Below are positions 1-64,000 of a stretch of 64,000 nt of DNA, one piece after another; the first letter of the stretch is position 1, and every line of letters starts with the position of its first letter. Below the pieces are notes generated by a model that was given only the letters and a program-made list of their open reading frames with translations, made no database searches and had not been told where the DNA came from. The stretch is taken from IMG/VR virus record IMGVR_UViG_3300037628_000218, positions 29,798-93,797 of that record; one strand, 5' to 3'. The DNA is from a virus. The translations under genes and the position numbers were made by a program.

Positions 1-14
1 GTTGGGTTTGACAT
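1..14 (-). CDS. Start of a leftward gene cut by the window edge
   Basis: An ATG on the minus strand (complement of positions 12-14) is preceded by a strong AGGAGG ribosome binding site five bases upstream. Only the first few codons (Met-Ser-Asn-Pro) are inside the window, so no function can be given. It follows the 96-residue gene upstream after a short gap and continues the leftward operon. Confidence 0.6.
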
Positions 15-41
15 TGTACCTCCTAAGGTTATTGTTAGGCT

Positions 42-332
42 TCAAATGTAGTACCCGTGGCGTATATAACCTCTATCTTCTTCATTAAACTGCATGAATA
101 TATCAAGGATAGCCCTCTCTACTGCCCATTGTGCCGCTTGCGTAATTGGTCTTTGTTTCGGTAGGCACTCTTCGTCTAACCATTTAATAGCACCGTCATT
201 AAGGTTGCAATCGTCAATTAGTATGTGTAAGTTGCCTCCAACAGCGGCACCATCAAACTCGTAAAGAGCCTCACAAAGTATGCGGAAGTGTTCTCTTGCG
301 GTTTCTATATCTAATTTCAGTATCTCAGTCAT
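42..332 (-). CDS. Hypothetical phage protein, 96 aa
   Basis: A 96-residue soluble protein with no signal peptide or membrane segment. The middle holds GGNLHILIDD, a stretch that recalls a widespread family of small uncharacterised phage proteins. The gene is two bases from the next upstream gene, which suggests translational coupling in the leftward metabolic operon. I do not recognise a function. Confidence 0.75.
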   Translation of the reverse strand: MTEILKLDIETAREHFRILCEALYEFDGAAVGGNLHILIDDCNLNDGAIKWLDEECLPKQRPITQAAQWAVERAILDIFMQFNEEDRGYIRHGYYI

Positions 333-334
333 AC

Positions 335-643
335 TTACCCTCCAGTTTGTTTGTCGGTGCTATTCCGTAGAGACTCTATACCCTCAACACTTTTGGTAGT
401 TTTATAGAAGTGACCAGTGCTAGTGAGCACCTTACCTTCAATAAGACACTTGGAGTATGTTGTCTCCATGACTAACTTACCTTCAACTACTTCAAAACCC
501 ATTACAACACTTGTTGCAACTGGCCCACCTTCTGTAAGGGAATTCCTACCTTTCTCACCAGAATAAGCATCTACACTGGCAAGGGTAGCGTATGCTACTC
601 CATCTTGGCTAAGTAACACGTCTTTCAAAGTACCACGATACAT
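335..643 (-). CDS. Hypothetical protein, 102 aa
   Basis: A 102-residue protein predicted by eye to be mostly beta strand (alternating hydrophobic residues, many Val, Gly and Thr). It has no cysteine cluster, membrane segment or known motif. It starts behind an AGGAGG site and sits between the RNA ligase gene and a 96-residue unknown gene in the same direction. Function unknown. Confidence 0.7.
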   Translation of the reverse strand: MYRGTLKDVLLSQDGVAYATLASVDAYSGEKGRNSLTEGGPVATSVVMGFEVVEGKLVMETTYSKCLIEGKVLTSTGHFYKTTKSVEGIESLRNSTDKQTGG

Positions 644-654
644 ATAATAACCTC

Positions 655-1647
655 CTAAAAAATATATTCAATAAAGTAAGCACGAGTAATATCCTGAGCT
701 TCGCGAGTAAGGGCTTTACATATCTGAGGCCACTCTCCACCCGCAGCTTCCTTAGCATTATCTGCGAACTCCGAGTTGTACTCTGCTAGTGCATCTTTCA
801 TAAGAAGGCCCATTATACGCCCAAAGTCCTTGTTTGTCAGCTCTTCAACAACCTCCTTTGACAGGACATTAGCTAGTCGGTTAGCAGTCAAGTTAGAGTG
901 GACAGCAGCAAGAACCTCATTACCTTTCTCAGACAGGTCTACAGGCTTTGTAATAAGTTTGGAGATTTTACTCTCACTAAACTTACTGTTCTTATTCTTT
1001 ATAGCAACCCTGCTACCGTTACCGAAGTAAAGAACCTTTGAGTAAGGTACAATTACATTACCTTCTTTAACGTTAACCTCAGGGCTTTCATACCCTAATA
1101 ACTCAGGGACTAAGGAGTTTCCATTGTTAGGAACGGCTAAAGCATCATAGATATTATCCGCTAAACCTAAAAGAGGTACAACAGCTAAACCTGACCCCCG
1201 TATTATTTCTTCCATAACTTCAAAAGGTTGAGGTACATTGTCTAAGCGCAACTCAAAGGCCATGAACTCGTTGTTAGGGCTGTACTCTACCTCACCCGCT
1301 ACTCGTTTAGCGTTATCCCCCTGCTTACCGTTAAGGGAGCCACCAAAGATCTCACCGAAAATTCTAATTTCTTTTACGAATGGGTACATACGGATAATAT
1401 AATCTATAGCTTCACGAAACTCTTTGAACATTGAGGTATACCCATTAAAAGCTTCTGTATCCTTCAAGAATGCGTTACGGCGGCTAAACTCAAGAAGGTC
1501 TGTAGGTACATCATAGTGTATTCCGAAGTTAGCTCCATGTATCTTTTCAGTAATGGCGTACTTCACATTAGCGTACCCGTGCTCTTCAATTATAGCTATT
1601 AAGCGTTGTTTAACGTTCTCAAGACTGTGGTACTTTTTGAATTCCAT
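655..1647 (-). CDS. RNA ligase, T4 Rnl2 type
   Basis: Joins 3'-OH and 5'-phosphate RNA ends through a lysyl-AMP intermediate; in phages such enzymes repair tRNAs or other RNAs cut by host nucleases. The nucleophile motif KIHGAN places Lys35 at the same position as in T4 Rnl2, and the 330-residue length matches T4 Rnl2 (334). Later nucleotidyltransferase motifs follow in order: FGEIFGG (about residue 96), the AFELR strand (about 129), and a basic AIKNKN segment (about 214). It lies next to yqeY and a tRNA gene, which fits RNA repair or translation. The start has a moderate GAGGAA site. Confidence 0.92.
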   Translation of the reverse strand: MEFKKYHSLENVKQRLIAIIEEHGYANVKYAITEKIHGANFGIHYDVPTDLLEFSRRNAFLKDTEAFNGYTSMFKEFREAIDYIIRMYPFVKEIRIFGEIFGGSLNGKQGDNAKRVAGEVEYSPNNEFMAFELRLDNVPQPFEVMEEIIRGSGLAVVPLLGLADNIYDALAVPNNGNSLVPELLGYESPEVNVKEGNVIVPYSKVLYFGNGSRVAIKNKNSKFSESKISKLITKPVDLSEKGNEVLAAVHSNLTANRLANVLSKEVVEELTNKDFGRIMGLLMKDALAEYNSEFADNAKEAAGGEWPQICKALTREAQDITRAYFIEYIF

Positions 1648-1667
1648 CTAGTTATTCCTCTTTTAGT

Positions 1668-2063
1668 TTATTGCAGGTTAGCCTTAGCAACCCTTGATGC
1701 CAGCTTACCATCGAACAAGCCCTTAGAGTACCTGTTAAGATACCCCATAAACTGACCAATACTGTTTGCATGTGACTCAACCCATATCACACAAAGCTCG
1801 TCCTCTGTCAGTTGTTTAGGTATGTACTCAGCAAGAATACCGATCTCAGTTTGAGTGTCCTCGCTGTATTTAATTGCTAGGAACTCCTGACAGTTACTTT
1901 GGAACTTCTTAACAAGTGCAAGCATATCAAACTTCTTTGCCTGCCTCCCTTTAAGTGCAGTCTCAGCTTCACCTACTAGCGTTGTCAGTAGGGTAGTGCG
2001 TAGCTTATCTGTGCCTTTCCGAGCTATTGTACGGTCTTGCTTAATTCTTGCTAGTAGTTCCAT
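1668..2063 (-). CDS. GatB/YqeY-family protein
   Basis: A 131-residue mostly helical protein whose second half matches the YqeY pattern: ILAEYIPKQLTEDEL, then a MGYLN helix and a GLFDGKLAS segment near the C-terminus. YqeY proteins resemble the tRNA-binding tail domain of GatB amidotransferase; their exact role is not settled. Here it stands between an RNA ligase gene and tRNA-type sequences, which fits a tRNA-linked task, but that is inference. The start follows an AGGAGGA site. Confidence 0.8.
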   Translation of the reverse strand: MELLARIKQDRTIARKGTDKLRTTLLTTLVGEAETALKGRQAKKFDMLALVKKFQSNCQEFLAIKYSEDTQTEIGILAEYIPKQLTEDELCVIWVESHANSIGQFMGYLNRYSKGLFDGKLASRVAKANLQ

Positions 2064-2082
2064 AGTTCCTCCTAAGTTAAAT

Positions 2083-2156
2083 TGGAGCAGGAGGGGGAAT
2101 TTAACCCTTCCGATTACCTTCGCAGACAGAGGTTAACGGTGTCTGTAGGATCCTGC
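2083..2156 (-). tRNA. Degenerate or aberrant tRNA-like element
   Basis: A 74-base segment begins GCAGGA and ends TCCTGC-T-CCA, giving a six-pair acceptor stem with an encoded CCA. A hairpin with a TTAAATT loop sits where the T arm should be. The D arm cannot be folded normally and the central hairpin (CAGAC/GTCTG) has an oversized 13-base loop, so no anticodon can be assigned safely. It lies six bases downstream of tRNA-Arg in the same transcript. It could be a decayed tRNA or a tRNA-like structure. Confidence 0.4.
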
Positions 2157-2162
2157 ATAAAT

Positions 2163-2240
2163 TGGCACCCTCTGCTGGACTCGAACCAGCGACAATTGTG
2201 TTAGAAGCACAAATTCTCTAAAAGACTGAGCTAAGAGGGT
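2163..2240 (-). tRNA. tRNA-Arg (anticodon TCT)
   Basis: Acceptor ACCCTCT pairs with AGAGGGT and is followed by GCCA with the CCA encoded. The anticodon stem TTGTG/CACAA holds loop CTTCTAA with anticodon TCT, reading AGA. The T arm GCTGG-TTCGAGT-CCAGC is perfect. The D stem has one mismatch. AGA is rare in many enterobacterial hosts, so phages often carry this tRNA. Confidence 0.93.
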
Positions 2241-2265
2241 TTAAAAGTGTTCATAGTAGGTTCTG

Positions 2266-2622
2266 CTAAAAAGGGAGGTCTTCCGCTAACACTGTCTGTT
2301 CTTCCTGTTCAACTCCCGTTAAGGTTACTCCTAACTTCTCTAGCTTAAGATTAACATTGTCCAACTGGTCTTGAAGGAGAATTTTAGTAGCAGCTATTAC
2401 TTGACCCACTATGTAACACTCTTCAAGATATATAGTATTACAGCTGTCACCATCAGGGGTTAGCATTACCCTTCTACTTTTGTTAAGGTCTAAGCGTTGC
2501 TCTGTTAAATTTCTTCCTGGCTTCGACCGCGCTAGGGTATAATTACAGTTACTTATACTCTTCTCTATTTTATTTCTTAAGTTAAGTAGAAAAGTCACAT
2601 CCTCAAAATCTGATTCTAACAT
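2266..2622 (-). CDS. Hypothetical protein with SSB-like C-terminal tail
   Basis: A 118-residue mainly helical protein with no named domain. Its extreme C-terminus is acidic and ends EDLPF, close to the DDIPF tail with which bacterial single-stranded DNA-binding protein recruits partners. The tail could dock this protein onto enzymes that bind SSB, but the rest shows no OB-fold signature. It is separated from the radical SAM gene by a 20-base spacer carrying CAGGAG. Confidence 0.7.
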   Translation of the reverse strand: MLESDFEDVTFLLNLRNKIEKSISNCNYTLARSKPGRNLTEQRLDLNKSRRVMLTPDGDSCNTIYLEECYIVGQVIAATKILLQDQLDNVNLKLEKLGVTLTGVEQEEQTVLAEDLPF

Positions 2623-2642
2623 AATTGTATCTCCTGTATTGT

Positions 2643-3608
2643 TTAAGCTGCTTTTGGTACGTGAACTCGCGCTTTGCCTGTACCATGTGTTTTCTTGATT
2701 AGATCTGGATGGTTCTTAGCCCAGTCCTGAACATACCAAAGTTGACCACAACCACCGCCTATATCATCTTGGCCTGCTGGATCAAACATACGTACACTAT
2801 ACCCTGCTTCTAGCATCTTGTCCATAAAATCTTCAACTAACTTACGTTGACGTTGGTTAGCAGCTGATACCCCTTCATCAGCTTCACATATTACTGACAA
2901 AGTACACTCCCAAATTCCTGCTGGGAAGTGTTCACGGAGGGCGGTAACATCCTCCATAGTGTTATTCTTATCATGCACACAGTAATTGAAGAAAGGTCTA
3001 CGTCCTGTGCTACCAGCCCAGTAAGAACCCCACTGAGAAATCTCAGATAGACTTAGCTTTGCTGTCATAGGGATTAACTTATCTCTAGCTTCTTGTACTG
3101 CTTCGTGGATTGAAAACTGTAAGCCTACTTGACTTATCTCTTGGCTTAACTCACACAATTCCAACCAGTTATGATGGGTAGAGTTAGGGGCCATAGTAGA
3201 GATCAGGAGGTCAGCAGTAGGGTACTCCACATTGAGTCTCCTTATAGCTGTTTTTAGCTCCTTCCAGTTCAGCATAGGCTCACCCATAGACATGAACATT
3301 ATTTGTAGTTTATCTATATCCTTAGCGCAGATTGATTCTTCAGATTCTGCAAGTAAGATACAAGCCTTCACCTGACTGAAGATCTCGTCAGCGGTTAAGT
3401 TCCTGATAAAGAAGTTACCAGTACCGCAGAAGCGACAACCAACAGGACACCCAGATTGAGTTGAGCAACAGACTACTGTTCGATCCATGTAAGTAGGGTA
3501 CTTGTAAAGCACTGCTTCAGCTACCGCACCATTGCTTCCCTCTTGTGTGAAAACAATCTTCTTAACATTCTGATCTGAACTATGAACTACCTCTTGCTTA
3601 TCCCACAT
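2643..3608 (-). CDS. RlmN-like radical SAM RNA methyltransferase
   Basis: RlmN/Cfr enzymes methylate adenosine in 23S rRNA (and tRNA for RlmN) using S-adenosylmethionine and a 4Fe-4S cluster. The cluster ligands CPVGCRFC lie at residues 54-61 (CxxxCxxC). MSMGEPMLNW matches the GEP motif that binds SAM. A C-terminal GGGCGQLW supplies the second catalytic cysteine expected in this family. At 321 residues it is shorter than bacterial RlmN, chiefly at the N-terminus. The substrate is not known; altering the ribosome or tRNA is the simplest reading. Confidence 0.88.
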   Translation of the reverse strand: MWDKQEVVHSSDQNVKKIVFTQEGSNGAVAEAVLYKYPTYMDRTVVCCSTQSGCPVGCRFCGTGNFFIRNLTADEIFSQVKACILLAESEESICAKDIDKLQIMFMSMGEPMLNWKELKTAIRRLNVEYPTADLLISTMAPNSTHHNWLELCELSQEISQVGLQFSIHEAVQEARDKLIPMTAKLSLSEISQWGSYWAGSTGRRPFFNYCVHDKNNTMEDVTALREHFPAGIWECTLSVICEADEGVSAANQRQRKLVEDFMDKMLEAGYSVRMFDPAGQDDIGGGCGQLWYVQDWAKNHPDLIKKTHGTGKARVHVPKAA

Positions 3609-3690
3609 ACTAGGTCTCCTGTATTGTTTAAGTTTTCGTTTACCTTCTCGGCTCTAAGGCAGATTACCAGTCAATGCTTAAGTTGAGAGT

Positions 3691-3719
3691 ACCTTACTTA
3701 ATTTCAGATACTCTGTCAA
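3691..3719 (-). promoter_or_regulatory. Sigma70-type promoter for the RlmN-like gene
   Basis: On the minus strand TTGACA, a 17-base spacer and TAAGGT lie about 110 bases before the RlmN-like start. About 45 bases around it are nearly identical to the promoter at 4378-4406. Confidence 0.75.
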
Positions 3720-3739
3720 CTACTTTTACCTAATTAACT

Positions 3740-4345
3740 TTAAATGTCCCAGCCTGTAGCTTCACGTACCATCTCAGTTAGCATCTCGTTTGCTGCTGAC
3801 CTTGCTGACCTTGCTGCTGCCTCTGCTGCCTCTGCTGACCTTGCTGCTGACCTTGCTGCTGACCTTGCTGCTGACCATGCTGCTGACCTTGCTGCTGACC
3901 TTGCTGCTGACCCTGCTGACCTTGCTGCTGACCTTGCTGCTGACCATGCTGCTGACCTTGCTGACTCCTCCCCTGTTTTTAGCCAAGTTAAGATTAACTC
4001 AAAATCTGCATCTGGGCAGTATGGTCTGATCTTTTCGATGTGAATCAAAGCCTGGCTCCTAGCAAATTGGTGTAGTATCTTATCTGCGTCTACCCAATCT
4101 ATATATTTCCTAGTAGAAGCTGCTATTTTATCAGTACCTACCACTATCTCCCCGCCAAGTTCAACCAAGTATAATATTGATCCTGGTGCGTGGTTAACTG
4201 CATCTAAGAGGTTGATAGATGCGTGTAGGCCATTTTTACATAGTTTGATCTTGCCAAGCACCTTATGGGTTGTACCCTTCCGTATTTTACGACCATCTCC
4301 GTGCCTTAATCGTCTCTCTTCCTTTGCAAAGTAAAAAGCTTGCAT
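3740..4345 (-). CDS. DUF7666-like protein with Ala-Arg-Ser repeat tail
   Basis: The first 120 residues resemble an uncharacterised phage/bacterial domain (DUF7666-like): a CKNGLHAS segment, HAPGSILYLVEL, a DK/R cluster and a helix LHQFARSQAL. Residues about 128-185 are a low-complexity run of SAARSA and SAAW units, encoded by imperfect CTGCTGACCTTG repeats, ending in a short unique tail. The gene has its own promoter and is bracketed by two near-identical promoter copies. Function unknown; the repeat should be length-variable. Confidence 0.75.
   Translation of the reverse strand: MQAFYFAKEERRLRHGDGRKIRKGTTHKVLGKIKLCKNGLHASINLLDAVNHAPGSILYLVELGGEIVVGTDKIAASTRKYIDWVDADKILHQFARSQALIHIEKIRPYCPDADFELILTWLKTGEESARSAAWSAARSAARSAGSAARSAARSAAWSAARSAARSAARSAEAAEAAARSARSAANEMLTEMVREATGWDI
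3791..3968. repeat. Imperfect 12-15 bp tandem repeats coding Ala-Arg-Ser
   Basis: About 178 bases built from TTGCTGCTGACC-like units with occasional CATGCTGCTGACC and CTCTGCTGC variants. It lies inside the DUF7666-like gene and keeps its frame. All six frames stay open here, which creates long false ORFs. Confidence 0.9.
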
Positions 4346-4377
4346 ACTCTGTTCTCCCCCTCAGTTAAGTTGAGAGT

Positions 4378-4406
4378 ATCCTACTTAATTTCAGATACTC
4401 TGTCAA
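4378..4406 (-). promoter_or_regulatory. Sigma70-type promoter for the DUF7666-like gene
   Basis: TTGACA-17-TAGGAT on the minus strand, about 35 bases before the start codon, followed by a GGGGGAGA ribosome site. It is the better match of the duplicated promoter pair at 3691 and 4378, which share about 40 of 45 bases. Confidence 0.8.
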
Positions 4407-4411
4407 CAACT

Positions 4412-6949
4412 TTAGCTACAAGACTTCTGCCCTGTTTCTAAATCAACGTAGCAAGCTTTAGCTCCTTCGTCAGCTTCATCCTCTTCCTCCTCCTTCACTT
4501 CATTAAGGATTCCGAACCTCTTACCACCACTATTAAATGTGGTTGCTCCTTTACAACCAAGCTTATAGGCATCAATATAGATACTTTTAAACTCCTCCCA
4601 AGGCATTTCTGGGGAGACATTGATAGTTTTAGAGACAGCAGAATCAACATAGCGGGTGGACAATGCTAGAACATCTAGGTGCTCCTTAGCAGTACACTCA
4701 TTAGCAGTCTTACCCTTAACTCCCCAAGTCCCATAGGCGTAGTCAGTTACCCTCTCAACACGTTCTCCTTCATAGGTCTTGATAGTCCTATCATAGTAAT
4801 GGCTGAACACTGGCTCAATACCACCACTGATATTATCAGCTGTGAGGCTAATAGTTCCTGTAGGGGCCATGCTAAGCAAGTGGCTATTACGTATTCCCTG
4901 TGTACGTATCTTATCCTGCAACCACTGGGGGAGGGTTTTAATAAACTTACTCTCACAGTACTTGTCAACATCAAAAGCTGGGAAAGAACCCTTCTCAAGT
5001 GCTAAGTCGCAAGAGGCACTATAGGTCTCATTAGTATAAACCTGTAGGACTCCCTCATACCATTCAAGGAACTCAGGAGACCCGTAGGTGAACCCTAAAG
5101 CCTCCCCTGCATTAGCCACCCCTGTTAAGCCTAAACCCATTCTACGCTTTGTCCTACTCTCCTCTGCTTGGATCTCAAGGGGGAAGGTTGCAATATCATG
5201 AATGTTATCCATAGCCCTCACAATGTGTGGGATGTCAGCCTTGAACTGCTCCATTCCGAAGAAGAAGTTTCCATCTAAGTCAGTAAAGATATACTTAACT
5301 AGGTTCCAGCTACCTAAGAGACAGGCACCTCCTGGGGGTAAAGGCATCTCCCCGCAGTTATGAACAACCATAGAGTCTGCTATGAAGTTATGAGTTCCCT
5401 CTACAGTTAAATCATAAACATCGGTAACCTCCCCTTGCTCTATAGATACAATCTCATTTCCAGAGAGTGTCCCACCTGAAGCACTTGCTACTCTAATATT
5501 TTCCAGTTGGAGATCTCTACTACTCTCCGAAGTGAGGCTGTCAGGGTAAGCTAAACTACTACACAACTGCACCACCTTGTCACCTCCTACAAGATTCTTA
5601 GCCTCAACCCACCCTTTATCATGAACCATAACTTCATGGTTACCCGTTACACGGATAGTCTTACCATTTTGTGTAGTAACATTAATGGTTTGCGTGTCTT
5701 GCTTGCTAATCCATGAAGCAGTGGCGTTCCTTACTCCTAAAGACCCATCAGCTAACATAGTGTAAACTTGTGTTGGCTCTTTAATATCCTTGATTTTAAC
5801 TCTTCCATTTATAGTTTCTATTAAGGAGTCAGGATGCAAGCATGGATTTGTCGCCCTGATCTCCTCACAGTAGTACAAGTTGTTTAACTCGTTTATACGA
5901 TCAATGAATAGAACTCCCATATATGTTAAAGTAAGTACGCTACTCCTTACCCCAGCTAACCTCGATCAAAGTTAACTGCTGCATGTCTCCATACAGATCA
6001 GACTATATCAAGAACTCAAAGAGTTCCCACCTATTTCCACCCGCTTGGGTGTACTCCGTTGTCGGATAGTCGTTGCACGTTCAATTAAATACCTGTCGTA
6101 TAGTGTACTTAATAGCTTCGCTCAGGATTGCCCTCACCCTAGATGTTAGGGGTTCCCCTGAATTAAAGTGGTTTCGACATAAGATCACTCTTATGAAGCC
6201 CAGTATTATTTAGGTTCTGCCCAATCCCACGTTGAGCGCATTATCTCTTCCCACAAGTTCTTAACGCTAACCTGCTTATACACTCTTCCTTGGAAAGTTA
6301 GATTAAAAACCTCGTCAATACCTGAATCAGTAACACGAATAACCTTCTCCATGAACTCGTCAGTGATTGCTATGGAAAGGTTGAAAGCTTTCAAGTTGGT
6401 ATCATTTTGTTTAGCGTGAATAAACTCTTCAATATCTGGGTGGTCGATACGCAGTACTCCGATTTGCGCCCCTCGGCGATGCCCAGCACTAGCTATGGTA
6501 TTACAGATAGCATCAAAGATGTTCATAAAGCTAAGAGGCCCACTAGACTTGGAATCTAACGATACAATACGATCATCCCTTGGTCTAAGTGAAGAAAAAT
6601 CATACCCTATTCCTCCTCCAACCCGCATAGTTTGTGCTGAGTCCTTCGCCCTGTCCATAATGGAATCCATCGAGTCTTCTATGTTTTTACTAACGAAGCA
6701 ATTAAAAGGGGTTATCTGGCGTGGTGTTCCAATAGCCGCTTGAGTTCTTCCACCTCCCATAAACGCTTGGATTAGTAAAATGGCTCTAACCTTGTAGTAG
6801 TGTTCCTCGTTATCTTTTAATGCACTTGCGAACCTAGACACCCCCTCCTTGAAGGACTCCCCATTCATTCGGTATTTCATTGCATGTATTTCTTTACTAA
6901 TGGCTAATTTTGGGCCATACTCTTCAATCTTATCAATCGTATCAGACAC
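4412..6949 (-). CDS. nrdJ: Class II (B12-dependent) ribonucleotide reductase, split by intron and intein
   Basis: Reduces ribonucleotides to deoxyribonucleotides for phage DNA synthesis. The coding sequence is join(4412..5917, 6212..6949): exon 1 ends TWDWAEP, exon 2 resumes GVLFIDRINEL, and the join restores the conserved reading. A 162-residue intein (5357-5842) must then be spliced out. The mature enzyme is 585 residues: PFNCF holds Cys84 of the redox pair, NPCGE holds the thiyl-radical Cys272 and Glu274, and the tail carries Cys573 and Cys584, as in class II enzymes that take electrons through C-terminal cysteines. No R2 subunit gene is present, which agrees with class II. A thioredoxin-like gene overlaps the start by eight bases. 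Confidence 0.93.
5357..5842 (-). other. Mini-intein at the reductase catalytic cysteine
   Basis: This protein intron of 162 residues removes itself after translation. The N-terminal splicing block reads CLHPDSLIET, block B contains VTGNHEV, and the C-terminal blocks read VYDLTVEGTHNF and end VVHN before Cys+1. All residues needed for standard splicing (Cys1, the block B His, His-Asn, Cys+1) are present. There is no room for a homing endonuclease domain. The insertion point is NP|CGE, so the +1 residue is the reductase's own radical cysteine and unspliced enzyme must be dead. Confidence 0.93.
5918..6211 (-). other. Group I intron in nrdJ, 294 nt, ORF-less
   Basis: The intron lies between exon codons CCT and GGA; the upstream exon ends in T and the intron ends in G, as group I splicing requires. 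The conserved core is visible on the minus strand: a P-like AATTCAGGGGAA, a Q-like AATCCTGAGCGAAGC, R (GTGCAACGACTATCC, 6064-6078) and S (GATATAGTC, 6001-6009), with R and S able to pair as P7. It has no endonuclease ORF and reads as a compact td-like (subgroup IA) intron. Confidence 0.92.
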
Positions 6950-7190
6950 TCTTCACTCCTACTTTTTTAAGTTTTCCTATTAAATCATCAGACACACCTA
7001 CAAACCGAGTAACCTCAGTATCGCCGTCATAAACTATTGTGGTGGGTATGCCTCTGATACCTTCTGCTGCTGCCTTATTCGGCTCTCCTTCTATACTTAT
7101 TGCTGTATACTCAATCCCAGCACGAGAAAGAGAGCCTTTTACCATTCGAGAGGGGCCACACCAATCAGCCCCGAATACTACTAATCTCAT
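6942..7190 (-). CDS. Thioredoxin/glutaredoxin-like protein with CGPS site
   Basis: An 82-residue thioredoxin-fold protein with the active-site loop ADWCGPS (Cys11, Ser14) and the cis-proline motif GIPTT. Its position, overlapping the reductase start by eight bases, marks it as the likely electron donor. Unusually, the second active-site cysteine of WCGPC is serine, so classical dithiol reduction is not possible with this loop alone; a monothiol mechanism or another cysteine donor would be needed. Confidence 0.88.
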   Translation of the reverse strand: MRLVVFGADWCGPSRMVKGSLSRAGIEYTAISIEGEPNKAAAEGIRGIPTTIVYDGDTEVTRFVGVSDDLIGKLKKVGVKSV

Positions 7191-7241
7191 AAATTCTCCT
7201 AGTTGTGTTTAAAGGATGCTAGCTACAAGAGTGTAGCTAAC

Positions 7242-7544
7242 TCAGAACATGAGTCTGTCTAGTAAGTTATCACTAATTTCAAACTCAGGTTGGTGTGGGT
7301 AGGCTGTATACCTCCCATTGCGCCCGACCTGGTATATACTATCTTCTACTTTAAAACAAAAGGGTGGTAGTTCCCCTTCTTTAACACCAACACGTAGTCT
7401 TAGAACTTGAAGCTCTGTAGCAACAAAAGTAGTAAGCTCTTTGTCTTCAAGTGCCAAAATCCTCTGATACCAAGCTTCTATGTTTTTATCGCAGCACGCT
7501 AGTACATCCTGCTGTAACCAAGTAACTGTAAGTTTCTCTAGCAT
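7242..7544 (-). CDS. Hypothetical protein, 100 aa
   Basis: A 100-residue soluble protein, helical in its first half and richer in aromatic residues at the end (a YQVGRNGRYTAYPHQ segment). No known motif. It lies between the dCMP deaminase and thioredoxin-like genes and has an AGGAGGAGAACG ribosome site, so it belongs to the nucleotide-metabolism operon. Function unknown. Confidence 0.75.
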   Translation of the reverse strand: MLEKLTVTWLQQDVLACCDKNIEAWYQRILALEDKELTTFVATELQVLRLRVGVKEGELPPFCFKVEDSIYQVGRNGRYTAYPHQPEFEISDNLLDRLMF

Positions 7545-7557
7545 TCGTTCTCCTCCT

Positions 7558-7977
7558 CTACATTAGTTCAGTAACCCTTATCCCAGCCCTTCTCAGTTCG
7601 TCTAACCCTGAGTCACAGCGGTAACGATGCTTAATATACACTTCTTTAATCTGAGCACCAATCAGAAGCATAGCACAAGAATGGCAAGGGCTATAAGTTA
7701 TAAATACTGTTGCACCTTTTGTGCTGACCCCTTCTGCCATCATCTTACTTAATGCCGCTGCCTCAGCATGTCTAACCTGGGGCTTGGTTACTAGCTCCCC
7801 CTTAACAGTATCTTCACAGCAGTTATCTTCATAGCCAATATAAGTACCGTTAAGCCCTATAGCGCACATACCAGACTCTGTGACAATGCAGCAACCCACT
7901 TTAAGCCTTTCAGCTACAGAGGTCTTAGCAGCTGCCTCAGCCATCTCCATGTACATTTGTAAGTATTTTACTTTCAC
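7558..7977 (-). CDS. dCMP deaminase-like zinc enzyme
   Basis: Deoxycytidylate deaminases turn dCMP into dUMP, the precursor of dTMP. The 139-residue protein carries the zinc and proton-shuttle motifs HAE (residues 70-72) and PCHSC (97-101) in the correct order and spacing. Additional cysteines (Cys29-Cys30, Cys53-Cys54) occur before the HAE motif; phage dCMP deaminases often have an extra zinc site there. No thymidylate synthase was seen in the window. Confidence 0.9.
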   Translation of the reverse strand: MKVKYLQMYMEMAEAAAKTSVAERLKVGCCIVTESGMCAIGLNGTYIGYEDNCCEDTVKGELVTKPQVRHAEAAALSKMMAEGVSTKGATVFITYSPCHSCAMLLIGAQIKEVYIKHRYRCDSGLDELRRAGIRVTELM

Positions 7978-7978
7978 A

Positions 7979-8257
7979 CTACCTCACCCATGATAAACCC
8001 CTTTTTAATCTCAGTAGGTGGTAGTTAGTTTCATCAAAGGTATGAGCTTCTTTAATGCCTGCTGTTAAGAGTACACAGGTATACTTCTTCTGTGTCAACC
8101 CGTAGAGAACTAAGCATACTGCCATTGGGAAGAACATGAGAGTCCAAAAGATAAGCCAGCCGTAGTGTGGTATATTAAAAGACGAGTTAAGGAGCATAAC
8201 TTCTTTTATATCGTCAAGGTAGAGTTCAACACCATCTTTAGTTTTTACTATAGTCAT
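7979..8257 (-). CDS. Small membrane protein, 92 aa
   Basis: A 92-residue protein with a hydrophobic stretch from about residue 31 to 55 (GWLIFWTLMFFPMAVCLVLYG) that should cross or hairpin in the membrane. A soluble beta-type N-terminus and a basic C-terminus flank it. It begins the operon running through the deaminase and reductase and is preceded by its own promoter. Function unknown. Confidence 0.75.
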   Translation of the reverse strand: MTIVKTKDGVELYLDDIKEVMLLNSSFNIPHYGWLIFWTLMFFPMAVCLVLYGLTQKKYTCVLLTAGIKEAHTFDETNYHLLRLKRGLSWVR

Positions 8258-8306
8258 AATTAAGTTTACTCCTTCAAGAGTTTTATTAGTATTTAAGCTC
8301 TGGAAT

Positions 8307-8348
8307 ACCTCCGAGCAATAGCAAGATAGCTACTATAACCTCGGAGGT
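8307..8348. promoter_or_regulatory. Inverted repeat overlapping a promoter
   Basis: Arms ACCTCCGAG (8307-8315) and CTCGGAGGT (8340-8348) form a perfect nine-base inverted repeat. The right arm lies in the spacer and the left arm downstream of the -10 box of the 8333 promoter. That suits an operator for a dimeric regulator better than an RNA hairpin, since only one arm would be transcribed. Confidence 0.7.
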
Positions 8349-8361
8349 GTTTCTTTGTCAA
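8333..8361 (-). promoter_or_regulatory. Sigma70-type promoter
   Basis: TTGACA-17-TTATAG on the minus strand, 76 bases before the small membrane protein start at 8257. It should drive the deaminase, thioredoxin and reductase operon. Confidence 0.75.
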
Positions 8362-8407
8362 CAGATATATGTACTTTATTAGCTAGAACGTATACCTATA
8401 TGTGTAC

Positions 8408-10150
8408 TTACATCTGACTTGCTACAAGATCTCGAATACCTTTCAAGGTCTGCTTATTGTAGAGTTTACCATTTTCAAAGACAACCTGCAATAAACCTGC
8501 TTCTTCCTGTTCACGAGTTTGCATATCGTATTGAACAAGCTCTCCATGTTCCCGTTCTATTCGTAGTAGACCTTTAGCAGACTTCTTCTTAGAGTCTGTT
8601 TTAGGGTCTTTAAAGACGGCTACATCAATCCCTTGCTGAACAACGTTAGTAGCCTTAACAGCACTGCCGTGTGTATCACGGGTAACCATCTGGTAGCTGT
8701 AAGAGCCTACTCCTAAAACTACACTAGGTACAAAGCCTTTATCCATTAGTCGTTTGTAGATCTCATCTTGCCGACCTAGGGTTATAGCATCACCGTAAAT
8801 AGCCCCAATGTGGCGATCTAATTGTTTGAAACCTTTATCAGTAGTAGTACCTCCGAAGATCTCCCACAAACATTGGATTAGTCCTTTTTGTTCTGCGGTT
8901 AAAGTTACCTCTTTAAAGGTGCAATGATCAACATCATCCCCATCGTTATCAACATAGTAATACTGCTTGTCATGGCGGTCTAAGGTTGGCTCATATGTAA
9001 CTTCATAAATAGTACCCCCAAAGCTATAGGTTTCAGTCTCAATGCCATGTGGGTCTTCTGGTTCTAAATTACAACGGAATTGATCATCCATAGCATCAGC
9101 AACACACTCTTTCCAATCATTGAACGTTTCCTCAGAGTCGTCCCAGTTGCCACTTAGGTATTTTACCTGTAAGCCACAAAGAACTTCTACAGGGCATCCA
9201 GAATCTGGACGTACCACGAAAGTTCCCTCTCGATTCATAATGTCATCCTTTAGCTCAACTAAACCTTTCTCTACAAAACTCCAAAAGTCAAAGCTGTCCG
9301 ATACATGACTCAGAATACCTGTTGGGGCTTTAGTAAACAAGTACTTAACATACTGAAGCTCAGCTTCAAATAGACTGATACCTTGCTTTTCAGACTCAAT
9401 CATAATATAAGAAGTAGCTGTAGAATGCTCTGTGGCTGGTACTGAACAACCTACCAATTCTTTCTCCACATCTGCACCATAGAATTTCTCAGCAAATAAG
9501 ATAGCAGATAAATTATCTGTACCTGCCAACCCGCTAGCCAAGTGACCAAAACCAATCATAGCTGCTGCGTGTCGACCTGGTAACCCTCGAAAGCTAAAGT
9601 CATGTATGTTAAACTTAGCCATACTCACACCACCTGTTAGCTCTAAGGCTTCCTTACAACGCTTGTAATAAGCTAAGGCAGTAGTAGTAGCGGTCTGGAT
9701 GGGCCAGTTCTCTGTACTCATTACAGTTTCAATGTAATTGGGTAACCACTGGAAACCACTCACAGTGCTTACAAATGTTACTGGTGCTACTCCGTATGGT
9801 ACAATAGAACCTTCCGCTAGAGCTTTAATGCGAAGAGGTAAGTAGCCTAAATCGTGTAGTGCTTCAAAGTGCGAGGCATCATAGTCAATACTTAAGTAGG
9901 AGTCTACTATACGCTTGAAAGCTTTAACAGCTTGCTCTTTAGGTATGTTAAAGAATGTATCATTCCACTCTTTAATTAACACGTCTTTGATAAAATACTG
10001 TAACCCTACAAAGACTACTCCCTCATCAGATAGCGTGTTACTTAATCTACCATTACGTGAGGTATAGTTTGAGTAAACCTCTGTAATGTCTTGATGATAC
10101 CCTTCTTTATGGAAAAGTTTATATCCATCAGTCTGTAAAAGTGCGCTCAT
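8408..10150 (-). CDS. NAMPT-like nicotinamide phosphoribosyltransferase (possible Namat)
   Basis: The protein is clearly of the NAMPT family: FNIHDFSFRGLPGRHAA, a VPATEHST active-site histidine segment, FVVRPDSG, GAIYGDAIT and VLGVGSYSYQMVTRDTHG all match conserved stretches. NAMPT joins nicotinamide to PRPP. Related phage enzymes (Namat, in the NAD+ reconstitution pathway NARP1) instead join nicotinamide to ADP-ribose pyrophosphate and make NAD+ directly. At 580 residues it is longer than the usual 490 or so, mainly through an acidic insert around residues 330-430. The PRPP-synthetase-like gene lies 81 bases upstream, so the two work together. Sequence alone does not decide which substrate is used. 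Confidence 0.9.
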   Translation of the reverse strand: MSALLQTDGYKLFHKEGYHQDITEVYSNYTSRNGRLSNTLSDEGVVFVGLQYFIKDVLIKEWNDTFFNIPKEQAVKAFKRIVDSYLSIDYDASHFEALHDLGYLPLRIKALAEGSIVPYGVAPVTFVSTVSGFQWLPNYIETVMSTENWPIQTATTTALAYYKRCKEALELTGGVSMAKFNIHDFSFRGLPGRHAAAMIGFGHLASGLAGTDNLSAILFAEKFYGADVEKELVGCSVPATEHSTATSYIMIESEKQGISLFEAELQYVKYLFTKAPTGILSHVSDSFDFWSFVEKGLVELKDDIMNREGTFVVRPDSGCPVEVLCGLQVKYLSGNWDDSEETFNDWKECVADAMDDQFRCNLEPEDPHGIETETYSFGGTIYEVTYEPTLDRHDKQYYYVDNDGDDVDHCTFKEVTLTAEQKGLIQCLWEIFGGTTTDKGFKQLDRHIGAIYGDAITLGRQDEIYKRLMDKGFVPSVVLGVGSYSYQMVTRDTHGSAVKATNVVQQGIDVAVFKDPKTDSKKKSAKGLLRIEREHGELVQYDMQTREQEEAGLLQVVFENGKLYNKQTLKGIRDLVASQM

Positions 10151-10191
10151 CTCTTTTCTCCTTTTCTTTGTGTTAAAACTCTAAGTATGGG

Positions 10192-10220
10192 ATTGTAAAA
10201 CTCATCTTCTGTTTTGTCAA
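10192..10220 (-). promoter_or_regulatory. Sigma70-type promoter for the NAMPT-like gene
   Basis: TTGACA-17-TACAAT on the minus strand, about 40 bases before an AAAGGAG ribosome site and the start at 10150. It gives the NAMPT-like gene separate expression from the gene upstream. Confidence 0.8.
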
Positions 10221-10231
10221 GTTTCAAGTTA

Positions 10232-11116
10232 TCACGGTTTGATATACTCAAGCCGTTCATGCTGTTCCCCACTTAAAAATGAGTTTGTAGTATACACACG
10301 GTCTATTCCGTTGTCAAGCACATAGTCTATTCCTTTAGAGAAGATTCCGTGAGTTACATAAAGTTCAATTGAGGCTGCTCCAGCTTTTTTAAGCTCTTTG
10401 GCTAGACCTATGAATGTACCACAACCATCTCCAATATCATCTACTATCAAACAGTTCGCACCTTCTAACATATTATCTGGATCGTTTACCCCAAACCCTG
10501 ACAGCTCCCCTGTTAATAGATCACGTCGCTTGTAACCCTGAACCATAGGTACACCGCCAAAAGCTTTAGAGACAGCTTCAGTCTTCTTCATAGCCCCAGC
10601 ATCAGGAGAGATAAGCACTACTTCTTCGTGGTAAAGCTTGGAAGATAGCCCTTCGTGTAGTGCGATTGCATAAGCTTGATTATGAATAGTAGTTACATTT
10701 TTGATTACTGCACCTGCTACATCACTGTGGGTATCTAGTAACTGCACCTCTGCAAAGTTAAGGCTGTTAATAATGTTAGCAAAGACTTTGATAGATAGTG
10801 CTTCACCCTCATTACATACTCTATCTTGACGAGCATAAGGGGTGTAAAACATGGCAAGGGAGTAGTTGGCTATAGGGTGCTCCCGTTTCAAAGCATCTGT
10901 GAGCATGCACAAAGCTATTATGTCATCTGAACTCTGTAGCCTAGCATAAACTGTTACTGAGTTAGTGCTTTGGCATCCGCTCACATTATCAGGATTGTCT
11001 ATAAGCACCGCAGGTAATCGAAGATTGATCTCACCACCGTTAAAAACTGTGTAGCATACGTCACTAGCAACCTGATAAGAATCCTCTTTTTCTAATAATA
11101 CGTAGAATGTACTCAT
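10232..11116 (-). CDS. PRPP synthetase-like pyrophosphokinase (possible Adps)
   Basis: Ribose-phosphate pyrophosphokinase family. The protein has YARQDR (ATP-binding loop), a DTHSD metal/ATP site, SPDAGAMKK and the PRPP-binding loop VDDIGDGCGT, all in family order over 294 residues. Standard enzymes make PRPP from ribose 5-phosphate and ATP. In NARP1, a relative (Adps) transfers pyrophosphate to ADP-ribose instead. Pairing with a NAMPT-like gene and the absence of an NMN adenylyltransferase favour the NARP1 role, but this is inference. The start overlaps the end of the next upstream gene by four bases. Confidence 0.9.
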   Translation of the reverse strand: MSTFYVLLEKEDSYQVASDVCYTVFNGGEINLRLPAVLIDNPDNVSGCQSTNSVTVYARLQSSDDIIALCMLTDALKREHPIANYSLAMFYTPYARQDRVCNEGEALSIKVFANIINSLNFAEVQLLDTHSDVAGAVIKNVTTIHNQAYAIALHEGLSSKLYHEEVVLISPDAGAMKKTEAVSKAFGGVPMVQGYKRRDLLTGELSGFGVNDPDNMLEGANCLIVDDIGDGCGTFIGLAKELKKAGAASIELYVTHGIFSKGIDYVLDNGIDRVYTTNSFLSGEQHERLEYIKP

Positions 11117-11319
11117 ATAATCTCTCCTTCCTTAACAATGTATTCAATATCCCGCATAGGCTCTCCATTGGTTCCTAGAACTTCAGCTGTGCTGGGGTAG
11201 ACGGATAAAAACCCACTCCCTACAAAACAGACAGTACCTGTGCGAATCTGTTTATTCTGGTAGAAGGTTATTTCATCCCCTACCGTGTACTTTAAGCCTT
11301 GCTTATGTTTTCGTGTCAC
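11113..11319 (-). CDS. Hypothetical protein, 68 aa
   Basis: A GTG start at 11319 behind GGAGGAAG gives 68 residues. A longer reading from 11355 lacks a ribosome site and would extend further into the upstream gene. The product is beta-rich (KYTVGDEITFYQNKQIRTG, VGSGFLSVYP) and looks like a small SH3-type barrel; function unknown. It overlaps the preceding gene by 17 bases and the PRPP-synthetase-like gene by four. Confidence 0.65.
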   Translation of the reverse strand: MTRKHKQGLKYTVGDEITFYQNKQIRTGTVCFVGSGFLSVYPSTAEVLGTNGEPMRDIEYIVKEGEII

Positions 11320-11548
11320 TGGACTTCCTCCACCTGAATAGCAAGTAAGTCCCAATGGCGCTTACAAAGTCTGCGTCTAGCTCGTCTTCTAACTCCTCTA
11401 GCTGGGGTAAGCTATACATTCTATCCCTTTCTTCACTAACAATTGCGCAGAACCTACTGGTGGTTTCTTCGATACTAATACCACGACTAGCCATTAACTT
11501 CTCTGGTACAGATCGGTCTATAAGGGTCTCACTAACTGGATTTGTCAT
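11303..11548 (-). CDS. Hypothetical protein, 81 aa
   Basis: An 81-residue helical, acidic protein (a run of Glu and Asp around LEELEDELDADF) with a basic C-terminus. No recognised domain. Its ATG overlaps the stop of the coiled-coil gene upstream (ATGA), and its 3' end contains the GGAGG site of the next gene, so all three are translated as one unit. Confidence 0.7.
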   Translation of the reverse strand: MTNPVSETLIDRSVPEKLMASRGISIEETTSRFCAIVSEERDRMYSLPQLEELEDELDADFVSAIGTYLLFRWRKSSDTKT

Positions 11549-11988
11549 ATTAGTTCTTCCTCCGCATCAAAGGTGACTTTCATTTGTTCTAGGGTTTTCA
11601 TAGCATCCTCATAAGCCCCAGGGGGAACAACGAAACTTTTGCAAAAAAGTTTAGCCATATCAATTACTAACTTCTTTCGATTTTCTGTTAACTCCTCTCG
11701 TTCTCTTGTTAACTTCTTTTGGTGTATTAGCCTATCCTTTACATTGTTTAACTCCTTCAAAGCAGCCTTGTACTCTGCCTTAACGTCTGCTGTATCGTCC
11801 ATTATTTTCTCTATCTCGCGGTCTCCTTCTGAGTGTTTACTACCTTTACTATTCTCTGGCTTTCGTAGCCTATCACTCGCGTCTAGGAGGCTCCACCACC
11901 TTGCAGAAAGCGTGTACCCTATCTTAGTTTTAGGGTCTACCCTTGTTTCACCTCCGTCTAAATCATTACTCATTCTCCATCCCAACAT
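11545..11988 (-). CDS. Hypothetical coiled-coil protein, 147 aa
   Basis: The ATG at 11988 follows GAGGAG by seven bases and is preferred over an upstream TTG. The product has a charged helical centre (about residues 55-115, rich in Glu, Lys and Leu) likely to form a coiled coil, and a more hydrophobic C-terminal third. No known motif. It heads a small overlapping gene cluster ending with the PRPP-synthetase-like gene. Confidence 0.7.
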   Translation of the reverse strand: MLGWRMSNDLDGGETRVDPKTKIGYTLSARWWSLLDASDRLRKPENSKGSKHSEGDREIEKIMDDTADVKAEYKAALKELNNVKDRLIHQKKLTREREELTENRKKLVIDMAKLFCKSFVVPPGAYEDAMKTLEQMKVTFDAEEELI

Positions 11989-12042
11989 TAGTATTCTCCT
12001 CTTCAATATTATTTAAGTTGTAGGTCTTCTTCTCTATTCCTA

Positions 12043-13176
12043 CTATTCCAATGGGTTACCGTCTTCGTCTAACTTCCTAAAAGCTTTACCAATAGGTTTA
12101 GTCGGCTTCCCGTACTTTGATCTTTTCTCATAATCTACTGTCAAGAACTCACCTATATAGTTAGCTCTATTCTCATATAGTGCCTTACGCTTTTCAGCCG
12201 TAGCTGCGAAAGGAGCTTTGAAAGTATCCTCTTCTCCCTCTGGAGTAATGTAGCGACATACTGGCACACCAGCACCGTTCTTGTCAAGCTCGAAGTCAAC
12301 AACTTCAAACTCTTCAGATATAGGAACCTTATACTTAATGATACCTGTGGTACGATTGCCAAAGCTGTAAGGATCGAAGCAGCCACGAATAATAATCCCT
12401 TCATAACCGCTAGCAACATACTCTGCGTGGCGAGTCAGCATATCTTGTTCAGAGATGATCTGAGATGCAGTTACACAGCGTAGCCTACTGGCACTTAATT
12501 TCCCTTTGTTAGAGTGACGGAGGTGCATAACGAACTTATAAGTTACGTAACGGGCAAACCAACACCTAGGGTCATCTTGGTGGCGTATCCAGTCAAATAT
12601 ATGAAACTGAATCTTCTTAGTATCTTCGTTGTGCTTCTTGACACAGGATGTAATATCCTCCAAGTACATACCATGACAATAGAGTTCACCATCAACAAAG
12701 GAACCAGGGTGATCCTTAAAGAAAGATTCTTCAAGCTCTGCTGCAATCTCAGCAATAACTGGATATGCTTCACCTCCTCGTGATTGGAAGAATATAGCAC
12801 CATCTTTCTTAAAGACTGTGCAACGTACTCCATCAAGTTTAGGGAGTTCCCACACCTGATCCCAGTTAATTGTGTGTGCCTTATCCTGATACTTGTGGGC
12901 AAGGTTGGGCAATGTTGAAGATGGTATGTCTTCTACAGACTCTCGGTAGTCCTTTTTAAGCTGTTTGTTCCACTTAGACTGAGCTTCTAATAGGGCTTGT
13001 TCTGCCCCTGTAGTCTCATTAGACCTGCCAAGGTTCTTTGGCTTGCTAGTAGTACGCTTCTCAGCGATCTTACCACCTAGCTGACCATAGCTTACAACAA
13101 CCTCATCTCCATAGGTTGTTACAGACCACTGCTTAGTCTTACCTGTACTTGCTTTACCGTATAGTGTTGGTAACAT
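12043..13176 (-). CDS. ATP-dependent DNA ligase with WGR-like N-terminus
   Basis: Seals nicks in DNA during replication and repair. The nucleophile motif LPKLDGVR has Lys113. Motif III is FVDGELY, motif IV EGIIIRG and motif V IIKYK, followed by an OB-fold domain ending near residue 360. The first 75 or so residues (KQWSVTTYGDEVVVSYGQLG onward) resemble a WGR domain, a nucleic-acid end-binding module found on some ligases and PARPs. Length 377 suits a phage ligase. It has a GGAGA ribosome site. Confidence 0.92.
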   Translation of the reverse strand: MLPTLYGKASTGKTKQWSVTTYGDEVVVSYGQLGGKIAEKRTTSKPKNLGRSNETTGAEQALLEAQSKWNKQLKKDYRESVEDIPSSTLPNLAHKYQDKAHTINWDQVWELPKLDGVRCTVFKKDGAIFFQSRGGEAYPVIAEIAAELEESFFKDHPGSFVDGELYCHGMYLEDITSCVKKHNEDTKKIQFHIFDWIRHQDDPRCWFARYVTYKFVMHLRHSNKGKLSASRLRCVTASQIISEQDMLTRHAEYVASGYEGIIIRGCFDPYSFGNRTTGIIKYKVPISEEFEVVDFELDKNGAGVPVCRYITPEGEEDTFKAPFAATAEKRKALYENRANYIGEFLTVDYEKRSKYGKPTKPIGKAFRKLDEDGNPLE

Positions 13177-13191
13177 ATCTTTGTCTCCTGT

Positions 13192-13581
13192 TTATACTAC
13201 TCTGTCAATGAATTTTCGGGTGAACCAATTAGTTGATGACTCTAGCCAGAAGGCTAACCCACGATCAAAAGTATGTAATATGCTCAGGTACTCCCCTATC
13301 CCTACCTCACGAATCTCGTAATACTCGTAGTTTGTACAGAATACCCCTAAGGTTGCCTCTATAAATGTGTTGTCAACTTTGTTTATGTAGTGTAGATAAG
13401 GAGACCCACTATCAATGTAAATTACTTCATGGATAGTTCCTCCTTTCTCATGTTGGTACTGGACTGCATTTTGGTGGCACCGCCTATTGAATAGCCCTTG
13501 CCCCGATGTGGGGTATATTTTCATCTTTGTTGCCCTAACTTGCAGCATTACTCTCTTTTGAGCGGAAGTTTTAAAACTCAT
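13192..13581 (-). CDS. Hypothetical protein, 129 aa
   Basis: The start at 13581 (MSFKTSAQK) follows AGGAGGAG; a longer reading begins upstream of that site and is unlikely. The product has a basic N-terminus (RVMLQVRATKMKIY) and a beta-rich aromatic body. No recognised family. It lies 15 bases upstream of the DNA ligase gene in the same direction. Function unknown. Confidence 0.7.
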   Translation of the reverse strand: MSFKTSAQKRVMLQVRATKMKIYPTSGQGLFNRRCHQNAVQYQHEKGGTIHEVIYIDSGSPYLHYINKVDNTFIEATLGVFCTNYEYYEIREVGIGEYLSILHTFDRGLAFWLESSTNWFTRKFIDRVV

Positions 13582-13636
13582 GGTTCTCCTCCTGTTTATC
13601 ATTATTTAAATTAAGGCTTGTTTTGAGCTGCTAGCC

Positions 13637-14137
13637 TTAAAACTTGTATATATCCACATCAAAGTCTAAGGTGTGAAACTTTTCTAAGTAGCCATTATCT
13701 TCGTAGGCTAAATCATCTAAATCTTCTGAGTCATCTATATTATCTTTAGAGTATATACCCACATCAAATCCTAGGGTGCGGAGTCTTTCTAAGTAGTCTA
13801 GATCATCTAAGCCACCTTCAAAGTCGAAATCCTCTTCTAGCCTTACAAAATCTACACGGTCAAGGAAGGGTTCATCCGTTCCAGCTAAGAACCATAGATA
13901 ATCTACATCGAGCTTAGAGGCTGTGTAGTCTAAGTATCCTTTGTCACAATAATAAGATGAGTTGTCTGAGCTGTCAATGTAGCCTTCAATCTGTTTAGCC
14001 ACCCCTTGCTTGCTAGCAGCCCTCTCAGCCCTTGCGAACTTACGCTTTAGTTGTCTACCTCCAGGGCCACAGCAAGGGCAGCGATAGCCCCCTCCTCCAA
14101 CCCGCTCAGTCTTCCTGTAGTTAGCTTTACCAGTCAT
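13637..14137 (-). CDS. Hypothetical protein with CPCC zinc-like knuckle and acidic repeat tail
   Basis: The N-terminus has a basic, glycine-rich segment with GGGGYRCPCCGPGGRQLK, a possible metal-binding knuckle, followed by a basic helix (residues 28-45). The C-terminal half is strongly acidic and contains an internal repeat: DYLERLRTLGFDVGIY and GYLEKFHTLDFDVDIY. Size 166 residues. Function unknown; the basic-acidic layout could suit a nucleic acid or protein mimic role, but this is speculative. Confidence 0.7.
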   Translation of the reverse strand: MTGKANYRKTERVGGGGYRCPCCGPGGRQLKRKFARAERAASKQGVAKQIEGYIDSSDNSSYYCDKGYLDYTASKLDVDYLWFLAGTDEPFLDRVDFVRLEEDFDFEGGLDDLDYLERLRTLGFDVGIYSKDNIDDSEDLDDLAYEDNGYLEKFHTLDFDVDIYKF

Positions 14138-14171
14138 AGTTAAACCCCCTTAATAATCTTTAGAAGATTAA

Positions 14172-14200
14172 AACACAAAAGGGCTGCCGAAGCAACCCCT
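14172..14200 (-). terminator. Rho-independent terminator after the SPFH gene
   Basis: On the minus strand GGGTTGC-TTCG-GCAGCCC is followed by TTTTGTGTTTT. It lies just after the SPFH stop codon. Confidence 0.85.
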
Positions 14201-14219
14201 TGTTTGTACTACTTTGTGA

Positions 14220-15098
14220 TTACTTCAGAAACATGGAGGTATTCGTTCCAAGTACATGGGTAGGTAAGGCTCCGTTCCATGCCTTAGCTTTAATATAAGA
14301 GGTAAGCAGTGGTGTTACAGACTTAGCCAACTTACGGTTACCCTCTGCAAGTTGCTCCATATCATAAGCAATGGCTTCTGAGGCTAATGCAGCTGCCTTC
14401 TTGTTATTAACCGCAGCCTTATACCTAGATTCAGAGGTCTTAACAAGCTTTTGTGCATTGGTATCAGCAATCTGCAAGTCAGATTTTGCTTGATTTTCAC
14501 CTTCCTGTCGCTTCTTGGTCTCAACCATAAAACCTCGGACTACAGGATCTAAACGAATATCAGAATACTGTACTGTCTTTATTTTATAACCACCACCAAT
14601 ACTAGCAATGTAATTGTTCACACAAGATAGGGTGAACTCTGCCATCTTAACCTGTGTAGCTTCATCGAAGAATGCTTGTGAGGTTTTTACAGTAAGACCT
14701 GCTTTGGTTTGACAGCTTAGCACCCGCTTACCTACGTGTGTGATTAAGAACTGCTCTGCTGTACCAGAAGACGCTCGGAGTTTATCGGCGTACCCTTTCT
14801 CAAAGTAGCCCGTAAAGGATACATCCATATTAGTTTTGAACTTATCCTGAGATGCAATTTGCAAATCTTCATAGTTCTCAGTTACGAACTGTTGGGAATA
14901 CTCATCAATGCCCCACCAAGGCAGCACTAAGTTGAACCCTTCCAGAACCTTACCTTGATGTACTTCACCAAACGACTCAACAGATGCCTGAGAGTTGGTT
15001 GTTACAATCGTAAAGCTATTTAAGCTTGTAATAAGTAAGATAGTGATAAGTACACCACCACCGATTAGTTTAATTAGCTGGTTGTTACCTTTAGTCAT
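14220..15098 (-). CDS. SPFH/prohibitin-like membrane protein
   Basis: A 292-residue protein with an N-terminal membrane segment (residues 9-28) followed by an SPFH/band-7 domain: GFNLVLPWWGIDEY, then strands and helices through about residue 195, then a long Ala/Lys/Glu-rich helix typical of prohibitins. SPFH proteins assemble rings on membranes and control proteases such as FtsH; phage versions are uncommon and their role is not fixed. It has its own promoter and terminator, so it is a one-gene unit. A part in lysis timing or membrane defence is possible. Confidence 0.85.
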   Translation of the reverse strand: MTKGNNQLIKLIGGGVLITILLITSLNSFTIVTTNSQASVESFGEVHQGKVLEGFNLVLPWWGIDEYSQQFVTENYEDLQIASQDKFKTNMDVSFTGYFEKGYADKLRASSGTAEQFLITHVGKRVLSCQTKAGLTVKTSQAFFDEATQVKMAEFTLSCVNNYIASIGGGYKIKTVQYSDIRLDPVVRGFMVETKKRQEGENQAKSDLQIADTNAQKLVKTSESRYKAAVNNKKAAALASEAIAYDMEQLAEGNRKLAKSVTPLLTSYIKAKAWNGALPTHVLGTNTSMFLK

Positions 15099-15134
15099 AA
15101 TTTAATTCCTCGCGTTAGTTAATTTTGTGTAGTT

Positions 15135-15163
15135 AGTTTACTTACTTATCGTTGGTTGGTCAA
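15135..15163 (-). promoter_or_regulatory. Promoter for the SPFH gene
   Basis: TTGACC-17-TAAACT on the minus strand, about 40 bases before the start. It overlaps the 3' end of a 58-residue gene. Confidence 0.65.
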
Positions 15164-15314
15164 CACTTTTCTCAGGATTAACCATAGGGCAGCTATTAGG
15201 GTCTTTGACCTCAGCTCCTCTATGAATGAATACACTTAAGATATATACTATCACCGCGACTATAAGTAGGTCTATTAGTCCTAGTAGCGTAAGGCCTTTT
15301 TGTTTCTTTCTCAT
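15138..15314 (-). CDS. Small membrane protein, 58 aa
   Basis: The 58-residue reading starts at 15314 behind AGAGGAG, with its own promoter. A basic N-terminus (MRKKQKG) precedes one membrane span (residues 8-29), then a short polar tail with a single cysteine. The orientation rule predicts N-terminus inside. It stands between the spanin and SPFH genes. A holin or membrane-modifying role is possible but not shown. Confidence 0.7.
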   Translation of the reverse strand: MRKKQKGLTLLGLIDLLIVAVIVYILSVFIHRGAEVKDPNSCPMVNPEKSVDQPTISK

Positions 15315-15346
15315 CTTATTTCTCCTCTCTATTTAAGTTGTGATCA

Positions 15347-15374
15347 TTATTACAAAAAGGTAGAGCTTTGTCAA
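15347..15374 (-). promoter_or_regulatory. Promoter for the 58-aa membrane protein
   Basis: TTGACA-16-TAATAA (extended TAATAAT) on the minus strand, immediately after the terminator of the spanin operon. Confidence 0.75.
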
Positions 15375-15378
15375 GGAC

Positions 15379-15413
15379 AAAAAAAAAGACCCACGATCCG
15401 AAGAAAGTGAGTC
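15379..15413 (-). terminator. Rho-independent terminator after the spanin
   Basis: GACTCAC and GTGGGTC form a seven-pair stem (one G-U) on the minus strand, followed by nine T. It closes the long late operon that ends with the spanin gene. Confidence 0.85.
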
Positions 15414-15448
15414 AAGGCTGGCGCAAAGGCCAACAGGAGGAAACTTGG

Positions 15449-15970
15449 TTATTCTTTAATGTTTGAACTTAGGTTAGTCATAGCCTTAGCCCAGTCTATT
15501 AGACCACTGTGACGTACCGCATTCTGCTGGCAGACATTATAGTTCTCTGTAACCGCTATAAGAGCCTCTCTATCGGTGATAGTTCTTGTGGGTATACTAG
15601 GAGGTGGGCTGGGGGTGTTGGAAGCGTAGGACACTCCTGTGGCTTTATCATGTGACTGCACCCAACCGTCAGGCATAGAACAAGTACCAGTGTTAGGGTT
15701 TTGAACATAAACTAATACCTCCTCTCTAATTGTTGTTGCTCTAACTGTTTGAGCTAGCTCTTCAGCGGTAGTCTTAGCTGATATAGCTTCAGCTTTCTCT
15801 CTATTAAGCCTTTCAATTCTGATTATGCTATTGACTATTTCAACTGCTTGTTCAGCCTGTTCAGCTTTATTCTTAGCAATATTTTCTCCAAGTCTCCAAC
15901 CATTTGTCATCCAGCCAGAGGAGAAAACTACAACTAAGATTAAGGCTTTAATGCTCATACCTACACTCAT
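15449..15970 (-). CDS. Rz-like inner membrane spanin
   Basis: Spanins join inner and outer membranes in the last step of Gram-negative lysis. The 173-residue protein has an N-terminal membrane anchor (about residues 6-22), a long charged helix rich in Ala/Glu/Lys, and the CSMPDGWVQSHDKA segment found in Rz-type proteins, then a proline-rich stretch and a C-terminal helix with one cysteine. I did not find a clear overlapping lipoprotein (Rz1). The holin-like gene lies directly upstream. Confidence 0.82.
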   Translation of the reverse strand: MSVGMSIKALILVVVFSSGWMTNGWRLGENIAKNKAEQAEQAVEIVNSIIRIERLNREKAEAISAKTTAEELAQTVRATTIREEVLVYVQNPNTGTCSMPDGWVQSHDKATGVSYASNTPSPPPSIPTRTITDREALIAVTENYNVCQQNAVRHSGLIDWAKAMTNLSSNIKE

Positions 15971-15972
15971 AG

Positions 15973-16206
15973 CTACTCCTCCTTCTCATTACGTTTCATA
16001 ATGGTATTTACTATCGCAAATAACCCTGCTATTAGAGCTGGAACCGCTGTTGTGATTGGAGCTAGGTGCCAAGTTTGTAAACTAACAAAAGGAGTAGCAA
16101 TCATCCAAGTAGTAAGACTGTATAGTACATAGCACAGAAAGATAGTAACACTAATCTGGACTACTCTCCAGTCTCTTATATGTTGGTGTGCAGGTTTTTT
16201 AGTCAC
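15973..16206 (-). CDS. Putative holin, 77 aa
   Basis: A 77-residue protein with a basic N-terminus, two membrane spans (about residues 15-36 and 47-67) and a charged C-terminal tail (KRNEKEE). That is the class II holin layout. It is three bases from the spanin gene, whose ribosome site GGAGGAG lies in its last codons. Holins set the time of lysis by opening the inner membrane for the endolysin, which here is coded far away at 47985. Confidence 0.65.
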   Translation of the reverse strand: MTKKPAHQHIRDWRVVQISVTIFLCYVLYSLTTWMIATPFVSLQTWHLAPITTAVPALIAGLFAIVNTIMKRNEKEE

Positions 16207-16227
16207 TACCGCTCCCTAATATTATAT

Positions 16228-16659
16228 TTAAATGTACCTAGATGCTGTGAAACTTACAGTAACTGCCACAATGAGTATGAGGGTGTTTTTAATCAAACCT
16301 CGCTCCTTAAAGGTTACTACCATTGTTTGGAGTAGTACCACCCCTAGTGCTACCCAAGGGTAGAATAATAGAGGGAAGTATCCCCACCAGGCAACAATAC
16401 AGATGTTGTACACTGCGTAGATAAGGAACAAACAAACCGAGGCTTTTCTCTCTTTCCCATCTAAAAGGAGTATACTTATACACATACAGATAATCTGGGT
16501 ATACGAAGTAAATAAAAAGAAGTCTAGTCCAACTATATCATAAAGAACACGAAGCTCTCTAGTAAATAATAAGATAAACGCATAAGCACTCATGAACCAT
16601 CTGCTTTCCTTCCTATCAATAAAAGGAGCTATGAATAGCAATGTAAGCACATACACCAT
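16228..16659 (-). CDS. Polytopic membrane protein, 143 aa
   Basis: A very hydrophobic 143-residue protein with about four to five membrane spans separated by short charged loops (DRKESR, DGKERKA, KERGLIK). No known family. It sits between two lysis-type genes, eight bases from its upstream neighbour, so it may belong to the lysis or host-membrane unit. Confidence 0.7.
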   Translation of the reverse strand: MVYVLTLLFIAPFIDRKESRWFMSAYAFILLFTRELRVLYDIVGLDFFLFTSYTQIICMCISILLLDGKERKASVCLFLIYAVYNICIVAWWGYFPLLFYPWVALGVVLLQTMVVTFKERGLIKNTLILIVAVTVSFTASRYI

Positions 16660-16667
16660 TTAGAAAC

Positions 16668-17003
16668 CTACGAGTGTGAGTTTATTTCCTTAACAGCTTT
16701 TTGGTATCCCTCTTGCTCCGCCATTTTGATTTGCATAGCTTTAGTAATCTCCATATTATCTGAAACCATATGCTTAATCTCAGACATAGTTTCTATCATT
16801 GGGTTTATTGCTGCCGAAGTAACCTCAGTAACAATCTCCCTTACCTTATCTTCAGTAACGGCTGTAGACTTAAGTTTAACAATCTCTTCAGTGTGTGCTT
16901 CTAACAGCCTCTTATCCTCTTTCTTACCCCACCATAAGAATGACATAACCCCTGCAATTATCACTTTGAAAAACCAACCTATTAAATCATCAAGTGGTAG
17001 CAT
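16668..17003 (-). CDS. Membrane-anchored coiled-coil protein, 111 aa
   Basis: One N-terminal membrane span (residues 7-25) is followed by a long charged helix (residues 27-108) with heptad-like spacing of hydrophobic residues. The layout resembles phage holin-like or Rz-accessory proteins, but no motif fixes it. It lies in the lysis cluster, with a short gap to the PLA2-like gene upstream. Confidence 0.7.
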   Translation of the reverse strand: MLPLDDLIGWFFKVIIAGVMSFLWWGKKEDKRLLEAHTEEIVKLKSTAVTEDKVREIVTEVTSAAINPMIETMSEIKHMVSDNMEITKAMQIKMAEQEGYQKAVKEINSHS

Positions 17004-17032
17004 AGTACCCTGTTTCCTCTATTATTAAAATA

Positions 17033-17308
17033 CTAAGTATAGTTAAACACACTCCAACCGAAGAGGATAACTAGAAAATAAAATGCGATAGCCTCAACCA
17101 ATGCAAAAGGTTTGAAGTACCAAGGTAGCCTCTGTATATCCTTTAGCATTGCCAGCAGGAACCTAGCGTCACAATACCAACGCCAAAGCTCATCACCACC
17201 CTCTGAATACCCTTCATCATGTTTGTTGCAGGAAGCCTCGAAGAACCAATCAAATAACACTGGCTTCATCTTTCGAGGCATCCAAGAAGGGCCACAACCG
17301 TTAGACAT
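17033..17308 (-). CDS. Phospholipase A2-like phage protein
   Basis: The likely start is the ATG at 17308, which overlaps the stop of the upstream gene (GATGTCTAA); a longer reading from 17359 has no ribosome site. The 91-residue product begins SNGCGPSW and contains SCNKHDEGYSEGG followed by a Arg/Asp helix: the C-x-x-H-D pair is the catalytic signature of phospholipase A2-like proteins. A hydrophobic C-terminal stretch (about residues 65-88) should bind or cross membrane. Related genes near phage tails or lysis modules are annotated but rarely tested. It may attack host membrane lipids. Confidence 0.7.
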   Translation of the reverse strand: MSNGCGPSWMPRKMKPVLFDWFFEASCNKHDEGYSEGGDELWRWYCDARFLLAMLKDIQRLPWYFKPFALVEAIAFYFLVILFGWSVFNYT

Positions 17309-17609
17309 CTGAGTTGTAGTCAGCCCAAATTGACATAGCTGCCAATTGGCTCGATGCAAGTGCTATTTTAAGTTCATCTGTAGTAACCGCAGATATACTA
17401 TTATCCTCCATACGCCAATTTACGGATACCAGACTAGTAGATTCCATGACTTCTATAGCGTTACGAATATTGCTTTCATCTTCAGAGCGGGTTTGTATAA
17501 TGCGACCGTCTCCAAAATCGTGAACAAGTGCAGCAAGCTCGTTATCGCGTTGCTGCTTAATTTTAGGTGCATCAATACCTTTTTTCTTGTCGGGGTCTAA
17601 AGTAATCAT
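17301..17609 (-). CDS. Tail fibre-associated protein (DUF4376-like)
   Basis: A 102-residue protein in which IIQTRSEDESNIRNAIE and a WRMEDNS...VTTDELKIA segment resemble the DUF4376 domain, commonly found in tail fibre assembly or attached proteins. It follows the fibre genes with overlapping start and stop codons (four bases at its 5' end). Likely helps fold or assemble the fibre; not demonstrated here. Confidence 0.65.
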   Translation of the reverse strand: MITLDPDKKKGIDAPKIKQQRDNELAALVHDFGDGRIIQTRSEDESNIRNAIEVMESTSLVSVNWRMEDNSISAVTTDELKIALASSQLAAMSIWADYNSDV

Positions 17610-17863
17610 ACAAAGTCCTCCATAACGTGTGACGCAGAACCTACACCATCAGTGAGGTCTCCGCTGTTAACGTCCCACGCATTTCGATACCCATCACGGA
17701 TAGGTAAATCTAACTCATCTATAATTTTGTAAGGTCTCCCATGAGGTACATCCTTCTGTGCTATTTTATCAATGTCTCCCCCTACTTGGTCTAACCCCCA
17801 CTGAGTCGGAACTACTTGTTGAACATCACCACTATCATCTTTATAAATAATTCGATTAGCCAT
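17606..17863 (-). CDS. Tail fibre-linked small protein, 85 aa
   Basis: An 85-residue protein starting ANRIIYKDDSGDVQQVVP, with IAQKDVPHGRPYKIIDE in the middle. This pattern is common in small genes located just after phage tail fibre genes, often beside DUF4376 proteins. It is coupled to both neighbours by tiny gaps and overlaps. Likely a fibre accessory protein or chaperone. Confidence 0.65.
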   Translation of the reverse strand: MANRIIYKDDSGDVQQVVPTQWGLDQVGGDIDKIAQKDVPHGRPYKIIDELDLPIRDGYRNAWDVNSGDLTDGVGSASHVMEDFV

Positions 17864-17867
17864 CTTT

Positions 17868-18821
17868 TTAATCCCCTACTACGCCAATGCAGACTGTATC
17901 ATGGTCAGCAACACCAGCTGCCCATGTGTTTGCACTACAAATAATTCTAACACTGTTTGTAGTATTTGATACTGTGCCGTTCAGTGCTACCAACCCTTGT
18001 TGACTAAAAACAGATACAGCCGCTTGCCTAGATGATCCAAGTAGGACAGTACTATTTGTAGGTACAGCACTCCCGAAGTTTGCTGAGTACTCTCCTGTCC
18101 CATGATCGGTAACAGACGACACATTGTGGGCACTACGAACTGATACAGTCCCTGTGCCTACAAAATTTACACGAGCGTCAAATATCTGACCGCTTGATAG
18201 GTTTCCATTATGCCAAAATTCCCTCCACGGTTGCCATGCCCCATCATCATAGTGTCTAATCTGAGTTTGTAAGGTAGTTGGTGCGGGTGTTTGCCTAGTT
18301 GTGATTTGAGTACACCCATTTTGCGCGTCTGGGCCAGCAATGACCAGCACATTTCCGAAAGACGTGGGTGCTCCTGTGGCTCCCGTAGTAAAACTGAAGA
18401 ATCCAGATTCAAATTGAGCGTCTAAATCAGTAATAGAGGTGCCAGGGGTAACCCCTAACCCATACTGTTGGAAGGCTTCGTGGGCGCGTAAGGGTGTCAT
18501 ACCTTTAGTATTATCTGTCCCTGTTTCTGCTTCATTTTGGGTGGCAATTGTAAAAGCTAATTGGGGTTCCCATTGAGACGGGGAGACTTCAGGGTCTTGG
18601 TTTAGGTTATCTTGTAAGCAGAGGTATAGCACACCGTTGAAGGTTGTGTACCCATCTTTCAGAAAATTAAAAGTTGCAACCCAAGGTATGATACCCCCAT
18701 GCCCCTGTTTAGATAATTCCCCTGTTAAATTTTTATCAGTAGCTCCCTGCCTTGTGATTAGTAAATCAGTATCTTGTAATCCAACACTAGCTGGTAGTTC
18801 TGGTATTTGTCTTGTAGCCAT
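17868..18821 (-). CDS. Tail fibre protein with pyocin-knob-like domain
   Basis: A 317-residue fibre. The first 110 residues resemble a virion-attachment region (RQIPELPASVGLQDTDLLITRQG). Residues 120-210 carry a pyocin-knob-like segment ending WQPWREFWHNGN. The C-terminal 100 residues are Ser/Thr/Val-rich and probably the receptor-facing tip. It lies directly downstream of baseplate genes and should determine host adsorption. Confidence 0.82.
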   Translation of the reverse strand: MATRQIPELPASVGLQDTDLLITRQGATDKNLTGELSKQGHGGIIPWVATFNFLKDGYTTFNGVLYLCLQDNLNQDPEVSPSQWEPQLAFTIATQNEAETGTDNTKGMTPLRAHEAFQQYGLGVTPGTSITDLDAQFESGFFSFTTGATGAPTSFGNVLVIAGPDAQNGCTQITTRQTPAPTTLQTQIRHYDDGAWQPWREFWHNGNLSSGQIFDARVNFVGTGTVSVRSAHNVSSVTDHGTGEYSANFGSAVPTNSTVLLGSSRQAAVSVFSQQGLVALNGTVSNTTNSVRIICSANTWAAGVADHDTVCIGVVGD

Positions 18822-18835
18822 ATAATATTCTCCTG

Positions 18836-19195
18836 TTAAGCTATTTTCTTAAATAAGCGTATGGTTTCACCAGCTATCGTGTCGGTTCCAAGGTCAGACC
18901 AAGTACCTTTGAATCTAACCTCAACTGTGGTTTGAGTTTCAGCGGTGCCAAGCACTTTGTAATCCCCTACAACCCCTTGATCAAAATAGGTAACCCAGTC
19001 ATTGATTAGGTCAAATTGGTAGTTTATATATTGTCTTGGTAAGTTTTCTTGGAACTCTTCACCAGAAGCTTTCCACTCTTCAGTAGGTTCTACTTTATTA
19101 TCCACTACTGTTAGTACCTCGTCACCTTCAAGGTCTACCGTCTGTTGTTCATCATTAGAAGCCCACTCAGGGTAGAGCGTTGGTTGAGTTGCCAT
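18836..19195 (-). CDS. Tail fibre-base structural protein, 119 aa
   Basis: A 119-residue protein with no membrane segment. NLPRQYINYQFDLINDWVTYFDQGVVGDY is the kind of segment seen in short virion proteins that lie between the DUF2612 baseplate gene and the fibre. It starts one base after the upstream gene ends. Probably part of the baseplate-fibre junction; the exact role is unknown. Confidence 0.7.
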   Translation of the reverse strand: MATQPTLYPEWASNDEQQTVDLEGDEVLTVVDNKVEPTEEWKASGEEFQENLPRQYINYQFDLINDWVTYFDQGVVGDYKVLGTAETQTTVEVRFKGTWSDLGTDTIAGETIRLFKKIA

Positions 19196-19978
19196 TTACA
19201 TTTCCTCCACTATTTGGTAACCTAAAATGTCCCCGTTTTCAAGGGCAAGGTTATCGTCATTCTCTAACAGTAAATCTCCAACCTCTGCATTAAAGCTTCT
19301 ATCATCTATAACTTCGCAAAGGGGGTTTATTGTTTGTATGTTTAACAGATCAGGCAAAAAAGAGTTGGTACTAAGCGGTACTACTTTGTTACTAGTAACT
19401 CCTAACACCGCAATTTCTACGCCATCATCTACTTCTAACTCGTCCAGATTCTCTAATACTAAGTCGAATGCCGCGCTAACAATGTCAGCACCTCTGAATG
19501 AGTTACCCAATCTATCAAACATTAACCTCGTGCTAACCCCAGCTGGGCTAGCATCGCCTAACGTGGCTGCTGTTTCATTTGAGACGTTCCTGTCTACAAA
19601 AGCGTGTATATTTGCAGGGTAATGCTCCCATAGGTGCGGTAGTGGGGTTAGTGTAATAGCTGATAAAATTTCTAGAATCACTTCGGGCGTTCCATCAGAT
19701 TTGTTAAGCGCGATTCTGTTTAGTATTGCTTGTCTGTACTCTTCATCTTCACGCCCTCTTCTTAACTCACCCACCAGTAAGCCTAAAATGTCAAGCTGTT
19801 CTCCGATGGCTGAGTGTATACCTCTCTCATCTAACAGTTGGAAGCTGGCATCCTCTAAGGGTTGAATATTCTCTAAGTAGGACTTAAGTAACCCTTGAAC
19901 TACTGGCTTATCTTTCCATTGGTTGATGAGGCGGTTTAAACCTTCACCTACAACGTCTTTCGTGGTCGGGAGTGCCAT
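19196..19978 (-). CDS. Baseplate tail protein, DUF2612-like
   Basis: A 260-residue protein whose first half (GLLVGELRRGREDEEYRQAI, then ALNKSDGTPEVILE) matches the DUF2612 family found next to baseplate J proteins in contractile phages. These sit at the baseplate periphery where fibres attach. Gene order (J-like, DUF2612-like, fibre) supports this. Confidence 0.82.
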   Translation of the reverse strand: MALPTTKDVVGEGLNRLINQWKDKPVVQGLLKSYLENIQPLEDASFQLLDERGIHSAIGEQLDILGLLVGELRRGREDEEYRQAILNRIALNKSDGTPEVILEILSAITLTPLPHLWEHYPANIHAFVDRNVSNETAATLGDASPAGVSTRLMFDRLGNSFRGADIVSAAFDLVLENLDELEVDDGVEIAVLGVTSNKVVPLSTNSFLPDLLNIQTINPLCEVIDDRSFNAEVGDLLLENDDNLALENGDILGYQIVEEM

Positions 19979-21430
19979 TTACACCTCCGTTACAGTAATA
20001 TCAGTACCTGTGGTACTAGCAAATTCTTTAAAGCTAATTGGAAGCTTAGTTGTCTGCCAGCTAGCAGGTACAATTGGGTCTCCAGGGCTAGCAAGAACTT
20101 GGACTTTAACAACAAGGCTGTTAATGCCTTCTGTCCCCGCATAAATAGGGCCAAAGTACCTAGATGGTATTACATCTTCATCAAGCCCTAAACCATCTGT
20201 ATGGCTTTGTACCGTAGATGCTATACTTGCCTCACCGCCAGCGGGAAAGCTCTCCTCATCGTACTTAGTGTACTCTACCAAGATTGCTAAATGGACTGGA
20301 AGAGGTCTTGTGTAATTGATCGTTTGCTGGTTACCACTAGAGTCTTCTATATTTGTAGAGGTAGTGCCGAACGTTTCAATACCAGCAGGTTTGGAAATCC
20401 AAATTGCTAGTGCTACCTCTGCATCCGTTCCACCTTGAACAGTAACTTCAAAACTTTTTGGAGGTCTACCGTCAAGGTCTGTAACGCTTTGGTCATTCTC
20501 CATCACGTTTGCCGTGGTTACCCCAGCAACGTTACTAACATCGTCTTGTATAGCCTCTACAGTACCTTTTCCGCTAGACTGTTGGCTAACTAAGATTCTT
20601 GCTCTATACTCCTCGTCAGTCTCTCTCAGCCTACCGATGATATACGCACTTGGGTTAGTGGTGGATGCAAGGCCAGCGATGCTAGTAACTATGGTGTTTA
20701 CAGAGTTAGAGGGAGCACTTACCTCACCTTCAAACTCTGCTTCCGCTAGGCCAGATACTGTAACTTCATCAGCTAGCAAGAATGTGATAGTTACAATACT
20801 TATATCATCACCAGCCGTTGTGATAGCTAGCTGCTCTTCCCCCGTATCTACTTCGGATGACCAAGTTGCAGCGGTATCAGCATCAATAGCCGCTTTGAGT
20901 CCATTTAAAATTTCTAGGGCTGTTGCGCTGACTCCTGTTGTATATGTATACTCTGTAGTATTAACTGAGAGAGTGTATAACTCAGTATCTAAAACGGAAG
21001 CAACAGAGTATTTAGCAGAGATACAGGAACCCACGCTAATGCTAATATTGTTAGCTACGATGAATCTGTCTAAAGTGATTGGGTTCTGTACGATAGTCCC
21101 AGCAAGAACAGTTACTCCGTTGTTACCAGAAAACTGCTGGTCTGGGGTTGAAGATTTAGTTCCCGCTTGTCTGACTGTGCTTGTTAGCACACCTAGGTCA
21201 TCTAGGTTCTTACCTTCTGCTTTTAAAAGGTTGAAGTTATCGTTCACAGCTTGAATTAACGCCCATACATCTGCGATTGGGGTTGCTACAATGTTATTAA
21301 GCTGCCCTAATAACTCATCGTCTCTTGTTGAAATATCTGGATCAATGTTCTCTTGTTCTGATACAACTATATCTGCAAGAACTTCTGGGAGCCGCTTGAT
21401 CGTAAGCCCATTTTCGTCTAAACCTGCCAA
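19979..21430 (-). CDS. Baseplate J-like wedge protein
   Basis: A 483-residue protein of the baseplate J/gp47 family. The N-terminus (LPEVLADIVVSEQENIDPD) and the central block with GRLRETDEEYRARIL and a SSGKGTVEAIQDDVSNVAGV helix are characteristic. It forms the wedge of the baseplate with the gp25-like protein coded just upstream. Confidence 0.9.
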   Translation of the reverse strand: MAGLDENGLTIKRLPEVLADIVVSEQENIDPDISTRDDELLGQLNNIVATPIADVWALIQAVNDNFNLLKAEGKNLDDLGVLTSTVRQAGTKSSTPDQQFSGNNGVTVLAGTIVQNPITLDRFIVANNISISVGSCISAKYSVASVLDTELYTLSVNTTEYTYTTGVSATALEILNGLKAAIDADTAATWSSEVDTGEEQLAITTAGDDISIVTITFLLADEVTVSGLAEAEFEGEVSAPSNSVNTIVTSIAGLASTTNPSAYIIGRLRETDEEYRARILVSQQSSGKGTVEAIQDDVSNVAGVTTANVMENDQSVTDLDGRPPKSFEVTVQGGTDAEVALAIWISKPAGIETFGTTSTNIEDSSGNQQTINYTRPLPVHLAILVEYTKYDEESFPAGGEASIASTVQSHTDGLGLDEDVIPSRYFGPIYAGTEGINSLVVKVQVLASPGDPIVPASWQTTKLPISFKEFASTTGTDITVTEV

Positions 21431-21441
21431 GGGTGTTCCTC

Positions 21442-21831
21442 CTAGATTCCTATTGGGAGATTCACAACTACAATCTCCTCACCTGTGCTTGTAATAGCAG
21501 TGAAACTTACTGTTAGTATTCTTTCTGCTCTATCAAAAGAAGATTCGTATACACTAATCTCAGTTATATTTTCTCTTGCTAGGATGTTACCTTTGATAGC
21601 TATATCGAAGTTAATCGTCTCTGACTGGCCCAGAAGCTGTACAGGGTTATTGTCATTAGCTAAATATGGAATACCTGCTAAGATATTAGCGAACCACTCC
21701 CCTAAGAAGGTAGAGAGGTCAATTTGAACTTGTTGCCTAGAACTTTCAGGGATAGAGCTTGTTAGCCTCATAGACTTGTTAGTAAGGTCTATATCACCTG
21801 TTACTAGGTTTAAAAATATATCCTTTGCCAC
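21442..21831 (-). CDS. Baseplate wedge protein, gp25/W-like
   Basis: A 129-residue protein in the position and size range of gp25/W-type wedge proteins. It has an N-terminal DIDLTNKSMRLTSSIPES segment and SRQQVQIDLSTFLGEWFANI, then a beta-rich C-terminal domain. Its start overlaps the end of the spike gene by one base. Confidence 0.78.
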   Translation of the reverse strand: MAKDIFLNLVTGDIDLTNKSMRLTSSIPESSRQQVQIDLSTFLGEWFANILAGIPYLANDNNPVQLLGQSETINFDIAIKGNILARENITEISVYESSFDRAERILTVSFTAITSTGEEIVVVNLPIGI

Positions 21832-22496
21832 TACAGGGGTACTCCCGTATTTGAAACTGGGCCTGATGGCGCAGAAGGAGACCCAGCGTGAGGGTGGTTA
21901 TTCAAAGAGATACCAGAGGCTGTTATAAAGTCCCCGTCATCTGTGATTTGTGCACCACTATGGTGCAGCACCTGCCCTGAAGGTTTTAACGTCAAGCTTT
22001 TACCGTTAGCCTGGCTAAGTACCATATCCCCTGATGCGGCTAGTCTTATTGATTGCTCTTTAAACTTAAGCTCCACATCTGTTGTATTGGGTTTTAGATG
22101 TGACTTTTTAGTATACAAACCTGGTATCGCTACCGCATCATTCAGGTAGTGAGTCCTGAGGTCTACAGGGGTAACGGAAAAACCTTCACCCTCTAGCCAT
22201 TCATCCATACTCCTCATAGAGAACACTAGCAGAACCGTATCTCCGACACTAATAGGGAAGGTTAACGCTCCTCCTCCCGCAGAAGGAAAGACCACAGGTA
22301 CAGCTAGTATATTCGGAAGAGCTAGGATAACCCCGTCATCATAAGTTTTATTTATTAAGGGCTTCACATCTACAGTCTGTTCTGCTTCAAAAGTGCTGAC
22401 GCTAACTACACCAGCAGGGATAGATGTATAGATGCTACTATTAAGATTATGATTGAATAGTCTAACAAATATATCTTCAAAGGTGGTTGCTGCCAT
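21831..22496 (-). CDS. Baseplate spike protein, Gp138-like
   Basis: A 221-residue protein whose first 110 residues fit the Gp138 N-terminal OB domain of membrane-piercing spikes (SIPAGVVSVSTFEAEQTVDV, ISVGDTVLLVFSMRSMDEW). The C-terminal half is a repetitive beta region ending near NNHPHAGSPS. An HPH-type motif at the end may bind a metal at the tip, as in spike tips. Confidence 0.85.
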   Translation of the reverse strand: MAATTFEDIFVRLFNHNLNSSIYTSIPAGVVSVSTFEAEQTVDVKPLINKTYDDGVILALPNILAVPVVFPSAGGGALTFPISVGDTVLLVFSMRSMDEWLEGEGFSVTPVDLRTHYLNDAVAIPGLYTKKSHLKPNTTDVELKFKEQSIRLAASGDMVLSQANGKSLTLKPSGQVLHHSGAQITDDGDFITASGISLNNHPHAGSPSAPSGPVSNTGVPL

Positions 22497-23596
22497 TATG
22501 ATACTCGCTTACATGATATTTCTGTTACCCAGTTCCCAACTTCTAAACTGAGCATATGCTTCATAGAAACTACAGAGTAACCACCAGATAAGTCAGATTC
22601 CTCTATGTCTGAGACTACTATTAGTGCTGTTGTTGTTATTCTACCATTAAGAGGTACTGTTAAAGTTATCCCTCGCTGCTTCAGGGAGTCTCCTTTCAGG
22701 TGCATGGTAGTATCATCCTCCTCCCTTATAGAACCTATAATAGATTCTCCAGTTATCTCTACAGTAGTCTGCTTGGTACGGAACTCTATAGGCTCTACAT
22801 ATAAAGATCCGTGTAGTAGGTAAGAGCGGAAATCAATGTTATCACAGGTCTTTGCTAGCTGTTCAAATAACATACCGTGTACAACATAACCAGAATCAAA
22901 AGTTGCATCTATCCTAAGATTAGCTACGCCCTTCGCTGGGTTGTACTTTGCAGTAGAGACTAAACTAGCAGAGGTTTGGAGTAAGCTTATCTCTTCTTCG
23001 ATAGAGGGTACAAAAAACTCCCCTGTAGGTACTCCATAGTTTGCTGCTTGGTCTAACAAGTCTTGAATTACCGCCCTCTTTGTAGTTCCCCTTGGGTAGG
23101 TCTTAGAGATCCGTAGGTTCTTCCTAAGGGTAAAAGAGTCCCCACAAGTAATGGTAGTAACAATGTTAGCACCTTCCCTGCGGGTTTTAGTAGTTATTAC
23201 TTGAGCTGCAAAGATAAGAGGAAGTTCTTTATCTTGTTCATACCCAGCCCGTAAGATAACTGAGTCATCTGTTTTTATCTTCTTCTGAGACTCTTTACTG
23301 AGGTTGAATATTCTTAATTTAATAGTAGCACCAGAGACGCTAGATTTAGCATTAGTTCCTAACTCTACTGTAGTTTCTATGTGAAGCTCTGTTATCTCTA
23401 TCACATTTTCTTCTGGAGGAACAGATACATAATCTCTGTACCCTTCTTGTTCACTGTTATTCTTAAGCACTCCCCCCGTTACTACATTTTCCAATGGGGA
23501 GAAGTCAAGGACGTTAGCTAGCACATCTTCAGGAGCTAACTTAGTTATACTCCCTATACGGAGAGAATACTTTCTTCCAAAAACTTCAGTAGCCAT
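22496..23596 (-). CDS. Baseplate hub protein, gpD/gp27-like
   Basis: A 366-residue protein between the plug-like gene and the spike gene. The segment GATIKLRIFNLSKESQKKIK, a GYEQD strand and TYPRGTTKRAVIQDLL are typical of phage tail hub proteins that link tube and spike. It overlaps both neighbours by one base. Assignment rests on position and pattern. Confidence 0.8.
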   Translation of the reverse strand: MATEVFGRKYSLRIGSITKLAPEDVLANVLDFSPLENVVTGGVLKNNSEQEGYRDYVSVPPEENVIEITELHIETTVELGTNAKSSVSGATIKLRIFNLSKESQKKIKTDDSVILRAGYEQDKELPLIFAAQVITTKTRREGANIVTTITCGDSFTLRKNLRISKTYPRGTTKRAVIQDLLDQAANYGVPTGEFFVPSIEEEISLLQTSASLVSTAKYNPAKGVANLRIDATFDSGYVVHGMLFEQLAKTCDNIDFRSYLLHGSLYVEPIEFRTKQTTVEITGESIIGSIREEDDTTMHLKGDSLKQRGITLTVPLNGRITTTALIVVSDIEESDLSGGYSVVSMKHMLSLEVGNWVTEISCKRVS

Positions 23597-23934
23597 TATC
23601 CCTCCAAAAGAGCTAGTTCATCATTTGTGTAATACTGTAATACATAAGGTTTACCTAGTCCTAGGTTATCTCTTCCGACTGGATTACCGTCATCCTCAAA
23701 CCTCACGCAAACTATATCTCCGTGATCAAAGTCTGGCAGAATGTACCTACCAAGGAGGAATTGATTCTCCATAACCTTGACCCCAGAAATAACGGCAGCC
23801 CCCGCTAAAGAAATATCAAGTCTCCACCTACTGTCCCTTTCATTGTATGAGTAGGTGAACGTGTACTTCTTCCCACCTAGAGTTAGCGACTGGTCTGCCC
23901 AGGGTGCTGTAGGTGTATCAATTGTTAATGCCAT
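23596..23934 (-). CDS. Baseplate plug-like protein (Pam3 gp18 family-like)
   Basis: A 112-residue beta-rich protein: KKYTFTYSYNERDSRWRLDI and a DIVCVRFEDDGNPVGRDNLG segment. This resembles the small hub plug of cyanophage Pam3-type contractile tails, coded between the hub and the Dit-like gene. One base separates it from the gene upstream. Confidence 0.75.
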   Translation of the reverse strand: MALTIDTPTAPWADQSLTLGGKKYTFTYSYNERDSRWRLDISLAGAAVISGVKVMENQFLLGRYILPDFDHGDIVCVRFEDDGNPVGRDNLGLGKPYVLQYYTNDELALLEG

Positions 23935-24522
23935 TTAGGTTGCCTCAAAGAGAAGGGTACTAGCTGCTAGGTTTGCTTCACTTTTCCTTTGTAGAAGATT
24001 CCTTTCATCTTTAGGTGGCTGAGTAGACTTACCTGTAACCTCCTTATCAGAGAAAGAGTCAACAACTCTACTATCCCTCTCAACCGCTACTTGAGCAGCT
24101 TTAATGATTCTTACTTGCTTTACTGAGAAAGTAACCTTGTAAGAGGAAGATCCGTTACTTACCCTTGTTCCGTTTCTAACACTTTGAGATATTGAAAGAC
24201 TTTCAAAAACACAGTTAGTGAGTGGGTTTATCTTATCAGAAAAATGGATAGAGAAAGGCTGCCCAGACTTCTTTAGCTCCCTGATAGCATTAATATAACT
24301 TTCTGGAGACCTGTTAGTGATATTACCAGCAGACTTAGCTGTTGAAATAACCCCAGCCATAGAGACTTTAGTGTTACCGTTAATGTAATGGTCAGTGACC
24401 TCTTCCCCTGTTTCCAAGGGAAGGGTAGTGGTCTTACCAGTTTCATCTAACTGCACTGTCTGTGTTGCGTCTAGTGCTATTTGCTCATTAGAGTTCTGCG
24501 GTAGAATATAGTATATAGTCAT
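23935..24522 (-). CDS. Dit-like baseplate/tail protein
   Basis: A 195-residue protein following the tape measure gene. HYINGNTKVSMAGVIS and LKKSGQPFSIHFS followed by a beta-rich region resemble Dit-like proteins that cap the tube at the baseplate. The charged C-terminus is helical. Assignment is by order and pattern. Confidence 0.72.
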   Translation of the reverse strand: MTIYYILPQNSNEQIALDATQTVQLDETGKTTTLPLETGEEVTDHYINGNTKVSMAGVISTAKSAGNITNRSPESYINAIRELKKSGQPFSIHFSDKINPLTNCVFESLSISQSVRNGTRVSNGSSSYKVTFSVKQVRIIKAAQVAVERDSRVVDSFSDKEVTGKSTQPPKDERNLLQRKSEANLAASTLLFEAT

Positions 24523-24531
24523 AGGCTTCCT

Positions 24532-26826
24532 TTAAACTGTTGCGAGAGATGCGTTATTCGCACTCAACACATCTCGAACCTCTTCAGCTACCATAACTGA
24601 TACTTCTCTAGCGTCAGCACTAGGTGCCTCTAGGTTTATAGTGATCTCGTTAGTCGTGGTTACTGTGGAGGCTTCCCGTTTCCTTAAATGGGGGTTAGCC
24701 TCCAGCTCCCTAGCGAACTTCTCTCGTGCATCTGAGCTAAAGACCCTTGTAGCACCTTGAACAATGTTGCTTGAAGCTGCTTCTTCAATAAGTGAGAAGG
24801 CTGCTAAGGGGCCAGCCAACCTGCTTAGTCCTTTGGCAGCAAACTTAGCCCCTGTTATCGCTTTAGTTTTTAAGCTAGTTGGAGGAGGAGCACCCCTAGT
24901 AATCCTGGTAGCTCCTCTCTTACTCCCTGGTTTACCTGGCTTACTTGGTTTACCTCCCTTCCCATCCACTTTATCCATTAGCCCTAATAAACGTAGGACA
25001 CTTTTAATCACCCCAGAGATAATACTACCTAACATCTTAAGGGTCTTAATAGGTCTTAGAAATGCAAGGATTAATCCCCCACCCGCAAAGACACCTATTA
25101 CCTGACGTAGTAGCTTCCATACGCCTTCAAGCTTCTCCGAGCCGTTGATAAGTGCTTGTAACCACCCTAGAAAACCTTGTATATGACCTACCAAGAATAA
25201 AAGAGACCCAGCTAGAACTCTCATAGCTACGCTCAATGCTGAGATATTTTCAGAGGACTTTTCTAGGTTAAAGGCTTCCTCAAAGATTTGTACAAGACCT
25301 GCCAAGCTCTGAGAAACAATTTCTAAAATAGGAGAAAGAATATCTAGTGTGGCAGTAATGACACTGAGACCAGTACCCACAACGCTCCCAAAAATCTTAA
25401 ATATTGGGGTTAGCTGGGTTATGTTCTCAGTTAATCTATCTAAGAAACCTACTAATCCAGACTTAAGCCCAGCATCAAATGAATCAATAATCCCCAGTTG
25501 AATAGAAGAAGTAAATCTTTGGTTAGCAGCGGTTATTGTCTTTAACGATGCTTCATAAGCCCCAGATTCATCAACAAAGCTTTCCATTTGATCTAAGAAT
25601 TTAGGTAAGAACTCTGTAGTTACTACCTGTCCACTTCTTAACATTTTGTCTAGTTCAAGAGTAGTTACCCCTAGGGCTTTAGCCGCTTGAGGAACTGCAC
25701 CGAAAAGACGTTCACCTAACTGTCTACGAAGTTCTTCTGAGCTTACAACACCCTTAGAAATCATCTGCTGAAAAGCAAGCATTACTAAGCTGGAATCGGC
25801 AGCGGTGAGACCAAAGGCTCTAGAGAGTTTAGTCATTTGCCTAAACTGCTTGTTCATAACCTCTGAGGATGACCCAGAGGCTCTAGCAGCAGCACCAATC
25901 TGGCGGTAACCATCAGCTACTACTAACAAGCTGATCCCCATTTCATTGGAGATCCCTTTGATAAACTCAAAGTCTCTAGCAGCAGCTTCTACTCCACCTG
26001 AAGCAGCAAGTAAGGATGCGCTTAGCGAGTCAAACTTACTACCTGTTTGTAGGATAGCTCGACCACCCTCAATAGCAGCAAAGACAGAGAGATAGCTTGT
26101 TGCTAGATTATTCATACTAGCTGTTAAACTCTGTCCTACGGACTTCTGAGAGCGCATAGCAGAGCTTGCTGAGTTAACATTCTCTCTAAGTCTTACTATC
26201 TGGTTGTTAAGCCTCTCCAGTCCTGTACGTGAAGAGATACTGGAGATAGTGCTTTTTAGTTCTTGAGCGCGACTGTTGAGTTTTCTAAACTCTTCTGAGT
26301 TAACTCCAATTGTCCTACCCGCTTTCCTCATTACAGTGTCGATAGAGTTAGCGAGTTTTAACTGTCTTTCATCTGCTAGACCGAAGGCAGAAGGTTGCTT
26401 TTTAACCTTAGCAGCCGCCTGCTTAGCCTCTATAGCTGATTGTCTAGCTGCCTGTCTAGCTTCTATAGCTGACTGTCTAGCTATCAGGTCTTTAGCTGCC
26501 TGCTTAGTAGCTACTTCTTTTTGCTTCTTTCGCTCTAGGGTTATAAGCTTTTCAAGCTCTAAACGTCTTTTCTCTAACTGAGGGATTTTACCCCCCCGTA
26601 GCGACTGGGTGAAGCCTTGGGTTTTTAGACCTATCCCCCTAGCACGTTCGATAGCTCGTAGAAGTTGTAATCGTTTTGACTCCAAAGCATTCTGGCGTTT
26701 TAGAGAGTCTTCTATCTTCTTGTTAGCCTGTTTCAGGGGGGTTAGTATCTCCTTAGTCCCCTTACGAACTTGGGAGGTATCCATTCCGACACGTATTACC
26801 CAATCGTTAACAACATCAACTGTCAT
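24532..26826 (-). CDS. Tail tape measure protein
   Basis: A 764-residue protein, long helices at the N-terminus (basic, Gln/Ala/Lys-rich, residues 30-230), then a tape-measure domain (LNNLATSYLSVFAAIEGGRA, GISNEMGISLLVVADGYRQI, LRRQLGERLFGAVPQAAKAL), then hydrophobic segments around residues 480-610. It sets tail length and enters the host membrane. At about 0.15 nm per residue it predicts a tail of about 115 nm. It follows the frameshifted chaperone pair, as usual. Confidence 0.92.
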   Translation of the reverse strand: MTVDVVNDWVIRVGMDTSQVRKGTKEILTPLKQANKKIEDSLKRQNALESKRLQLLRAIERARGIGLKTQGFTQSLRGGKIPQLEKRRLELEKLITLERKKQKEVATKQAAKDLIARQSAIEARQAARQSAIEAKQAAAKVKKQPSAFGLADERQLKLANSIDTVMRKAGRTIGVNSEEFRKLNSRAQELKSTISSISSRTGLERLNNQIVRLRENVNSASSAMRSQKSVGQSLTASMNNLATSYLSVFAAIEGGRAILQTGSKFDSLSASLLAASGGVEAAARDFEFIKGISNEMGISLLVVADGYRQIGAAARASGSSSEVMNKQFRQMTKLSRAFGLTAADSSLVMLAFQQMISKGVVSSEELRRQLGERLFGAVPQAAKALGVTTLELDKMLRSGQVVTTEFLPKFLDQMESFVDESGAYEASLKTITAANQRFTSSIQLGIIDSFDAGLKSGLVGFLDRLTENITQLTPIFKIFGSVVGTGLSVITATLDILSPILEIVSQSLAGLVQIFEEAFNLEKSSENISALSVAMRVLAGSLLFLVGHIQGFLGWLQALINGSEKLEGVWKLLRQVIGVFAGGGLILAFLRPIKTLKMLGSIISGVIKSVLRLLGLMDKVDGKGGKPSKPGKPGSKRGATRITRGAPPPTSLKTKAITGAKFAAKGLSRLAGPLAAFSLIEEAASSNIVQGATRVFSSDAREKFARELEANPHLRKREASTVTTTNEITINLEAPSADAREVSVMVAEEVRDVLSANNASLATV

Positions 26827-26857
26827 TGCTACACCCTTTCCCTATTTAAACTTTAGA

Positions 26858-27549
26858 TTATGTTTTGGATTCACTGTCTTTCTGGGCTGCGATTTCCAAA
26901 TCTGTCATCATCTCCACATACTCTTTAAGCTTAAGAAACTCAGGGAGTGAATACTCATTTTTTAAGATACGTATATCTTTTATAGGGCAATGTTTGGAAG
27001 ATAACACTCCGTAAAAAACCCAATCTGCTTCGGTAAGGGAAGCCTTCTTCATAGCTTCTCTAACTAAGAGGGTGTTCCTTCCTTGCTCACTTCCATCCCC
27101 ATCGAAGGCAGGGATATACCCTTGTTCTGGAGATAGTCTACGAAAAAAGAGCCACAATTCTCTTTAAGCACAAACTCAAGTAAGGCTATTAAGCCTCCTA
27201 AGTTTCCTTTGAACTCTTCATCTACATCTACGACTACTCCTTTCTTCTTGATGTTTTGTGTTAGCAAGGTTACAAGGTCTAGGATGCTGACCTTATCAAG
27301 CTGGGTTACTAAAAGTGAACTTACATCAGCGAATAATGTGTCCTCTTCAGGTAGTATTAACCCCTCTCTCTTTGTTCCATCGAAGTACGCACCTATTGCT
27401 GGTAAGCACACTTTAAGTAATTGTGTAGCTACAGCAAGTGATTGTGTGGCAGGTAATAGATCAATGTTGTAAACAGTTCCTTTAATAGTTGTAGAATGTA
27501 CACCCGCTTGGTCTAGAGTTGATTGTGCAATTTTTTCAATATCGTTCAT
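26858..27549 (-). CDS. Tail assembly chaperone, -1 frameshift extended form
   Basis: Predicted long product of ribosomal slipping at TTTTTTC (27142-27148). Ribosomes reading the 161-residue chaperone shift back one base and continue through SLTEADWVFYGVLSSKHCP to the stop at 26858. The downstream frame is open from before the slip site and lacks its own ribosome site. This matches the two-product chaperone of tailed phages (lambda G/GT, P2 E/E'), always just before the tape measure gene. The extended part should bind the tape measure protein. Confidence 0.82.
27064..27549 (-). CDS. Tail assembly chaperone, short form
   Basis: A 161-residue product of normal reading. Helical, with PATQSLAVATQLLKVCLPAIGA and a DFLKENC-like segment near the C-terminus. 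It ends 93 bases inside the overlapping -1 frame. The ribosome site is AGGAGG. It lies between the tube gene and the tape measure gene, the standard position for this protein. Confidence 0.85.
   Translation of the reverse strand: MNDIEKIAQSTLDQAGVHSTTIKGTVYNIDLLPATQSLAVATQLLKVCLPAIGAYFDGTKREGLILPEEDTLFADVSSLLVTQLDKVSILDLVTLLTQNIKKKGVVVDVDEEFKGNLGGLIALLEFVLKENCGSFFVDYLQNKGISLPSMGMEVSKEGTPS
27142..27148 (-). other. Slippery heptamer T-TTT-TTC
   Basis: In the chaperone reading the codons are TCT TTT TTC, so the heptamer T TTT TTC fits the X-XXY-YYZ rule for a -1 shift. The new frame continues Phe-Phe-Arg-Arg. It lies where the two frames overlap. Confidence 0.8.
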
Positions 27550-27572
27550 TTAGTTTCCTCCTAAATATTAGT

Positions 27573-27594
27573 AAAAGGGGATCTAACGTCCCCT
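27573..27594 (-). terminator. Hairpin terminator after the tail tube gene
   Basis: On the minus strand AAGGGGA and TCCCCTT form a stem around CGTTAGA, followed by TT and then ACT. The short T run suggests a partial terminator that lowers transcription into the chaperone genes. Confidence 0.7.
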
Positions 27595-27607
27595 TCTTTT
27601 CTTAGTC

Positions 27608-28108
27608 TTAGACGTTGCCTAAGATTGTTGTAATAGCGTTAAGTACCCGTGCTGTTTCATCTGAGTCAGCAGCAACCCCTTCAGGTACAGAAGCAAATTC
27701 CATACCCTCGCAGAAGAAAACCCAGTCTTTAGATTGTCCTGCTGCTGTGAGGCCCAGGATGACTTCTGGGGCTGTTTTGATGTAACTACCTGTTAGCAGA
27801 GCGATAACACTACCAGAGGGGTCTATGATGCTTAGGCTTGCAGTTATGAAGGTGTCGTTAGCCTCTTGTGCTAGTAGTACACCAGACAGTATACGATTAG
27901 AGTCTGAGTTCTGTTGAAAAGACAAGGTGCAAGATCCTGTCCTATCAGGGGAGATAGAGATAGATAGATTGCCATCAGAACCAACCTCTTCGTCCGTAAT
28001 ATCTGCGCTGCGTGAAAACGTAACGAAAGCGTCTGGAGATAACGCTCCAAGAGCAACCCCGCCCCACGAAATCGTCACATTACGGCTTGAATATACAGGG
28101 AGTGCCAT
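27608..28108 (-). CDS. Tail tube protein (DUF3277-like)
   Basis: A 166-residue beta-rich protein beginning LPVYSSRNVTISWGGVALG, with DGNLSISISPDRTGSCTLSF and QSKDWVFFCEGMEF. This pattern matches phage tube proteins coded after a DUF3383-type sheath. It builds the inner tube of the contractile tail. A strong hairpin precedes its ribosome site. Confidence 0.85.
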   Translation of the reverse strand: MALPVYSSRNVTISWGGVALGALSPDAFVTFSRSADITDEEVGSDGNLSISISPDRTGSCTLSFQQNSDSNRILSGVLLAQEANDTFITASLSIIDPSGSVIALLTGSYIKTAPEVILGLTAAGQSKDWVFFCEGMEFASVPEGVAADSDETARVLNAITTILGNV

Positions 28109-28130
28109 ATTGATTTACCTTTAAGTGTTT

Positions 28131-28151
28131 GAGAGTTTGTTAAGAACTCTC
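28131..28151 (-). promoter_or_regulatory. Leader hairpin before the tube gene
   Basis: GAGAGTT and AACTCTC form a seven-pair hairpin with a seven-base loop between the sheath stop and the tube start. No T run follows, so it is more likely an mRNA stability or processing hairpin that lets the tube mRNA accumulate. Confidence 0.6.
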
Positions 28152-28189
28152 ATATTTATAGTTTATGTTAGTAGGGCAGTTAAGCCGTT

Positions 28190-29542
28190 TTACGCTAGGT
28201 TATCAAAGGTAAGGACACCCGTGATCTTTGTGATTTGGATAGCACCCGCTAAGAACGCTACGAACGAGGCGTTTAACTCTCGTAGTTGCTTTTCAGCAAA
28301 AGGTACGTCAGCTGCCCTTGGGAAGTTAGTTGTATACGGATTACTCTCTTGTAGGATAGAAGGAGTTGTTGAAGTAGATACCGAACGGCTTAGAACCGAT
28401 GTAACTGTGTTTCGTACTGTTCCGATACCACTATCTGTATAAGGAATAACAGGTTGGTTAATCTGTAGGTTCTGCAAGCCTTCTGTAATACGTGCTTCTA
28501 AGAAGTCACGGTTACGGATTGCATCAATCCACTCATCACCTGCTACCTTACCTCTCCGTGTAATATCAATTCCACCTACGCTTTCAATCCAGTTAGCGTT
28601 ACGTGTATCAAGGTTGTTCTTCTGTGTGAACGTAAGATTCTTACCTGTAGCGTCCCTTGAGGCAGCTAGTCCAGCTATCCTGTTATTGGCCCATACCTTA
28701 CTACCTGGTGTGGAGGGTGCAGCGATTGCAACGAAAGCCATCTCAGGAAACTTAGTGTCTGCATCTTGGTGGAACCAACCAGAGGTTCTGAAGAAGTTGC
28801 TTTCGGCAAGCTTACCAAGAGTGTCACCAGAAGCAGCAGGTATTTCCAGTGCAGTAAGAGCAGCTTCCTCTTTTACAGATACAAAGTAGATCTTAGTAAG
28901 TGCTTCTGTAACAGCAGCCATCGCTAGGATAAAAACTTGAGTCTGGTCATTAGAGGTAATGAAATAGAAATCATTATCTATCTCAGTGATTGCGGTAATC
29001 ACAGCAGCAGCAGTTTCAGTGGCTGTAGTAGTTTGAGTTAACTTAGTAATCTTAGTTACAGCAAACGGAGTACCTGGGGTAGCCTCTGCTAATGTCAAAG
29101 TAGCAGTACCACTTACGGTAACACCAACAATACCAGATAGGGCTGTAGATAGTGCTGTTACAACCTCTGTAGGTGTTTCAGAGCCAGTGGCGGTAGTAAA
29201 TGAAGCTGCTATAGTTACGTTGTCAGTGCCGACTACTGTAATCTCAAAAACCTCACCAATAGCTGTTACAGCATCGGGAGTATAGGTTAAGAGGGTTACA
29301 TCACGCCGACCTACTTTGACAACACTTGGAGGAATCTCTTGGGAGAAGGCTGAGTTCACAGCAATCAACTCATTAGAACCCGCTGGTAGGTCTGCTGAGG
29401 CGGCAGTTATGTTAGGATAGGAGCGAACACGTTCAGTAAACCAACGATGCTCACCAATGAAAATGGGAGTCCCAAAACCTGCGCGGGAGACTGCTGCGGT
29501 CTGTAGACTAATAGTTACTGTGACAATATCTTGAAGGCTCAT
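28190..29542 (-). CDS. Tail sheath protein (DUF3383-like)
   Basis: A 450-residue protein with the sheath pattern of DUF3383 phages: SRAGFGTPIFIGEHRWF at the start, repeated Ala/Thr-rich beta segments, FPEMAFVAIAAPSTPGSKVW, NLDTRNANWIESVGGIDITR and a C-terminal region with EARITEGLQNLQIN. It forms the outer contractile layer. Defines the phage as a myovirus. Confidence 0.92.
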   Translation of the reverse strand: MSLQDIVTVTISLQTAAVSRAGFGTPIFIGEHRWFTERVRSYPNITAASADLPAGSNELIAVNSAFSQEIPPSVVKVGRRDVTLLTYTPDAVTAIGEVFEITVVGTDNVTIAASFTTATGSETPTEVVTALSTALSGIVGVTVSGTATLTLAEATPGTPFAVTKITKLTQTTTATETAAAVITAITEIDNDFYFITSNDQTQVFILAMAAVTEALTKIYFVSVKEEAALTALEIPAASGDTLGKLAESNFFRTSGWFHQDADTKFPEMAFVAIAAPSTPGSKVWANNRIAGLAASRDATGKNLTFTQKNNLDTRNANWIESVGGIDITRRGKVAGDEWIDAIRNRDFLEARITEGLQNLQINQPVIPYTDSGIGTVRNTVTSVLSRSVSTSTTPSILQESNPYTTNFPRAADVPFAEKQLRELNASFVAFLAGAIQITKITGVLTFDNLA

Positions 29543-29614
29543 TAACAGAGTTCTCCTTTAATTAATGGTAGGTGTTCTTTTACGATCATACTTGTGGTTC
29601 CTTTCTTAAACATG

Positions 29615-30199
29615 CTAAGGTTCTGGTACAGTTATATCTACAATGAGTGGGGTTGGATCATCGGTACTAATATTGTAAATAGTGCCGTCCAAATGAACAG
29701 TTGTGAAACTGTCAGATCCCGAAGTATCGACGAAGGTGTCTATAATATTAAAAGTAATATTGAAAGACGCAGATTCTAGATAGTCATCTGTAAGTAGAAT
29801 TGGCAGTGAGTCTATACTATCAACAATAACTACAGACCCTCCTGTAGTGTTTCTTATATCTCCAAGAACTCTGTTTAACCTAAAGAATCCATGAAGCTTC
29901 TGAGCTATGCTGATAGCGTTACCACCATAGACTCGGTAATTTAGTAGGAGCTGTTTAGTTGTTTCATAAACAGTCTGATCACTACTATTGATAGTCTCTG
30001 AATAGAGCCAGCCAGATTCATCTTGAGTATCTAGTACATCAATAGTTACATAAGAGTAACCTGGTTTAGGGCCAGTTTGTCTAGCCCTTATAACTGCGGG
30101 GAGATCGGCATTAGCACCTATTAGGGACAACTCTGTTGGTAACGCTTCTCTTGCTACTAAGATAAACTTGTCTAGGATAGCGTCATAGTCTATCGCCAT
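29615..30199 (-). CDS. Neck/tail terminator protein
   Basis: A 194-residue protein with PGYSYVTIDVLDTQDESGW and a YRVYGGNAISIAQKL segment, which resembles the neck terminator family (gp12-like) coded just upstream of sheath genes. It probably caps the tail tube and joins the head. It overlaps its upstream neighbour by one base. Confidence 0.78.
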   Translation of the reverse strand: MAIDYDAILDKFILVAREALPTELSLIGANADLPAVIRARQTGPKPGYSYVTIDVLDTQDESGWLYSETINSSDQTVYETTKQLLLNYRVYGGNAISIAQKLHGFFRLNRVLGDIRNTTGGSVVIVDSIDSLPILLTDDYLESASFNITFNIIDTFVDTSGSDSFTTVHLDGTIYNISTDDPTPLIVDITVPEP

Positions 30200-30579
30200 T
30201 ACAACCCTCCGTTAGTAGTTTGATCGTCCCGAATAAACAAGGCTTTGAAATGATCAGTTGATAACCCAGATAAGTTCCAGTTCTCTACAGCCATCGCATA
30301 GTAGTTTTGACCCTCAATAGTTGTGGTATCAGCAAGTTCTTTGCTAAACTGATCAGAGGTATTTAGAGAGGTTGTAGTCCTGATAATACGAGCATCCGAG
30401 GCGGTTTTACCAGAAGGTAATATAAGCTGATTGGCCCCCATCTTGAAAGGTTGGATGCTACATTGTATTGTAATGTCTACTGGTGTGGGAGTTACCCAGC
30501 GACCTTTCTCATCCCAGAATCCACTACCTCCATCACGTTTAATAACTAGAGTAGAGGTTCGCATTAATTTGAGAGCCAT
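30199..30579 (-). CDS. Neck/head-tail connector protein, 126 aa
   Basis: A 126-residue protein (GSGFWDEKGRWVTPTPVDIT, then a beta-rich core with NYYAMAVENW) located between the Mu-gpG-like gene and the tail terminator gene. Size and order match stopper or connector proteins. It overlaps the gene downstream by one base. Confidence 0.7.
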   Translation of the reverse strand: MALKLMRTSTLVIKRDGGSGFWDEKGRWVTPTPVDITIQCSIQPFKMGANQLILPSGKTASDARIIRTTTSLNTSDQFSKELADTTTIEGQNYYAMAVENWNLSGLSTDHFKALFIRDDQTTNGGL

Positions 30580-31065
30580 TTATGCTTCCTTTACTTGTTT
30601 GTTTTTAGAAGTCCTGTAAGCTACTTTTGATTTTAGGTCGCCAGTGTCTACAAGGGGGTTGTTGGATTCCTTAGGAGGAACAGCGTTAGGAACTAGAGAA
30701 GGACTTCCGAATATTTTCTGTTCTTCTTCTCTGAAGAACTTACCAATATCATCTAAAAGCATCCCGTCTGAACCGTTCCCTGGCTTTCTACCCTTCCATA
30801 GTTTAAATGCTCTACGTAATACAGGAGCTGTTAGCTTTCTACGCCTGAAGAAGAGTATGTCTAACACAGGTCTAGCGGGAAGATCCGTTTCAGGGTTACC
30901 TGCATGGTGAATAGCCATTAGCTCAGGGTATGTAAAGCCTGAAGCATGTTTACCTTGTGAGCTAAAATGACCTACCTCTACAAATGCGTTATTAAGACTT
31001 AGAAGTTGTTGTGAGAGCTTTTCGAGCTGGTTTCCTTGTTTCTTTAGGCTTACTTTTAGTGCCAT
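30580..31065 (-). CDS. Virion morphogenesis protein (Mu gpG / neck-like)
   Basis: A 161-residue basic protein. VEVGHFSSQGKHASGFTYPE, then MAIHHAGN and LPARPVLDI, are typical of tail completion or neck proteins of the Mu gpG type. The C-terminus is Lys-rich. It has an alternative frame gene overlapping its 5' end. Confidence 0.75.
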   Translation of the reverse strand: MALKVSLKKQGNQLEKLSQQLLSLNNAFVEVGHFSSQGKHASGFTYPELMAIHHAGNPETDLPARPVLDILFFRRRKLTAPVLRRAFKLWKGRKPGNGSDGMLLDDIGKFFREEEQKIFGSPSLVPNAVPPKESNNPLVDTGDLKSKVAYRTSKNKQVKEA

Positions 31066-31156
31066 CTTTTTTACTCGCTACCTTTTTGGTCATATCAATT
31101 ATTTCTTCGATAACCCGACCATCTGGGTAGGTTATTGTACGTTTAACAATTCCCAT
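30992..31156 (-). CDS. Small basic protein, 54 aa, overlapping gene
   Basis: An ATG at 31156 behind AAGGA encodes 54 residues, strongly basic (VASKKDGTKSKPKETRKPAR). It overlaps the start of the morphogenesis gene by 74 bases in another frame. The leading portion (GIVKRTITYPDGRVIEEI) is normal protein-like beta sequence. The overlap makes it less certain; it may serve to couple translation. Confidence 0.5.
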   Translation of the reverse strand: MGIVKRTITYPDGRVIEEIIDMTKKVASKKDGTKSKPKETRKPARKALTTTSKS

Positions 31157-31186
31157 AAGTGTTCCTTGTTGGTGGTGTGGACATAT

Positions 31187-31225
31187 GAAAAAGAAGGGCT
31201 AAACCCTAACCCCTCCGAAGAGGGG
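31187..31225 (-). terminator. Terminator after the large LamG virion protein
   Basis: CCCCTC-TTCG-GAGGGG on the minus strand is followed by TTAGGGTTTAGCCC and a TTCTTTTTC run. A second weak stem may form with the GGG and CCC. It lies 12 bases after the gene's stop. Confidence 0.72.
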
Positions 31226-31237
31226 AAGGTTATAAGG

Positions 31238-33937
31238 TTATACGTTAGCCTTAGCTACCCAAACTCCATTCTCATAGAAGTTGAAAACACTTGTTGTTGT
31301 GTTATATATCATCATACCATCAGCAGAAGTCAATAAATCACGTTGAGTCGTTGTCATACGAGGTAACATAAAACCTGCGGTTGTTGAGTTACACTCTATC
31401 CGACCATTCTCAATCTGTATATCTGTACCGCCATCTGGTGACACAAACTTAGTATAGGCATTCGCAATGTGTAACCGCTCTCGTACACTATCATGGATAG
31501 CATAATAAGCTGTCGCTTGAGTACCGTTATGGAAGGACTTGAAGCCACCTCCTTGTTGGTCTAACATCCAAGTGGCATCCGCATTAACATCTATACGTGT
31601 GGTTGTACCATCATGGTATTCAAGAGTGTTATTATCAAGCCAAAGATTGTCAGCTCCTGATTGACTCTTTATCTGAACACCTGTAGCCGTTGCACTTATT
31701 AAATCGTATGTACCGTTGTTATAAGCGAAAGCTGTGTTGTCTACCAGCACAGAGTTAGTGCCATCAGGAGATGAAAGTTTAGAGGCGGTAGCATCAATCT
31801 CTAGACGGTCAATAACCCCAGCTTCTACGGTAAAGGCATATCTGTCTACAACAACATGTGTATTGGAACTTTCTTCACGCCCTATAACAACCTGACCATC
31901 AGGAATAGTGAAGTCAATTATAAAAAAGTGCTTTCCAGAGGCTCCACCACCCATTTCAATTGCATCGCCATAATCATAGAAAAGCCCCCTATTAGTTGAG
32001 TTGAAGTGTCCAAGGTAACCAGTATCAGTTTCACCTACAAATTGTACTCCAGCAAAACCAGAAGGTTGTAGGTTTGTAAACTCTAACCCACTAGCTCCAA
32101 ATGAATCTCCTGTGTCTATGAACTCAGCTCTACCTGCATTATTTAATGATAGTAACTTTCCACCATCCGCAGAGACTAACTCTGTCTTTGTAGCATCTAC
32201 AGACACTCTATCCCTAGTGCCGTCACTATACGCCAACGCCCCGCCTGCTGTAGCGAGTGACATATCTCCACCAGTCTTTATATTCCTGACAGTGAAGTCT
32301 ACTACGTCAGCATCCAGATTAACCACATCCCCAGTCTCCTGATACATGGTATCTAGCTTATGATCACCAGTGGATGCCTGCATTGAATACAGTACCAAGT
32401 CAGTTGGTGTTTTATTCTGTACAACGAACTGGGAGCCGCCAACTACAGATTGGATTGCTGCTATTAGGTTATTTGCTGTGTCAAAAACTTTAAAGTTATC
32501 AGATTTAACAACACTATTACCGCCACGACGCATGTGGTGAGCTTTAACCTCTTCTAACGATAGTGCTCTGGAATAGACTTTAGCGTAATCCATGTACCCA
32601 TTAAACGGATATGACCCAACTTCATTGCGACCCCCAATTCCCCAAGTATTTGCTGAAATACCTAAGTTGGTCTCAGTAAGACTCGCCTTCACCTCCCCAT
32701 TTACAATAAGGTGCATTGTGGTGCCATCATACGTAGCTACAACGTGATACCACTCACCTGTTACAATATCAATGGTGTCATCTATATTGTTGTATGCCCC
32801 GTTTGCCTGTATCTCTATACCAATCTTATTAGGGAGTGAACTGGTGCTAGGTGAAATCCCGAACAGTAAGTCATTAGAAAACCCACCTTCATCTGAAGCA
32901 AGCAGTAGGGTTCTAGTGGAGTCAATTGCATTAAACACAACTTCCAATGACCATTCAGCTAGCGTTGGTAAATTGTCGGGGGTAGAGAGGAAAGTAGTGT
33001 TAGCACTATTGAAATATGCACCAGACCCGTATTGACCGTAGTCAGCTGCTATAACAGGAGAGCCAAAGTTAGTAAGGGTGTAAGCACTCTCACTTCTGTC
33101 ATACTGTGTTGCATCTGTTCCAATTTCTGTAAAAGGTACGTGCAAAACTAGCCCTGTCTCATCACCTAGCATTTCGTTAAACGGTGCTACTAAACCAGAG
33201 TGTGTGACTACCTCATCAGTAAAGGTGCGTAGCTCATACTTAGTATACGGTTCAGAGGGGTTGGTAGTACCTGGCTCAACTTGTAGGTAACTGAGAGATA
33301 CATCATCAGCACTTGTACGTCTATACATCACGACAGTAACAGGATCTCCTGCTGTAATATCCAGCGGGTGATCAAACTGCATTTTAATCGTACCGCCTGC
33401 TGCTACGGTATGCCCGTTGTTGTCTTGCATGTAGATCATTGTGCCTAAGTCATCAACTCCCCAGAACACTTCATAATGGAGCCATTCAGTAGGGGTAATC
33501 TCATCAACAGAGATAAACTCCCCAGAGAAATATGAACCAGCGGTAGGGGCAGTAAACGTATATTTACAATCTACTGCGCCAGATCCTGCTGCTATTCCAT
33601 TAGATTCTGTGGTACTCATTGTATCAGAATGTATACGTACACTTGGAGCAAAGACACCAGTGGAATCTTGATTAGCCACTATAGATTGATCTTTCAAGCC
33701 ACACCAAGCAGGCCAATAGTTAACACCTGAAGATATGTTGGTAAAGAAAATATTCTCTGCGCCAGAGGACATCTTATGCTGTCCACCTAGGTAGAAGGAG
33801 TTTAGATCAGTCTCGATAGCTCTACTAGCTACTAGTCGATCTGTGGTGCTGTTGTATGTAAAGTGTAGTAAAGTAGCCTTCTGTTCTGGGGTAACTCTTT
33901 CACTTGCTGAGCTACCGTCTGTTGGTAAAATAGACAT
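31238..33937 (-). CDS. Large virion fibre-like protein with LamG lectin fold
   Basis: An 899-residue protein. Residues about 255-465 are a LamG-like jelly roll (LVLHVPFTEIG, LPTLAEWSLEVVFNA, TGEWYHVVATYDGTTMHLIV, NGYMDYAKVYSRALSLEEV), a fold that binds sugars. The C-terminal 400 residues are shaft-like repeats, ending in MLPRMTTTQRDLLTSADG, a typical fibre tip or chaperone-adjacent segment. It lies among capsid and neck genes rather than baseplate genes, so it may decorate the head or neck (whisker-like). Confidence 0.82.
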   Translation of the reverse strand: MSILPTDGSSASERVTPEQKATLLHFTYNSTTDRLVASRAIETDLNSFYLGGQHKMSSGAENIFFTNISSGVNYWPAWCGLKDQSIVANQDSTGVFAPSVRIHSDTMSTTESNGIAAGSGAVDCKYTFTAPTAGSYFSGEFISVDEITPTEWLHYEVFWGVDDLGTMIYMQDNNGHTVAAGGTIKMQFDHPLDITAGDPVTVVMYRRTSADDVSLSYLQVEPGTTNPSEPYTKYELRTFTDEVVTHSGLVAPFNEMLGDETGLVLHVPFTEIGTDATQYDRSESAYTLTNFGSPVIAADYGQYGSGAYFNSANTTFLSTPDNLPTLAEWSLEVVFNAIDSTRTLLLASDEGGFSNDLLFGISPSTSSLPNKIGIEIQANGAYNNIDDTIDIVTGEWYHVVATYDGTTMHLIVNGEVKASLTETNLGISANTWGIGGRNEVGSYPFNGYMDYAKVYSRALSLEEVKAHHMRRGGNSVVKSDNFKVFDTANNLIAAIQSVVGGSQFVVQNKTPTDLVLYSMQASTGDHKLDTMYQETGDVVNLDADVVDFTVRNIKTGGDMSLATAGGALAYSDGTRDRVSVDATKTELVSADGGKLLSLNNAGRAEFIDTGDSFGASGLEFTNLQPSGFAGVQFVGETDTGYLGHFNSTNRGLFYDYGDAIEMGGGASGKHFFIIDFTIPDGQVVIGREESSNTHVVVDRYAFTVEAGVIDRLEIDATASKLSSPDGTNSVLVDNTAFAYNNGTYDLISATATGVQIKSQSGADNLWLDNNTLEYHDGTTTRIDVNADATWMLDQQGGGFKSFHNGTQATAYYAIHDSVRERLHIANAYTKFVSPDGGTDIQIENGRIECNSTTAGFMLPRMTTTQRDLLTSADGMMIYNTTTSVFNFYENGVWVAKANV

Positions 33938-34227
33938 TATGAGTTATCCTGTACGCTCAGAGGTGCATCTATATCGTCTATAGACTTAGCCCAAACTGCG
34001 TTCTCAAGTGCTGTGATTAACTTAATAGCTGTTGAGGCAGGTAGTGGTGGTAGTAATTCTCCGTTAGTAGAGTCAGCAGCGGGTTGAGCGTTGCTTATTT
34101 GGAGTAAGATTCTTGAAGTGGATTTATTAGTGATTACCAACGCTGTGCCTGCTACTACCCCTGAAAGGGTATTAACATTAACATATACATCTTTATCAAC
34201 TAAAACATCGGGTATCGTGTCTACCAT
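33937..34227 (-). CDS. Small virion protein, paralogous to the N-terminus of the 41337 product
   Basis: A 96-residue protein. VYVNVNTLSGVVAGTALVIT and the ending WAKSIDDIDAPLSVQDNS align with VSLNTLTGFPVGTYMTVT and IWAKGLGGDAVLSVQHSS of the gene at 41337. The two must share an origin. It overlaps the large LamG gene by one base. Probably a virion decoration or adapter domain. Confidence 0.75.
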   Translation of the reverse strand: MVDTIPDVLVDKDVYVNVNTLSGVVAGTALVITNKSTSRILLQISNAQPAADSTNGELLPPLPASTAIKLITALENAVWAKSIDDIDAPLSVQDNS

Positions 34228-34255
34228 GAAGGGTTTCCTTTACTTGTTTATCTTA

Positions 34256-34765
34256 CTAGAGAAATAGGTCTCCAGTATCATCTCTTAATGCTGAGGGTGT
34301 GCTTGGTATGCTTGGGCAAGAAATATCTAGTTCTACAAGGTCACTAATATTTGCTTCGTCAGTAATTCTGAAGATGTCGCTTGGGACAATCTGCATACCT
34401 ATACTGGTTGGGCCTGCATTCTTTAAGCCGTTGAATCCTATGATAGGGCAAAGATCGACTAAGGACTTAATAAAGTCTCCCCAAGGATCTGTGCCTGTCG
34501 ATGCAAATTTCTCTAGCTCAACATCCCCAACTTTTTCTTTCTTTATACCTTTAGTATCTACTTGGAACTTTGACTTGTTAGCAAAGGCTATTGCTCTTAG
34601 ACCTTTACATGATGCCTCAGCAAAATAAATATTATCATCGGCAGGTATTTGATTAGCAATCACAAACTCGTTAATTGAGTTCATATGAGCATCTGTTAGG
34701 ACGTTATCTGTTGGCAACCACAGCTTTTCTTCTGTAAGGAGTTGCGCCCTGTCAATTACACTCAT
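34256..34765 (-). CDS. Head-tail connector protein (DUF4054-like)
   Basis: A 169-residue protein located after the capsid gene. Helical N-terminus (NSINEFVIANQIP) and a beta segment near DIFRITDEANIS. Order suggests the adaptor that follows the portal in head completion, resembling DUF4054-type proteins. Assignment is by position more than motif. Confidence 0.6.
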   Translation of the reverse strand: MSVIDRAQLLTEEKLWLPTDNVLTDAHMNSINEFVIANQIPADDNIYFAEASCKGLRAIAFANKSKFQVDTKGIKKEKVGDVELEKFASTGTDPWGDFIKSLVDLCPIIGFNGLKNAGPTSIGMQIVPSDIFRITDEANISDLVELDISCPSIPSTPSALRDDTGDLFL

Positions 34766-34851
34766 TAGTTGTCTCCGTTAGTTAGCTGCTGGTATACTGT
34801 TATTATTATTTGTACCCCTTACTAATACCTACTCTTAGAATAATTATTAGT

Positions 34852-34875
34852 AAAGGGAGGAGCCGAAGCCCCTCC
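34852..34875 (-). terminator. Rho-independent terminator after the capsid gene
   Basis: GGAGGGGC-TTCG-GCTCCTCC on the minus strand is followed by CTTTACT. Eight pairs with a UUCG-type loop. It probably tunes the large excess of capsid transcript. Confidence 0.78.
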
Positions 34876-34903
34876 TCGTTGTAAGTCTTTGATGTATAAG
34901 GAT

Positions 34904-35986
34904 TTACACAACAAGTGCTCGTATCAATTGTGGATTAACATTAATAGGTAAGCAATTCGACTCTTGCGACATTGTAAAACCATTACGTTCATGTTCGCGA
35001 CTCCAAGCATAACGCTTCTGAGCAGTAGTGTTAACGTAAGTACGAGTCTGAGCAGGGGCGTATGCACGTTTCAAGAACGTCTCGGCACCTATTGGGATCA
35101 TATACGCATCGTTATCAGCAATCATTTTAGTACCTAGGATAGAGGCACTATAACGAATGTAACGCAGCCCATCAAAAGAATCAAACCACTGATACTGGAA
35201 GCGACCGTTACCAGAACCGAAGTTACTAGTAGGTACGTCCATAGTTTGTAGATCAAGAATACCCCGCATATCACGAGCTAATCCTTCCTGCTTCTCGATA
35301 GTTAGGCGTTGATTGAAAAATGCCTTACCACAAATAACAACTGGCATAGTCATGGTATTGTTAGTCTTCTCAACATCAGTTTCCAACAAGTCCAGTTGCT
35401 CAGCGAACAGTTGGAAGTGATCCACAGACCCTGCCAAGTTCATGGTAATCTTAGCTGGACGAGAAGCACCGATAATATCCGTGTAGTAGTTGTATACTGG
35501 CTGAGGGCCACCACGAGTGATATTTGTATCCAAGGTTAAGAGTTGGGCAAAAGCTAACTCATCTAACATTGTCCAAGCCTTTTCAGCTTTCATGTTCATG
35601 CGAGCTAGTAGATAGGCTTCGTCCATTAGATCCTGTGTCCCAGGGATACGCTTATTTGCGTAGTCTTTAGGTGCCACATTAGAACGTAAACCAAAAGAAC
35701 CAACTTCGTAGATTAACTGACGAGGTTTGTCTTTTTGGATGTCGGGGCCATACGCATCAAAAGCTTTACCGTCAGGTAACTGAGCCGTGTCATCCAACTC
35801 ATCATACTTAATGGTGTTAGTTTCTAGGAATACGTCATTTGTTGTTCCACCTAGGAGTGCTGTTAACAGTCCAGGGCTAACCTGTGTTCTTGCGACAAGA
35901 GGACTAACATCCTCCATCTCAAAATCACTGCCTTGTGCAGGGCTTAGAGCTTTATCAAAGTCAATCCCGCTTTGTTCAATTTTCAT
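34904..35986 (-). CDS. Major capsid protein (lambda gpE-like)
   Basis: A 360-residue HK97-fold capsid protein of the gpE family: FLETNTIKYDELDDT, YEVGSFGLRSNVAPKDYANK, and a C-terminal block with FLKRAYAPAQTRTYVNT and EHERNGFTMSQESNCLPI. It follows the decoration and protease/scaffold genes and has a strong terminator behind it. Confidence 0.92.
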   Translation of the reverse strand: MKIEQSGIDFDKALSPAQGSDFEMEDVSPLVARTQVSPGLLTALLGGTTNDVFLETNTIKYDELDDTAQLPDGKAFDAYGPDIQKDKPRQLIYEVGSFGLRSNVAPKDYANKRIPGTQDLMDEAYLLARMNMKAEKAWTMLDELAFAQLLTLDTNITRGGPQPVYNYYTDIIGASRPAKITMNLAGSVDHFQLFAEQLDLLETDVEKTNNTMTMPVVICGKAFFNQRLTIEKQEGLARDMRGILDLQTMDVPTSNFGSGNGRFQYQWFDSFDGLRYIRYSASILGTKMIADNDAYMIPIGAETFLKRAYAPAQTRTYVNTTAQKRYAWSREHERNGFTMSQESNCLPINVNPQLIRALVV

Positions 35987-36003
35987 ATGTTAGAGTCCTT
36001 AGA

Positions 36004-36663
36004 TTAAGAAGTAAATGTAGGTGTAACAACTGTTGCGTTGTCAATAGTAGTAATGCGAACATCTTCCAGAGCTGAAAGGAACTCGGCTTGGTCAGCAGCA
36101 GCTACAGAACCCCAAATGAAGCCCTCGTTAATCAAGGCAGCCTCACCACGATAAATCACAGTCATGTTTACAGGCGTAGCAGACAAAGCAGTATCTTGCT
36201 TGTTGAAGCCTACCCCGAACAGGTCGCCTACAGTAACCGCGATACGAGCCTTATTATTAAGAGGTGTAGTACCTGCTGTGTCACTCGCGTAAGCTTTACG
36301 TGTTGTCCAAGTTACAGTAGCATCTGCTGTCTCAGCACCAACAGTAGTAGCAAATGTAGGTTCTGCTGCATCAGAAGTACCCGCAATGGAGCAGACATAC
36401 TCATTACCGTCACGAGTGGCAGGCTTAACAATATCTCCAAGTGCATAGACAGTTGTAGCAGCCCAGTCAGCAGGAGCGGCAAGGACTATAAAAGAGTCAG
36501 TAGCTTCACTCCAGATTAGAGGAATACCGATATTATCAATTGACCCAGTACCTTCTACTCCAACTGTCTCAAAGTTAAAACGAACAGCAGTATCTTCAGA
36601 GAAAGTGTCAACAGCTTTGATCAAATCAGTTAGGAATTTACGAGCGGTAGCGTTAACTGGCAT
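36004..36663 (-). CDS. Head decoration-type protein with inserted small beta domain
   Basis: A 219-residue protein just upstream of the capsid gene. Residues about 65-125 (WAATTVYALGDIVKPATRDG, then YVCSIAGTSDAAEPTF) form a small domain seen as an insert in many unrelated phage surface proteins. The flanks look like a decoration protein (IAVTVGDLFGVGF). The inserted domain may bind surface sugars. Ends one base inside the next upstream gene. Confidence 0.72.
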   Translation of the reverse strand: MPVNATARKFLTDLIKAVDTFSEDTAVRFNFETVGVEGTGSIDNIGIPLIWSEATDSFIVLAAPADWAATTVYALGDIVKPATRDGNEYVCSIAGTSDAAEPTFATTVGAETADATVTWTTRKAYASDTAGTTPLNNKARIAVTVGDLFGVGFNKQDTALSATPVNMTVIYRGEAALINEGFIWGSVAAADQAEFLSALEDVRITTIDNATVVTPTFTS

Positions 36664-38051
36664 TATACTGCCTCCTTCATTTTATCTTGTGCGTCAAGTG
36701 CGCGTTGAGCAAGACTCTTCTCAACAGCTTCTTCTACTTCACCACCTTCACCGACTTCTTCAGAAAGGGCTTTAGAAAGCTCACAGTCCTCTTTGGGCTT
36801 AGCAGCGACAGCTTTATCTACTTCAGTTTCTGTACGAGCTACAAGAACGTCAAGTGCTTTTGTAACAGCTTCTTTGTCCTCATCGTTCAGTTTAGCAACA
36901 GCACTAGCCATAGCCTTGTTAACATCAGCTTCAAAGTTGTATCCGCTTAATGCGTTTACTGCCAGAGACTCTGCTAGTGCCTTTTGTAAGTCTTCAAACT
37001 CTTCACGAGTTACGTCAGTCATATTAGTACCTTTAGTTACTTTGTTATCTTCCCCAACCTTAGCCTCAGCTGAGGAAGAAGGGGTCTGGTTATTATCTTC
37101 ACCTAAATGTTTCTCAAGTGAGATAAAGTCTTCACCAATATCTTTCAAGATACTAGCTTGTTCTTCATCAAGGTCATCAATAGTTGCTTTTTTGGCCTTG
37201 TTAATTTCGTATGCTTCGTTTTTCAAACTACATGCTCCACCTTGCGAAGGACTCGTGTACGTTAGCTCAGGATTTGCCCAGTCAAAGTTAACACCAACAA
37301 GTTGTCGTGTAGCCTCTGGTGAACCTTGTATATCGGAAATATCTTTAGTAAGGTCAATAGTCTCTTTAGCTCTGGCCCCAATACTCAGACCTGCTATATC
37401 ACCGTTGATACGCATGTTAAATGCTACTTTGTTGGTGAATAGGGTTTTAGCGATTGGTTGCCCCTTACGAACAAGTTGATCACCAATCATACATTCAACA
37501 GGGTTTACCCAAGCCTTATCCAGTGTCCAAACGTCTGTCTTATGTTTGTGGAATAAACCACTTTGTAAGCGACCTTCTTCATTAGCTTTGTTAAGGCTTT
37601 CAACCATCGACTCAATATCTTCAAGGGCCATAGTGTCACCGTGTCCATCTACCTCACCAGGGGCAACGTAAAGGGGTTCCACGGCATACATAGGGTCGTC
37701 TTCAGAACCGAACTGTTTAACTACTTGAATGGATTCTTTCTTAGAGCTACCGAAGTATTTGTCAAGGAACTTAGAAAGTGTGCCTTCAGTCATCGGAGCC
37801 TCTACAGCCTTCTCAACTACTTTAAAGTCTGTTGTACGGACAACTTCAACACCTTCTTTACTAATCTCAGCTTTAGTCTCTGTCATAGTAAATGTGTGTT
37901 TGAATGTCTTACACTCACCATCAGAACCACAACGATCAATAAATACTAAGCCTGCGTCTAGGTCAAAGTCTGTGATCCAACCTTCTTTCTCCGCATTAGC
38001 TAGTAAGTTACGCTGATCGCTAACCGTAGCCTTCTCAATTGTTTCTGTCAT
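36663..38051 (-). CDS. Head maturation protease (XkdF-like) fused to scaffold
   Basis: A 462-residue protein. Residues 118-260 match the XkdF-like protease domain (YVAPGEVDGHGDTMALEDIE, LFHKHKTDVWTLDKAWVNPV, FNMRINGDIAGLSIGARA). The C-terminal 180 residues are acidic, helical and low-complexity, as in scaffold proteins. A single gene that supplies both protease and scaffold is a familiar design. It starts by overlapping the portal stop (TAAATG). Confidence 0.85.
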   Translation of the reverse strand: MTETIEKATVSDQRNLLANAEKEGWITDFDLDAGLVFIDRCGSDGECKTFKHTFTMTETKAEISKEGVEVVRTTDFKVVEKAVEAPMTEGTLSKFLDKYFGSSKKESIQVVKQFGSEDDPMYAVEPLYVAPGEVDGHGDTMALEDIESMVESLNKANEEGRLQSGLFHKHKTDVWTLDKAWVNPVECMIGDQLVRKGQPIAKTLFTNKVAFNMRINGDIAGLSIGARAKETIDLTKDISDIQGSPEATRQLVGVNFDWANPELTYTSPSQGGACSLKNEAYEINKAKKATIDDLDEEQASILKDIGEDFISLEKHLGEDNNQTPSSSAEAKVGEDNKVTKGTNMTDVTREEFEDLQKALAESLAVNALSGYNFEADVNKAMASAVAKLNDEDKEAVTKALDVLVARTETEVDKAVAAKPKEDCELSKALSEEVGEGGEVEEAVEKSLAQRALDAQDKMKEAV

Positions 38052-39638
38052 TTACTTGTATTCCCCTTGCTCATCTAGTTCGTCTATGTTGACAACTTTA
38101 CCTGTAAGGGTGTCAATGAGTTTGTCACCGTCTACGATTAATTGTTTAGTAACGCTATTATTAGTGTTAGAACCACCTGACTTACCGCCCTGGGAGCTTC
38201 CTGTGCCTGAGGTTCCCCCTGACTCACCACCACGGCTTTTATCACCGTCATCGAAGCTAAGGTCTTCAATACCCTCTGTAGGCCAGCCAGCGTCCTTATA
38301 CAGCTTCTCAAGGGCTTCTGGAGTTATACCGCCAACTGACTTAGCTCGTTGGATAACTTTACTAATGACATCTAGATCAGGTTTAGAGGGGTCAGCTGCT
38401 TTAAATACGGGTGTATCCTTCCAGTCTAATCTGATATTGTTAATAGCGAGTAGTCGTGGAATCAGTTGGTTATTAATTACATCTTCTTTCCACATAACGC
38501 TACGGTTGACATAGTAGTCATGAGTAGTCATTTGATTAGATGATAGAGCGTTAGATCCATGCCCAGATTGACCAGTTAATAGGAAGCCAGTTCCAAACAT
38601 GTTATAAATACTTTTACGCTTCTGATCAATAATGTCAGAAGTGTTATATTGCTTACCGCCGCCTTCAATGCCTTTCAATTCAAAATCGAATAGAGGAACC
38701 TTTGTGACTTCATCTACATCTGAAACCATAACAATGAAACTAGATTCCCCAGCGTGTAAGGCTGCTGCATCTTTTTGAAGTTGTTTATACTCAGATGCTT
38801 CAGCAGGATACGTTGTAGGGTCATTAGCGCGTTCTATCATTTCAGAAGGAACACGTAGGACTACAGCACCGCCGAGGTCTTTAGAAACACCGACTACTTC
38901 ATAGCGTTCTACAAGCTTCTTTTCCAACCAAGCATCATAGATGTGGTTAAGAGGAGAGTCGCCTTGAGGACTATTATTAGTAGGGTTATGTCTAAACCAT
39001 AAGGTTTGTTGTGTACTAATGAACGGGTAGCGAGGTCTTAAGAACCCATTCGAGATATTTGATAGTAAGATACCATTTTGAAACTCAGAGGCTCTAGGCT
39101 CTCTTAATTGAACCCTATTAGGTTTTTGTACAAAGCCCTTTAAGTCTCGGATGTTCTTATCCCATACCCAACCGTAAACAGACTTTTGATCCCGTGGAGA
39201 AAGCTTTTTAAGAACCTTCATCCCAGCGAATTGGCCTGTCCTTCGGATTTCTACTACAATGTTTTGTAACGCAAATCCGTATTGAAGGTCTGTAGCAGCA
39301 TTATTCATAGACTCTAACCAAGTACCTGAAGTTAGGTTCCTGATATTGTAGTTTAGAAAGTCTGTTGCAAGTTTACTAGGAGCACTTCCACTAGGAGAAA
39401 CACACTGCCCGTTATTCATTGCAGTGGTGACTAAAATGTTTGTCACGTCTATAGAATTGGCTACAGCATCGTCCTCTACCATCTTATCAAAAGAGCATAG
39501 ACTATTAGGCATAACCAAGTCAGTTTTACGTTGGTCTCGGATATAACGGGTAGATGTTAGGATTTGTGGTTGACCTACCTCAGTAAAGGGTCGGGTTACC
39601 ACAGCACTAGAAGACTCTGCCTTCTCTAAATCAGCCAT
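38052..39638 (-). CDS. Portal protein
   Basis: A 528-residue protein of the phage portal type. YGWVWDKNIRDLKGFVQ, RPRYPFISTQQTLWFRHN, GDSPLNHIYDAWLEKKLVE and NMFGTGFLLTGQS are typical. The Gly/Ser-rich tail (residues 475-510) is probably disordered. It forms the dodecameric DNA channel at the head vertex. Confidence 0.88.
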   Translation of the reverse strand: MADLEKAESSSAVVTRPFTEVGQPQILTSTRYIRDQRKTDLVMPNSLCSFDKMVEDDAVANSIDVTNILVTTAMNNGQCVSPSGSAPSKLATDFLNYNIRNLTSGTWLESMNNAATDLQYGFALQNIVVEIRRTGQFAGMKVLKKLSPRDQKSVYGWVWDKNIRDLKGFVQKPNRVQLREPRASEFQNGILLSNISNGFLRPRYPFISTQQTLWFRHNPTNNSPQGDSPLNHIYDAWLEKKLVERYEVVGVSKDLGGAVVLRVPSEMIERANDPTTYPAEASEYKQLQKDAAALHAGESSFIVMVSDVDEVTKVPLFDFELKGIEGGGKQYNTSDIIDQKRKSIYNMFGTGFLLTGQSGHGSNALSSNQMTTHDYYVNRSVMWKEDVINNQLIPRLLAINNIRLDWKDTPVFKAADPSKPDLDVISKVIQRAKSVGGITPEALEKLYKDAGWPTEGIEDLSFDDGDKSRGGESGGTSGTGSSQGGKSGGSNTNNSVTKQLIVDGDKLIDTLTGKVVNIDELDEQGEYK

Positions 39639-39649
39639 ATTGTGTTATC

Positions 39650-40111
39650 CTAGGTTAAAGCTACCTGAAGTAACGCTTTAATATCCTTAATAGATCTTAC
39701 ACTCTTAGAAACTACTATTTTATGCTTAACAGCGAACTCGTTAAGTTCTTTAACTTTAGTAAGAGTCTTTAGCTCTTCAAGAGCTGTAAGAGGTTTATTC
39801 TCTGCTGCACCTGTTGAGACCTCTTTAACTTCTTCTTTAACAATAGGTGCTTCGGTTTTTACCGCTTCTTCTTCTCCTGCTGGGGTAGCTGGAGTCCACT
39901 TATCTGGGGCAGTACCTTTCAAGTACATTACAGCGCGTCCTTGACGACCACGGAAGTTACGCATAGAAACATCATCACGTAGGTCTGTTTCTGCAATTAG
40001 GTATCCACCAAGGAATGCTTCCTGAATCCGTAGGAAGAACTCTTTTTCAAAGCGTGCGCCAAGACCTTTAGATAGGATTACCAGGCGATTAGGTTTAGTT
40101 TCTTGTGTCAT
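39650..40111 (-). CDS. Hypothetical protein with SAP/Rho-N-like C-terminus
   Basis: A 153-residue protein with an N-terminal folded part (RLVILSKGLGARFEKEFFL), an acidic linker (about residues 75-105) and a small helix-extended-helix C-terminus (LNEFAVKHKIVV, SIKDIKALLQ) resembling SAP or Rho N-terminal modules that bind DNA or RNA. It lies between the portal gene and small virion genes. May bind packaged DNA; not proved. Confidence 0.65.
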   Translation of the reverse strand: MTQETKPNRLVILSKGLGARFEKEFFLRIQEAFLGGYLIAETDLRDDVSMRNFRGRQGRAVMYLKGTAPDKWTPATPAGEEEAVKTEAPIVKEEVKEVSTGAAENKPLTALEELKTLTKVKELNEFAVKHKIVVSKSVRSIKDIKALLQVALT

Positions 40112-40168
40112 GTATATTTATCTCCTTCAGTTTTATTAGTTATTTTAGAACACTTAGAAAGCACCCTA

Positions 40169-40459
40169 TTATTGATCTTCAACAGCCCTGATATAGATAT
40201 GAAGATTACGCTCATCCTTTCTAGGGATGTCGTTTGTAGTTGTTATTTTATTGGTGATAATATACATTTCATCCAACTCCCCGCCAGATAACCATACCGT
40301 AGCTAGGGTGTCTGTAAAGTAGCTGGTGTTAACAGTAAGCCCAGTAGGGACTACCCACTCACTAGTAGCAAGAGTATCGCTCCCCAGCCAAGAACTCCAA
40401 TCAACAACATAGTCTAATTCTGCGTTCACACCTTTTGAGAATACTCTTGAAGTAGCCAT
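40169..40459 (-). CDS. Small virion protein, 96 aa
   Basis: A 96-residue protein with WSSWLGSDTLATSEWVVPTG, ATVWLSGGELDEMYIITNKI and a C-terminal beta strand. This layout is shared by many small phage structural proteins that lie between terminase and portal genes. No precise role is known. Its stop codon is close to the next gene's ribosome site. Confidence 0.72.
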   Translation of the reverse strand: MATSRVFSKGVNAELDYVVDWSSWLGSDTLATSEWVVPTGLTVNTSYFTDTLATVWLSGGELDEMYIITNKITTTNDIPRKDERNLHIYIRAVEDQ

Positions 40460-40460
40460 A

Positions 40461-41021
40461 CTACACAGTAACTGAGGTTAAGGTTACTGACACTTTAAGG
40501 GTGTCGCCATTTATCATTTCTCTATCACCACCTGCGAAAGCTCCTATACTGTATAGCACTCCAGTAACTCCGTCTTTCTCATTAGAGGTGGAAATGAACG
40601 CTCCACCGATAGTAACTGTTGAGTTGATTGCGTAGGAGGCTTTTGAAGCAGTACTATCTACAGATTGGTTAGCAACACTACCTAGCACTAAAGGCTGTCT
40701 GTTAGCTTCTGAGTAAGCTGAAACTTCAGTCCAACCGCTATGAGTCGCTGCTGTATCAATAGCAGCAGGCGTAGGTAGCCCGTCAGTAAGACCAACGTAG
40801 AATTGAGCAGTGTATGAACTACCTTTTAGATATTTGTCAAGGATGTCGTTGAGACCTTCATTAACAACGAGATTCAAGAAACCTTCTGTCCACTTGAGTT
40901 CCCCGCCTTCACTAAAGCATTGAAGCGTGTAGTTATTAGACAGCCCTATAGCTGACAATTTAGTGTTATTAGTTGTAATATTAGACTCCACGGTATCGTT
41001 AACATCTGAGTTTTCGTTCAT
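40461..41021 (-). CDS. Virion structural protein, 186 aa
   Basis: A 186-residue protein. FLNLVVNEGLNDILDKYLKG followed by TAQFYVGLTDGLPTPAA is a recurring pattern in phage head-region structural proteins. The rest is beta-rich Ser/Thr/Val sequence. It ends one base before the gene downstream starts. Likely head fibre or decoration component. Confidence 0.7.
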   Translation of the reverse strand: MNENSDVNDTVESNITTNNTKLSAIGLSNNYTLQCFSEGGELKWTEGFLNLVVNEGLNDILDKYLKGSSYTAQFYVGLTDGLPTPAAIDTAATHSGWTEVSAYSEANRQPLVLGSVANQSVDSTASKASYAINSTVTIGGAFISTSNEKDGVTGVLYSIGAFAGGDREMINGDTLKVSVTLTSVTV

Positions 41022-41031
41022 TTTTTCCTCA

Positions 41032-41289
41032 CTACTGCATGATATGAAGTATTCTAGAATCGGTAGCCTTGAATACTCTTGAATCTGGGGTTGTATACAA
41101 AATTCCCCCTCCTACGCTGTCTCCTACTTCAATACCAGTAGGCTCCATTTGTTCTATTACAACGCAATCGGTAAGGTTGCTAAAAGAGAGGTTTGTTTGT
41201 TCTGCGATCTCTTGACTAAGTTCTTGACTACTATTATGCGATGAACTCAAGACCAAATCAGAAGTTATGTCAACTACTACGATAGTCAT
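41032..41289 (-). CDS. Hypothetical protein, 85 aa
   Basis: An 85-residue protein with a Ser/Gln-rich N-terminal third and a beta-rich ending (GVGDSVGGGILYTTPDSRVF-like). No recognised family. Located in the head gene block with gaps of about 10 and 47 bases to its neighbours. Probably a minor virion protein, by context only. Confidence 0.6.
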   Translation of the reverse strand: MTIVVVDITSDLVLSSSHNSSQELSQEIAEQTNLSFSNLTDCVVIEQMEPTGIEVGDSVGGGILYTTPDSRVFKATDSRILHIMQ

Positions 41290-41336
41290 GCGTTCTCCAT
41301 ATGTAAGGTAAAAGTTTGGTTTACACTCGGGTATTA

Positions 41337-42425
41337 CTACCCTTGAATCTCATGGCCTTGTGCGGTCATTGCGAATACAGTATTTGAAGACCCTGTTACT
41401 AAGTCATCTTGTACAAGTACCTGGAGTTCTTCATCCAGAGCACCATTTAACCTTATAACTACTCCATGCTTTGACTGTCCACCCCAAGTTAACCTAGCAG
41501 TGAAACCTTTAATTGTGTTTCCTACAGCCCTAGGAAGAAGGAAGTTGTGATCAAAACACTGCCTAATAAAATCCCCATTAGTCTTAAAGTTAAATAGGTT
41601 TCTAAAATTACCATCTGATTGTTTAATTCTTACAACGCAACCATTAGCTAACGCATCGTCTGATCCAAATGTCCCAAAGTCCATATCTGTTGAACCACGG
41701 AGGTCAAGAGTAAGTCTAACAATGTCTCCTTGTTGCGTAGGTAAAGGAAGAATTGTGAAGATCTCAGGGGTTGCTAGAGACGCATTGGCTAGCATGTTCC
41801 TCGTACTAATTTGAGCAATGTCAGAAGTTAGGTAATCCACATTTAAGGGTTGGTCTATAGTTAGTGCATTCACATTTAGGCTAGTTACAGCGGTTTGTAT
41901 AAAGACATTTTCAACCGTGGCAGAAGCTAGCTCCAGAATATCCCCTACTTCAGCGTTATGGCCTGCTGTGAGGTTTACTACTGTGTCTCCCTTATTAGCA
42001 TTGGCTGATAATGTAGTTAAGGTGCGCGACTTTAGTAAGGGAATTGATAGTGGTGGTGTTGTCTGGTCTAGGATGAACATAGGAACCCCTCTGGAACCTC
42101 TATTAGATACCTCCACAGGAACTACATCACTTGTCACGATTGATGAGTGTTGCACTGATAATACAGCGTCACCACCCAAACCTTTAGCCCATATTTCAAG
42201 GGAGCTGTCAGGAACAATTCCAGAGGGTTCTTTGCCTACTAGAGGAGTTAAAATAATCCCATCCACACTATCCGCTACAGGTTTTACGCTATCCTCAAAG
42301 AGAACTACCTCACGAGACGACTTATTAGTAACCGTCATGTACGTACCTACAGGAAACCCTGTAAGAGTATTAAGGCTTACCCAATCGTCTGCTGTTACTG
42401 TAATATCCGCTAATGTTTTAGCCAT
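41337..42425 (-). CDS. Virion protein, 362 aa, with domain shared with the 33937 product
   Basis: The first 95 residues are paralogous to the 96-residue protein coded at 33937. The remainder contains beta segments (TLTTLSANANKGDTVVNLTA, HNAEVGDILELA) like those in phage fibre or adaptor proteins and a C-terminal lectin-like region. It lies right after the terminase gene. Likely a head-associated fibre or decoration protein. Confidence 0.7.
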   Translation of the reverse strand: MAKTLADITVTADDWVSLNTLTGFPVGTYMTVTNKSSREVVLFEDSVKPVADSVDGIILTPLVGKEPSGIVPDSSLEIWAKGLGGDAVLSVQHSSIVTSDVVPVEVSNRGSRGVPMFILDQTTPPLSIPLLKSRTLTTLSANANKGDTVVNLTAGHNAEVGDILELASATVENVFIQTAVTSLNVNALTIDQPLNVDYLTSDIAQISTRNMLANASLATPEIFTILPLPTQQGDIVRLTLDLRGSTDMDFGTFGSDDALANGCVVRIKQSDGNFRNLFNFKTNGDFIRQCFDHNFLLPRAVGNTIKGFTARLTWGGQSKHGVVIRLNGALDEELQVLVQDDLVTGSSNTVFAMTAQGHEIQG

Positions 42426-42458
42426 GAAGCTCTCTACTATTATGTAAGTATAGGTGTT

Positions 42459-45400
42459 TTAAAGTGATTTTACAGAAGGAAGGTTCGCACCTCTAGGCTC
42501 TAGGTCTGATACCTTTACTTGATCTACTGAGCCTACTATATCTGCTGCCAGAGTTCTTGTATGGCTCTGATTGCGTGGGACTATCCTAACTATACGAGCT
42601 GTTGAAAGGTAGTTAAATGCAGAGGCTGTGGCATCAGGCCAGTCATCTTTTCTATGAGATGATGATCTTTCTCCATCGAAGGCTTCGCTCTCCTTGAAAA
42701 ATGCGTCTAACGTTGCAGGATTAAAAGAGCTTTTAACTAAGTAGACTAGACCATTTTCAGCTGCGCTTGAGAAGGGTAGGTATCTAGTTAACTTACCGCT
42801 AGTTGTTGGCATAGGATCTTTCTTGACAACGTAACCGAGAGTTATCAATTTCCGTGCTGAGTCAGTGTATTCTGTTATACCTGCGGCTCCTGGGTCTTGC
42901 GAGAGGATCACAGTGCATTCAGTTCCATCTTGTTCTGCTTGCTTGTGTACTAGGACTTCTCGTCTGCCAGAACGCTCTCTGAACCTACCGAAGACCTTAT
43001 TCTGCTTGCAGTCCTTCTTATCATAGTTATCACTTTCGTAATCACCTATCAGGTAGAAGAAGCCATGCCTATCCTTAGCCATTTTTACAGAAGCTGTGTA
43101 ATCTGGGTGTGTGTTCTTCTCAGAGGGTTCTGTAGCTGCCTTATCCCAAGCCCTACAGTATGCTGCTCCTTCTGGAACTGTATCAACTACAGTTAACCAG
43201 CTTCTTTGGAAGTGTGAGGAGCCTTCTGGCCTAGCGTACCAGTTACCATGTAGTAATCTATCTTTTTCTATCTGAGGTAATGCGTTAAGCTGCGAGACAT
43301 AGCCAGGGTTAGCTAACCTTACTGCGGCGTTATCAAAGATAGTTCCCCCTATAAACGTAATAGTCTTAGGTGGGAAATACTCCTTTTCCCCAGTGTTAGG
43401 GTTGTTTACCCAGCAAATGGTAGGGTGAAGCTCCTCCATCTCTTTAACAGTGTCAGTGAAGTAGAGTTCGTCATTAATCATGCCGTAAAACTTTTGCACC
43501 CCAGCTTTACTCTTATCTGGAAACCCCTCATCATCTAACCACCAATCTATGAGTTGAGCAATGTAGCTATCAGGGTCAGGGTTGCAAGAGATAAACATCG
43601 TACTTTTAACTTCAGCACTAGAACGCAATCGAGACATTAAAAATGTAATTTGGTATTGTGTAAAGGCGGTTCCTTCATCAAAGTAGATTTGGGAGTACTG
43701 CTTACCTTGATGGTCATCAGCGTTTTTCTCATGTTCCATATGAGAAAACTTTATCTGTGCGCCAGAAGGAAAATGTATTTCTCGCGCATTCTCTTTTATC
43801 TTTGCTCCAAAATTTCTGTATATGCTTTTAGCTTCATTCCAGACAGAACCAGAGCCTGTTAGCATTGCCCCAGTTCTACGGAAGAAGATAGCCTCGAATT
43901 TTGGGTCATGGATTTGTAAGAGGGGTCTAAGCAGCATTAAATGGGTTTTACCCAAGGCATTACACGTAATAGTGGTCTTTAAATCCGTCTGATTTAAGAC
44001 GGTAGGTTAGTTTTTGTCTTGACCACCTTAGTATTCTTGCTGCGTCCCTAACCCCATTGTATCTTACCCCTGAAACATAAACTGGTTTCTTTTGATGGGC
44101 GTTAAGCCCGTTTCTTATATAAGGGTCATTCATAGGGTTATTGGCTGTTGTAAATAAGCCAGGGTGCTTTGCAAGAACTTCAGGGCGTTTCATAGGGTTT
44201 AGTTTGCCCATTTGAACGCCAGGTCTACCTCCACAAGAAATGTTGTAGTAGCTTTTACTCTTAACTTCATCGACACCTATAAGAAGCTCCTCTATTTCGT
44301 AAGCCTCGTCTAGATCCTTACAAACCATAAGCTGGAACTCAAAGTTTTCTCTTCCGTATTTACGGATGGCGTGACCAAAAGGGTATGGGGACGAACCGTG
44401 TTCTTTTAGTCTTCTCTTGAAGTTATTAGTTATCCCTACGTAAACCTTATTACTAGGAGATCTTGCAACGTATACTAAGTGTGTCAAAGCTTTCCTTACC
44501 ACAGCCGTAGCTGGTATCTATTACGTCTAACGCCTCGGACTATCTCATCACCCTTCACAGGGGCTGGACGCTATGTTGTCGTTACAAATTATATGACAAT
44601 AGGTTGTTCCCTCTGGTTTAGAGGTGTACTTCATATTGAATTTGTATTTCATACTGTTAGGTATGTCAGTTAAGTAGGGTCGGAGGAGATCAAAAAACAG
44701 TTTAAGGTTAGTCGCATTTAAGTATATGCAATAACTTCCTTTGGCTTTGTAGATCTTGACATCTATATTGAACCGTTGTTTGAACATTCTTTGTATTGTG
44801 AGCTGGGAGTTATAATCAAGATTGTGTGTAGCTAAGCTGCCATGCCTACTAACGCTACCATTAGCCTTCACATGAACTGATAAGCTACCATTGTCCAACC
44901 ACCAAAGTAAAAGACCTATAGGTGTTATCCTGTCCGCAACATACTTAGAAACATATTTGATGCCATTAGAGTTTAACACCCTACTATGATCCACATGTCT
45001 GTTTGTTTGCAATTTACAGCTTACTTGAGAGTAAGTATGCTCTCCATAAGTTGTAAGTCTTTTGTAGTCATATCTAGTGGTAGTCTTAAGACCCCATGAT
45101 GTGTATAGAGCTTCTAGCCAAACAACGTAGTCTCTTTGCTTATTGGCATGTGTGCTTTCTACCCAATGCCCTGTACTACTATTCCTTCTGAGATACCCAT
45201 TGCCCAGGATGTTTCCAAATAGGCTATAATGTATCTCCTTTTTACTTAACTGTTTCATAGTAGAATCCTCTACTTTAGATTTTAACGACTAACTAGTCTC
45301 TGAACCGTCCTACTCTGTAGGCTTGGCTGCCGATTGCCTGTTAAGGGTTCCAGCAATTCATCCAGTTTTTCTTTTGATTCTTACGAAAAAGGGAAGCCGA

Positions 45401-45514
45401 AAAAGGCCATTTTCATTAACTTCCCGCAGCTCCTCCATACACCACAATATCCTGTGGAGCGTTCATAGCTATTTCTTGTGCGCCTTTTTGGGGGCGGTAT
45501 GTATTTTGTTCCAC
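42459..45514 (-). CDS. terL: Terminase large subunit, split by a group I intron
   Basis: The packaging motor ATPase and nuclease. The coding sequence is join(42459..43952, 45419..45514), 529 residues. Exon 1 (32 codons, GTG start behind AGGAG) ends VYGGAAGS; exon 2 begins GKTHLMLLRP, so the Walker A GGAAGSGKT is cut between Ser32 and Gly33. Walker B IYFDEG lies at about residues 121-126. The nuclease domain has SQDPGAAG and DDWPDATASAFNYL. Without splicing no ATP site exists. The TTG seen at 43955 is the intron end, not a start. Confidence 0.93.
43960..44502 (-). CDS. GIY-YIG homing endonuclease
   Basis: A 180-residue intron-coded nuclease. The N-terminal catalytic module has LVYVARSPSNKVYVGITN (GIY-YIG variant VYV/YVG), the FKRRLKEH arginine helix and the ENFEFQL glutamate. 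The middle holds a Gly/Arg/Pro linker with NUMOD-3-like KLNPMKRPEV, and the C-terminus (VRYNGVRDAARILRWSRQKL) looks like a NUMOD1 helix-turn-helix. GTG start at 44502 after a weak site. Likely drives intron spread into intronless terL genes. Confidence 0.9.
   Translation of the reverse strand: MVRKALTHLVYVARSPSNKVYVGITNNFKRRLKEHGSSPYPFGHAIRKYGRENFEFQLMVCKDLDEAYEIEELLIGVDEVKSKSYYNISCGGRPGVQMGKLNPMKRPEVLAKHPGLFTTANNPMNDPYIRNGLNAHQKKPVYVSGVRYNGVRDAARILRWSRQKLTYRLKSDGFKDHYYV
44548..45258 (-). CDS. LAGLIDADG-type endonuclease or maturase
   Basis: A 236-residue protein with two LAGLIDADG-like helices: SLFGNILGNGYLRR near residue 13 and PIGLLLWWLDNGSLSVH near residue 113, as in the LAGLIDADG_2 family. 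In both, the usual catalytic acid (LGDG, DDG) is replaced by asparagine (LGNG, DNG). DNA cutting may therefore be lost; a maturase role in splicing is possible. The ORF occupies the P8 region of the terL intron and its 3' end runs into the S element. Confidence 0.85.
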   Translation of the reverse strand: MKQLSKKEIHYSLFGNILGNGYLRRNSSTGHWVESTHANKQRDYVVWLEALYTSWGLKTTTRYDYKRLTTYGEHTYSQVSCKLQTNRHVDHSRVLNSNGIKYVSKYVADRITPIGLLLWWLDNGSLSVHVKANGSVSRHGSLATHNLDYNSQLTIQRMFKQRFNIDVKIYKAKGSYCIYLNATNLKLFFDLLRPYLTDIPNSMKYKFNMKYTSKPEGTTYCHIICNDNIASSPCEG

Positions 45515-45604
45515 TTTGCTCTCCTGTTATTGGTGTGAGGTGTGCCTAAGGAAGACTTAATGCTTCACGGCAACTATTATTATATGTGATAGTCTGCTAA
45601 GATA

Positions 45605-45679
45605 TGGCTCCCACGGCTGGACTTGAACCAACACTGCTAGAGTCAAAGTCTAGTGTCCTACCAATTAGACGACATGGGA
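45605..45679 (-). tRNA. tRNA-Gln (anticodon TTG)
   Basis: Acceptor TCCCATG pairs with CGTGGGA (one G-U) and ends GCCA. Anticodon stem CTAGA/TCTAG with loop CTTTGAC gives TTG, reading CAA. T arm CTGG-TTCAAGT-CCAG is regular. First from the left of the four tRNA genes between the terminase genes. Confidence 0.95.
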
Positions 45680-45685
45680 ATTGGT

Positions 45686-45762
45686 TGGCTCCGAGGGTAG
45701 GGGTCGAACCTACGAAATCTTGGTTAACAGCCAAGAGCATTGCCGCTCTGCTCCACCTCGGA
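45686..45762 (-). tRNA. tRNA-Asn (anticodon GTT)
   Basis: Acceptor TCCGAGG pairs with CCTCGGA, then GCCA. Anticodon stem CTTGG/CCAAG with loop CTGTTAA gives GTT. T arm GTAGG-TTCGACC-CCTAC. The gene ends six bases from tRNA-Gln. Confidence 0.95.
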
Positions 45763-45897
45763 ATGATTTGGTGCCAGCATACCGAGTCTCACGGCGGATC
45801 TACAAGGCTCTCGTTGGTCACCTAAGAGCGTCCTTTTACTAGGGTTCACAACTTCTGCTGTGATACTATATCGGGGTAAGCCCCGAGTCCCTGTATT
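45763..45897 (-). other. Structured non-coding stretch in the tRNA cluster
   Basis: No ORF and no foldable tRNA, but several hairpins on the minus strand: CGGGG-CTTA-CCCCG, TCACA...TGTGA and GCTCT...AGAGC. It ends TGCTGGCACCA, which looks like a tRNA 3' acceptor plus CCA, but no matching 5' acceptor was found. It may be a decayed tRNA or processing spacer. Confidence 0.45.
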
Positions 45898-45973
45898 TGG
45901 TAGCGGAAGTGCGAGTTGAACGCATTGGGCTTAGGTTATGAGCCTAGCTGGGAACCCTCCCTATACGACCGCG
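45898..45973 (-). tRNA. tRNA-Met (anticodon CAT)
   Basis: Anticodon loop CTCATAA in stem CTAGG/CCTAA with one C-A mismatch. T arm TGCG-TTCAACT-CGCA. CCA is encoded. The acceptor pairs only over GCGG/CCGC with mismatches at both ends, so the tRNA looks partly degraded or unusual; CAT could also mark an Ile2 tRNA (lysidine). Confidence 0.75.
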
Positions 45974-45979
45974 ATTGTT

Positions 45980-46055
45980 TGGAGCTTACAGTAGGTCTCG
46001 AACCCACGACATCCTCTTTACAAGAGAGGTGCTCTACCAGCTGAGCTATGCAAGC
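45980..46055 (-). tRNA. tRNA-Thr (anticodon TGT)
   Basis: Acceptor GCTTGCA pairs with TGTAAGC, then TCCA. Anticodon stem CCTCT/AGAGG with loop CTTGTAA gives TGT, reading ACA. D and T arms (GTGGG-TTCGAGA-CCTAC) are regular. It is the first gene of the cluster in the direction of transcription. Confidence 0.95.
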
Positions 46056-46393
46056 TTTAAGTTAATAGCCTAGCTAGCAACCACTAGGAACTCAGCAACT
46101 AAATGGATAGGTTGCTCCTAGGAATTGCTAACAGGAATTAAGTGCTCTACAGAACTTCTTTCAATTTAAGTTAAGTGTGTATGTTTTAAGTTTGTAGAGC
46201 AAATAGGGTTGTGTCTCTTTCTTTGTGACACGTTGTGCTTAGAATAATTTATAGTTAGAGCAGAGAGTTAAAAGCCAGTGGTCTGGTACTTTTAAGTTAT
46301 TATATGTAGTATTATATCTACCTTGCGTAGCTTTTAACTCTCAGGTTACAACAAGCGAGTAGTATACCATAGGAGCATGCTCATTTGTTATCA
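46056..46393 (-). other. Non-coding leader between terS and the tRNA cluster
   Basis: No convincing gene. On the minus strand it contains a long-range inverted repeat (GAGAGTTAAAAGC at 46263-46275 with GCTTTTAACTCTC at 46330-46342) and a hairpin GTGTC/GACAC near 46211-46231. These could be processing sites that release the tRNA part from the terS mRNA. Confidence 0.6.
46263..46342. repeat. 13-bp inverted repeat with 54-base loop
   Basis: GAGAGTTAAAAGC and its exact reverse complement GCTTTTAACTCTC enclose a 54-base AT-rich loop. It would make a long hairpin in the leader of the tRNA transcript; an RNase III processing site is a possible role. Confidence 0.8.
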
Positions 46394-46783
46394 CTAACTA
46401 ACAGCTGTTGAATAGACTACAGGTAACTGTGTATCACTTTCACTTGTACTAGGAAGGGTAGCTTTAGCTTTAACCTCCTTATCTTTCTCATTGGCTATAG
46501 CTTTATCTATAATCACTTTAGCTGCTTGAACTTGCATAGAGACAGGTACTTCCTTCACACCTAAAGCCTTGGTATCATTCATCATGATCTGCTTTAGACG
46601 CTCTACAGCAAGAGCTGAATAGTCATCAAAGGCTAGTTGAGCCTTTACAAGTTTAGACTTATTACGACTACCTAAAGGTCTTCCATTACGGTTAATGTTC
46701 TCAGGGTTTGTCCCGAAGCCTTTACGCTTTTGAGGGTTTTCTTGTTTTGTTTCATCTGGAGATGCGTCTGGGTTATCACTCAT
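46394..46783 (-). CDS. terS: Terminase small subunit-like protein
   Basis: A 129-residue protein. GFGTNPENINRNGRPLGSRN followed by a basic helix is the DUF5681-like N-terminal pattern often seen in small terminases and related DNA-binding phage proteins. The middle is a helix bundle (LAFDDYSALAVERLKQIMM). It precedes terL in transcription, separated by the tRNA cluster. It should recognise viral DNA for packaging. Confidence 0.8.
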   Translation of the reverse strand: MSDNPDASPDETKQENPQKRKGFGTNPENINRNGRPLGSRNKSKLVKAQLAFDDYSALAVERLKQIMMNDTKALGVKEVPVSMQVQAAKVIIDKAIANEKDKEVKAKATLPSTSESDTQLPVVYSTAVS

Positions 46784-47320
46784 TTATTGATTCCTACTTT
46801 ATACTAATAGCAGCTAAAAGCTAATGTTTATGTGATTAAGGTATGGGATTGGAATCACTTTGTACTGGTCACTTGCTTAGCTATGGATTTTAAGCTACTT
46901 TAAAGTATTTATAGCACCTTAAAGCATCTGTATGATACAGTACCCTTTAAAGGGTTATAAGCAGTTTAAAGCTCTTACACTTTTTTCTTTATTGGCTTCG
47001 CCTTCTTCTTTTTCTTTTTCTTCTTATCTTTTTAAGACACTTATAATACCTTTAAAGTATTTATAACTCTTTAAAGCACTTGTATGATACAATATCCTTT
47101 AAAGGCTCTATAAGTACTTTAAAGCTTTTATACTTTTTGGCTTCGCCTTATTTATAAACACATTTACCGTTTAATCACTTATAATCGCTTATAAACATTT
47201 ACAAAGTCTCTTTTACTTACCTAAAGAGAATTGTAAGATGCTATAAAACCTTATAAGGTGCTATTAGGTAACTTAAAAAGATAGTACCACACTGATTATT
47301 CCATAAGTTAACAATTTGGC
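46784..47320. other. AT-rich divergent intergenic region
   Basis: No supported gene. It separates the leftward virion operon from the rightward accessory arm and is dominated by TTTAAAG/CTTTAAAG palindromes and two diverged copies of a roughly 105-bp repeat. On the minus strand a TATAAA box lies near 46800 before terS, but with no good -35 box. Confidence 0.7.
46898..47150. repeat. Two diverged direct repeats of about 105 bp
   Basis: Copy A (about 46898-47004) and copy B (about 47050-47150) both run CTTTAAAGTATTTATA..., GTATGATACA..., CTTTAAAG..., AGTTTAAAGC or TACTTTAAAGC, ending TTGGCTTCGCCTT. CTTTAAAG palindromes are repeated in each copy. Confidence 0.8.
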
Positions 47321-47370
47321 TAAATAAGTGAAAATAAGTGAAAATAAGTGAAAATAAGTGAAAATAAGTA
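47321..47370. repeat. 10-bp phased A-tract repeats upstream of a promoter
   Basis: Six consecutive units of AAAATAAGTG (first TAAATAAGTG, last AAAATAAGTA), ending nine bases before the -35 box at 47380. A-tracts repeated once per helical turn are expected to bend DNA. Confidence 0.9.
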
Positions 47371-47379
47371 GATATAGTG

Positions 47380-47407
47380 TTGACAATAGAAAAATGTGTG
47401 GTATAAT
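47380..47407 (+). promoter_or_regulatory. Strong sigma70-type promoter of the rightward arm
   Basis: TTGACA-16-TATAAT, both boxes perfect. Transcription should start near 47414 and run into the 170-residue gene at 47441. The phased A-tracts lie directly upstream. Confidence 0.9.
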
Positions 47408-47440
47408 TCTATCTTTTAAAGTTGTAAGGAGTTTACGTGT

Positions 47441-47953
47441 ATGATCGAAGATATACCAACTAGAGCCACATGGTTGGGGGAAGGAAGACCACCCCCAGAA
47501 GAAGGTTATAAAAGAGTGTTTCATACTCCATCAGGCATCTATCCAAAACTTACTCATGTTGCTTTGAAGTATGGTATCTTTAAATCTAGTGCTCATAGGA
47601 TGTTCAAGAACAAAAGTGATACTCTTAAAGAGTGGTACACTATAGGTAACCCCACCGAAGAACAAACTAATCAAGCTATAATCAATGCTAACACTCTATA
47701 TATTGCTAAGTATAAGGCTGAAGATCATTGTATTCTATGTAACGCTGTAGATAATTTGTTGTTCTCTGAGAAGTGTTGGTTGCTAGGTATTAACCACACT
47801 CACTCGACTAACCTTATGGAAACAAATGACCTTATAAATACAAGTGAAGCTATAATCCGTTATTCTTTCCGTGGAAAGGACTATAAGGTGAGCCACTTAG
47901 ATTGGGTTCGAGGTAAGCGAGTACACCTAGAGAGTACAGCTGACACTTTATAG
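47441..47953 (+). CDS. Hypothetical DNA-binding-like protein, 170 aa
   Basis: First gene behind the strongest promoter. The segment TPSGIYPKLTHVALKYGIFK followed by SSAHRMFKNKSDTLKEWY resembles the helix-turn-helix modules (NUMOD-like) of phage DNA-binding proteins. CILCNAV and EKCW supply cysteines that could bind metal. The start has AAGGAG ten bases upstream. Position suggests an early or regulatory protein; function not known. Confidence 0.7.
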   Translation: MIEDIPTRATWLGEGRPPPEEGYKRVFHTPSGIYPKLTHVALKYGIFKSSAHRMFKNKSDTLKEWYTIGNPTEEQTNQAIINANTLYIAKYKAEDHCILCNAVDNLLFSEKCWLLGINHTHSTNLMETNDLINTSEAIIRYSFRGKDYKVSHLDWVRGKRVHLESTADTL

Positions 47954-47984
47954 GGTTTCTTAAATTAAAAATAGGAATAAGTAA

Positions 47985-48380
47985 ATGGTAAATGATTTGT
48001 ATGATTACTCACAATGGCCTAATTTCACAAGAGAAGAATTGATATGTCAATACACCAGTGAGGAGAACCCTAACGTAGATGCCTTCACAAGGCTCATGGA
48101 CAACGCACAGGAGCTTAGAACTTGGGCAGGAGTACCTTTCCAAGTCCCTAGTGCTTATCGCTCTCCTATACACCCTAAAGAGGTTTGTAAGTCTAGTCCA
48201 GGGCAACACAGTAAAGCTGCTCTTGACATTAGAGTCCCTACACAGCATTGTCATAGGATTGTTGCTAAGGCTTTTGAGCTAGGTTTTACAGGTATTGGTA
48301 TTAACCTAATAGGGGCAAAGGGGACTAGGTTTATTCATCTTGATAGACGGGAAGGCCCACCTAGGATTTGGAGCTACTGA
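47985..48380 (+). CDS. Endolysin, M15-family peptidase
   Basis: A 131-residue zinc peptidase of the M15_3 type (D-Ala-D-Ala or L-Ala-D-Glu cutting). SAYRSPIHP, then GQHSKAALDIRV gives the metal ligands His75 and Asp81, and RFIHLD gives His118. It cuts host peptidoglycan peptide bridges. No signal peptide, so it needs a holin. It is coded in the rightward arm, far from the holin-like and spanin genes at 15-16 kb. Confidence 0.9.
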   Translation: MVNDLYDYSQWPNFTREELICQYTSEENPNVDAFTRLMDNAQELRTWAGVPFQVPSAYRSPIHPKEVCKSSPGQHSKAALDIRVPTQHCHRIVAKAFELGFTGIGINLIGAKGTRFIHLDRREGPPRIWSY

Positions 48381-48399
48381 AAGTAATGTAGTAAAGTGA

Positions 48400-48428
48400 T
48401 TGACAAGCACTAGGTTACTTAGTATAGT
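48400..48428 (+). promoter_or_regulatory. Sigma70-type promoter after the endolysin gene
   Basis: TTGACA-17-TATAGT, located 20 bases after the endolysin stop and about 75 bases before the next start at 48504. Confidence 0.75.
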
Positions 48429-48503
48429 CAACTCAAGTGTGCATATACGCACAAAATCAACTAAAACACCCCTAACTGTGGTGTTAACGCACGGAGGTAG
48501 AAG

Positions 48504-48632
48504 ATGAGAGTGATTCTTATAACCCAGCAAGAGTTAATCCAGAGGCAGGAAGAAGAAATGGTTGAGCTGCTAGTACAGGCTGTTAAGGATGGTAAAGCGG
48601 TTCCTTCTATCTTTTCGTATATGGTGCATTGA
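48504..48632 (+). CDS. Small protein, 42 aa
   Basis: An ATG behind CGGAGG opens a 42-residue reading: a single charged helix (QQELIQRQEEEMVELLVQAV) with a short hydrophobic tail. It is the first gene after the 48400 promoter and its stop is one base from the next start. Function unknown. Confidence 0.65.
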   Translation: MRVILITQQELIQRQEEEMVELLVQAVKDGKAVPSIFSYMVH

Positions 48633-48633
48633 A

Positions 48634-49128
48634 ATGATGGATGTTAAAGAGGTTCAGAGGTGGTTAAGATGGCGTTTTCGTACACGACACGGACTTATGA
48701 TCCCTAATCTAAAGTGGTATGATACAAAGTTAGATATGGGTTGTGTACGTAAGAGCGGTTATTTGGATGAATTTGCTATAAAAATGACTAGGTCTGACTT
48801 TGAAGCTGACTTCATAAAGAAGCAGTATTTTAGAGACAAAGGAATTCCAGATGAGCCTGACTGGGGTAGAAAGGTAGGAGATAAGCACACCATGCTTCAC
48901 GATGGAGATGGGTTCCCTAGCCGTTTTTACTTTGTTTTAAAGGAGGGTATAGCTACCTCGGAGGAAGTCCCTGACGAGTATGGTCTAATCTGGATAACAA
49001 AAAGAGGCACCTGGATAGAGAGAGAAGCAATCCTTCTCCACAATAGGAAGCTATGCTTAAAAACCCAGCTTAACTTTGCAACGCAACTTAACCACAGCTG
49101 GTGGGATAAATTTATGAAGGAGAATTGA
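48634..49128 (+). CDS. Hypothetical protein, 164 aa
   Basis: The start at 48634 (MMDVKEVQ) is chosen over 48589 because the preceding gene overlaps and the next gene starts with the same sequence. The product is basic with a Trp/Arg-rich N-terminal helix (WLRWRFRTRHG) and a mixed body, no known motif. The first eight codons are almost identical to those of the gene at 49130. Confidence 0.65.
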   Translation: MMDVKEVQRWLRWRFRTRHGLMIPNLKWYDTKLDMGCVRKSGYLDEFAIKMTRSDFEADFIKKQYFRDKGIPDEPDWGRKVGDKHTMLHDGDGFPSRFYFVLKEGIATSEEVPDEYGLIWITKRGTWIEREAILLHNRKLCLKTQLNFATQLNHSWWDKFMKEN

Positions 49129-49129
49129 A

Positions 49130-49768
49130 ATGATGGATGCTAAAGAGGTTCAGCAGAAGTTTTATACAGGTATAGGTTGCAGGGAGCAAGGGGTTCACCC
49201 TAGTGTAGCTTCTGCTCAAGTAGCAATAGGGCTTCACTTAGCTAATGCAGGTTATGTTTTACGTTCAGGTCATGCGTCTGGTAGTGACTTCAACTTTGAA
49301 AGCGGTGCAGCTAGTATCGACCCTACTAAGTTAGATATTTACTTGCCTTGGTCTGAGTTCAGGAAAGGGAGTAATATTGAAGGTGTAACATACTTAACCC
49401 TAAGTCACACTGCCTTTAAGTGGGCTAGAAAGCAGTTAATTGACTCTGAGGTGTTACCTTACTTCGGTCAAATGGGTGACATGGCACAAAACTTCCACGC
49501 TAGAAACGTCTTTCAGGTTTTAGGAAGAGAGAAGGTGAAGAGTGAATTTGTAGTATATTATGCTCCTGTAGATGCGGAAGGCCATGTACTAGGTGGTACT
49601 AGAACTGCTGTTAACTTAGCACGTAAGCTAGGTATACCTACCTACAATCTGAAGTTACCTAATGAAGCATACACGTTTCTACAGGAGATTAATCATCTTC
49701 ATAGTGGTAAACTAACAACACAGATAGATGGTATATATAAATACCTGTTTAAGGAGAGCATACCATGA
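49130..49768 (+). CDS. SLOG/DprA-like Rossmann-fold protein
   Basis: A 212-residue protein with the SLOG/DprA-type nucleotide-binding pattern: YTGIGCREQGVHPSV near the N-terminus, LANAGYVLRSGHASGSDFNF, ESGAASIDP and DIYLPWSEF. Phage genes of this type are widespread; some relatives sense or handle nucleotide signals, others assist DNA uptake. Here the ligand is unknown. Because the fold occurs in defence and counter-defence, a sponge or sensing role is worth testing. Confidence 0.8.
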   Translation: MMDAKEVQQKFYTGIGCREQGVHPSVASAQVAIGLHLANAGYVLRSGHASGSDFNFESGAASIDPTKLDIYLPWSEFRKGSNIEGVTYLTLSHTAFKWARKQLIDSEVLPYFGQMGDMAQNFHARNVFQVLGREKVKSEFVVYYAPVDAEGHVLGGTRTAVNLARKLGIPTYNLKLPNEAYTFLQEINHLHSGKLTTQIDGIYKYLFKESIP

Positions 49769-49923
49769 TATTTATTAGTGCAAGTCCATATTTATACCTA
49801 ACTAACATCGTTGTGGGAATCTTGGTAGGGCTTATATCAGCTACCCCTTCTCTAGGGGTTCTTAGCATGCTAACAGGGTATCTAATGATATTACTTAGTG
49901 AGGAGGTGTACCCATGTGGGTAG
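49765..49923 (+). CDS. Tiny membrane protein 1 of a six-gene array, 52 aa
   Basis: Starts within the stop of the SLOG gene (ATGA). One long hydrophobic stretch with a Gly/Pro turn: IVVGILVGLISATPSLGVL then MLTGYLMILL, probably two short spans. VGILVGL and a following TP are shared with gene 5 of the array. GAGGAGG near its end serves the next gene. Confidence 0.7.
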   Translation: MIFISASPYLYLTNIVVGILVGLISATPSLGVLSMLTGYLMILLSEEVYPCG

Positions 49924-50078
49924 CTAATGTAACACTGGTAGGTTGTCTGACAGTCCTCCTAGCAGATCTTCTAGTTCCTGTGATAGCAGGTGGTGCGATC
50001 CTTGTGCCATTTATAGGGTCTCTAATAGGGTTTCTAATGGTCTTTCTAGTAATTCACAATGGTGCGAAGGAGGTTTAG
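49914..50078 (+). CDS. Tiny membrane protein 2 of the array, 54 aa
   Basis: Overlaps gene 1 by ten bases. Hydrophobic throughout: a first span ending LLVPVIAGG and a second ILVPFIGSLIGFLMVFLVI. The GSLIGFL segment matches GGLIGFL of gene 5. The end carries AAGGAGG for gene 3. Confidence 0.7.
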   Translation: MWVANVTLVGCLTVLLADLLVPVIAGGAILVPFIGSLIGFLMVFLVIHNGAKEV

Positions 50079-50079
50079 T

Positions 50080-50268
50080 ATGTGGTTTCTTAAATGGGTA
50101 GTACATCCGATAGTATGTCTCCTGATAGGGGTTTTAGCACCTACGCCAGTAATAATTGTGATAGTGTCTGTGTTAGTAGTTTTAATGCTATTCTGCCTGA
50201 CTTATGATATAGTGGCTATTATCATGATGCACCAGGCTAGGAAGGAGAATCGATATGAAGTTAGTTAA
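50080..50268 (+). CDS. Tiny membrane protein 3 of the array, 62 aa
   Basis: The ATG at 50080 follows GGAGG and is preferred to 50059, which lies inside gene 2. Two spans: PIVCLLIGVLAPTPVIIVI and VLVVLMLFCLTYDIVAIIM, then a charged tail. LLIGVLAPTPV is the array pattern (xxxGxLxxTP). Confidence 0.7.
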   Translation: MWFLKWVVHPIVCLLIGVLAPTPVIIVIVSVLVVLMLFCLTYDIVAIIMMHQARKENRYEVS

Positions 50269-50434
50269 AAGTTATTTAGTGCCAACAATTTGTTTCCTAG
50301 TAGGGTTCTTTTCCCCTATTGGGGGTTTAGTGATAATAGGGTTGATTCTCCTAGGGCTTCTAGTGTCTTGGACAGTGAGATACTACACTAATAAAGGGGA
50401 GGGCTTAATATGGAGATTACTTATACGAGGTTAA
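50255..50434 (+). CDS. Tiny membrane protein 4 of the array, 59 aa
   Basis: Overlaps gene 3 by 14 bases and uses GAAGGAG in it. Two spans: VPTICFLVGFFSPIGGLVI and IGLILLGLLVSW, then a basic tail with WRLLIRG. FLVGFFSP is the array pattern again. Confidence 0.7.
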   Translation: MKLVKSYLVPTICFLVGFFSPIGGLVIIGLILLGLLVSWTVRYYTNKGEGLIWRLLIRG

Positions 50435-50453
50435 AATACGGGAGGGGGTTGTT

Positions 50454-50606
50454 ATGTTAATACTGGTACTGTCTTTATTACCCTCGGTGGGTATCTTGGT
50501 AGGACTTTTAATAACTACACCAGTGATAGGTAGTTTCACGCCCTTCATAGGAGGTCTAATAGGTTTTCTAATAGGTCTTATGCTACTAAGGAGTAAAATA
50601 CAATGA
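50454..50606 (+). CDS. Tiny membrane protein 5 of the array, 50 aa
   Basis: GGAGGGGG precedes the ATG. Almost all hydrophobic: LPSVGILVGLLITTPVIGSF, TPFIGGLIGFLIGLMLL, then RSKIQ. Closest of the set to genes 1 and 2. It overlaps gene 6 with ATGA. Confidence 0.7.
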   Translation: MLILVLSLLPSVGILVGLLITTPVIGSFTPFIGGLIGFLIGLMLLRSKIQ

Positions 50607-50770
50607 GTTCATTTATAATTCTATCCATTGTTTTAATAGCTGTACTCATGTTAGGCTTCCTTATGGGAGTGTACTACGAGAAGGCTTCAAACGGTGGGAA
50701 CGGGGATACAGAGGCTACGAGGTATGTGAAAGATGCTGCACGGGGTGTGTACGGTATAGAAAACAACTGA
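50603..50770 (+). CDS. Tiny membrane protein 6 of the array, 55 aa
   Basis: One span (FIILSIVLIAVLMLGFLMGV) followed by a 30-residue polar tail. It differs from the first five in having only one span and a long soluble C-terminus, so it may be a partner rather than a copy. Coupled to gene 5 by ATGA. Confidence 0.68.
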   Translation: MSSFIILSIVLIAVLMLGFLMGVYYEKASNGGNGDTEATRYVKDAARGVYGIENN

Positions 50771-50785
50771 AGAGGAGTTAAAGAC

Positions 50786-51445
50786 ATGAAAAGCACAGAC
50801 GGTAAAAAGTTAGTCAAGAATAATTTCTATCACACAAGGTCAGGTCAAGAAGTAGTTCTACAGGATTGGGGTAAAGGGCAGTATGGCCCTATGTTTCTCA
50901 TAACTCGCTTTTATGAGGGTGAGGGGACGGAGATGAAATTGTACCCAGAAGGGGAGATCGACTTTAATTATGAGCATGATGGGGAAATAGAGCCAGTCGA
51001 TGAGTTATTTAAAGAAGCTCCAGTGTTTGTTGTTGATAAAGAGTATAAAGAGAAATCGGAAGAGGTTTTAGCTCTTTGCGCTTCGATTGGTAAGCTTGAG
51101 AAATTACTTGCAGCGTCAAATAAGGAGTTATATAGGCTTAAGGATGAAGTAAGGATTACTGCCCTTAAATCTAAAGATGGTGAAGCTGCCCTACAAACTT
51201 GGGCAAGAAGTATCAAGTCTGCAAGGGAAGAGCTGGCAGATAAAGCAGATCAGATAGCAAGAGCTGAAGAAAAGCTTAGTAGCTACAGTAGCCCTAGTGA
51301 TAGTCTTGTAACCGTAACTGCGGTTGAGCTAGCTGAGTATAGACGGTATAGATTTAAGCTCACCTGCCTGATAAAGGGTGGGGTCGCCTTATGGGAGGAT
51401 TATGACGAGGTTTTAAAAGATTACTGGAATCAGTATCCAGAGTAA
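50786..51445 (+). CDS. MKSTDGK-family protein, copy 1, 219 aa
   Basis: First of three related proteins (also at 54304 and 54834). The beta-rich N-terminus has STDGKKLVKNNFYHTRSGQE and a W-aromatic core; a conserved DELF motif leads into a long charged coiled coil (about residues 85-165). No known family. The pattern of a small barrel plus coiled coil suits a scaffold or binding protein. Function unknown. Confidence 0.72.
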   Translation: MKSTDGKKLVKNNFYHTRSGQEVVLQDWGKGQYGPMFLITRFYEGEGTEMKLYPEGEIDFNYEHDGEIEPVDELFKEAPVFVVDKEYKEKSEEVLALCASIGKLEKLLAASNKELYRLKDEVRITALKSKDGEAALQTWARSIKSAREELADKADQIARAEEKLSSYSSPSDSLVTVTAVELAEYRRYRFKLTCLIKGGVALWEDYDEVLKDYWNQYPE

Positions 51446-51465
51446 ATTAGATTAAGGAGGTTACC

Positions 51466-51642
51466 GTGGCAGATCATGTAGTAAAGGTAAAAATAGATAG
51501 CGGAAAGAGTATTACACTTGAGCCTGTTCAGGAGGCTGCATACATGCTGTTGCCATCTGGTGAGCCACTAGAAGTTGACAAACCTAAGATAGGCCCAGAA
51601 GAGTACAGTAACTACCATATGTTTATAGGAGAAAGTTTATGA
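51466..51642 (+). CDS. Small protein, 58 aa
   Basis: GTG start behind AAGGAGG. A 58-residue acidic protein with a beta-rich N-terminus (DHVVKVKIDSGKSITLEP) and no known motif. It overlaps the next gene's ATG (ATGA), so it is likely translated with it. Confidence 0.65.
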   Translation: MADHVVKVKIDSGKSITLEPVQEAAYMLLPSGEPLEVDKPKIGPEEYSNYHMFIGESL

Positions 51643-51932
51643 GGTATAACTACAGGTTAAGTATCCGTCCTGCTATTGAAAAAACAACCCTAGAGTTAGT
51701 CTGCGATTTTGAGAGTGCAGCTGAGATGGTTGCTGCAAAAGATACTGCGGCAAGTCTGCTCCTATTCTTACAAGACAGTGCCAACGTAATGAAAGATTAC
51801 TCAAATTTCTTCTTGATGGAGGCGTGCGGTGATTCAGGTTGGGTTGTATATGATGAAGAAGAGTATGAGGGTCACATAAGTGGGAATACGTTACTTCGTA
51901 GGCTCGAAGCACTCAAAGGAGTCTTAAAATAA
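51639..51932 (+). CDS. Hypothetical protein, 97 aa
   Basis: A 97-residue helical protein, slightly acidic, with MVAAKDTAASLLLFLQDSAN and a C-terminal LLRRLEALKG helix. It overlaps the small gene before it by four bases. No family recognised. Confidence 0.68.
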   Translation: MRYNYRLSIRPAIEKTTLELVCDFESAAEMVAAKDTAASLLLFLQDSANVMKDYSNFFLMEACGDSGWVVYDEEEYEGHISGNTLLRRLEALKGVLK

Positions 51933-51962
51933 ATTTATGATGACTGATAAAGGGGAAAAGGT

Positions 51963-52304
51963 ATGAACGACTCTGAATATGGTATAATGGTTGACAGGTT
52001 ATCAGGGGTAGGAAAGAACCATCGTCATTTTATGGAGCCACGGGAACGGGTACTAGAACTTGTACAACCATTGTGGCGGGATTACAGGCATTCTGAGAAT
52101 ATGAAGGAAGCTGCTGAACTTAATAATAAGGACATTACCACAGCATATCAAGCTGCTATAGATCATGCAATTAGCGTAGGCCACGACGCGCTAGGCTTCC
52201 TTAATATGTGGAATGAAGGTGATTGGAAACAAATAGCAAAGTATTGGCCTAAGTTTGACCTAACTACTACAGGGCAATGTGATAGTAAGGGAGAGTTATT
52301 GTGA
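51963..52304 (+). CDS. Hypothetical protein, 113 aa
   Basis: A 113-residue helical protein (MKEAAELNNKDITTAYQAAI, then HAISVGHDALGFLNMWNEGD). It overlaps the next gene by four bases (GTGA). AAAGG lies before its ATG. No known motif; part of a tightly overlapping four-gene set. Confidence 0.68.
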   Translation: MNDSEYGIMVDRLSGVGKNHRHFMEPRERVLELVQPLWRDYRHSENMKEAAELNNKDITTAYQAAIDHAISVGHDALGFLNMWNEGDWKQIAKYWPKFDLTTTGQCDSKGELL

Positions 52305-52669
52305 ATGAATACAATGGTGTTAAAGACAACCCTCACTTTGCAGAGTTCTATAAGCGGAGAGATATAGATATGTACGCCCGTAAAGTAAATGATTTAATTA
52401 GAGCAGATGGTTTCAAGGCGATTCTCTATATTAGTGATAATGCCACCTACCTTGAGTTTACTAGTATATCTTGTAAGGTTTATAGGTCTGGTGAGGCAAT
52501 TTGGCTAGGTACAAAGAGTACTGTAAGAGAAGTAAAAGCTCTAAAGGAGTCTGAATTGCTACACAGCAAAAGGGTCAGTGATGAGCAGGAGCGAATAGAT
52601 CAAGCGTCAAAGGATAAAGGTAGGCATATTAGGGCGTTGTTTACGCTTAAAGGGGAGTACGTGGCATGA
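52301..52669 (+). CDS. Hypothetical protein, 122 aa
   Basis: GTG start overlapping the previous stop. Mixed alpha/beta, with LIRADGFKAILYISDN and YLEFTSISCKVYRSGEAIWL, then a charged helix at the C-terminus. No recognised family. The downstream gene begins four bases before its stop. Confidence 0.68.
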   Translation: MNEYNGVKDNPHFAEFYKRRDIDMYARKVNDLIRADGFKAILYISDNATYLEFTSISCKVYRSGEAIWLGTKSTVREVKALKESELLHSKRVSDEQERIDQASKDKGRHIRALFTLKGEYVA

Positions 52670-52992
52670 GATCTCATAAGTATTTTATGCACGACCCTGC
52701 TAATGGGTTTGAAGAGTTTGAAACAGAAGAAGAGCGCGATGAAGCTGCAAAAGTTGCAATAGCCTTCTACCTTGAGGATGGTTGGGATACTGATGTGGAG
52801 TACATTACAACAGGGGTAATCACTCATATAGCATCTCAAGTGGATATTAAGCAGCGTCCAGAGTTTACTGATGAAGATGGTTACGATGAGGATGGTGAAT
52901 ATTGGGATCACCACTGGGAGTTCAGGTGCAACTATAAGATGCTGCCAATACCTGTAAGTTTAACTAACAAAGCTGAGGAGATAAAGCTATGA
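52666..52992 (+). CDS. Acidic hypothetical protein, 108 aa
   Basis: A 108-residue, strongly acidic protein. YFMHDPANGFEEFETEEER and PEFTDEDGYDEDGEYWDHHW recall a family of uncharacterised phage proteins. The DED-rich part may mimic DNA or bind metal. Overlaps neighbours at both ends by four bases. Confidence 0.72.
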   Translation: MRSHKYFMHDPANGFEEFETEEERDEAAKVAIAFYLEDGWDTDVEYITTGVITHIASQVDIKQRPEFTDEDGYDEDGEYWDHHWEFRCNYKMLPIPVSLTNKAEEIKL

Positions 52993-53351
52993 ATGGACAT
53001 ATAAACGCAGCACTACTAATACTTGATAAAACGATAGAACACTTTGACAGGGGTTGCGCTTCGTGCTGTGTAACTGGGGAAGAGATAAAAATATCAATAG
53101 AATCAGTGAGAGAAGAGCTGATTGCATTCTGTGGTAAGATTGCTGACGAGGAAGAGAAAGTAGAAGGGACTCAGACTAAGGTTATTAGGGTAGGACAAAC
53201 CTTTCAGTCTGATCACAACGGGCTATTACAATTCCTTGGGTTTGATAACTACATGGGAGAAAGGACTATAAAAGTACAAAGGGTAGATGATGGTCACCTC
53301 GTTTACTACCATATGGGTAGCTTTAAAGGGTTAGAATTCTCAGAACATTAG
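52989..53351 (+). CDS. Hypothetical protein, 120 aa
   Basis: A 120-residue protein with a helical N-terminus including a GCASCCVTG cysteine cluster, an acidic linker, and a beta-rich C-terminus (VIRVGQTFQSDHNGLLQFLG). The C-terminal half looks like a small barrel. Function unknown. Last of the overlapping set that began at 51963. Confidence 0.68.
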   Translation: MNGHINAALLILDKTIEHFDRGCASCCVTGEEIKISIESVREELIAFCGKIADEEEKVEGTQTKVIRVGQTFQSDHNGLLQFLGFDNYMGERTIKVQRVDDGHLVYYHMGSFKGLEFSEH

Positions 53352-53418
53352 CTTTAATATACATTTTTGATTATCAACTAAAAGACACACCTTTTAACAA
53401 CACTAACGAGGAGATACA

Positions 53419-53592
53419 ATGACTACTAAAGTTTATAAGACAATTTTTGAAGAGGAAGCAGATGGTGTAAGAATCACCCTAGCACTTGAAGAAGGGCTGG
53501 AAGAGAAGAACGAGAAAGCTTTCAACCTTAACTTTGCGTTAATGGAGCTAGCTAGCCAGCTTGTTGTAACGGCTAAAGGAGGTAAGAGCTAA
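53419..53592 (+). CDS. Small protein, 57 aa, ending TAKGGKS
   Basis: ATG behind GAGGAG. A 57-residue acidic protein with a beta N-terminus and a helix. Its last codons, TAKGGKS, carry the AAAGGAGG site for the next gene. The same DNA ends the next gene. Confidence 0.65.
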   Translation: MTTKVYKTIFEEEADGVRITLALEEGLEEKNEKAFNLNFALMELASQLVVTAKGGKS

Positions 53593-53723
53593 TGATCGAC
53601 CTAACTTATTTTATATCATCTTTTTTCCTAGGCTTTATGCTATACTCGGTTATCAAACACATGATAGTCCGTGATAAGAGCCTCCCTTTTACTAGGGACA
53701 CGGCTAAAGGAGGTAAGAGCTAA
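53592..53723 (+). CDS. Small membrane protein, 43 aa, ending TAKGGKS
   Basis: The ATG overlaps the previous stop (TAATG). One span (LTYFISSFFLGFMLYSVI) followed by a basic tail that ends TAKGGKS, coded by the same 25 bases as in the preceding gene. Followed at once by another TAATG overlap. Confidence 0.62.
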   Translation: MIDLTYFISSFFLGFMLYSVIKHMIVRDKSLPFTRDTAKGGKS

Positions 53724-53926
53724 TGAGTGTACCATTCTTTGTTGCATTATATCTAACCCTATTCTTCTTCCTAGGGGCTATAGCGTATCTAGTTATACAA
53801 TATGCACTAGACTGTGATAAGAGCCTTCTTACTCCTGACCCTGTAGAGAGCGAACCTTACAAAAAGGTAGGAGAACCCTCAGTGGAAGAGGTAATGCTAG
53901 GAACTATACTTTCGATGGGGAAGTAG
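53723..53926 (+). CDS. Small membrane protein, 67 aa
   Basis: One strong span near the N-terminus (FFVALYLTLFFFLGAIAYLV), then an acidic soluble tail with DCDKSLL, a motif close to RDKSLP of the gene before. It may have arisen by duplication of the same small membrane gene. Function unknown. Confidence 0.68.
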   Translation: MSVPFFVALYLTLFFFLGAIAYLVIQYALDCDKSLLTPDPVESEPYKKVGEPSVEEVMLGTILSMGK

Positions 53927-53929
53927 TTG

Positions 53930-53958
53930 TTGACAGGGCCAAGCTAGTATGTAATAAT
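53930..53958 (+). promoter_or_regulatory. Sigma70-type promoter
   Basis: TTGACA-16-TAATAA (or 17 to AATAAT) just after the stop at 53926 and about 35 bases before the next start. Confidence 0.8.
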
Positions 53959-53990
53959 CTCTCCTACACAAACTTAATAGGAGAAACATA

Positions 53991-54164
53991 ATGGAAATAC
54001 TACTAATGGTATTGGCAGCAACTGTAGGGATCACAATAGGCGCAGTGGCTTTACGTATACATAGTATAGGGAAGCTTACAGTATCAATAGCTGCCTTCTT
54101 AGGAGGTATACATAAGGAGTATGAGGAGTCTAAGACTTTAGACTCTGGGGAGCAGAAAGTATGA
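53991..54164 (+). CDS. Small membrane protein, 57 aa
   Basis: ATG after AGGAGA. One span at the N-terminus (residues 2-21, ILLMVLAATVGITIGAVAL), an amphipathic second stretch, and a charged tail. First gene after the 53930 promoter; overlaps the next by ATGA. Confidence 0.66.
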   Translation: MEILLMVLAATVGITIGAVALRIHSIGKLTVSIAAFLGGIHKEYEESKTLDSGEQKV

Positions 54165-54307
54165 CAGATAATGAAGTCCTAGCTATGGCTATACTTAAAT
54201 CGTTTTCAGGGTGGTTAGTAGTAGTAAGTGTGTACTATCTGGTGATGCGTCATTTAGAATTACGCGCATATAATAGGAAGGAACGCGGAGAGGGGTTTGA
54301 GGTATGA
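54161..54307 (+). CDS. Small membrane protein, 48 aa
   Basis: A 48-residue protein with one span (residues 16-29, GWLVVVSVYYLVM) and a basic tail. Couples by ATGA overlap to both the gene before and the MKTTDGK gene after. No family known. Confidence 0.62.
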   Translation: MTDNEVLAMAILKSFSGWLVVVSVYYLVMRHLELRAYNRKERGEGFEV

Positions 54308-54837
54308 AAACAACAGATGGTAAGAAGCTTGTAGTAAACTCACGTTACTTCACAAGGTCAGGGTGCCTAGTAAACCTACTAGGGTGGAGCTTAACTGTAA
54401 GTGAAGATGTAAATATCGTAACCTATAACGTACTGCCCGCTTTTAAGACTTCAGCAAGTAAGGGTGTATATAGAGGAGAAACTGATCAGGTTAGTGAGCT
54501 GTTCCTCTACCTACCAGGTGCTCTTATTATTAACAAGAAGAAAGCTAAGAAAGCTGAAAAGGTTTTAGCTCTTAATGCGGTAATTAAGGAGCTTCAGGAT
54601 ACAGTAGTAGACCTTAACGCCTCATGTCAGGGTAGAAGCTCAAGGTTAGATATGCTGATAGAACGGATGAGGGTAAATGGTATACAACTAACGAAGGCAG
54701 AGGGAAAGCTGAAAGCTATAGAGGATAAGATTACAAGCAGTACAGCATCACTAATCCTGCTAGAAGTTATTTGCGATAAGGGCCTATCTGACATCCATCT
54801 TAACTCAATACTAGAAAAGATGGAGGCAAATCTATGA
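54304..54837 (+). CDS. MKTTDGK-family protein, copy 2, 177 aa
   Basis: N-terminus TTDGKKLVVNSRYFTRSG, then a W residue and VSELFLYL, as in copies 1 and 3. The C-terminal half is a coiled coil. It has diverged most in the barrel section. It overlaps copy 3 by four bases, which points to tandem duplication. Confidence 0.72.
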   Translation: MKTTDGKKLVVNSRYFTRSGCLVNLLGWSLTVSEDVNIVTYNVLPAFKTSASKGVYRGETDQVSELFLYLPGALIINKKKAKKAEKVLALNAVIKELQDTVVDLNASCQGRSSRLDMLIERMRVNGIQLTKAEGKLKAIEDKITSSTASLILLEVICDKGLSDIHLNSILEKMEANL

Positions 54838-55553
54838 AAACAACAGATGGGAAAGACCTTAAAGTAGACTCATATTACTTCGAGAAGACAGGACAAGCAG
54901 TTATTCTAAAGGAATGGGGTGTGTATGAGCATGGTGTGTTCTATAAGGTTGTTCGAGTTTATGAGGGTGTGTCACGGACTTATGAGGAGGGTGTAATGGT
55001 TGTGGATGACTCCTCTAAGAAGTATGTAGGAGAACTTGAGAGGGTTAGTGAGTTATTCGCTGATGTTCCAACCAGTATTAATAGCGATGCGTATAAGCAG
55101 AAACTTGAAGAGGTTTTAGATCTTGGTGCGGAAGTCAGGGAGCTTGAGACTAAAGCAAATGATCTTGCTTCGAAGGTTTTTGCTAACGGCTTAAAGTTAC
55201 AGAAAGTAACAAAACAGGTTGAGGTAGCCAACAAAGATCTGAGGGATACTCTATTAGAAGTTGATAACGCAAAGGACAAGTTAATAGAAACAAACTTTGA
55301 CACACTATCAGTAGAGCGAGAGCACAAATTCAGTATAAAGGTATTGGGGAGGAAGAGCAAGGAAGCCTCGGAGGAATTGGCAGCTAAACAGTCAGAAATT
55401 GCTATAGCAGAGGAACGGCTGAAAAGGTTAAAGGGAAGGTTCTACGCGCGGGCAAGGGTGAAGCGCGGCTCCGACAGTTTTGATAAGCTTGAAAATCCAG
55501 AGGATAGTATTGATCCAACTACACTAAGCGCGCTTCTGGATGGCTTTAACTAA
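54834..55553 (+). CDS. MKTTDGK-family protein, copy 3, 239 aa
   Basis: N-terminus TTDGKDLKVDSYYFEKTGQA, aromatic core EWGVYEHG, a VSELF motif, then a long coiled coil (about residues 88-205) and an acidic tail. Similar in layout to copy 1. Function unknown. The clear alternation of barrel and coil suggests oligomer formation. Confidence 0.72.
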   Translation: MKTTDGKDLKVDSYYFEKTGQAVILKEWGVYEHGVFYKVVRVYEGVSRTYEEGVMVVDDSSKKYVGELERVSELFADVPTSINSDAYKQKLEEVLDLGAEVRELETKANDLASKVFANGLKLQKVTKQVEVANKDLRDTLLEVDNAKDKLIETNFDTLSVEREHKFSIKVLGRKSKEASEELAAKQSEIAIAEERLKRLKGRFYARARVKRGSDSFDKLENPEDSIDPTTLSALLDGFN

Positions 55554-55556
55554 GTA

Positions 55557-55643
55557 TGAGAAACCGAGAAGGGGATGAAGAGTTTGACGACTGGTATATA
55601 ACATTTACATACCTATGGGAACAAAGACGAGGAGGTCTATAAT
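55557..55643 (+). CDS. Possible 28-aa peptide
   Basis: An ATG four bases after copy 3 opens 28 codons, acidic then aromatic (EFDDWYITFTYLWEQRR), ending at the GGAGG site of the next gene. No clear ribosome site of its own. It may be translated only by coupling. Confidence 0.35.
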
Positions 55644-55737
55644 GAGTTTCATCTTGATATACCTCCTACTTGTAGTAGTAGTTCTAAACTTACATGTATG
55701 GTGTTACCTACTCTCGCAGCCGAAGGAGAAGAAATGA
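55642..55737 (+). CDS. Tiny membrane peptide, 31 aa
   Basis: ATG behind GAGGAGG. One span (FILIYLLLVVVVLNLHVW) and a short basic tail. Its stop overlaps the next ATG (ATGA). Common type of phage micro-protein; function unknown. Confidence 0.55.
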   Translation: MSFILIYLLLVVVVLNLHVWCYLLSQPKEKK

Positions 55738-56405
55738 ATATACAACAACATAAAGAGATTGCTAAGGAAATATTAGCCAAGCTACAAACTCTGGACAGTC
55801 GAGCTATATTAGCTGGAGGTGCTGTAAGGGATTGGTTCTTTAATAAAGAAGCTAAGGACTTAGACTTCTATGTAGATATGGGTGCATTTCCTTCTGGGAC
55901 TTCCTCTGACCTTCACGGAACCTTAAAACGGGTTCTGGAAGAGGTATTAGGGGTGGAGTTAGTATCACTGCGTAGTGCGGATGGAAACCCTTATTTAGAC
56001 GAAAATGACGAGGCAGGTGAGGGGCTAAAGGAAGTCCTGGAAGGATCTTTCCAAGATTGTCATATTCAAATCATGTTATACGAGGGTAAGCCCCTTGATT
56101 ATGTAATTAAGTATTTTAATACCTCTATCTGTCAATGTTATTGGGAGGGTGGAAATAAGTTACCAAAGTATTTATCCCACTTTATAGCTAGTGTTGGTAA
56201 CAAGATTATCACCTATAAGAAAGGTATGCTGGATAGCTATCATGTGGCTAAAATGAAGGGGTACTTTCCAGAGTATACATTTGTAGAGGGGGTAAAATGC
56301 AAGCAGGGTGGAGTCTATTCTACTGAAAGGCTCTTAACAGTCTTTACACATAAAGACTCATCCTACATAGGTGAAGAGGGCTTAGTAGAGAGCATCCCAT
56401 ACTAA
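55734..56405 (+). CDS. Nucleotidyltransferase (poly(A) polymerase / CCA enzyme head-like)
   Basis: The start at 55734 is set by the ATGA overlap; a longer reading from 55698 lies inside the micro-protein. AGGAVRDWFF (residues 27-36) and KDLDFYV with Asp42 and Asp44 are the signature of the pol-beta-type head domain of tRNA nucleotidyltransferases and poly(A) polymerases. The C-terminus lacks the usual RNA-binding domains. It may add nucleotides to tRNA or to a small molecule or toxin target. Length is 223 residues. Confidence 0.82.
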   Translation: MNIQQHKEIAKEILAKLQTLDSRAILAGGAVRDWFFNKEAKDLDFYVDMGAFPSGTSSDLHGTLKRVLEEVLGVELVSLRSADGNPYLDENDEAGEGLKEVLEGSFQDCHIQIMLYEGKPLDYVIKYFNTSICQCYWEGGNKLPKYLSHFIASVGNKIITYKKGMLDSYHVAKMKGYFPEYTFVEGVKCKQGGVYSTERLLTVFTHKDSSYIGEEGLVESIPY

Positions 56406-56509
56406 ACCTTCCTTATAGGTAAAGTATCACTTGACATACAGGAGAGGGCAGTGCTGAAGACAAATCAGAGGGGTACTACTAAAAATTACCTTAAATTATG
56501 GAGGGATTA

Positions 56510-56911
56510 ATGACTAGAATTAATGTATACTATGACGGTAAGTTAAGCAGAGGAATGCCAGCAACTATAATTAAAGCAAAGGGTAAAAGGATTTTAATTC
56601 AGTTTCATAATGAGTGGAGTGATGATGAAGAGGAAGATACGGATACTTCTGTGTGGTTTAATAAAGTGAGCAGGTCTCGTAAGGGCGTGTATACCCACGC
56701 ACCTACAAATACTTGGTTTTATAGGGAAAGAGAAACAGAAGCATTTAAGTTTGCAAGTCGTGAATGGCTAGTCCAAGAATATTATGATAAGTTGTTTAAC
56801 CCTTGTTTAGAAAAGAACCTTGTAGGGCGTTATGAAGTAGCTACGGTTTCTGAAGATATTGGAAGAGCTATACGTACTCCATCTGAAATAACGGGGGTTT
56901 ACAATGGATAA
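56510..56911 (+). CDS. Hypothetical protein, 133 aa
   Basis: The start at 56510 follows GGAGG; an in-frame ATG at 56498 overlaps that site and is rejected. A beta N-terminus (INVYYDGKLSRGMPATIIKA) is followed by an acidic patch (DDEEEDTD) and a mixed C-terminus. No family known. Its end overlaps the next gene by eight bases. Confidence 0.68.
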   Translation: MTRINVYYDGKLSRGMPATIIKAKGKRILIQFHNEWSDDEEEDTDTSVWFNKVSRSRKGVYTHAPTNTWFYRERETEAFKFASREWLVQEYYDKLFNPCLEKNLVGRYEVATVSEDIGRAIRTPSEITGVYNG

Positions 56912-57032
56912 CAACGGTTGGGAGAGTCTTTTAAAGTTCGCATATTTTGGAAGTATTGTAGCTGCTGGGATGGTTATAGCAGGGGCTGGTTCTGTAGTCT
57001 ATTTGATCTATTTGGGTGCTAATAGTGTTTGA
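56904..57032 (+). CDS. Small membrane protein, 42 aa
   Basis: A short polar start then one Gly/Ala-rich span (residues 14-37, GSIVAAGMVIAGAGSVVYLI). It lacks a clear own ribosome site but overlaps the gene before it. Its stop lies within the -35 box of the next promoter. Confidence 0.58.
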   Translation: MDNNGWESLLKFAYFGSIVAAGMVIAGAGSVVYLIYLGANSV

Positions 57033-57057
57033 CAAGGGTTGGGAAGAGTGCGATAAT
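57029..57057 (+). promoter_or_regulatory. Promoter of the KTRI paralogue array
   Basis: TTGACA-17-GATAAT, about 30 bases before the first gene of the five-gene array. A good ribosome site (TAGGAGG) follows. Confidence 0.8.
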
Positions 57058-57087
57058 CTCCTCATCGTAACTAATTAGGAGGGTTTT

Positions 57088-57357
57088 ATGGGCAGCATGA
57101 ACGATAAGCCAGATACACGTATATTAAAGCAGCTAGACGAAAATGGTGAGAATGCTACGTACAAAGCACAGTATACTAACGTCCTCGGTATTTGGGTAGA
57201 CATCTACATTGATATAAATGGAGTGGGTGAGTGTACCTGTCTCACTAGCTCTCTTTCTGTGGCTAAGGAAGTTATCGACAAGCTTTTACTGCCTTATAAC
57301 ATTCCTGAAGAGGAGATAATAATTTATCCACCTGTGGTATCTGAAGGAGATTCTTAA
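57088..57357 (+). CDS. KTRI-family paralogue A, 89 aa
   Basis: DTRILKQ at the N-terminus, KAQYTNVLGIWVDIY, then VAKEVIDKLL and IIIYPP near the end. These four anchors (TRI-K, AQ...W-W, A-x-x-ID-LL, EVI-YPP) recur in all five copies. No outside family known. The N-terminus is extended by about seven residues relative to the others. Confidence 0.75.
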   Translation: MGSMNDKPDTRILKQLDENGENATYKAQYTNVLGIWVDIYIDINGVGECTCLTSSLSVAKEVIDKLLLPYNIPEEEIIIYPPVVSEGDS

Positions 57358-57358
57358 A

Positions 57359-57610
57359 ATGAAAACACGTATTTTAAAGCAGACTACCCAAAGCGAAGAG
57401 ACCTATATAGCACAATTCATTAACCAATACGGTGAGTGGGAAAACCTCGTGTTGTGGACAAACTCCTCAGATGAGGGGATAAACCAAAATAGGTATCAAA
57501 GTGTCTACCGATGCAAAGCTGAAGAGGCTATAGACAGGCACCTAGCTATCCTTGTTACTAAGGAAGAGGTGATACAGTACCCACCTACGGTAGTTGAAGG
57601 GGGTCCCTAA
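57359..57610 (+). CDS. KTRI-family paralogue B, 83 aa
   Basis: MKTRILKQ, YIAQFINQYGEWENL, KAEEAIDRHL and EEVIQYPP. Starts after AAGGAGA, one base from copy A. The last codons hold the GGGGG site for copy C. Insert near residue 35 relative to the others. Confidence 0.75.
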   Translation: MKTRILKQTTQSEETYIAQFINQYGEWENLVLWTNSSDEGINQNRYQSVYRCKAEEAIDRHLAILVTKEEVIQYPPTVVEGGP

Positions 57611-57910
57611 ATGAAAACACGTATAGTAAAGGAGTATGGAGAACATGGGAGCACCTACCGCTTTAAAGCTCAGGTGCAGGTATGGGAAGACATCCCACTG
57701 GGTATAGATCTTAAGGGGCAGGATACCTACGAAACTCATAAAGAGTATAGAGCTAAGGGAGCTATAGATAGGTTACTTGCTAACAAACCTTCTAAGAAGA
57801 AGGAGGTGATAACCTACCCTGTTGCTAAGATACCTCTTGAGCTAGACGATAGTGATACTCCTAGTGCAGCTGCTGTTGCTGCATACTGGGGGCAATGCGG
57901 GAGGGGCTAA
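57611..57910 (+). CDS. KTRI-family paralogue C, 99 aa
   Basis: MKTRIVKE, FKAQVQVWEDI, RAKGAIDRLL and KKEVITYP. Longer C-terminal tail (acidic, then GQCGRG). The GW segment before the second W is missing, so it is the most diverged copy. Confidence 0.75.
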   Translation: MKTRIVKEYGEHGSTYRFKAQVQVWEDIPLGIDLKGQDTYETHKEYRAKGAIDRLLANKPSKKKEVITYPVAKIPLELDDSDTPSAAAVAAYWGQCGRG

Positions 57911-57951
57911 CTGGGACGTACAGTCAATAATCAATTTAAAGAGGATACACT

Positions 57952-58167
57952 ATGAAAACACGTATAAAAAAGGAAACGTCCTCTCATGACGGGGCGGTAA
58001 CCTACACAGCACAATATAAAGATAATTGGGGTATGTGGGTAAACCAAGGAGTACCAAGGGAAGAATTAATTTATGCTGAGGTTGCTATCGACTTACTGTT
58101 AGGAGATAACAGACTTGCTAAGGCGGTAGTGGTTAAGACAGAGATAATAGAGTACCCTAAACTATAG
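57952..58167 (+). CDS. KTRI-family paralogue D, 71 aa
   Basis: MKTRIKKE, YTAQYKDNWGMWVNQ, YAEVAIDLLL and TEIIEYP. Shortest copy and close to the array core. It has its own AAAGAGG site, after a 41-base gap. Confidence 0.75.
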   Translation: MKTRIKKETSSHDGAVTYTAQYKDNWGMWVNQGVPREELIYAEVAIDLLLGDNRLAKAVVVKTEIIEYPKL

Positions 58168-58176
58168 GAGGTCGAT

Positions 58177-58401
58177 GTGGAAACACGTATTTTAAAGGAA
58201 ACGTCAGCTTACAATGGGATGGTTAGCTACACAGCACAGCGTAAAAACTGTTGGGGTACGTGGGTAGACATAGGACACCAATACCCTAAGGAACGTCATG
58301 CTAAGTTTGAGATTGACGAGTTGTTAGAAAAGCATTCAGCAGTTAAGAAGGAAGTGATAGAATACCCACCTTCTAAAGGGGGTTTAGGTGAGCTGTATTA
58401 G
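58177..58401 (+). CDS. KTRI-family paralogue E, 74 aa
   Basis: GTG start behind TAGGAGG. METRILKE, YTAQRKNCWGTWVDI, KFEIDELL and KKEVIEYPP. It closely resembles copy D through the first half. Its last codons overlap the start of the cysteine-rich gene by 14 bases. Confidence 0.75.
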   Translation: METRILKETSAYNGMVSYTAQRKNCWGTWVDIGHQYPKERHAKFEIDELLEKHSAVKKEVIEYPPSKGGLGELY

Positions 58402-58762
58402 TAAGAGGGGTAGATGCACATCATGCTGTGAAGCGATTCATATCCCTACTTTGGGGTGGATTGAAATTAAGAAGGGGAGAAATAAAGGCCCAGACGCTGT
58501 TAATATTAAGGAGCATTGGGTAAATATTTCTAAGCGTAGAGCTAAGAAGATCAACCCTCATATATTCAAGGAAGGGGTTGGTGATTCACATTTTCTCTCT
58601 TTAGCTAGTTTCTTTACTTGTAAACGAATAATTAAAGGGTCTGGGTGTAGTGTGAGACACTTAGACAGCCACCCAGGGACTTGTAAGAGGTATACAGGTG
58701 GCACTGAGTATAGTCCTACCTGCGAACAGGACATCAATATAATAGCTAGAAGCGGAGGATAA
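58388..58762 (+). CDS. Cysteine-rich protein, 124 aa
   Basis: GTG start behind AAAGGGGG. Clusters CISKRGRCTSCC near the N-terminus and C-x(8)-C, C-x(11)-C spacing in FTCKRIIKGSGC and CKRYTGGTEYSPTC suggest one or two zinc sites. It is basic. Possibly a nucleic-acid or protein-binding zinc protein. No named family recognised. Confidence 0.68.
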   Translation: MSCISKRGRCTSCCEAIHIPTLGWIEIKKGRNKGPDAVNIKEHWVNISKRRAKKINPHIFKEGVGDSHFLSLASFFTCKRIIKGSGCSVRHLDSHPGTCKRYTGGTEYSPTCEQDINIIARSGG

Positions 58763-58765
58763 TTC

Positions 58766-59515
58766 ATGAGTGACAGCACAGTAACATATCGACCTGAGAC
58801 ACTAGGAGTCTTAGTTAAGAAGTATGAGAAGGTCATAGCACCAGCAGATAAGCTCTTGCAGGAGGAATGGGAGAAATGGGATGAAGAGTCTGCTAAGGAA
58901 ATGAAAGAAATAGTGGATGATATTGACATTGAATTATTGAGGGCGACCTTTGAACGTGTATATAAAAAGTACGGGGAAGACAGCATTACTACTGAGATGT
59001 CTGAAGTTAACAGAAGCTTCCTCTGGTTTAACTGGGTAGAGAAAAGAGAGAAACCAGTACGTGTTCCAAAGCTGGAAAGTCTTGAGCTAAGTAACAAGAT
59101 TTTTGAAGAGTTTGAGGCAGTAACTAGTAAACTTAGTAATGTTAAATTAAACATCCAATGCTACCCCTGTTCCGATAGAAGAGAAGAAAGCTTCCACAAT
59201 AATCATATTACCTACCAAAGATTCAAACACGACAAATGTATATTACTTAGGGAGGGTATCACAGATTATTCATTGAGCGTTGTTAAGCTACCAGTATACC
59301 TAGATATAAGGGGAAGCGTACTTTCGCCTCAAGAGCCTAAGTATAAGTATTCTGTAGTTAAGCGTAATCTAGCTGAGTTAAAGGAACTAACTAAGCTACC
59401 AGATACTGACCTAATCACACTAGGCCCACAACAGGCTGAAGAGTTTGCTAAGGTTGTTAAGATGGTTGAGAAGATAGCTAGTAAGTCAGCTGAGAAGGTA
59501 TCAGGAGATGAGTGA
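58766..59515 (+). CDS. Hypothetical protein, 249 aa
   Basis: A mostly helical protein with a charged N-terminal half (KKYEKVIAPADKLLQEEWEK) and a middle cysteine/histidine segment (QCYPCSDRREESFHNNH). The C-terminal 50 residues form a Lys/Ala/Glu-rich helix. No recognised domain. It overlaps the next gene by eight bases. Confidence 0.7.
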   Translation: MSDSTVTYRPETLGVLVKKYEKVIAPADKLLQEEWEKWDEESAKEMKEIVDDIDIELLRATFERVYKKYGEDSITTEMSEVNRSFLWFNWVEKREKPVRVPKLESLELSNKIFEEFEAVTSKLSNVKLNIQCYPCSDRREESFHNNHITYQRFKHDKCILLREGITDYSLSVVKLPVYLDIRGSVLSPQEPKYKYSVVKRNLAELKELTKLPDTDLITLGPQQAEEFAKVVKMVEKIASKSAEKVSGDE

Positions 59516-59894
59516 GATAAGAATAGTGGCTAGAGGGAAACGTCTTGACCGCTGTGCTGCGCTTTGTGGAATGCGTAGACAGCAATGGGAAACTGATAGT
59601 GAGCTAAGAGAAAGAGTGCTACTCAAAAGGATGCGTGTATACACATTCTCCTCATTTTGCTCGTCAGTAAGTAGCGAGTTTGACTTCCATGTAGACTTTC
59701 TCTTCTCCCCTCATAAGGAAACTATATACATCTTTCCTGAAGGGTGCTATGATGAACACCTATTATGGGATGCAATTAATAGGCACTCTCTTACAGGCAT
59801 AACATGTATCCTCCCTGAGGTAGAAGAACCTAAGGTAGTATATAGGAAAACTATGTATGAGAGATTTGTATCATTTATCACTAGGATGAAATAG
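59508..59894 (+). CDS. Hypothetical basic protein, 128 aa
   Basis: Basic N-terminus (ARGKRLDRCAALCGMRRQQ), an aromatic centre and a C-terminal hydrophobic stretch (FVSFITRMK). No recognised motif. Translational overlap with the preceding gene. Confidence 0.66.
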   Translation: MSEIRIVARGKRLDRCAALCGMRRQQWETDSELRERVLLKRMRVYTFSSFCSSVSSEFDFHVDFLFSPHKETIYIFPEGCYDEHLLWDAINRHSLTGITCILPEVEEPKVVYRKTMYERFVSFITRMK

Positions 59895-59933
59895 AAGACG
59901 GTTGTTTAATAATATATTAATATAGGAGGTTGT

Positions 59934-60113
59934 ATGTCAAAAGAGAATAAGAGTATTATCCGTGTAGCGTATACTGGAGAGGAGTTGCAAGCCTTTATTA
60001 CTGCATCAATGAGTTATGTAGAGGGTATACAAATATTGCCTATTTCCCCTTTTAGGTTTAACGTGGTTACAGGAGAATACCAGTGCGACTACCTTATACT
60101 CTATAGGATATAA
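59934..60113 (+). CDS. Small protein, 59 aa
   Basis: ATG behind TAGGAGG. A compact alpha/beta protein (IIRVAYTGEELQAFITASMS, then RFNVVTGEYQCDYLILY). It ends three bases before the phosphoesterase gene. Function unknown. Confidence 0.68.
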   Translation: MSKENKSIIRVAYTGEELQAFITASMSYVEGIQILPISPFRFNVVTGEYQCDYLILYRI

Positions 60114-60116
60114 TTT

Positions 60117-60638
60117 ATGTGTAATGTTTTCTTTATATCTGACTTACACCTAGGCCATAAGCGTATTTGTGAGTTTACTCCTAATTACAGATCAGGAGAT
60201 TGCTGTATAGAGAATATGCACAACCTGATTATCAACTGGAATAGCGTTGTTACTAGACGAGATATAGTTTGGGTATTAGGAGATGTAGCATTCACTCAAG
60301 AAGGCTTTGATGCTCTATACGAGTTAAATGGACGTAAGAAATTAGTAAGAGGTAATCATGATAATAACTTTAAGACTGAAGATTGGTTAAAGCACTTTGA
60401 GACTGTAGAAGGTATTACCCGCTATAAGGGATACTGGCTAACACATGCTCCTATTCACCCTACAGAGCTAAGAGGTAAACGGAATATTCATGGTCATGTA
60501 CACGGTAATAGCATTAGAGATGTATATGGAGAATACGACACAAGGTATATCAACGTATGTTGTGAAGCTGTTAATGAGACCCCTATACTCTTTGATGATA
60601 TACGTAGCGGGAAGTATCATGAGGTACGTAAGTGTTGA
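60117..60638 (+). CDS. Calcineurin-like metallophosphoesterase
   Basis: A 173-residue phosphoesterase. All metal motifs are present in order: ISDLHLGH (residues 7-14), LGDVAF, RGNHDN, THAPIHP, HGHVHG. Such small enzymes cut phosphodiesters in nucleotides or nucleic acids; substrates in phages are seldom known. A second messenger of host defence is a possible target, but this is inference. Confidence 0.9.
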   Translation: MCNVFFISDLHLGHKRICEFTPNYRSGDCCIENMHNLIINWNSVVTRRDIVWVLGDVAFTQEGFDALYELNGRKKLVRGNHDNNFKTEDWLKHFETVEGITRYKGYWLTHAPIHPTELRGKRNIHGHVHGNSIRDVYGEYDTRYINVCCEAVNETPILFDDIRSGKYHEVRKC

Positions 60639-60867
60639 TCAATAAATGTACACTTCCTCTCAGCACCTTATAATTTTTTATTTTAGGGGTACTAGGTTGG
60701 TTAGAAGGGCTTCTATAGCTCATACTGAAAATATTAAGGGGCTTGGAGGACTTTTAAAGGGGCTAGGAGCCTCTCTACGCTGTAACCTTACACTATGGGT
60801 CAACGGTAGCTCTAATACCCTCTAAGGTGGCTCTAAGGAGCTGCTAGGTGGTTGTTAGGTGCTTACA

Positions 60868-60913
60868 GCTCCTTCTAGCTCCTCCTAGCTCCTTCTAGCT
60901 CCTCCTAGCTCCT
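60868..60913. repeat. Tandem AGCTCCT-type repeats
   Basis: Alternating AGCTCCTTCT and AGCTCCTCCT units, about 2.3 copies of a 20-bp repeat. Confidence 0.85.
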
Positions 60914-61246
60914 CTCAGGGGCTTATAGTGCCTGATAACTCTTGTTAGCGTCTTCAAGCGTCTATTCCATAGTATTTAGGTATAGGTGTTTAACCCTACC
61001 ACAATTGCCCTACAAAAGTCAATAGCTTTTTAAGAATATCCTAGACTTATTAGTTATAAGCACCTAACAGAATGTTATAAGCATCCTACCAATACCCTAC
61101 CATTCTACTAGGTTATTATTAATACCTGACCAAATTAGTAGGTTATTATAAGCTCCTACCACATAGCCCTAAGCCTGTCAAGCGTCTATAATCGCTATCA
61201 TATACTAAGAGCCTTGTCAACAGTTGACAGCATGCTAACAGTATGA

Positions 61247-61330
61247 TAGGGATTTGTCAGTGGTTGACAGGGCTAAGGGGGTGTGGTAGGGATTTGTCAG
61301 TGGTTGACAGGGCTAAGGGGGTGTGGTAGG
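61247..61330. repeat. 40-bp tandem repeat, two copies
   Basis: Two identical 40-bp units carrying GGATTTGTCAG, GGTTGACAGGG and GGGGGTGTGG. Each unit holds TTGACAGG, close to the TTGACAGT seen in the 63139 repeats. Confidence 0.9.
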
Positions 61331-61523
61331 GGCTGTTAATGCTAATAGGAATCATTCGCATTGGAACGGGCTGCATAGGTATAGGGTGCTGACAGGGCTT
61401 GTACAGGAGCTAGGAGGAGCTATAAAGGGGCTGGTGTAAGGGTGTTGATAGGAGCTATCAAGGTGGGGGGTTTATGGGTAAAGGAAAACCCCAATTAAGG
61501 GGCTATAAGGGGCTGTCAGGGGC

Positions 61524-61628
61524 TTAGGAGCCTGTTATCATACTATATATAAGCCAAACAACAAACACAGTATACCACCCTATTGCTAGTGTTGCACACA
61601 TCAGTTCTACGAAATCTAGATGCTTCAT
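61524..61628 (-). CDS. Tiny membrane protein, 34 aa
   Basis: ATG at 61628 after AAAGGTAG. One span of about 20 residues (CATLAIGWYTVFVVWLIYS). The coding potential rests on the ribosome site and the hydrophobic pattern. Last gene of the leftward set. Confidence 0.5.
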   Translation of the reverse strand: MKHLDFVELMCATLAIGWYTVFVVWLIYSMITGS

Positions 61629-61646
61629 ATCATTCTACCTTTTAAG

Positions 61647-61826
61647 TTATCTATTAGTTCTTTTCAGCTCTGATACATCGCTAGCAAGCGTTATTACTGT
61701 ATCTATAATCACATTGAGGTCTGCCGTATGCTGACAGACCTTCTTTTCTAAATTAATAACAAGACTTAGTAGCACTGATACTTTAGTTCCGAGCCTTTGC
61801 AGTTCTTCGCTGTCGATTGAATTCAT
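61647..61826 (-). CDS. Small helical protein, 59 aa
   Basis: ATG at 61826 after AGAGG, overlapping the stop of the gene before (ATGA). Almost entirely helical (LQRLGTKVSVLLSLVINLEK, then DTVITLASDVSELKRTN) with heptad-type spacing. Likely a small coiled coil. Confidence 0.65.
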   Translation of the reverse strand: MNSIDSEELQRLGTKVSVLLSLVINLEKKVCQHTADLNVIIDTVITLASDVSELKRTNR

Positions 61827-61966
61827 TTTAAAGCCTCTTTAAGTTTTGGCAACACTATCGCCATGCTGTCAGTTAATTGTAGTAGCTCGTCTAGTAACGT
61901 GTCACGTGTAGCTAAAGAGGCTTTGCTAGTAAGCCTGGTGTCGAGTACTTCAGTTGTGTTGGTCAT
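61823..61966 (-). CDS. Small helical protein, 47 aa
   Basis: ATG at 61966 after AGAGG. The C-terminus SMAIVLPKLKEALK matches SMAIVLPKLRNM at the end of the neighbouring 67-residue protein, and the DNA is nearly identical there (61847-61885 and 62004-62042). Confidence 0.62.
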   Translation of the reverse strand: MTNTTEVLDTRLTSKASLATRDTLLDELLQLTDSMAIVLPKLKEALK

Positions 61967-61980
61967 ATCAGTAGCCTCTT

Positions 61981-62184
61981 TTAAGTTAGTGTCATATTTC
62001 TTAGTTTTGGCAACACTATCGCCATGCTGACAGTCAACTGTAACAGCTCACCTACCAACATAAACCTCGTAGCCCAAGGCTTACCAGTGCAATCTTTTAT
62101 TTCTGTACAAAAGTCGTCTAGCGTAGCCTCTTTATCTAGTAGCTCTATAAATCTGAGGGTAGAAATAGTTGTTGTGTGGGGCAT
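61981..62184 (-). CDS. Small protein, 67 aa
   Basis: First gene after the 62216 promoter. Mixed helical protein (LRFIELLDKEATLDDFCTEI) with a C-terminal segment duplicated in the next gene. Function unknown. Confidence 0.65.
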   Translation of the reverse strand: MPHTTTISTLRFIELLDKEATLDDFCTEIKDCTGKPWATRFMLVGELLQLTVSMAIVLPKLRNMTLT

Positions 62185-62215
62185 GGTAGTGTACTCGCTT
62201 TGTTTAAGTTGTAGC

Positions 62216-62244
62216 TATCTTAACAGACTGATTAGTGCTGTCAA
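62216..62244 (-). promoter_or_regulatory. Promoter for the 61524-62184 genes
   Basis: TTGACA-17-AAGATA on the minus strand. It lies in a block of nearly 50 bases repeated at 62466-62514, including the downstream ACAACTTAAACAAAG. Confidence 0.75.
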
Positions 62245-62250
62245 CGTTTA

Positions 62251-62451
62251 TTAAGTGTTTTCATACTGGTCTAAATGGTGCTGAACTTTTTTAGGTAGGT
62301 CACTGTGAACAAGATTGTTATAGGTGTACCTCACGTTCTCACCATCAATAGCCCAACGGTATGAGACCTGTATAGTCCCTTGATTATTATGGCTACTTAA
62401 GAATGCCATAAAGTTTCTTGCAGCGTCTTCTGTTTTAAATTCTGCTATCAT
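62251..62451 (-). CDS. Small protein, 66 aa
   Basis: A compact alpha/beta protein (IAEFKTEDAARNFMAFLSSH, then QVSYRWAIDGENVRYTY). The start follows AAGGAAC. It has its own copy of the duplicated promoter. Function unknown. Confidence 0.68.
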   Translation of the reverse strand: MIAEFKTEDAARNFMAFLSSHNNQGTIQVSYRWAIDGENVRYTYNNLVHSDLPKKVQHHLDQYENT

Positions 62452-62479
62452 GATCTTGTTCCTTTGTTTAAGTTGTAGC

Positions 62480-62508
62480 TATCTTAACAGACTGATTAGT
62501 GCTGTCAA
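62480..62508 (-). promoter_or_regulatory. Promoter for the 66-aa gene
   Basis: TTGACA-17-AAGATA on the minus strand; copy of the promoter at 62216. Confidence 0.75.
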
Positions 62509-62520
62509 CGTTTATATAAA

Positions 62521-62772
62521 TTAAAATGGAGTTCGTGGGTAATGTAATTTATAAAGTATTTTTTGACCTTTTTCTAGTTGATTCATCTCAATGCGAAGTA
62601 CTATTTTACGTAACGCACTATAAATATTATATATCTCAGTGACTTCTATAGACCATAAATTAACATTAGTAGTTTCCCAAAATCTAGTTCCTAGTATTCT
62701 ATCTAGTTTAGCTACTAAGTTATTGCGAGTAGTTTTGTAAACTTCAACTGTTGAATCTAACATTCTATACAC
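62521..62772 (-). CDS. Hypothetical protein, 83 aa
   Basis: A helical basic protein (TTRNNLVAKLDRILGTRFWE, then LRKIVLRIEMNQLEKGQKI). No known family. The ribosome site is AAAAGGTG. First leftward gene beside the putative origin. Confidence 0.65.
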   Translation of the reverse strand: MYRMLDSTVEVYKTTRNNLVAKLDRILGTRFWETTNVNLWSIEVTEIYNIYSALRKIVLRIEMNQLEKGQKILYKLHYPRTPF

Positions 62773-63138
62773 CTTTTAAGTTAAATTAATCTTGTCTCAA
62801 CTTCTGAAACTAACTATACCCTGATTATTCTGTATTTATATGACATACATCAATAAAGAGTGAATAACTTTTAAAGTTTCTTTAAATTAGCTGTAAGCTC
62901 CTGAGAGCGTGCTAGTAAGGTTTTGGTAGGTAGCTAGTAGGTTAGCTCATAATGTAATAGAACGCACTAATAGGAATCATTCTCAATCAAGTAGTGTGCC
63001 AACTTTAAGAGGATTCTGCCTAGCACGTTCTGAAGTAGCTGTCAAGGTATTAAAAACAGCTGTTAATACTTGAAAATAGTTAATAAAGTGCTTGACAATA
63101 GTTCAGAGGTGAGTATGGTCGTCTAACGTAATAGTATC

Positions 63139-63259
63139 TTGACAGTCTCTTGACAGTCTCTTGACAGTCTCTTGACAGTCTCTTGATAGTGTCTTGATAG
63201 TGTCTTGATAGTGTCTTGATAGTGTCTTGATAGTGTCTTGATAGTGTCTTGATAGTGTG
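63139..63259. repeat. 11-bp tandem array, 11 copies
   Basis: Four copies of TTGACAGTCTC followed without a break by seven of TTGATAGTGTC (the last ends G), then degenerate copies to about 63282. The 11-bp period is one helical turn, so the same face is presented each time. This suits iteron-type protein binding. Confidence 0.95.
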
Positions 63260-63321
63260 CTAATAGACTCTTGACAGTGTTCTAACAATGTTATAACTAC
63301 AGCAGTAAACCATTAGTAAAG

Positions 63322-63381
63322 TTATCCACAGTTTTATGGAGTTATCCACAGGCTAGTAGAGTTATACACAAGTTATTCACA
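63322..63381 (+). promoter_or_regulatory. Cluster of four DnaA-box matches
   Basis: TTATCCACA (63322, 63342), TTATACACA (63362) and TTATTCACA (63373) all match the TTATNCACA DnaA box, on the same strand with starts 20, 20 and 11 bases apart. Directly beside the 11-bp array, they mark a likely replication origin. Confidence 0.9.
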
Positions 63382-63532
63382 GGTTACTAACAATGCTAGT
63401 ATTCTAGGGGTTTTATACCCACACTTTCTACAAGGTTATAAGGAGCTAGCAGCGTTTGAAACTGTGCTAGCCCGTTTATCAGAAAGCTCATAAGTCGTTT
63501 ATCAGAAAGCTCGTAAGTTGTAAAGAAACCAT

Positions 63533-64000
63533 TCAGCAATGGTTTGGTAATTTATGACAACCACTAAACATGAGGTGCCTAATCATTCCTTTATTCAGAA
63601 CGCTATTAAGCTCTGATAACTCGATACAGTCATAGAACATAAATGATGCAACGTACAACTTAGGCATATCACTAGAAAACCTAGTTAGCCCCCCACACCA
63701 GCTAAACATACTTTTAGCATATACTACACTAGATAAGTCACTGTCAAATTCTGTTATATCACTGCCCCAAAACATACCAGTTACATCAACAACCTTAGCT
63801 ATGTCTAGTTCACTAGATTTTAGTAATTCCTTAAGATGCCTGCTGCACCTGTATACACGCCTTAATGTTATTCTGTTTTCATTCGTGTTCTCTACAAAAG
63901 TACACCCGTTACTAATATACTCTTTACCGTCTGACATGAGTATCAAAAAAGACGGATTATTACGATAAGATTCTTCTACATACCCTACTAATCTAATAAA
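63533..64000 (-). CDS. BspA-like leucine-rich repeat protein, cut by window edge
   Basis: The reading stays open to the window edge, so the start lies outside; a TTG at 63946 and an ATG at 63937 are internal. The visible part has DUF285/BspA-type repeats: VVDVTGMFWGSDITEFDSDL, YAKSMFSWCGGLTRFSSDM, ASFMFYDCIELSELNSV, HLMFSGCHKL. These repeats occur in surface proteins and in many phage genes. Function unknown. Confidence 0.75.
   Translation of the reverse strand, partial: FIRLVGYVEESYRNNPSFLILMSDGKEYISNGCTFVENTNENRITLRRVYRCSRHLKELLKSSELDIAKVVDVTGMFWGSDITEFDSDLSSVVYAKSMFSWCGGLTRFSSDMPKLYVASFMFYDCIELSELNSVLNKGMIRHLMFSGCHKLPNHC

Follow-up and report, generated by a model that had tools for sequence, protein, structure and literature searches.

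Five consecutive open reading frames (ORFs) on the plus strand of the genome of a tailed phage are true paralogues that form a tandem array, which occupies positions 57088-58401 of the window, i.e., the 64,000 nucleotides that were analysed in this study and that span bases 29798-93797 of a viral record with a length of 93,797 bases. As judged from sequence searches, the family to which they belong is new at the sequence level, and it probably represents a far-diverged branch, one that forms arrays, of the small phrog_8363-type proteins found in large myophages. For the function of the array, we tentatively put forward the explanation that it is a five-gene accessory cassette, expressed early, whose products would bind host factors and would each have become specialised for a target of their own.

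Organisation and expression of the tandem array

The five copies, designated A-E, encode proteins of 71-99 aa, and the gaps between the successive ORFs are 1, 0, 41 and 9 nt. Copy A (57088-57357, 89 aa) is acidic with a pI of 4.1, and copy B (57359-57610, 83 aa) has its first base 1 nt past the stop codon of A. Copy C (57611-57910, 99 aa) has a pI of 8.6 and carries an additional C-terminal tail of ~20 aa, copy D (57952-58167, 71 aa) has a short loop between strand 3 and the helix of the predicted fold, and copy E (58177-58401, 74 aa) begins with a GTG start codon. The reading frames of all five are intact. In their alignment, 16 columns are invariant, among them those of T-R-I-K, A-Q, W, A, I-D, L, E, I and Y-P, even though the identity between the copy pairs is 29-48%, with D and E being 48% identical. 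At the DNA level, repeats in the array are found chiefly around these anchors, and, in addition, D and E share 74% identity over 98 nt at their starts. When profiles that were built from four copies were searched against 3,897 ORFs, the fifth copy was recovered each time with 45-58 bits and E-values from 3e-12 to 2e-16 (2e-16 for A, 1e-14 for B, 3e-12 for C, 6e-14 for D and 7e-16 for E), while the nearest unrelated ORF had an E-value of at least 0.09. An earlier, sequence-only reading of this DNA had described five tandem paralogues, which the alignment and the leave-one-out profiles confirmed; it had also quoted the anchors correctly, except that its EVI-YPP anchor is fixed only partly, as copy A has EIIIYPP, copy C EVITYPV and copy D EIIEYPK. 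A sixth copy was found nowhere else in the 93.8-kb record.

Upstream of copy A, at 57029-57057 on the plus strand, there is a candidate sigma70-type promoter with an extended -10 element (TTGACA-N17-GATAAT, with TG before the -10), which was identified by its consensus match at 11 of 12 positions. A pattern written from this same site, which the site thus matches with 0 mismatches, gave 15 matches with up to three mismatches across the window against 6.8 expected, and sites of the same type with one mismatch lie at 53930 and 15346 (- strand). Within the array, the best promoter-like sites reach only 9/12 of the consensus, and neither a comparable promoter nor a terminator-like site on the plus strand was found there, which supports the previous suggestion that one promoter serves all five genes. 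Sequences resembling Shine-Dalgarno sites were recognised by eye ahead of all five starts, including AGGAGG 5 nt upstream of the ATG of copy A (57088). Because the next gene, which encodes a Cys-rich protein, starts at 58388 within copy E, the operon probably extends past the array. Since the promoter follows the host-type consensus, the array is probably transcribed early, with the timing being a prediction from the DNA.

Predicted fold and probable remote relatives

Models that were obtained by running AlphaFold2 on the five sequences suggest, with modest confidence, that each product folds into one beta-beta-beta-alpha domain. For copy E, the model had a pLDDT of 75 and a pTM of 0.50, and for copy A, in which the same order of elements was predicted (strands 10-16, 23-30 and 36-38, helix 56-70), these values were 72 and 0.58. 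In this layout, TRI-K would form strand 1, Y/F-x-AQ strand 2 and the surroundings of the invariant W strand 3, followed by a helix with A..ID.LL and by the conserved EVIxYP tail, which was given no confident placement in the models.

Searches of Pfam, PHROGs, NCBIfam and PADLOC gave no meaningful match for any array member, and the phrog_18049 and phrog_13062 models did not reach the array. The matches to DUF6619, the TelK muzzle, MMTV_SAg and LmuA/B (E=0.005, one member only) were judged to be due to chance; the library matches (Pfam, NCBIfam, PADLOC) were so judged because they involved a single member, were partial or fell below the cut-off. A sequence search of the PDB returned nothing significant, and the structure searches had no match at E<0.001. 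Degenerate-pattern scans of IMG/VR and of 84,980 prokaryotes in GTDB (one genome per species), which mostly detect close relatives, confirmed no relative; a DNA pattern for MKTRIxKE matched once in IMG/VR, but not in a related ORF. Among the INPHARED phages, blastn and tblastn, which likewise detect mostly close relatives, gave weak matches only and no confirmed relative, one of these matches being to Aeromonas AerS_266 (E=2), within a protein of 268 aa. Our literature search found nothing on the array family. The profile and structure searches that the sequence-only reading had proposed as a check thus linked the copies to no housekeeping or structural family with confidence. Its statement that the family was not one it recognised holds for the libraries, none of which names it, but it probably goes too far if taken to mean a family without any kin, as the copies resemble the uncharacterised phrog_8363 proteins.

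In the viral structure search, the top match of the copy E model was a protein of 64 aa from Cronobacter phage GAP31 (K4F6P9, E=8.5e-3), which, by its length and layout, is probably GAP31_093. This protein belongs to phrog_8363, a family of ~64-aa proteins from the Seunavirus phages GAP31, 4MG, FENT2, EspYZU15 and KE22, whose relatives were collected and aligned. They share with the array the order RI / [YF]x[AVL]Q / W / A..[IV][DE], and they themselves have a W..W strand, an A....E helix and an end that contains K/VI. They differ from it in that one copy per genome was detected in the Seunavirus phages that were searched, and in that their C-terminal end carries a KKKDAFKS..RLG block, which is absent from the array members, where EVIxYP is found instead. 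The profile of the GAP31_093 family, when run against 5,549 ORFs, had copies E (E=0.036) and A (0.48) as its first non-self matches, with D a few ranks lower (2.1). In the opposite direction, 2,534 sequences were searched with a profile built from D and E, which found the other three copies and next, at ranks 6-9, four phrog_8363 proteins (E=0.37-3). The hhalign comparison placed the array and the phrog_8363 family in register (P=0.0024) with a score of 20.2, which was reached by none of the 300 column shuffles (9.3 +/- 1.9), and single members from EspYZU15 and LNA4 each outscored all 500 background proteins.

The ranks near the top in both directions, taken together with the weak E-values, point to probable homology and not to membership. 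The copies lie outside phrog_8363 as it is defined: its own model found nothing over the whole record, even though it recovered GAP31_093 at 6.6e-20, and hmmscan returned phrog_8363 among the matches of none of the array members. We consider it quite likely that the array and the phrog_8363 proteins are remotely homologous. It could also be argued that the resemblance is a convergent motif layout and that the family is a true orphan, which concerns its origin and not its function. This is doubtful; no single E-value was below 0.03 in either direction, GAP31_093 itself ranked only ~125th of the 2,534 sequences with the five-copy profile, the phrog_8363 model is silent here and the comparison family was picked via structure matches, in a search that itself uses sequence, but chance convergence agrees poorly with the near-top ranks both ways, with an in-register alignment that scored above all of the shuffles and with the common order of the motifs. 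In Vibrio phage D69, VPHD69_0042 scores with the phrog_8363 family, and VPHD69_0040 is, weakly, of the same layout; the two genes (L071, 3691-3936 and 3150-3386, respectively) are one gene apart and both encode RV / W..PW. Two such proteins in close proximity suggest that a small cluster may exist outside this phage too.

A more distant likeness was observed to the DUF1508 / YegP proteins. The best PDB structure match of the copy E model was 3bid (E=0.078, probability 0.97, TM 0.49-0.58, rmsd ~10 A over the alignment), the structure of NMB1088, which we take to be a DUF1508 protein, and a DUF1508 protein of Mycobacterium phage Fruitloop was found in both viral structure searches. However, no copy had a Pfam match to DUF1508 (PF07411) at E<=1, and the resemblance, whose E-value is not significant, would be one at the fold level only. 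The structure matches to T7 Gp1.2 and to dsRBD had E>0.2 and were rejected.

Genome context and an exchangeable slot

The phage encodes a terminase, a portal, a tape measure and a baseplate wedge protein of the myovirus type, and its terminase shares 45-49% identity with those of Klebsiella phages KP13-16 (Stephanstirmvirinae), Aeromonas phage 4L372D and Vibrio phage PWH3a-P1. The nearest relative that was found, G001 (94,888 bases), has a terminase that is 78% identical and a genome that is largely collinear. Upstream of the array, a conserved flank is provided by an ORF of 57 aa (53419-53592, plus strand; 66% identical to G001 48375-48539), and downstream by the Cys-rich gene (58388-58762, plus strand; 52% identical to G001 45241-45609), which matches phrog_14785 (E=2e-6), a PHROG without an assigned function. 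Between these shared flanks there are 4.8 kb with the array in our phage, compared to 2.8 kb with unrelated ORFs in G001, which encode, among others, a metal-dependent phosphohydrolase (phrog_990, E=1e-48) and a nucleoside deoxyribosyltransferase-like protein (PF15891). No array copy was detected in G001. An ORF of 98 aa in its interval (L026, 6529-6825) was considered and rejected as a member, as it shares only EVIVYP and part of the helix (E ~1). Since the flanks are shared and the contents differ, this interval is an exchangeable slot for accessory genes. A comparison of the copy number across related phages, which had been suggested before, thus gave five copies against none in the syntenic interval of G001, i.e., the number is not constant.

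The same presumed early region harbours a second paralogue family with three members (50786-51445, 54304-54837 and 54834-55553), two of which begin with MKTTDGK. The C-terminal part of the first member matches the family of T7 gp5.9-type RecBCD inhibitors (phrog_6234, E=1.3e-5; PF25708 below the cut-off), although this match, which lies in a probable coiled-coil stretch and could be compositional, is only suggestive.

Several other features of the record were observed. The stretch 63322-63381 holds four 9-mers of the DnaA-box consensus (TTATNCACA), of which three are spaced by ~20 bp and the last follows after another 11 bp. Next to them, at 63131-63280, an 11-bp repeat (ATAGTGTCTTG) is present in 13.6 copies; by its sequence, the region 63131-63381 looks like an iteron/DnaA-type replication origin. 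Leucine-rich-repeat paralogues of the BspA type (PF13306, E=1.5e-11 for the longest) are located at both ends of the record (63533-63946, minus strand; L002 480-959 and 1268-2023, minus strand), and these genes may form a single array that spans a circular junction. The ORFs 33937-34227 and 41337-42425 (-) have a stretch of 96 residues in common (36% identity), and one place in the distant phage G006 matches both. A small and presumably early ORF (56498-56911) and the portal gene (38052-39638, minus strand) have a stretch of 37 residues in common that is 49% identical. Finally, a gene-poor stretch at 61247-61331 contains 2.1 copies of a perfect 40-bp tandem repeat that includes TTGACAGG.

Divergence of the copies and their possible function

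Analysis of the copy pairs by the Nei-Gojobori method over the whole gene gave dS values of 0.9-1.7 (one pair saturated) and dN values of 0.47-0.82, with a ratio of ~0.4-0.6 at sites that are near saturation, and the three codon positions had diverged to a comparable extent. The copies separated long ago and are now distant from one another. No positive selection between them was seen in these whole-gene ratios near saturation; a dN/dS of 0.4-0.6 is a sign of constraint or relaxation and not of positive selection. The variation sits in the turns, the tails and the loop between strand 3 and the helix, where D and E are clearly shorter than the other three copies; the net charge ranges from -9.5 in A to +1.7 in C.

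These values would suit copies that had been kept by chance or for their expression level, with relaxed constraint and without any diversification of targets, and the fast turnover of small phage accessory genes and the absence of the array from its closest relative are consistent with this. Nevertheless, we regard drift or dosage as rather unlikely, as the anchors are invariant in all five copies despite the low identity between them, every frame has remained intact with its Shine-Dalgarno site, and copies that are this different do not merely add dosage. It is unlikely, too, that the proteins are the subunits of a hetero-oligomer or a regulatory or nucleic-acid-binding set for the phage's own use, e.g., in the control of replication or transcription, because, even though five paralogues with near-contiguous frames in one operon would suit an assembly and the conserved EVIxYP tail, which lies beyond the part of the model that is folded with confidence, might serve as a motif for assembly, the span of charges is unlike that of a nucleic-acid-binding set and G001 manages without a detectable copy.

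According to the explanation that we tentatively favour, a cassette of specialised host-factor binders, one small gene would have been duplicated repeatedly in tandem, with the copies diverging afterwards. The small, non-enzymatic products would be made early from the host-type promoter of the phage and would bind host proteins of defence or metabolism, and the variable loop between strand 3 and the helix would adapt each copy to its partner. A role as binders is suggested by the very small size of the proteins, by the lack of an obvious conserved catalytic motif, by their being dispensable between close relatives, by the host-type promoter and the accessory slot, and by the fact that the gene was multiplied and then diverged. 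The early timing, the binding role and counter-defence are what we infer from these features. From the genomic context and by analogy, it is plausible, as the sequence-only reading had proposed, that the proteins antagonise variable host targets, and for counter-defence in particular, the accessory slot and the neighbouring gp5.9-like match are circumstantial; no known inhibitor was found among the matches of the array members. A more specific form of this idea, in which the beta3-alpha scaffold with its variable loop would supply, from an exchangeable early slot, five inhibitors of different host defence proteins, with the phrog_8363-type proteins as their single-copy relatives, seems improbable as a whole. 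To our knowledge, no function has been assigned to most of the small early genes of phages.

Amplification of counter-defence genes has been documented in the T4/T6 phages, i.e., of tifA in T4 (PMC9391042) and in a SegB-mediated form (PMC13096335). The array resembles these cases, such as that of tifA, which acts against ToxIN, in that a small accessory gene was multiplied locally in tandem (PMC9391042, PMC13096335). However, the T4-like repeats arose within an experiment, whereas the array copies are only 29-48% identical to each other, and the comparison is not one of homology. As five natural variants of one scaffold in a single operon, the copies constitute a compact test set in which the residues that differ should reveal what the scaffold binds. 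Moreover, if the link to phrog_8363 is true, a function established for the array would help to make sense of small proteins in phages that infect E. coli, Salmonella, Cronobacter and Enterobacter.
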